From Alphaproteobacteria bacterium (GTDB lineage: Bacteria > Pseudomonadota > Alphaproteobacteria > UBA8366): 20,387 nt of DNA. How positions within the stretch are numbered: position 1 is the first letter of the stretch; every line of letters begins with the position of its first letter. Location of the stretch: positions 1-20,387 of the forward strand of contig JAOTYV010000053.1 in NCBI GenBank assembly GCA_029861675.1, written 5' to 3'. The notes beneath the pieces were generated by a model. It was given only the letters and a program-made list of their open reading frames with translations. It was not told the DNA's origin and ran no database searches. The translations under genes were made by a program, and so were the position numbers. Shown here one piece after another: positions 1-20,387 of this stretch.

Positions 1-1016
1 GTCACGTAATCGTTCAGCACGATATGGCCGGATTGCTCGCCGCCCAGATTGAAACTGTGCTTGCGCATATGTTCGACCACGTAGCGGTCGCCGACCGGCG
101 TGCGCACGAGGTCGAGATGCAAGCCCTGAAGGTACCGCTCGAGGCCGAGATTCGACATCACCGTCGCCACGACGCCGCCGCCATTCAGCTGACCGTCGCG
201 ATGCCAAGTCGACGCGATGAGCGCCATGATCTGGTCGCCGTCCAGCTTGCGCCCCTTCTCGTCGACGGCAATGAGGCGATCGCCATCCCCATCGAGCGCG
301 ATGCCGATGTCGGCGCTATGTTCGACAACCTGCTCGCAGAGGAATTCCGGATGGGTCGCGCCACACTTGTCATTGATATTGAGGCCATCCGGCTGAACGC
401 CAAGCGGCACCACTTCCGCGCCCAATTCCCAAAACACCGCCGGCGCCACACGATAGGTCGCGCCATGGGCGCAATCGACGACAATCTTAAGCCCGTCGAA
501 CCGCAAGCCGCGCGGCAATGTGCGTTTGACGAATTCGATGTAACGGCCGGGCGCATCCTCGAGCCGCTGCGCACGGCCCAAGCCGGCCGACACCGCGAGA
601 TCGAAACCGCCGTTGTCCATCAGATCTTCGATCTCCGCCTCGTCCGCATCGGAGAGCTTATAGCCGTCGGGCCCAAATAGCTTGATACCATTGTCTTCGA
701 AAGGATTGTGGGACGCCGAAATAACCACGCCGAGATCGGCCCGCAAGGACCGCGTCAGCATGGCCACCGCCGGTGTCGGCATCGGGCCGACCAGGACCGC
801 ATCCATACCCATCGAAATGAATCCCGCGGTCAATGCGGGTTCCAGCATATAGCCGGAAAGCCGGGTGTCCTTGCCGATGACGACCTTGTGCCGGTGGTCG
901 CCGCGCCGAAATCGCTGCCCGGCCGCCATTGCCAAATTCAGGACCGTTTGCGGTGTGATCGGATCGGCGTTCGCTTTGCCGCGCACACCGTCGGTGCCGA
1001 AATATTTCCGGCTCAT
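1..1016 (-). CDS. glmM: Phosphoglucosamine mutase GlmM (3' end cut by window edge)
   Basis: GlmM converts glucosamine-6-phosphate to glucosamine-1-phosphate in the cytoplasm, the step before GlmU on the way to UDP-GlcNAc for peptidoglycan and lipopolysaccharide. The minus strand is open from ATG 1016 to the window edge, giving 338 codons; the family is about 450 residues, so roughly the last quarter lies outside. The start [13 protein letters not shown] is the family N-terminus. The active-site loop [12 protein letters not shown] places the phosphorylated serine at Ser102, as in E. coli GlmM. The Mg-binding loop DGDGDR is at residues 242-247, and the sugar-binding GGEQSGH motif is near the cut end. 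A strong Shine-Dalgarno (GGAGAGAG, 1026-1019) sits 2 bases before the ATG. It follows ftsH on the same strand after 230 bases; folP, often found between these genes in relatives, is absent. Identification is secure. Confidence 0.96.
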
Positions 1017-1018
1017 CG

Positions 1019-1113
1019 CTCTCTCCGCACCAGCCGTCTTGCTAACCCCGTGCACACCCGCCTTTCGCTTCGATCACCCTGACGGCTGGAACCCGGCAAA
1101 TGAAGCGAAAGGC
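1019..1113 (-). promoter_or_regulatory. Structured leader of glmM: candidate H-type pseudoknot
   Basis: Two perfect inverted repeats interleave in the ftsH-glmM gap. Stem A is 12 bp, arms 1113-1102 (GCCTTTCGCTTC in the transcript) and 1071-1060. Stem B is 9 bp, arms 1089-1081 (CCAGCCGTC) and 1038-1030 (GACGGCTGG). The 5' arm of B lies in the loop of A, and its 3' arm lies downstream of A. The transcript order is therefore A-B-A'-B', the topology of an H-type pseudoknot, with connecting loops of 12, 9 and 21 bases. The B' arm ends three bases before the glmM Shine-Dalgarno. An upstream copy of GACGGCT (1217-1211) could compete for the 5' arm of B. No U-tract follows, so it is not a simple terminator. 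I do not recognise it as a known riboswitch class. The repeats are directly visible; their function is inferred. Confidence 0.6.
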
Positions 1114-1246
1114 CCTTTGGAACAGCCTTATCGACCGCCGCTCTAGACCGGCTGTTTAACCGGCAAACCACGTAGTGACAAGAAGAACGGCCCGCCTGTT
1201 TCCAAATGCGAGCCGTCTCCATGTATCAAACACCCACGACCAATTC

Positions 1247-3157
1247 TTAGCCGCCTTGCGGCTCCGGCGTCGGGCCCGGCGCAATCGGCGCGCCCGTGGT
1301 CGGAACCGACGATCGAACACCACTCGGCGGTGCGGGATCGTCGTCCTGTTCACGGATGATCGGTTCGCCCCGCAACAACCCCAAGATCTCGTCGCCGGAT
1401 AGAGTTTCATACTCAAGCAGCGCATTCGCAAGAGTGTGCAATTGATCGATATTCTCGGTCAGAATTTCCCGGCACGCCGCCTCGGCGCTGTCGACGATCG
1501 ACCGAACCTCTATATCGATCACTTCGGCGGTCGCATCCGAGACGTTTTTGGATTGAGAGACCGAATGGCCAAGGAAAATTTCTTCCTGGTTTTCGTTATA
1601 CCGGAGCGGACCGAGTTTTTCACTCATGCCCCATTCAGTGACCATCTTCCGTGCAATCTCGGTTGCCTGGGCAATATCGCCGGCCGCGCCAGTCGTGACC
1701 TTGGCATGACCAAACACGAGATCCTCGGCGACCCGGCCACCCATGGCGACCACCAGATTGGCCTCAAGCTGGTCCCGTGCCATCGAGTACTGGTCTTTCT
1801 CCGGCAGGCGCATCACCATGCCCAGCGCACGACCGCGCGGAATGATCGTCGCCTTGTGTACCGGATCGGACGCTTCGCTGTTCACGGCCGCAATGGCGTG
1901 CCCAGCCTCGTGATAGGCGGTGAGGCGCTTTTCCTCATCCGACATCACCATGGATCGGCGCTCGGCGCCCATCATGACTTTGTCCTTTGCGTCTTCCAGC
2001 TCCTGCATGGAGACGACACGGCGATTCTTGCGCGCCGCCAGCAGGGCCGCCTCGTTCACCAGGTTGGCAAGATCGGCACCGGAAAATCCGGGCGTCCCGC
2101 GCGCGATGATCCGCGCTTCCACGTTCGGGGCCAACGGCACCTTGCGCATGTGGACTTTGAGAATTTTTTCGCGCCCCAGCACATCGGGATTCGGCACCAC
2201 GACCTGACGGTCGAACCGGCCCGGCCGCAACAAGGCCGGATCAAGCACATCGGGACGGTTGGTCGCGGCGATCAGGATCACGCCTTCGTTCGCCTCAAAC
2301 CCATCCATCTCGACCAGCAATTGATTGAGCGTTTGTTCACGCTCGTCATTGCCGCCACCGAGACCCGCGCCGCGGTGACGTCCGACCGCATCGATTTCGT
2401 CAATAAAGACCAGACAGGGCGCATTCTTCTTGGCCTGTTCGAACATATCCCGGACGCGCGACGCACCGACGCCGACAAACATTTCGACAAATTCGGATCC
2501 GGAAATGGTGAAGAACGGTACGTTCGCCTCGCCCGCAATGGCGCGCGCGAGCAACGTCTTACCGGTGCCCGGTGGTCCGACGAGCAGCACCCCCTTCGGA
2601 ATGTGGCCGCCAAGACGCTGGAACTTTTGCGGATCCTTCAGAAATTCGACGATTTCCTCCAGTTCCTGCTTGGCTTCGTCAATGCCTGCGACATCCTCGA
2701 AGGTCACGCGGCCGGTCTTTTCGGTCAGCAACCGCGCACGCGATTTCCCGAATCCCATCGCCCGGCCACCGCCCGATTGCATCTGGCGCATGAAGAAAAT
2801 CCACACGCCTATCAACAGCAGGATCGGGAACCAGTTGAGCAGTACCGCGAACAGCGTCGGCATGCCCTCTTCCTCGGGCTCGACGGTGATCGTGACGCCG
2901 TGTTTCCGTAGTTTCTCCACCAGGTTCGGATCGTCCGGAGCGTTGGTAATGAAATGCGCACCGGCATTGTCGGTGGCCTCAATCTTGCGGCCCTCGATCT
3001 TTACCTGCTTGACATCGCCTGCCTCAACTCTGTCCATAAACACCGAATACGGAAGTGGCGCATCCGCCGCGCGTTGGGCCGATCCCTGAAACAGGTTGAA
3101 AAGTCCAATCAGCAGGATGAGGATGACGATCCAAAGGGCAATATTTCTGCCAAACAG
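1247..3157 (-). CDS. ftsH: ATP-dependent zinc metalloprotease FtsH, apparent CTG start
   Basis: FtsH is the membrane-anchored AAA+ protease that degrades misassembled membrane proteins and selected cytoplasmic regulators. About 636 residues are read from CTG 3157. The order is an N-terminal membrane segment (about residues 3-22), a periplasmic domain, a second membrane segment (about 102-122), the AAA domain with Walker A GPPGTGKT (about 194-201), Walker B VFIDEID, the second region of homology ([20 protein letters not shown]), the zinc site HEAGH (about 416-420), and a Pro-rich tail. There is no ATG, GTG or TTG between the in-frame stop at 3163-3161 and the first membrane segment. The first standard start, GTG 3043, would remove that segment. 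CTG 3157 has a GGAG Shine-Dalgarno (3169-3166) at 8-base spacing, so I place the start there. tilS lies 103 bases upstream. Identity is certain; the start is inferred. Confidence 0.95.
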
Positions 3158-3165
3158 CGGTCAAT

Positions 3166-3181
3166 CTCCATTTTGAAATGG
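3166..3181 (-). promoter_or_regulatory. ftsH ribosome-binding site within a small palindrome
   Basis: The Shine-Dalgarno GGAG (3169-3166) that decides the CTG start of ftsH overlaps a palindrome at 3168-3181 (CCATTT-CA-AAATGG in the transcript). As RNA it can form CCATT/AATGG with a four-base loop, pairing the two G residues of the Shine-Dalgarno. It is short and AU-rich, so it would be only marginally stable. It could be a temperature-sensitive ribosome-binding site or a protein operator, or have no role. Confidence 0.4.
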
Positions 3182-3260
3182 CGTTGTCGGGGATATCCGA
3201 TCCCAACCGCCGGTTATTGCCAAACAACTCAAGTCCAACATCGTCGTCGCACGCCCAAGA

Positions 3261-4619
3261 CTAACCATTTGCCCGCCGATTCGCTATTGGGAATTCGGCG
3301 GTAGTCAGCGGCCGTGCCGGGTAAAAGGTTACTTCGGGAATCGCTGACGGGTCGACGGTCGGATCCGGACGTACATACCTGAAGTGGGGTATATACACCA
3401 CGCCGTCAAGGTCCCAAAAGGCTGGTAAGCTGGGCCGAACCGCGGGCGGCAGCGGAAGCGCGGCCAGATCAGGCCGCCGACGGTGCGCGTCGCGCCAGCC
3501 ATCCAGTCCCAAACGCCGGATTTCCAGGCCGTCATGCACGCTCGGCGCCACCTGGAACCGTTCGTCCCATCGTCCCCCCAGGTCCGCGGAACACACGCCG
3601 GCCGCCGCCCGCGCCTCGCGGCAAATCAGCAATTTCTTGCGCCACCGGACGATCCGGCAACCGGCCAAGGTCCGGCCGCCACCCAGTCCGCCTTCGGCCA
3701 TCAATGCATCGTAAAGCCCTTCGACCCGATGCAGCCGGGGCGGATAGGCGCGCCCACCAATGCACGACACGACACGGGCAAGGCATCGAAGCGCCACTTC
3801 CTCCGACGCGGCCCGCAGCGGGCCTTCATCGAGCAGGCAATAGCCTTCGGGGTATAGTGTCGCGCACCGCGCGAGACACGCCGCCGCCGCGCGCTCCAGG
3901 GCCTTCCTCGCCCGCGCCATGGAGGCGGCCGTCACCGCCAGCCGCCGGGCGGTCAGCCCTTCCGCGTCGAGGATCGGCTGCGCCCGGCGCAACCGGACAC
4001 GCTGGAATTCGGGATTATCGTTGGATGGATCTTCGATGCACGGCTGCCGCCGGGCCCGCAGGGTCGCCCGCAATCGGTCCCGGGAGATATCCAGCATCGG
4101 CCGCACATAGCGGACACGGCTGGTCTCGGAGATTTTCGCCATTGCCGCGAGACCGTCGACACCGCTGCCACGGGCAAGCCGCAGCAAGACGGTTTCCGCC
4201 TGGTCCTCCAGATGATGGCCGAGCGCGAGGTGCAGGACACCATTCGCCGCACACCAATCGGACATCAGCCGATAGCGCGCGTCGCGGGCCGCGGCCTGTA
4301 GATTGCCCGCCAGCGGCATGTCCGGGCGGACGAGAACCCGATGACGGATACCACGCTGCCGGAGCCACTGGCGGACCCGGCGAACCTCCGACGCCGATTC
4401 CGGGCGCAATCGATGATCGACGACCAAGGCGGTCAGCCGGCCGGATCGCTTTCCCGTCCAACCATGCAGCAACAATGTCAGAGCCAGGCTATCGCCACCG
4501 CCGGAGCATGCCGCCGCCACATGTGGCGCGTCCTCAAAGGGACCGACATCCGCCATCAGGCCGGCGAACTCAGCCTGCTTAATCGGAGTGATGGATTCGC
4601 CTGCTGGGTCAGGCGCCAT
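3261..4619 (-). CDS. tilS: tRNA(Ile)-lysidine synthase TilS
   Basis: TilS attaches lysine to C34 of the CAU-anticodon isoleucine tRNA using ATP, so that it reads AUA as isoleucine. The protein has 452 residues. The N-type ATP pyrophosphatase PP-loop SGGGDS is at residues 39-44, and the family signature GHHLEDQAETVLLRLARGSG follows in the first half, then DPSNDNPEFQRVRLR. The C-terminal third is the variable TilS substrate-binding region. ATG 4619 begins two bases after the cpoB stop (TGA, CC, ATG), so translation is probably coupled to cpoB. The placement between cpoB and ftsH is the usual alphaproteobacterial order. The stop is TAG at 3263-3261. The product is probably essential. Confidence 0.95.
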   Translation of the reverse strand: MAPDPAGESITPIKQAEFAGLMADVGPFEDAPHVAAACSGGGDSLALTLLLHGWTGKRSGRLTALVVDHRLRPESASEVRRVRQWLRQRGIRHRVLVRPDMPLAGNLQAAARDARYRLMSDWCAANGVLHLALGHHLEDQAETVLLRLARGSGVDGLAAMAKISETSRVRYVRPMLDISRDRLRATLRARRQPCIEDPSNDNPEFQRVRLRRAQPILDAEGLTARRLAVTAASMARARKALERAAAACLARCATLYPEGYCLLDEGPLRAASEEVALRCLARVVSCIGGRAYPPRLHRVEGLYDALMAEGGLGGGRTLAGCRIVRWRKKLLICREARAAAGVCSADLGGRWDERFQVAPSVHDGLEIRRLGLDGWRDAHRRRPDLAALPLPPAVRPSLPAFWDLDGVVYIPHFRYVRPDPTVDPSAIPEVTFYPARPLTTAEFPIANRRANG

Positions 4620-4621
4620 GG

Positions 4622-5608
4622 TCAGCTGCAGCCGATCTGGCTCATCGCGGTCTTGGCTTTGTGCAGCAGTTGCTTGTTCGTCTTCGGGTAGGACTTCTGC
4701 AATTTCCGCAATGCCGCGCAGGCCGGCGCCTTTTCATTAATCGCGGCAAGCGACTTTCCGAGCTTGTAGAGATTTGCCGGCGCCTTGCTGCCTTTGGGAT
4801 AGCGTTTGTACCCTTCAAGGAAGATGCGCGCCGATTCGGCGTAGTCTTTCTGAAAGTAGTGAGTCTCACCCAGCCAGTAGAGCGCATTTCCCGTCAACGC
4901 GTCGTCGGGATGTTTGTCGACAAAGCTCTTCAGGGCCACCGATGCGGCGGCATATTTGCGTTTCTTCAGCAAGCCGAAGGCGTAATTGTATTGCTCTTTC
5001 GGCGTGCCCTTGGGCAGGGCCGCCAACTGCTGACCCGGTTTCCCCGCCGCGCTTTTGGCGTTCCGCGACGCACCGCCGATATCCTTTGTCGACAACGTAC
5101 CAAGCGTCTTTGGGCCGCCCGTCGACCGGCGCGGCGTGGCCGCGGCGGCCGCGCCGATGCCCGCGATCGACGCACTGCCGCGGGACGATTGACGCCCCGG
5201 GGTCGCCGTGCCGACGGCACCGGGCTCACCCGATTCCAACGCGCGAAACCGCTGATCGGAATCGGACATGAATTTTTCGAGACGTTCCTGCAACGCGGTG
5301 ATGCGATGCTCCATCTCCTCGGCGCGGCCCGTGAGTTCGCGCATTTGCGATGCGATATTTTGCAACTGCACTTGCATTCTCGACACGGATTGGATCTCAC
5401 CGCCCTGCGAGGGCGCCGCAGTGCCGCTCGCCGGTTTTGGCGGCGTCTTGCCGGCATATATGTAGGATTGCAGATCGCTGAGATCGCGCCGCAGCCGCTG
5501 CATCTGCAGCCCGAGATTGCCATCCTGCGCCGCGGCAGGACCCGACAAGAACAGAAAGACGCCAGCCATCATACCGGCGATCCAGGTAACTTTGATTTCG
5601 TGATTCAT
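4622..5608 (-). CDS. cpoB: Tol-Pal associated periplasmic coordinator CpoB (YbgF)
   Basis: CpoB is the periplasmic Tol-Pal accessory protein that in E. coli binds TolA and coordinates outer-membrane constriction with septal peptidoglycan synthesis. I take ATG 5608, giving 328 residues that begin MNHEIKVTWIAG and a clear signal peptide ending PAAA-QDG. The open frame continues 30 codons further upstream, but that part has no signal sequence and contains the leader hairpin at 5627-5660. The mature protein has an N-terminal coiled coil (LGLQMQRLRRDLSDLQ and a second heptad stretch), a low-complexity Gly/Ser/Ala linker, and C-terminal TPR repeats (EQYNYAFGLLKKRKY through to ALRKLQKSYP), ending IGCS. 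It lies 183 bases downstream of pal and 2 bases upstream of tilS. Confidence 0.93.
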   Translation of the reverse strand: MNHEIKVTWIAGMMAGVFLFLSGPAAAQDGNLGLQMQRLRRDLSDLQSYIYAGKTPPKPASGTAAPSQGGEIQSVSRMQVQLQNIASQMRELTGRAEEMEHRITALQERLEKFMSDSDQRFRALESGEPGAVGTATPGRQSSRGSASIAGIGAAAAATPRRSTGGPKTLGTLSTKDIGGASRNAKSAAGKPGQQLAALPKGTPKEQYNYAFGLLKKRKYAAASVALKSFVDKHPDDALTGNALYWLGETHYFQKDYAESARIFLEGYKRYPKGSKAPANLYKLGKSLAAINEKAPACAALRKLQKSYPKTNKQLLHKAKTAMSQIGCS

Positions 5609-5626
5609 CAGTTGTCCAAACGCAAC

Positions 5627-5660
5627 CGGGACCGTCAGCCCATACCTGCCGACGGTCCCG
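5627..5660 (-). promoter_or_regulatory. 10-bp hairpin in the cpoB leader
   Basis: A perfect 10-bp inverted repeat (CGGGACCGTC at 5660-5651 in the transcript, GACGGTCCCG at 5636-5627) with a 14-base loop stands 18 bases before the cpoB ATG. The bases after it (GTTGCGTTTGG) are only weakly T-rich. It could be an attenuator between pal and cpoB, an RNA-processing or stability element, or a leader that affects ribosome access. Confidence 0.55.
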
Positions 5661-5742
5661 TAATTCGGTCTGTCTTGTAGCCGAACGAACATCATCACCT
5701 CGTCTTGGGTCAGATAATCGCCGGGCCTATCCCACGGATCGG

Positions 5743-5775
5743 GGGTCGAACTCTATCGCAATAGAATACCGACCC
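5743..5775 (-). promoter_or_regulatory. Two-tier hairpin just downstream of pal
   Basis: In the pal transcript, 16 bases after the stop codon, an outer stem GGGTCG/CGACCC (5775-5770 with 5748-5743) encloses an inner stem TCTAT/ATAGA with the four-base loop TGCG, separated by a small internal loop. No T-tract follows. It probably stabilises the 3' end of a pal message or reduces read-through into cpoB. Confidence 0.4.
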
Positions 5776-5791
5776 GCCGACTTCAGACGAT

Positions 5792-6298
5792 TTAGCTTTG
5801 CGCACCCGCCGTGATCGAACTAACGGACCGGCGGTTCTGTGACCAAGCCCAATCGTTCGAACCAAGCACTGCCGGACGCTCCTTACCATAACTGATGGTT
5901 TTGATCCGGCTGGCCGCAACGCCTTTGCTGACCAAATAGTCCTTAACGGAATTGGCACGCCGTTCGCCCAACGCGAGGTTGTACTCGCGAGTGCCACGCT
6001 CGTCGCAATGACCCGCCACAGTAATCTGCGTTTCCGACCACTTCTGCAGCCAATCGGCTTGCTTGTCGAGAATCGACTGTGACTTGTCCGTCAAGTTCGC
6101 CTTATTGAATTCAAAGAATACTCGGTCGCCGACGTTGACGATAAAATCCTGCGTCGACCCCGCCGTTATGCCCGCAGGCGCGGCGGCAACTGACCTTGTC
6201 GCTCCAGTGCTACCGGTGTCCGCAGTTTCTTCCGGATCGGTACTACACGCACCAATCAACAACAAAGCCGATAATAGGCTCAAAATCTTCAAACGCAT
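5792..6298 (-). CDS. pal: Peptidoglycan-associated lipoprotein Pal
   Basis: Pal is the outer-membrane lipoprotein of the Tol-Pal system; it binds the diaminopimelate of peptidoglycan and exchanges between TolB and the wall. The 168 residues start with a lipoprotein signal peptide whose lipobox is IGAC, with the lipidated Cys at 18. Residue +2 is Ser rather than Asp, which fits sorting to the outer membrane. A Ser/Thr/Ala linker leads to the OmpA-C domain, with VFFEFNKANLT at about 60-70 and the peptidoglycan-binding run GHCDERGTREYNLALGERRA from about 96. A strong ribosome-binding site (GAGGGGG) precedes the ATG. It follows tolB after 167 bases, a gap large enough for its own promoter, as is common for pal. 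Confidence 0.96.
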   Translation of the reverse strand: MRLKILSLLSALLLIGACSTDPEETADTGSTGATRSVAAAPAGITAGSTQDFIVNVGDRVFFEFNKANLTDKSQSILDKQADWLQKWSETQITVAGHCDERGTREYNLALGERRANSVKDYLVSKGVAASRIKTISYGKERPAVLGSNDWAWSQNRRSVSSITAGAQS

Positions 6299-6465
6299 TT
6301 ATTACCCCCTCGGAGGACTAACCATATGTTCCCAAGCCGACTTACATTCGGCATCAACAACTTAAACATTTGAACTGTGAAATACAACAGGCCTTGTGAC
6401 AAAAAGAAACTCCGTTGCATCAAAGCAATGCTTGCCATCTTCTTGCCTGAATTTTGCCACAGAAC
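6299..6465. other. tolB-pal intergenic region
   Basis: The 167 bases hold no gene. Reading with the genes, a weak stem (TTGC/GCAA, 6428-6425 with 6418-6415) is followed within about 15 bases by a T-rich run (complement of 6401-6410). This is a poor but possible terminator after tolB. A second small stem (GCCGA/TCGGC) lies nearer pal. A TTGTCA hexamer with a poor -10 17 bases later is the best promoter guess for pal and is not convincing. Confidence 0.3.
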
Positions 6466-7824
6466 TTACGGAATCAACGGCGACCACGCGGGATCGGACG
6501 CATGACCCGGTGTCACTACCCTCCTTAGGTTGTGTCCCGTCAGGTCAACCGTATAGAGAAAACTGGCGCCGCCGCCCCCGGCTTTGTCGGTTTTCGACTG
6601 GCGAAAAAACATTACAACCCGGCCATTTGGCGCCCAGGTCGGCGCTTCTTCCAGAAAGCTTTCGCTCAGCAGACGTTCGCCGCTGCCATCCGGACGCATG
6701 ACGCCGATGAAGAAACGACCGCCATTTTGCTTGGTAAACGCGATGAGGTCGCCGCGCGGTGACCACACGGGTGTCGAGTAGTGGCCCCGCCCGAAACTGA
6801 TGCGGCGGACATTGCTGCCGTCCGCGTTCATGACATAGAGCTGCGGGCTGCCGCCGCGGTCCCCGTTGAACACGATGCGTTTGCCGTCCGGCGAAGAGCT
6901 GGGCGACGTATCGATGGCCGGGTGCGAGGTGAGCCGTTTCGACTTCCGCGTCCGCAGATCCATCGTGTAGATATCGGAGTTGCCGTTCTCCGCATGCGAC
7001 ATGATGACCGAGTTGCCATTCGTCGAGAACCGCGGCGCGAACGTCATGCCGCGAAACGCGCCGAGCACTTCCTGGCGGCCGGTTTCGATGTTGAACAGAT
7101 AGACGCGCGGCTTGTTGTTGAAATAGGAGAGGTAGGTAATTTCCTGCGCCGTGCGTGAGAATCGCGGGGTCAGGACAAGCGACCGTCCATCGGTCAGAAA
7201 CCGATGGTTGGCGCCGTCCTGGTCCATGATTGCGAGCCGTTTGATCCGGCGTGTCGGCGGTCCGCTCTCCGCCACGTACACCACGCGCGTATCGAAATAG
7301 CCGGCCTCGCCGGTGACCCGCTTGTAGATCGCGTCGGCGATGATATGCGCCACGCGCCGCCAGTTTTCACCTTGCGTCTTGTATTGCAGCCCGGTCATCT
7401 GCGCTTCGGCAAATGTATCCCACAGGCGAAACTCGACGTTGAGCCGGCCGTCCGTTTGAACCTTGATCGCGCCGTTCACCAGCGCCTGGGCGCTGATCGC
7501 ACGCCAATCGGGGAAGCGCGGTTGAACCTGCAGCGAATTCACGTCCTGCAGGAAGGCGCGTTTGTCGATCGGCTTGAACAGGCCCGAGCGCTCCAAATCG
7601 GCAGCGATCACCGCCGCCATGTCCTTGCCGACTTGTTTGCCCTTGGCGTCGGTACTGTGAAAGCTCGTGACCGCGATCGGCAGCGGCTTCAAATGGCCAC
7701 GGGTGATGTCGACTTGCAGTTCGGCCCTTGCGCCGTGCGCCAGACCAAACAAGATGCTTAGGCAAACGGCCCCGCCAATTGACTGGCGCCGCGTGAATTC
7801 GAATTTCCGGATTAGATTTTTCAA
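6466..7824 (-). CDS. tolB: Tol-Pal system beta-propeller protein TolB
   Basis: TolB is the periplasmic beta-propeller that competes with peptidoglycan for Pal and is pulled by TolA when energised. The 452 residues begin with a signal peptide ending [14 protein letters not shown]. The segment ahead of its hydrophobic core, TRRQSIGG, looks like a degenerate twin-arginine motif, although TolB normally uses Sec. An N-terminal alpha/beta domain (PIAVTSF) is followed by WD-like propeller blades with the recurring TolB signature [19 protein letters not shown] and [13 protein letters not shown], ending [10 protein letters not shown]. The start is TTG 7824, which overlaps the tolA stop in the four bases TTGA, so translation is coupled. 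The overlap argues for this start over internal ATGs. Confidence 0.96.
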
Positions 7825-8735
7825 CGTCCAACCAGCTCCCTTGGGTCAAAAGTTAGTCTTGTGTCCTTCCAAAGCTCATACTTCCCCAACGGTAGTTTCA
7901 GCGGCGTACATCCCGGGTTCTTGATTGCCCGTAGGACGCTTTCCGCTGCCGAACGATAAAAAGAGTCGCGGTACATCCGAGCGGAGTCGACAATCTGCGC
8001 GCGCCTGACCGTCCCGTCCGGATTGATCTGTAGCGTCACTTCGACGACCAGGTTTTCCGCCTCCGGCGCGCCGGCGGGCGGATTCCAACACCGTTCGATC
8101 TGTTGCCGTAACGCATCGATTTCGCTCATCGAAAGCTTCGGCCCGAACCGATTGGCCTGCGACGGCGGCGTTTTTCCGGCATGTTTCTTGAGCACGTCCT
8201 CGATCGACTCATCGAAAGACTTCTCCGGTTTTTTCGGCTTCGGCCGGTTCTTGAGTTTCTCGACGGTCCTGAGCACCGACGCGAATTCGTCCTCCGGCGG
8301 CGGTTTGGGTTTCTTCCGCGGTCGCGGCGCCGCCTTCGCCACTTGCTTGGGTTCGGGCTTCGGTTCCGGTTTCGGCTCGACCTTGGGCTTGGGCTCTTCT
8401 TTCGGCTTTGGCTTCGGCTCGTCCTTGGGCTCCGGCGGCTTCGGTATCGCGACCGCGTCTTTCGGCGGTGGCGGCGGCGGCGGCGGTTCCGGCAAGGCGG
8501 TGGGCTTCACCGGTTTCGGCGGTTTCTTCGCCGGTTTCGGTTTCGGCTCGGGCTTCGGTTTGGCGGCCGGCACTTCCGCCGGCTTCGGGGACATCGCCTC
8601 GATATCGGTGATGATCGAAACATTGATTTCCTGCGGCGGCTGAATCTCGCGGTTCGACGTAAACGGCAGCCCCAGCCAGGCAAACAGAATGACCGCGACA
8701 TGCAGCAACAGGGACAGGATGACCGCACCGCGCAT
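7821..8735 (-). CDS. tolA: Inner-membrane spanning protein TolA
   Basis: TolA is driven by the TolQR proton channel and spans the periplasm to reach TolB/Pal. The 304 residues from ATG 8735 have one N-terminal membrane anchor ([18 protein letters not shown]). A long middle domain of KPEP/KPKP repeats includes eight consecutive prolines (codons at 8463-8486). A charged helical stretch ([12 protein letters not shown]) leads to the C-terminal TolA/TonB-like domain ([18 protein letters not shown] to NPGCTPLKL). The middle domain is Lys/Pro-rich rather than the Ala-rich helix of E. coli TolA, as in other alphaproteobacteria. A TTG two codons upstream (8741) is an alternative start; neither has a strong Shine-Dalgarno, so coupling to tolR, nine bases upstream, is likely. 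Its stop overlaps the tolB start. Confidence 0.94.
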
Positions 8736-8744
8736 CGTCAAGCA

Positions 8745-9224
8745 TCATTTCTTCTTGGGTTTCGCGCCGGGCTTCTTCTTGCCCGGTTTCGGCAATTCGG
8801 CGAGCAACGAGACCTTCTTGAATCCGGCGGCGCTGATCCGGCCCATAACCTCCATGACCATGCCATATTCGATCAAGCGGTCGCCGCGCACGAAGATCTT
8901 GGTGTCGGACTTGGCGTTCGTGACCGCCACGAGACGCGGCACCAGTTGCTCCATGGTGACCGGCTTTTGCTGCAGGTACACAACCCCCTTCTTGTTGATG
9001 GAAACCACAAGCGGCTCGGTCGTATCGTTCAGTGTCGCGGCCCGGGTCTTCGGCAAATCGACCGGAACGCCGACGCTCAGCAGCGGCGCGGTCACCATGA
9101 ACACGATGAGCAACACCAGCATCACGTCCACGAAGGGCGTCACGTTGATTTCCGACATCGGCTTGCGCAGGAACTTGCTCTGACGCCCGCCAAACTGCCG
9201 CGGCTCGGAACCATTCCCACCCAT
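8745..9224 (-). CDS. tolR: Tol-Pal system protein TolR
   Basis: TolR is an ExbD/MotB-like stator partner that forms the proton channel with TolQ and regulates TolA. The protein has 159 residues with a single membrane segment at about 31-49. The conserved INVTPFVDVMLVLLIVFM places the proton-binding aspartate at Asp33. The periplasmic ExbD domain follows (EPLVVSINKKGVVYLQ, then KIFVRGDRLIEYG). The tail is very basic (PGKKKPGAKPKKK). ATG 9224 lies three bases after the tolQ stop. The family assignment is unambiguous; TolR rather than ExbD follows from the tol context. Confidence 0.96.
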   Translation of the reverse strand: MGGNGSEPRQFGGRQSKFLRKPMSEINVTPFVDVMLVLLIVFMVTAPLLSVGVPVDLPKTRAATLNDTTEPLVVSINKKGVVYLQQKPVTMEQLVPRLVAVTNAKSDTKIFVRGDRLIEYGMVMEVMGRISAAGFKKVSLLAELPKPGKKKPGAKPKKK

Positions 9225-9227
9225 GGC

Positions 9228-9959
9228 TTACGCCGCCTCTTCGAGCTGGCGCGACAGGATGGCGCTGAATTCGACCGCAAAGGCATCGAGCCGGCCGCCA
9301 TACCGGCCGAGGTCGTTGGATATCTTGTTGTAGGCGACCACCGCCGGAATCGCCGCGACGAGTCCGAGCGCCGTCGCGAACAACGCTTCTGCGATGCCCG
9401 GTGCGACGACCGCCAAATTTGTCTGCTTGGTCACCGCGATGGCCTGGAAGCTGTTCATGATGCCCCAAACCGTGCCGAACAGGCCGATGAACGGCGCCGT
9501 CGATCCGACCGATGCGAGAAAAATCATATACCGCTCCAAGCGATCCATCTCGCGGCCAAGCGTCACCTGCATGACCCGATCGATGCGGGCCTGAAGCCCG
9601 GTCCGCGCCGCCACCTGCTGCACAAGTCCCTTGGCAGCCGAACGCCGCCATTCGCGCATCGCCGACGAAAAGACCGCCGACATCGGGTCGGCCGGACGCT
9701 GTCCCACGCGTTCGTATAAATCGTCCAACGAGCCACCGGACCAGAACGCGTCTTCGAACTTGATCGCGCGTGACCGCAGTCGCCGCAATCGCCACGTCTT
9801 GTCCAGAATAATCGCCCACGTAATAACGGAGGCGCCCAGCAATGTCGCCATTACCAGCTTTACCACCCAGTGCGCCCGGAAGAACAAACTCCAGATTGTG
9901 AGTTCCGGAGTACCGGTCGATCCGGCCAGCGCCAGTGAATCTACAATGCTTTGTTCCAT
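9228..9959 (-). CDS. tolQ: Tol-Pal system protein TolQ
   Basis: TolQ is the MotA/ExbB-family inner-membrane subunit that, with TolR, converts proton flow into TolA motion. The 243 residues carry three membrane segments at about 33-52, 144-166 and 186-210, with a large cytoplasmic loop between the first two. The MotA/TolQ/ExbB core is present: LASVGSTAPFIGLFGTVWGI, then FQAIAVTKQTNLAVVAPGIA and EALFATALGLVAAIPAVVAYN. ATG 9959 follows the ybgC stop by 13 bases with a purine-rich ribosome-binding site (GGACGGAACG). Confidence 0.96.
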   Translation of the reverse strand: MEQSIVDSLALAGSTGTPELTIWSLFFRAHWVVKLVMATLLGASVITWAIILDKTWRLRRLRSRAIKFEDAFWSGGSLDDLYERVGQRPADPMSAVFSSAMREWRRSAAKGLVQQVAARTGLQARIDRVMQVTLGREMDRLERYMIFLASVGSTAPFIGLFGTVWGIMNSFQAIAVTKQTNLAVVAPGIAEALFATALGLVAAIPAVVAYNKISNDLGRYGGRLDAFAVEFSAILSRQLEEAA

Positions 9960-9972
9960 ACGTTCCGTCCGT

Positions 9973-10395
9973 TTATGCCTGAATCAAATCCGCAAATGCC
10001 TGACGAACTTCCGATGGCAATCGAGCCGGCCGGCCGGCTTCGTTCAAACAGGCCAGACGGATCGAAAGTTCGACCAGCAATTCATTTTCACGCGCGACCC
10101 GCTGACGCATCGACAGCGTCGCGGCGCCGACCGACTGCACGTCGGTCAACACCGACAGAGATTCATCCAGCCGCGCCGGCGCGTGATAGGTCACGGAACA
10201 ATCCCGGACCGCGAAATTGATGCCATGGCGCTGTTGCAGGCCGGTGTTGTCGATGCCGTGCTGGCGCAATAATTCGCTGCGGCCGCGTTCCGCAAATTTC
10301 AGATAATTCGCGTAATAGACCACGCCGCCGGCATCCGTGTCCTCGTAATAGACGCGAACGGGGAAGACATGGACCTGCGCCGCCGCGTCAACCAT
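9973..10395 (-). CDS. ybgC: Acyl-CoA thioesterase YbgC (Tol-Pal associated)
   Basis: YbgC is a cytoplasmic hotdog-fold thioesterase whose gene is almost always first in tol operons; in characterised cases it acts on short or medium acyl-CoA and may touch phospholipid synthesis. The 140 residues contain the 4-hydroxybenzoyl-CoA thioesterase signature [18 protein letters not shown] with the catalytic Asp21, followed by [17 protein letters not shown] 10395 overlaps the ruvB stop by eight bases, so the ruv and tol genes are joined translationally. Length and motif spacing are normal. Its substrate here cannot be told from sequence. Confidence 0.94.
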
Positions 10396-11452
10396 CGTCG
10401 TCCTCCACCGGCCCGGATGTGCTCAGAAACGCCAACTGCTCCGCCACGGCCTGCGGCGCCTCCAATCCAAGATATTGCCAGCCCGACATCGTGAGCATGC
10501 GGCCGCGCGGCGTCCGCTGGAGCAGGCCTTGCTGAATCAGATAGGGTTCGATGACGTCCTCCAGCACGTCGCGCTGTTCGGCCAGCGCGGCGGCGAGCGT
10601 TTCGACTCCGGCCGGACCGCCACCGCAATTCTCCGCGAGATAACCCATGTAGCGACGGTCCATGGCGTCGAGCCCGACTTTGTCGACGCCGAGACGCGAC
10701 AAGGCGGCGTCGGCAATCTCGGCATTCACCTCGGCGTTGCCGTCGACATGGGCGAAATCGCGGACACGGCGGAGCAAACGGCCGGCTACCCTTGGCGTGC
10801 CCCGGCTGCGCCGCGCAACTTCACGGGCGCCGTCGGCGGTGAGGTCGAGCTCCAACAATCGGGCGCCGCGCGACACCACGCGGCAAAGGTCGTCTTCATC
10901 GTAAAAGATCATGCGGAGCTGAATGCCGAACCGCTCGCGCAGCGGCGTCGTGATCAGCCCGGAACGTGTCGTCGCGCCGACCAGGGTGAACGGCGGTAAA
11001 TCGATCCGGATCGACCGCGCGGACGGTCCCTCGCCGATGATCAGGTCGAGTTGAAAATCCTCCATCGCCGGATAGAGGATTTCCTCCACTGCCGGATTCA
11101 GGCGGTGAATTTCATCGATGAACAAAACGTCGTTCGGCTGCAGATTGGTCAGGATCGCCGCAAGGTCTCCCGCCTTGGCAATCACCGGACCCGAGGTCGC
11201 GCGAAAGCTGACGCCGAGCTCCCGGGCGACGATTTGCGCGAGCGTCGTCTTGCCGAGCCCGGGCGGGCCCGAAAACAACGTATGATCCAATGCCTCGCCG
11301 CGCGATTTCGCGGCGGCAATAAAGACGGCGAGATTTTCGCGCACGATCTTTTGCCCGATGAACTCGTCGAGCGTTTGCGGCCGCAGCGACGCTTCCGGCG
11401 TATCGTCGCCGCCGAAGGCCGGTTCGATCACTCGGTCGGGGGCGGCGGTCAT
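10388..11452 (-). CDS. ruvB: Holliday junction DNA helicase RuvB
   Basis: RuvB is the hexameric AAA+ motor that drives branch migration of Holliday junctions with RuvA. The protein has 354 residues. Walker A GPPGLGKT is at 62-69, Walker B FIDEIHRL at about 111-118, and sensor 1 is in [19 protein letters not shown]. The C-terminal winged-helix DNA-binding domain begins near the [14 protein letters not shown] motif and contains the family run [17 protein letters not shown]. Its ATG overlaps the ruvA stop (ATGA). Confidence 0.97.
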
Positions 11453-12054
11453 TGCGCCAACTCCTTCAGACCATTTCGAATCAATTCATCAACCGGGGCT
11501 TCATGGCCCAGCATCTCGCCAGCCCGCAGCACGGCGCCAAACGCATCGACGCGTGAAAAGCCGAGGTTGACCAGCGCCGAAACCGCCGCTTCATCCGCCC
11601 CGCCCTCATCGGCGCCGGCCGAGATCGCCAAGGTTCGGACCGGCAGCGCCATGTGGCCGATCTTGTCCTTGAGCTCCGAGACGATACGTCCAGCCAATTT
11701 CGGACCGACGCCATTGGCGCGCGACACCGCCGTCTTGTCCTGCGCGAACACCGCCTGTTGCAGGTCATTGGCCGACAGCACCGACAAGATCGCCAAAGCG
11801 ACGCGGGCGCCAACACCCTGCACGGTAGTCAGCATGCGGAACCACTCACGCTCATTGTCTTCGAGAAATCCATAGAGATGGATATGGTCCTCCCGGACAT
11901 GGGTTTCGATACACAGGCGCACGGGTTTGCCCTGCCCCGGTAAGCCGGCCAGCGTGCGCGACGAACAGAACGCCACATAGCCGACGCCGCCGACATCGAC
12001 CACAACGCGGTCCTCCGCAACCAAATCGACGAGGCCGCGAAGCATGGCGATCAT
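11449..12054 (-). CDS. ruvA: Holliday junction branch migration subunit RuvA
   Basis: RuvA forms the tetrameric platform that binds the four-way junction and loads RuvB. The start is ATG 12054 ([12 protein letters not shown]), giving 201 residues, the family length. The frame continues upstream into ruvC but that part is not RuvA-like. Domain I is an OB fold ([13 protein letters not shown]). Domain II has helix-hairpin-helix motifs ([16 protein letters not shown] and [20 protein letters not shown]). Domain III is the small RuvB-binding helical bundle ([14 protein letters not shown]). ATG overlaps the ruvC stop by four bases and has a G-rich ribosome-binding site. Confidence 0.97.
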
Positions 12055-12560
12055 CCCGCCCCTCCCACACGCTGCCGTGTCCAAATGTTGCGGGTCGCCG
12101 CGAAATGCGCGTGGCAAATTGCCACCGCGAGCGCGTCGGCGGCATCCGCGCCGCTGATCGTACAACCGGGCAAGATTCGCCCGACCATCATTTGCACCTG
12201 TTCCTTATTCGCGTGGCCGACCCCGACAACCGATTTCTTGATGCGGTTGGCTGAATATTCGGCAACCGGCAGCCCGGCCAGCGCGGGCGCCAGGAGCACG
12301 ACGCCGCGCGCCTCGCCGAGTTTCAAGGTCGAGGACGCATTCTTGTTGACGAAGGTTTCCTCAACCGCCGCTTCAGTTGGCTGGTAGCGTGACAGGATTT
12401 CGCTCAAGCCGTCATGCAGTGAACGCAGGCGCCATGCAAGGGACAGGGTTGGATCGGGCGCGACCGCGCCATCCGCGACATGCGCCAGATGATTGCCGGA
12501 AACATCAATGATGCCCCATCCCGTACTGCGTAGCCCGGGATCCAATCCGATCAGGCGCAT
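12051..12560 (-). CDS. ruvC: Crossover junction endodeoxyribonuclease RuvC
   Basis: RuvC is the dimeric resolvase that nicks Holliday junctions symmetrically. From ATG 12560 it has 169 residues starting [16 protein letters not shown]. The acidic catalytic set is visible as Asp7, Glu67 ([11 protein letters not shown]), and Asp139/Asp142 ([15 protein letters not shown]). A TTG at 12578 is an alternative start that would overlap the yebC stop (TTGA) and add six residues. I prefer the ATG because the family begins there and a GAG-containing ribosome-binding site lies seven bases upstream. The arrangement yebC-ruvC-ruvA-ruvB is the standard order. Confidence 0.95.
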
Positions 12561-12574
12561 CGGGTTCTCGTGGG

Positions 12575-13324
12575 TCAAGCTGTCAACCGTTCCAGTACGT
12601 CTTCAGAAATCTCATAATTCGCGGAGACCGATTGCACGTCGTCATTGTCGTCAAGCGCGTCGAGCAAGGCCAATACGGTCGGCGCGCTCGACTCGTCGAC
12701 GGGCACCGTGTTTTGCGGTCGCCACACGAGCGTCGCAGACAGCGGATCGCCGAACGCGGCTTCAAGTGCCGCGGCCACGGCATGGAGGTCGTCAGCCGCG
12801 CAACTCACTTCGTGCCCATCCGCGCCCGATTGAACGTCTTCGGCACCGGCGTCCAGCGCCGCCTCGAAGATTTCGTCGTCGCTGCCAACATCCGCCGCAT
12901 ACCGAATCTCGCCGATACGATCGAACATGAAACTGACGGCGCCGGTCTCCGCGAGGTTGCCGCCGTTCTTGCTGAACGCGGTGCGCAATTCCGACGCGGT
13001 GCGGTTGCGGTTGTCCGACAACGCCTCGACGATAATGGCAATCCCGCCCGGCCCATATCCTTCGTAGCGGATCTCTTCGAAGTCCGCCCCGTCGGTTCCG
13101 CCAACGCCTTTTTTGATCGCACGTTCGACATTGTCCTTGGGCATGTTGCCGCTGCGCGCGGCCGCGATCGCGGCGCGCAAGCGTGGATTCGACGAGGGAT
13201 CGTCGCCGCCGAGCTTGGCTGCAACCATCAGTTCCCGTCCAAATTTCGCAAAGAGCTTGGCGCGCTTCTTATCCTGCGCCCCTTTGCGGTACATGATGTT
13301 CTTGAATTGTGAATGGCCAGCCAT
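12575..13324 (-). CDS. yebC: YebC/PmpR (TACO1) family protein
   Basis: The family was first described as transcriptional regulators (PmpR). Members have since been linked to translation of proline-rich stretches, and the mitochondrial homologue TACO1 is a translational activator. The 249 residues begin [18 protein letters not shown], the diagnostic N-terminus; the open frame upstream of this ATG is not conserved. Further signatures are [21 protein letters not shown] and [13 protein letters not shown]. It heads the minus-strand ruv-tol block, and the promoter for that block should lie in 13325-13656. A link to TolA, which contains eight prolines in a row, is a speculative operon-level coincidence. 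Confidence 0.95.
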
Positions 13325-13409
13325 AACGCATGCAATGCTAGCGAGTAGCACCTCAACCCGGTGAATGATACGCGGGTCTATACACCAGTTATCCTCCGCA
13401 AATAAACCG

Positions 13410-13429
13410 TTGTTAGGCACAGCTAACAA
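13410..13429. promoter_or_regulatory. Inverted repeat in the divergent yebC / hpt-like promoter region
   Basis: A perfect 7-bp inverted repeat, TTGTTAG-N6-CTAACAA, lies 85 bases upstream of the yebC ATG, between divergently transcribed genes. Its size, symmetry and AT-richness against a GC-rich background suit a dimeric repressor or activator. It could also act as a small stem in a yebC leader RNA. The regulator is unknown. Confidence 0.45.
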
Positions 13430-13532
13430 TCCAATATGTCAAATTTGCGGCTTCTCCGGGGCGCTTTACGGCGTGAGACGGGCGATTCCGGCCGCCGACG
13501 GACCTCTCCTACCGGCGTCCGGACCCAGGCTC

Positions 13533-13547
13533 TTAACGAATTATTTA
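13533..13547 (+). promoter_or_regulatory. CtrA-like half-matching site upstream of the Hpt-like gene
   Basis: TTAA-N7-TTTA matches seven of the eight fixed bases of the CtrA consensus TTAA-N7-TTAA, 110 bases before the proposed GTG start. CtrA controls motility and cell-cycle genes in alphaproteobacteria, which would suit a phosphotransfer gene. A single imperfect match in an AT-rich patch is weak evidence. Confidence 0.25.
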
Positions 13548-13577
13548 TCCAAAATTGGCATTCAAAGATGCGGCCAC

Positions 13578-13601
13578 CCGTTCCGTCTTCGGTCGGAACG
13601 G
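13578..13601 (+). promoter_or_regulatory. UUCG-capped hairpin in the leader of the Hpt-like gene
   Basis: CCGTTCCG (13578-13585) pairs with CGGAACGG (13594-13601). After one T-T mismatch the loop is closed as C(TTCG)G, the exceptionally stable cUUCGg tetraloop. It stands about 55 bases before the proposed GTG start. It may stabilise the leader or modulate translation. If the TTG at 13555 were the true start it would be coding sequence instead. Confidence 0.45.
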
Positions 13602-13656
13602 ATCCCCGAATTCAGGCCGTGCATCAACCGCCCCGGTGACGAAATCGAGGTCCGCA

Positions 13657-14070
13657 GTGAACATCATCAATTCCGATATGATCAAGCGCGCCGAAAAGGC
13701 CGTCGAGGAACTCGCCAGCCAATATAGCGGCTGGGCCGCCGACGACATCGTCAAGCTGCGTGGTTTGCTGTCGGAAGCGGAGAACGACGCCGCAACTCGC
13801 GACGAACGTCTGCACGACATTTACCGGATCGCCCATGACATGCGCGGCCAAGGAAGCACCTTTGGCTTCCCACTGGTCACCCGCATAGCCGGACTCTTAT
13901 GCACCTATCTAAAAATGCCCGATGAGGGTGACGTCGCCATCGACACGGTGCGCGCGCATATCGATGCGCTCGAGAAGGTAATCGAACACAAGGCGACCGA
14001 CGAAGCCAGCGCCGCCGCGGTCGAGATCCTGAGCACGCTGAAATCCGCAACCGATAAATTGTCGGCGTAG
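13657..14070 (+). CDS. Orphan Hpt-domain-like protein
   Basis: This is a small helical protein of 137 residues resembling the alphaproteobacterial Hpt-like proteins sometimes annotated as CheE-like. The central motif RIAHDMRGQGSTFGF places a candidate phospho-accepting His at 60. The usual Hpt pattern HxxKG appears here as HxxRG, and the following G-S-x-x-G spacing is kept. The flanks are amphipathic helices (KRAEKAVEELASQY; VRAHIDALEKVIEHK). The start is GTG 13657 with GAGG six bases upstream; the frame stays open to TTG 13555, but that part is Ser/Arg-rich and lies across a hairpin. It is a lone plus-strand gene between two minus-strand blocks, with no kinase or response regulator beside it. 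A role in phosphorelay or chemotaxis signalling is inferred. Confidence 0.72.
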   Translation: MNIINSDMIKRAEKAVEELASQYSGWAADDIVKLRGLLSEAENDAATRDERLHDIYRIAHDMRGQGSTFGFPLVTRIAGLLCTYLKMPDEGDVAIDTVRAHIDALEKVIEHKATDEASAAAVEILSTLKSATDKLSA

Positions 14071-14084
14071 GACGATCGCGCCTC

Positions 14085-14122
14085 GACCATTTCTTGTTCG
14101 AATTGGCTCAAGTGAAATGGTC
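14085..14122 (+). terminator. Probable terminator of the Hpt-like gene
   Basis: GACCATTTC (14085-14093) and GAAATGGTC (14114-14122) form a perfect 9-bp stem around a 20-base loop, 15 bases after the stop codon. The following TATCTCTTTGG is moderately T-rich. The long loop and imperfect T-tract make it a modest rather than classic terminator. Confidence 0.5.
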
Positions 14123-14153
14123 TATCTCTTTGGTTATACGCAAATACGTCGTC

Positions 14154-14172
14154 GCGAACCGTTCCGGTTCGC
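14154..14172 (-). terminator. Strong hairpin at the 3' end of the YmdB-like gene
   Basis: GCGAACCG and CGGTTCGC (14154-14161, 14165-14172) form a perfect 8-bp stem with a 3-base loop. It lies 12 bases beyond the stop of the minus-strand phosphoesterase gene. An outer stem GCAAAT/ATTTGC (14140-14145, 14178-14183) encloses it. There is no U-tract on either strand, so it may protect the 3' end or serve Rho-dependent ends of the two convergent genes. Confidence 0.45.
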
Positions 14173-14184
14173 TCGGGATTTGCC

Positions 14185-15000
14185 CTAGGACGGTTTCTCC
14201 TCGACCAGGCATCCGCCGACCCGCACCGGCGCGACGCGATGCGCGAGCCCCGTCGCCGCATCGGTTTCCACGAACACGCCACAAAGCGTCGCCACGCCGT
14301 CGGCCGGGCTGAGCCGCTCCTTGGGAAACTTGCGTTGAAAATTTCGGATCGATCCCACCGCCTGCATTCCGATGACGGAATCATAGTCGCCGCACATCCC
14401 GGCATCGGTTTGATAGCCGGTCCCGCCCTTGAGGACCCGTGCATCGGCGGTCGGCACATGGGTATGCGTGCCGACCACCAGTGTCGCGCGGCCATCGGCG
14501 ACATGCGCCAAGGCCATCTTTTCGCTGGTCGCCTCGCCATGGACGTCGACGATCAGGGCGTCATATCCGCTCGCCTTCGGCGTCCCCGGCGTCAGCTCCC
14601 GCTGCAACGCCGCGAACGGATCATCGAGCAGTTCCATGAACAGACGGGTCATGAGATTGACCACCTTGATCTTGCGACCAAGCGAATCGGTCACTTCGAT
14701 GATACCGCGCCCCGGCGTACCGGGCGGATAGTTGACCGGACGCAGAACCCGCTTGTCCTGTTCCATATACGGAATGATCTCGGGGCGGTCCCACGAATGG
14801 TTGCCGCCGGTGATGATGTCCGCGCCGGCGGCGTGCAGGTCCTGGCATATCTTTTCCGTCAGACCAAACCCGTGCGCGGCGTTCTCGCCGTTCACCACAA
14901 CGAAATCGAGTTCGAGCTCGCGCCGCAGCGTGGGCAGATGCTGCTGCACGGCATCGCGGCCGCTCCGCGCGACGACATCGCCACAAAAAAGTATTTTCAT
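14185..15000 (-). CDS. YmdB-family metallophosphoesterase (TIGR00282)
   Basis: This belongs to the calcineurin-like family of Bacillus YmdB, a di-iron phosphodiesterase with 2',3'-cyclic nucleotide activity; its cellular substrate in alphaproteobacteria is not established. The 271 residues carry the metal ligands in order: Asp8 (FCGDVV), Glu39/Asn40 (NGEN), Asn67 and catalytic His68 (GGNHSWD), His154 (VDVHGEATSE), and His179/His181 (GTHTHVPTAD). The fold is complete and the length typical. ATG 15000 has a good AAGGA ribosome-binding site. It follows fthC after 22 bases and is probably co-transcribed with it. The gene order fthC-ymdB is common in this group. Confidence 0.92.
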   Translation of the reverse strand: MKILFCGDVVARSGRDAVQQHLPTLRRELELDFVVVNGENAAHGFGLTEKICQDLHAAGADIITGGNHSWDRPEIIPYMEQDKRVLRPVNYPPGTPGRGIIEVTDSLGRKIKVVNLMTRLFMELLDDPFAALQRELTPGTPKASGYDALIVDVHGEATSEKMALAHVADGRATLVVGTHTHVPTADARVLKGGTGYQTDAGMCGDYDSVIGMQAVGSIRNFQRKFPKERLSPADGVATLCGVFVETDAATGLAHRVAPVRVGGCLVEEKPS

Positions 15001-15022
15001 GCCGTTCCTTAAATCAGGTCCA

Positions 15023-15607
15023 TTAGGATTTACCGTGGACCGGTATCACTTCATCTTCCGTAACAATCCAGTCAAGGACTTCGTCCCACTGGTGGTGCGG
15101 CACTCGCGGCACCTCTTGTGCGGCAAAGGCAACACCGACGGCGGTTACCGGGCCATTCTCGCGCAGTGCCGATATCGTCCGGTCGTAGTAGCCGCCGCCG
15201 TATCCGATCCGTCTGCCCGCCCGGTCGAAACCGAGCAGCGGAACAATCAGAAAGTCGGGGGTCCCTGCCGCGGCCTCCGGCGGCGGTTCGCGCGTGCCCA
15301 ACGGTCCCCTTATCAGGGCATCGCCATCATGCCAAACCCGGAAGCCGAGCGCGCCAGGCGCTGGGGGCGTGACCGGCAGCAGGATCGAATGTCCGGCGCG
15401 GCGGAGATGTCTTGTCAGCGGCGCGACGTCGATCTCGCCCTTGACCGGGACAAACACGGAAACAACCGCCGCGGGCGCGACCGGGATACCATGGCGGAAA
15501 CGCTCGACCAGCCGCGCCCCCGCGCCCTCGGCCCGGGCCGCAATTTCGGTGCGGCGGTTGAGCAAGGTCTTGCGCAGGGCGGCCTTCTCTCGACCAACGG
15601 CATTCAT
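15023..15607 (-). CDS. fthC: 5-formyltetrahydrofolate cyclo-ligase
   Basis: The enzyme (also called YgfA or MTHFS) uses ATP to convert 5-formyl-THF to 5,10-methenyl-THF, returning a dead-end folate to the one-carbon pool. The 194 residues show the N-terminal basic helix (EKAALRKTLLNRR), VFVPVKGEID, and the ATP-binding glycine-rich signature GYGGGYYDRT at 135-144, preceded by FLIVPLLGFDRAG. The length is normal. It lies just downstream of the probable 6S RNA and zapA on the same strand, the arrangement of E. coli zapA-ssrS-ygfA, so it may share the 6S transcript. Confidence 0.94.
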   Translation of the reverse strand: MNAVGREKAALRKTLLNRRTEIAARAEGAGARLVERFRHGIPVAPAAVVSVFVPVKGEIDVAPLTRHLRRAGHSILLPVTPPAPGALGFRVWHDGDALIRGPLGTREPPPEAAAGTPDFLIVPLLGFDRAGRRIGYGGGYYDRTISALRENGPVTAVGVAFAAQEVPRVPHHQWDEVLDWIVTEDEVIPVHGKS

Positions 15608-15629
15608 ATAGTCCAGACCCAGAAATCAA

Positions 15630-15785
15630 GAGTGCGGCGCCACATCGGGCGTTAGTCTTGTATGTCCAAGGGACCTGGATAACCAGGTGGGCGCCATATA
15701 CCGAGGCCAGGGCCCCGACAGGGACAGCTCCCGTTAGACAACGTATAGCCCCCGAGACATTCGCGACCTCGCGCGCCGCGCAGCA
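15630..15785 (-). ncRNA. ssrS: Probable 6S RNA
   Basis: 6S RNA binds the housekeeping RNA polymerase holoenzyme by mimicking an open promoter. The 193-base gap between zapA and fthC has no open frame, and this is the classic ssrS position in proteobacteria. Distal stretches can pair as a long closing stem (GCGGCGC near 15773 with GCGCCGC near 15639, or AGTGCGG with CCGCACT further out; CGGG with CCCG further in). A hairpin ACCTGG-TTAT-CCAGGT (15688-15673) sits on the 3' side, where 6S RNAs carry a small hairpin beside the central bubble. A GC-rich apical part contains GGCCCTGGCCTCGG. Ends are approximate. The call rests on synteny and architecture, not on a covariance search. Confidence 0.68.
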
Positions 15786-15800
15786 ACCGCACTGATATAC

Positions 15801-16166
15801 CTAGGCCTGTTCCAGGCGGGCGGCAATAGCCTCTACGCGCTCGGACAGCGATTCCAGAGCCGAAACCGCCGCGTCCTCGCCGCTCGAGAACCCGGTCTTT
15901 TCGTTGCTCCGCATCCGGGCGATCGTTTCGTCGCTCGCCTCGCCGCGGGCAACCGCCAATTCCGCATAGGCGTCGGAAAGCTCATCGGCGATCAACAACC
16001 CCACCATCAGCAGCAGGCGGGCATCGCCGATCTGACCGACCGACGAGACCAGTTCGGTAACCCGCCGGTCGAGATATTCGGACAGCCGCGTCAGATGCTT
16101 TTCCTGCCCATCGTCACAGACGATCGAGTAGTCGCGCCCGTTAATCATAATTGAGATTTGGCTCAT
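15801..16166 (-). CDS. zapA: Cell division protein ZapA
   Basis: ZapA binds and bundles FtsZ filaments at the Z-ring. The 121 residues begin with the family beta-hairpin MSQISIMINGRDYSIVCDDGQE. The LTRLSEYLDRRVTELV helix follows, then a long C-terminal coiled coil (LLLMVGLLIADELSDAYAEL; ALESLSERVEAIAARLEQA). It lies 25 bases downstream of a second coiled-coil gene on the same strand, the arrangement of Caulobacter zauP-zapA, and 6S RNA follows. Confidence 0.93.
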   Translation of the reverse strand: MSQISIMINGRDYSIVCDDGQEKHLTRLSEYLDRRVTELVSSVGQIGDARLLLMVGLLIADELSDAYAELAVARGEASDETIARMRSNEKTGFSSGEDAAVSALESLSERVEAIAARLEQA

Positions 16167-16191
16167 GAAGCGCCTTTCGCCAGAGGGACGC

Positions 16192-16431
16192 TCAAGACTC
16201 GATCACCCGTTGCAACCGCTCGATCGCCGCGTCCAATTTTCCGGCAATCGTCTCGGTTATATCGCGCAAGCGTTCTTCGCTGTCTCTCGATTCCTCGAGT
16301 TGTTTTTGCAATGCCTGCAAATCGTCCGACGGATCGCCCTTGGCAAGCCGATCCTGTATCGCGGCGTCAAGGCGATTCAATGCAGATTCAAGGCGTTGCT
16401 GTGCTTGCTGGAGGCGCGACGTCGTTTCCAT
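16192..16431 (-). CDS. DUF4164 / ZauP-like coiled-coil protein
   Basis: This protein has 79 residues that are almost entirely heptad-patterned helix (LQQAQQRLESALNRLDAAI; LQALQKQLEESRDSEERLR; AGKLDAAIERLQRVIE), with no signal peptide or membrane segment. In Caulobacter, ZauP is a small coiled-coil protein encoded just upstream of zapA that cooperates with ZapA to focus the Z-ring. Position, size and composition here match that partner. The ATG at 16431 has no clear Shine-Dalgarno, so the start is less certain. ZauP function is inferred from context. Confidence 0.8.
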   Translation of the reverse strand: METTSRLQQAQQRLESALNRLDAAIQDRLAKGDPSDDLQALQKQLEESRDSEERLRDITETIAGKLDAAIERLQRVIES

Positions 16432-16605
16432 CCGATATAAACATGAAAATCAAGAGCTTGTATTCCAAGTTCAACATAGGCCACGGTTAACCGAGGTTCC
16501 ACTACAAATTGACGCTGGCGGGCAGCGAAAAGTGACCGGCGATTTTACCACGCGTCAAGGCGTGCCAAACTGGCGTAGCAGCGTCATGCGGCTCGGCCAT
16601 TGACG

Positions 16606-16654
16606 GGCGCAACGCGGAGCGGCATGGTGCGGCGCGCATAGGGCGCGTTGCGCC
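16606..16654 (+). promoter_or_regulatory. 11-bp inverted repeat ahead of tkt, with a competing hairpin
   Basis: The 265-base gap 16432-16696 between zauP-like and tkt has no gene and must hold both divergent promoters; I see no convincing -35/-10 pair. It contains a perfect 11-bp inverted repeat, GGCGCAACGCG (16606-16616) and CGCGTTGCGCC (16644-16654), ending 42 bases before the tkt ATG. A second stem, GCGGCGC (16629-16635) with GCGCCGC (16650-16656), reuses part of the same 3' arm, so the two cannot form together. Either an attenuator-like leader or a protein-binding operator would explain it. Confidence 0.5.
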
Positions 16655-16696
16655 GCGTTAGATCTGTCTTATCGACTGACAATTGGGTTCCGCGTG

Positions 16697-18700
16697 ATGA
16701 AAGCCGCCAATCTTTCGACAGCGCATGGCGTCGCTCACGGCGACATGGCCAATGCGATTCGATTCCTCTCGATGGACGCCGTGCAAAGGGCGAATTCCGG
16801 GCACCCCGGCATGCCGATGGGAATGGCCGACATCGCCACGGTGTTGTTCACGCAATTCCTGAGCTTCGATCCGACCGAGCCTGAATGGCCCGACAGGGAC
16901 CGGTTCGTCCTGTCGAACGGCCACGGATCGATGTTGCTGTATTCGCTGCTTTACCTCACCGGCTATCCCGGAATGGATATCGAGCAGATAAAGAATTTCC
17001 GGCAATTGGGGAGCGCCACGGCAGGCCATCCCGAATATGGGCATGCGGCGGGCATCGAGACGACCACCGGGCCGCTCGGCCAGGGCATTGCCAATGCGGT
17101 CGGAATGGCGCTCGCCGAGCGGATGCTGGCCGCCCAATTCGGCGACTCGATTGTCGACCACTATACGTATGTATTCGCCGGCGACGGGTGCCTGATGGAA
17201 GGCATCAGCCACGAAGCCACCTCACTGGCCGGCCATCTGCAACTTAACAAATTGATCGTCCTGTTCGACGACAACCAAATTTCCATCGACGGTCCGACGG
17301 ACCTGACCGTGAGCGACGACCAAGCGGCGCGATTCGCGGCGGCTGGGTGGCACGTTCAGGCAATCGACGGCCATAACCCGGATGAAATCGCCAATGCGAT
17401 TGACGCCGCTCGACAGTCGGACGCCCCGTCGATGATCGCCTGCCGCACGGTTATCGGCTACGGCGCACCGAACAAACAAGGGTCCGAGTCGACCCATGGG
17501 GCGGCGCTGGGCGACGATGAAATTGCCGCCACCCGCGAGGCGCTTGCCTGGCCGCACGCGCCATTCGAAATTCCGCAGGACATCCTCGACGCCTGGCGCG
17601 CCGCCGGCGCCCGCGGCAAGGACGCCCGCACGAAATGGCAGGACCGGCTGCAATCCACCGACGCGGAAACGCAGCGCGAGTTTAATCGCCGCATCGCCGG
17701 CGACTTGCCGAAGGACTGGCCGGGCGCGGTTGCCGCGCTGAAACGGCAATTCACCGATGAACAACCGAAAATTGCTACCCGGCAGGCGTCCAAGATAACA
17801 TTGGATGCCCTGGCCGCCGCCATACCCGAACTGGTCGGCGGTTCCGCTGATTTGACGGGCTCCAACCTTACCCTGGCCAATGACATGACTCCGGTGAGCG
17901 CCGGGGATTATGGCGGACGCTACCTGTATTTCGGCGTTCGCGAGCATGGCATGGCCGCCATATTGAACGGCCTCGCACTGCATGGCGGATTTGTTCCCTA
18001 TGGCGCAACATTCCTGATCTTTACCGACTATTGCCGGCCGTCGATTCGCCTTTCGGCGCTGATGCGCCAACGGGTGATCTACGTCATGACCCACGATTCG
18101 ATCGGCCTTGGCGAAGACGGACCGACCCATCAGCCGGTCGAACACCTCGCCAGCCTGCGGGCAATTCCCAATCTCAACGTGTTTCGGCCGTGCGACGCGA
18201 TCGAAACCGCCGAGTGCTGGGAAGCGGCGCTGAAATCCGAATCAACCCCGTCGGTGATCGCCCTGTCGCGCCAGGGCCTACCCAGTGTTCGAACCGACGA
18301 GGCCGGAGAGAATCTGTGCGCCCGCGGCGCCTATGTTTTGGCCGAATCGGGCGGCGACCGGCAGGTCACCTTGATTGCCACCGGATCGGAAGTGACCCTG
18401 GCGCTTGCGGCGCGCGACGCCCTTGAAGTGGACGGCATTCACACAGCGGTGGTTTCGGCGCCGAGCCTCGAATTATTCGACGCACAGGACGAGGCCTACC
18501 GCACCGGCGTACTCGGTCCCGACACGGTCCGGGTCGCCATCGAAGCGGCGGTTACCATGGGCTGGGACCGGTATGTCGGCCCGTCCGGCGCCGCGATCGG
18601 TATGCAAAGCTTCGGTGCCTCGGCGCCGGCGGATCAGTTATTCGAGCATTTCGGCATTACTGCGGATGCAATCGTCGATGCGGTTCGGAAGCGACTCTGA
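16697..18700 (+). CDS. tkt: Transketolase
   Basis: Transketolase moves two-carbon ketol units between sugar phosphates in the pentose phosphate and Calvin pathways, using thiamine diphosphate. It has 667 residues from ATG 16697; the adjacent GTG 16694 would add one. The N-terminal domain has [10 protein letters not shown] (His36), the TPP/Mg motif GDGCLMEG through to DDN (from about 162), and SNGHGS. The middle domain has the catalytic glutamate in [10 protein letters not shown] and [12 protein letters not shown]. The C-terminal domain ends [16 protein letters not shown]. The Shine-Dalgarno is weak. The gap to gap is 128 bases. Expected length and motif order are complete. Confidence 0.97.
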
Positions 18701-18754
18701 TCACGCCGATAAGTGGCAAATTTCGGGAACTTTCAGGCTCATCCTTGCGATTGC

Positions 18755-18783
18755 TTGAACCGAGTCCGGTTTGAGTCTAAAGA
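18755..18783 (+). promoter_or_regulatory. Weak promoter-like sequence and small inverted repeat ahead of gap
   Basis: TTGAAC (18755-18760) and TAAAGA (18778-18783) are 17 bases apart, giving a poor sigma-70-like pair. A 5-bp inverted repeat, AACCG-N4-CGGTT (18758-18771), overlaps its -35. The 128-base tkt-gap gap is long enough for an independent gap promoter, but this match is weak. Confidence 0.25.
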
Positions 18784-18828
18784 CGGAACTACATTGACAA
18801 TTTTCAACAAATGCCTGGGGAGAGCACG

Positions 18829-19836
18829 ATGGCTGTTCGGGTAGCGATCAACGGATTTGGCCGAATTGGTCGCCTGATTGTACGCGCCGCATACGAATCG
18901 GGTCGCAAAGACATTGAATTCGTCGGTATCAACGACCTGGGCTCGGTCCAGGCAAATGCCCATTTGGTAAAGTACGACACGGTGCATGGCCGGCTCGATG
19001 CGGACATCAAGACCGGCGACGATTGGATGGACCTGGGCAACGGCAAGATCAAGGTAACGGCCGAGCGCGACCCCGCGAAGCTTCCCTGGAAGGAGCTCGG
19101 CGTCGACGTGGCGCTGGAGTGCACGGGGATCTTCACCGATCGGGAAAAGGCCGCCCTGCACCTGGAAGCCGGTGCCAAGCGCGTGCTTGTTTCGGCACCC
19201 GCCACCGGCGCGGATCTCACCGTGGTCTACGGCGTCAATCACGATCAGTTGACGAAAGACCATACGGTCATCTCCAACGCGTCCTGCACGACGAACTGCC
19301 TGGCGCCGGTCGCCTATGTGCTCAATCAGGCAATCGGCATCGATCGCGGCTTTATGACGACCATCCACGCTTTCACCGGCGATCAGTCCACGGTCGACAC
19401 GCTGCATGGCGACCTGCGCCGCGCGCGCGCGGCATCGGTCTCGATGATCCCAACGTCGACCGGAGCGGCAAAAGCGGTCGGGTTGGTGTTGCCGGAATTG
19501 AACGGCAAGCTGGATGGCACTTCCGTCCGTGTGCCGACGCCGAACGTCTCGATGATCGATCTTAAATTCGACGCGTCCCGGGCGACCGACGCGGAAGAAG
19601 TCAACGGCGCAATTCGCCAAGCGTCCGCCGGCGCCCTGAAGGGTGTCTTGGAGACAAACGACGAGCCGCTGGTATCGATCGACTTCAACCACAATCCCGC
19701 GAGTTCGGTGTTCGATCTGACCCAGACGCAGGTGATCGACGAACGGCTTGTTCGGGTGCTGTCCTGGTATGACAATGAATGGGGCTTCTCGAATCGGATG
19801 TCCGATACGGCGGTCGTCGTCGGATCGCTAGGCTGA
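18829..19836 (+). CDS. gap: Type I glyceraldehyde-3-phosphate dehydrogenase
   Basis: GAPDH interconverts glyceraldehyde-3-phosphate and 1,3-bisphosphoglycerate with NAD. ATG 18829 gives 335 residues starting [16 protein letters not shown], with GGGAGAG four bases upstream. An ATG six codons earlier lacks a ribosome-binding site and adds non-family residues. The Rossmann motif is followed by Asp36 of GINDLG, the residue that usually favours NAD over NADP. The active-site [13 protein letters not shown] has the nucleophile at Cys153, and His180 is in [11 protein letters not shown]. The conserved [14 protein letters not shown] and [12 protein letters not shown] are present. pgk, which usually follows in this group, is not seen before the window ends. 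Confidence 0.97.
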
Positions 19837-20264
19837 CGACGCCCCCCAACGCAATCACCATTCACAATCTGCGGCAAGCGCGCGCGGCGCTTGCCGCCGC
19901 CGCGGTGACGCAACGGCCGGTGACGGTGCTCAGCGCTCCGGTCGCCTCGGCGGCCGCGGGGCCCGCTTGGTTCGCTGCCGTGGTTGAACAGGCAGCCATC
20001 GCGCACCCCGGCGCCCAATTCACCGCGGTACTTGACTGCGGCGCCTTGCCGGGCGACGCCCTCGCGGCGCTGCGTCATGGCCTGAAGGCAATCCGGTATG
20101 ACGGACCCCAATGGCGGAAAATCCAGAATATTGCGGCTCAATCGGGTGCGTGTGTAATGAAAAGACGCCCACGGTCACTCGATCTCATGACGCTGACCGG
20201 TGATGACGACGCGATCATCGACGCATGCCGCCAATGGCTGTCGGCCGAAAAGGCGGCTCCCTAG
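19779..20264 (+). CDS. Unrecognised small protein overlapping the end of gap
   Basis: I do not recognise a named family. The frame is open from ATG 19779 inside gap to TAG 20262-20264 (161 codons). The first 19 codons are an out-of-frame reading of the gap C-terminus and look incidental. Protein-like sequence begins just after the gap stop ([18 protein letters not shown]). No ATG, GTG or TTG lies there, so translation starts either at ATG 19779 or at CTG 19833, which overlaps the gap stop as CTGA. The body reads as a compact alpha/beta cytoplasmic domain ([38 protein letters not shown], written here across two segments; QNIAAQSG), with no signal or membrane segment. Coupling to gap suggests a link to central carbon metabolism. 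Its stop codon touches the end of an insertion sequence, so its original 3' end is uncertain. Confidence 0.6.
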
Positions 20265-20387
20265 GTCACCGACTCATAAGTTCGCAGCCAAATCCGCAAT
20301 GAGGCGAGTTGGACGGATGCGAGGTAGTTGTCGTCTCTTTTGTCGTATCGTGTTGCGACAGCGCGGAAATGTTTGAGTTTGTTGAAG
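20261..20387 (-). mobile_element. IS5-family insertion sequence end with transposase C-terminus
   Basis: Reading the minus strand from the window edge gives FNKLKHFRAVATRYDKRDDN, then YLASVQLASLRIWLRTYESV, ending T-stop (TAG at 20263-20261). This is the characteristic C-terminus of IS5-family DDE transposases: the RYDK motif and the final IWLR. About 41 residues are visible; the rest of the element lies beyond the window. The element end must lie close to 20264, since the transposase stop codon is formed at CTAG (20261-20264). That tetramer fits the YTAR target preference of the IS5 group. The exact terminal repeat cannot be defined from one end. Confidence 0.88.

Follow-up and report, generated by a model that had tools for sequence, protein, structure and literature searches.

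Two perfect inverted repeats lie interleaved directly upstream of the start codon of glmM in the window, i.e. the whole stretch of 20,387 nucleotides of alphaproteobacterial DNA which was analysed here. The segment that they occupy (1113-1030, minus strand) is tentatively proposed to be a structured 5' untranslated region which is specific to the lineage and tunes the translation of glmM; we hold this preferred reading with somewhat less than even confidence. The genes and sequence elements involved are the following:

3..1016, minus strand: glmM (phosphoglucosamine mutase), truncated by the window end (NCBIfam TIGR01455, 506.8 bits)
1021..1026, minus strand: glmM Shine-Dalgarno sequence (SD) GGAGAG, 4 nt before the ATG (sequence reading)
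1030..1038, minus strand: 3' arm of stem B (B'), GACGGCTGG, 3 nt 5' of the SD (inverted-repeat reading)
1060..1071, minus strand: 3' arm of stem A (A'), GAAGCGAAAGGC (inverted-repeat reading)
1081..1089, minus strand: 5' arm of stem B, CCAGCCGTC, within the loop of A (inverted-repeat reading)
1102..1113, minus strand: 5' arm of stem A, GCCTTTCGCTTC (inverted-repeat reading)
1247..3043, minus strand: ftsH, the gene upstream of glmM (NCBIfam TIGR01241, 875.8 bits)

The interleaved repeats

All pairs of both stems are of the Watson-Crick type. Stem A has 12/12 such pairs, its arms being separated by 30 nt, and stem B has 9/9, seven of them G-C, with 42 nt between the arms. On the minus strand the arms follow each other in the order A-B-A'-B' within 84 nt (1113 to 1030), which is the order of an H-type pseudoknot, and by coordinates the crossing loops would be 12, 9 and 21 nt long, leaving room for both stems. 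The B' arm ends at 1030 and is followed by TGC, the SD (1026-1021) and the ATG (1016-1014). An earlier note on this DNA had described interleaved perfect repeats of 12 and 9 bp, the last arm ending three bases from the glmM Shine-Dalgarno, and both statements proved exact, to the coordinate. A role of stem A as an intrinsic terminator was rejected because no T-tract follows 1060; its loop is 30 nt long.

The ftsH stop codon is found at 1247-1249, which leaves a gap of 230 nt between ftsH and glmM. In this gap no folP could be detected by tblastn with the FolP reading frames of ten relatives (best E 0.094), as the earlier note had also stated, and the absence is common to two relatives lacking the repeats. 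An in-frame GTG (1053-1055, minus strand) lies upstream of the glmM start and would add 13 residues, running through arm B'. The corresponding N-terminal extension of GlmM is unsupported, none of the 120 homologues listed aligning over more than 96% of the extended query.

Another perfect inverted repeat, of 11 bp with a 27-bp spacer, is present at 16606-16654 of the window, close upstream of an open reading frame starting at 16694, which we take to be transketolase-like.

Frequency of comparable repeats

The repeats of the 229-nt leader were compared with dinucleotide shuffles of the same leader and with natural DNA. Neither a perfect repeat of at least 12 bp nor an interleaved pair with an arm sum of at least 21 appeared in any of the 3000 shuffles, the best sum being 18. 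In the 831,606 bases of retrieved loci (partly overlapping; zero-length matches from N stretches were disregarded) 47 perfect repeats of at least 12 bp with a span of up to 90 were counted, i.e. approx. 1 per 18 kb, as well as 3 interleaved pairs with a sum of 21 (approx. 1 per 280 kb) and none higher; all three sit within open frames of at least 150 codons. Since the retrieved loci hold 3 such pairs per 832 kb, arithmetic from this natural rate gives approx. 0.07 expected pairs per 20-kb window and approx. 0.0008 per 229-nt leader. Seven interleaved pairs were found in the window, the one in the glmM leader being the strongest. Given stem A, 16 of 20000 shuffles contained a stem B of at least 9 bp, as did 312 of 30000 natural segments with equal geometry.

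For a leader, the interleaved pair is unusual; a 12-bp repeat taken alone, by contrast, is nothing special in a window of such size. The claim of the earlier note that a 12-bp repeat is unlikely by chance in the 230-base gap agrees with the leader shuffles, natural DNA being less strict. The feature is true and somewhat unusual, and chance is a serious rival to a structured leader: neutral drift of a G+C-rich spacer could have produced repeats without any regulatory function, a reading which appears somewhat doubtful to us. The equally strong pairs within open frames, together with the number expected per window, are in line with such a neutral origin, and so are the lack of a comparable pair in the sampled relatives and an overall leader folding z of only -1.4 (see below); the empty shuffles, the low natural rate per leader-sized stretch and the second stem (B), which ends right at the SD, argue against it.

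Transcription of the leader and comparison with relatives

The two best syntenic relatives, L190 and L193 (genomes G522 and G631; also L200 and L201), are of one small order and have the genes ybgF-tilS-ftsH-glmM without folP, in the same order as the window. Their GlmM proteins are 74% (G522) and 72% (G631) identical to that of the window. Two further elements are located between ftsH and the repeats:

1182..1220, minus strand: terminator-like hairpin after ftsH with a T-rich tail (folding)
1154..1181, minus strand: probable glmM promoter (putative, from a motif common to L190 and L193)

The hairpin 1220-1182 has a folding energy of -21.7 kcal/mol (z -5.4), and none of 200 shuffles was equally stable. 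It consists of a 9-pair core stem including one G-T pair, a 12-nt loop and the tail TCTTCTTG (T in 5 of 8 positions), so it has the stable G+C-rich stem and the subsequent T-rich tail of an intrinsic terminator; the consensus terminator scan missed it because the loop limit of the scan is 8. A hairpin after ftsH folds in L190 and L193, too. The earlier note had proposed that a third segment, 1211-1217, could compete for one arm of stem B. The 7-nt match between 1211-1217 and 1081-1087 is real; the segment lies in one arm of the terminator-like hairpin, which precedes the probable promoter, and is better explained in this way.

The putative promoter of the window comprises TTGTC(A) at 1181-1176 and a -10 element TTAAAC at 1159-1154 followed by AGCC, with 17 nt from the pentamer to the -10. 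The pattern TT[GT][AT]C, 17 nt, [AT]TA[AT]AC, AGCC is present after ftsH in the window, in L190 and in L193; written from those three sites, it occurs once in the window and, in approx. 1.0 Mb of retrieved loci searched on both strands, at no other places than these. The sigma-70 scan lists no glmM promoter in the leader and the MAFFT alignment places the three promoters out of register, which is why we call the glmM promoter putative. The shared motif predicts a transcription start at about 1147, so both stems are probably inside the glmM transcript.

The spacing behind the promoter differs clearly. The ftsH-glmM gap is 152 nt in L190 and 133 nt in L193 vs. 230 nt in the window, and the distance from the -10 to the ATG is 57 and 37 nt, respectively, vs. 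137 nt; the window thus has 80-100 nt more, which roughly equals the length of the repeat segment (84 nt). In L190 no interleaved pair with arms of at least 6 bp was found, and in L193 a weak one (6 + 7 bp) lies upstream of its -10, outside the predicted transcript. Because the spacers behind the promoter are shorter and free of the repeats in these two relatives, the element was apparently added within the lineage of the window and does not look like an ancestral glmM riboswitch. With their hairpin after ftsH, promoter motif and short glmM leaders in common, L190 and L193 represent a useful outgroup for the lineage of the window.

The same surplus bears on another explanation, in which the 12-bp repeat would be an element at the DNA level (a protein-binding dyad or the remnant of an inserted repeat) and not an RNA structure. 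The dyad is perfect and its segment is possibly inserted. However, the arms are 30 bp apart, and arm A has no second copy in the window even if one mismatch is allowed, whereas arm B does recur. A repeat element was rejected also in view of the best self-match of the predicted untranslated region in the window (E 1.2), and the best match of the leader in the retrieved loci has an E of 0.58. We regard a DNA element as extremely improbable.

Comparison was extended to the 229 nt preceding glmM in other relatives, L190 and L193 having been examined separately. Of 136 loci, none was too short and 5 were duplicates, which left 131 distinct leaders; the 229 nt often run into the upstream gene. None of the 131 contained a pair with a sum of 21, the best arm sum being 18. 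The comparison covers relatives with a GlmM identity of about 76% or less, and within this range conservation of the pair was not found. Since comparable pairs are absent in L190, L193 and the 131 leaders, the element appears to be young or restricted to the lineage of the window, as far as these samples tell.

In the small order, a third GlmM-bearing relative (G795) has different genes upstream of glmM, and in a fourth (G720) no GlmM above the cut-off was found. The ftsH-glmM gap, measured in 83 loci with both genes, is below 400 nt in 20 and at least 553 nt in 63; ten long gaps were inspected and all ten contain a FolP-like frame. The whole-genome searches for relatives comprised 1244 genomes including repeats, some drawn from the class. 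Among the DNA matches listed in these genomes and in contigs (80 of 584 confirmed contig places, not necessarily the best ones) the best GlmM identity was about 76%, and the best TilS among the matches listed reached 53% along its length and 55-56% when restricted to residues 4-357. The database proteins of the window's lineage include GlmM at 99, 93 and 89% and then 80-83% identity, and TilS at 94, 86, 86, 80 and 79%. In viral contigs no relative of the locus was found.

Predicted folding and access to the Shine-Dalgarno sequence

In the predicted untranslated region alone (1147-1017) the mean pair probability is 0.99 for A and 0.003 for B, and the preferred fold shifts with the transcript ends. 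The whole ftsH-glmM gap gives 0.64 for A and 0.36 for B; B is favoured by 1.9 kcal/mol in the transcript 1147-1000, and there is a tie in 1147-980 between the best A fold (-63.1 kcal/mol) and the best B fold (-63.2 kcal/mol). The two folds differ in the state of the SD, which in the transcript 1147-980 is unpaired at 0.79-0.97 in the A-only fold vs. 0-0.34 in the B-only fold, where it is paired with 1095-1103. In the A fold the SD is open in the transcripts ending at 1000 and 980, and is paired with 999-1002 in the one ending at 950.

The duplex energies are -20.1 kcal/mol for A and -17.1 kcal/mol for B. With a pseudoknot penalty of 9.6 and an initiation term of 4.1 assumed in the duplex energies, a rough sum makes the pseudoknot approx. 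4-7 kcal/mol less favourable than the nested ensembles of four transcripts, and it becomes worse still without the 4.1 assumption. This gap is near the model error, yet it leans against the pseudoknot. The entire leader has no unusual stability, 18 of 200 shuffles being as stable (z -1.4). According to these calculations none of the A hairpin, the SD-hiding B fold and the pseudoknot is singled out by the folding energies. Since A is made first and would be hard to open, cotranscriptional folding is expected to favour the A hairpin or the pseudoknot.

Hairpin A alone could also be the functional part, as an mRNA-stabilising 5' hairpin or by keeping the SD open, with B being incidental. The dominance of A in the ensemble of the predicted untranslated region, the mostly open SD in the A fold of the transcript 1147-980, and the occurrence of a stem B in natural segments of such geometry, as given above, are compatible with this. 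We consider it unlikely, because the A and B folds become equal, or B becomes better, when coding sequence is added, and B is perfect, G-C rich and abuts the SD.

Proposed mechanism

The structured leader that we favour would act as follows. With transcription starting at about 1147, the 12-bp hairpin A would be the first to form. When the stretch just 5' of the SD emerges, B' would base-pair within the loop of A, so that an H-type pseudoknot results. Its helix B would cover positions -14 to -22 relative to the AUG, beneath the 30S footprint. Helix B could in this position lower or tune the initiation of glmM translation, and the compact 5' fold may also shield the mRNA. The model joins the repeats and the longer gap seen in the window with a putative promoter and start site, a predicted RNA fold and a presumed effect on translation. 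Regulation of translation initiation had been suggested before from the position of the repeats: this stands insofar as the pair is real, exceeds the shuffles and is placed where 30S loading could be affected, but the conservation of the pair was not found.

Relation to known RNA elements

The leader has no family in Rfam 15 at the gathering score, in agreement with the earlier note, which knew of no described riboswitch of such shape at glmM, and a search of the open-access literature gave no paper whose title concerns a leader RNA of glmM. Two chance-level matches in the leader, FMN (12 bits, E 2.5) and HOTTIP_3 (E 3.7), appeared with the threshold set to E up to 5 and were rejected. Neither the SAM-II riboswitch nor the glmS ribozyme model (Rfam covariance models) matched at gathering or relaxed thresholds. 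Elsewhere in the window a 6S RNA (Rfam RF00013, 54.7 bits) was identified at 15633-15789 on the minus strand, between the gene of 5-formyltetrahydrofolate cyclo-ligase (15023-15607) and a small open reading frame (15801-16166), presumably zapA, for which no NCBIfam match was obtained at 1e-20.

GlmM acts in UDP-GlcNAc synthesis, and a feedback would fit this place in the pathway. If the leader were a riboswitch or another feedback element by which amino-sugar synthesis responds to a metabolite, an A-open and a B-closed (or pseudoknotted) state would swap on ligand, and in the transcript 1147-980 the A and B folds indeed have nearly the same energy and leave the SD accessible to different degrees. 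However, no Rfam family was matched at the gathering score, the two matches at E up to 5 being at chance level, and no comparable structure was found in the relatives which share the gene order and the promoter motif. The riboswitch reading is possible, its positive evidence consisting of the geometry and the near-equal folds, and we judge it very improbable. Feedback by a metabolite, a protein or an sRNA, as had been conceived earlier, is not supported, none of these being indicated. It seems quite improbable as well that glmM has a novel riboswitch or protein-responsive leader restricted to this lineage, with A and B (exclusive or pseudoknotted) switching SD access upon an amino-sugar metabolite.

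For the structured leader that we prefer, covariation of both stems in close relatives would mean a leader control of the UDP-GlcNAc supply at glmM, and not at glmS; such a control, if true, apparently arose within one uncultured bacterial lineage. If the stems do not covary, the leader illustrates that one sequence with a strong interleaved repeat can be enough to suggest a riboswitch. The glmS ribozyme controls this pathway through a leader RNA at the preceding step. It differs from the present case in belonging to another gene, and its Rfam match is absent in the window leader.

The closest functional analogues are the SAM-II leaders and the pseudoknot traps of the S15 type. In SAM-II the SD is sequestered in a pseudoknot upon SAM binding, according to PMC9373788. 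The SAM-II leaders of alphaproteobacterial metA and metZ have an H-type pseudoknot closed beside the SD, and the window leader, if folded, would have the same placement; it differs by the gene, which is glmM, and by the absent Rfam match. The stems of SAM-II are shorter than the 12 + 9 perfect pairs of the window. In E. coli an entrapment mechanism has been proposed, as stated in PMC4137082. The likeness to the E. coli rpsO/S15 system, in which a protein binds a pseudoknotted mRNA leader, is that the 30S subunit might be trapped or impeded by a pseudoknot at the ribosome-binding site; the difference is that no autoregulatory protein is indicated for the window leader. To our knowledge there is no report of GlmM binding RNA. 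While a tested member of neither group, the window leader may work like the SAM-II leaders or like the S15-type traps.
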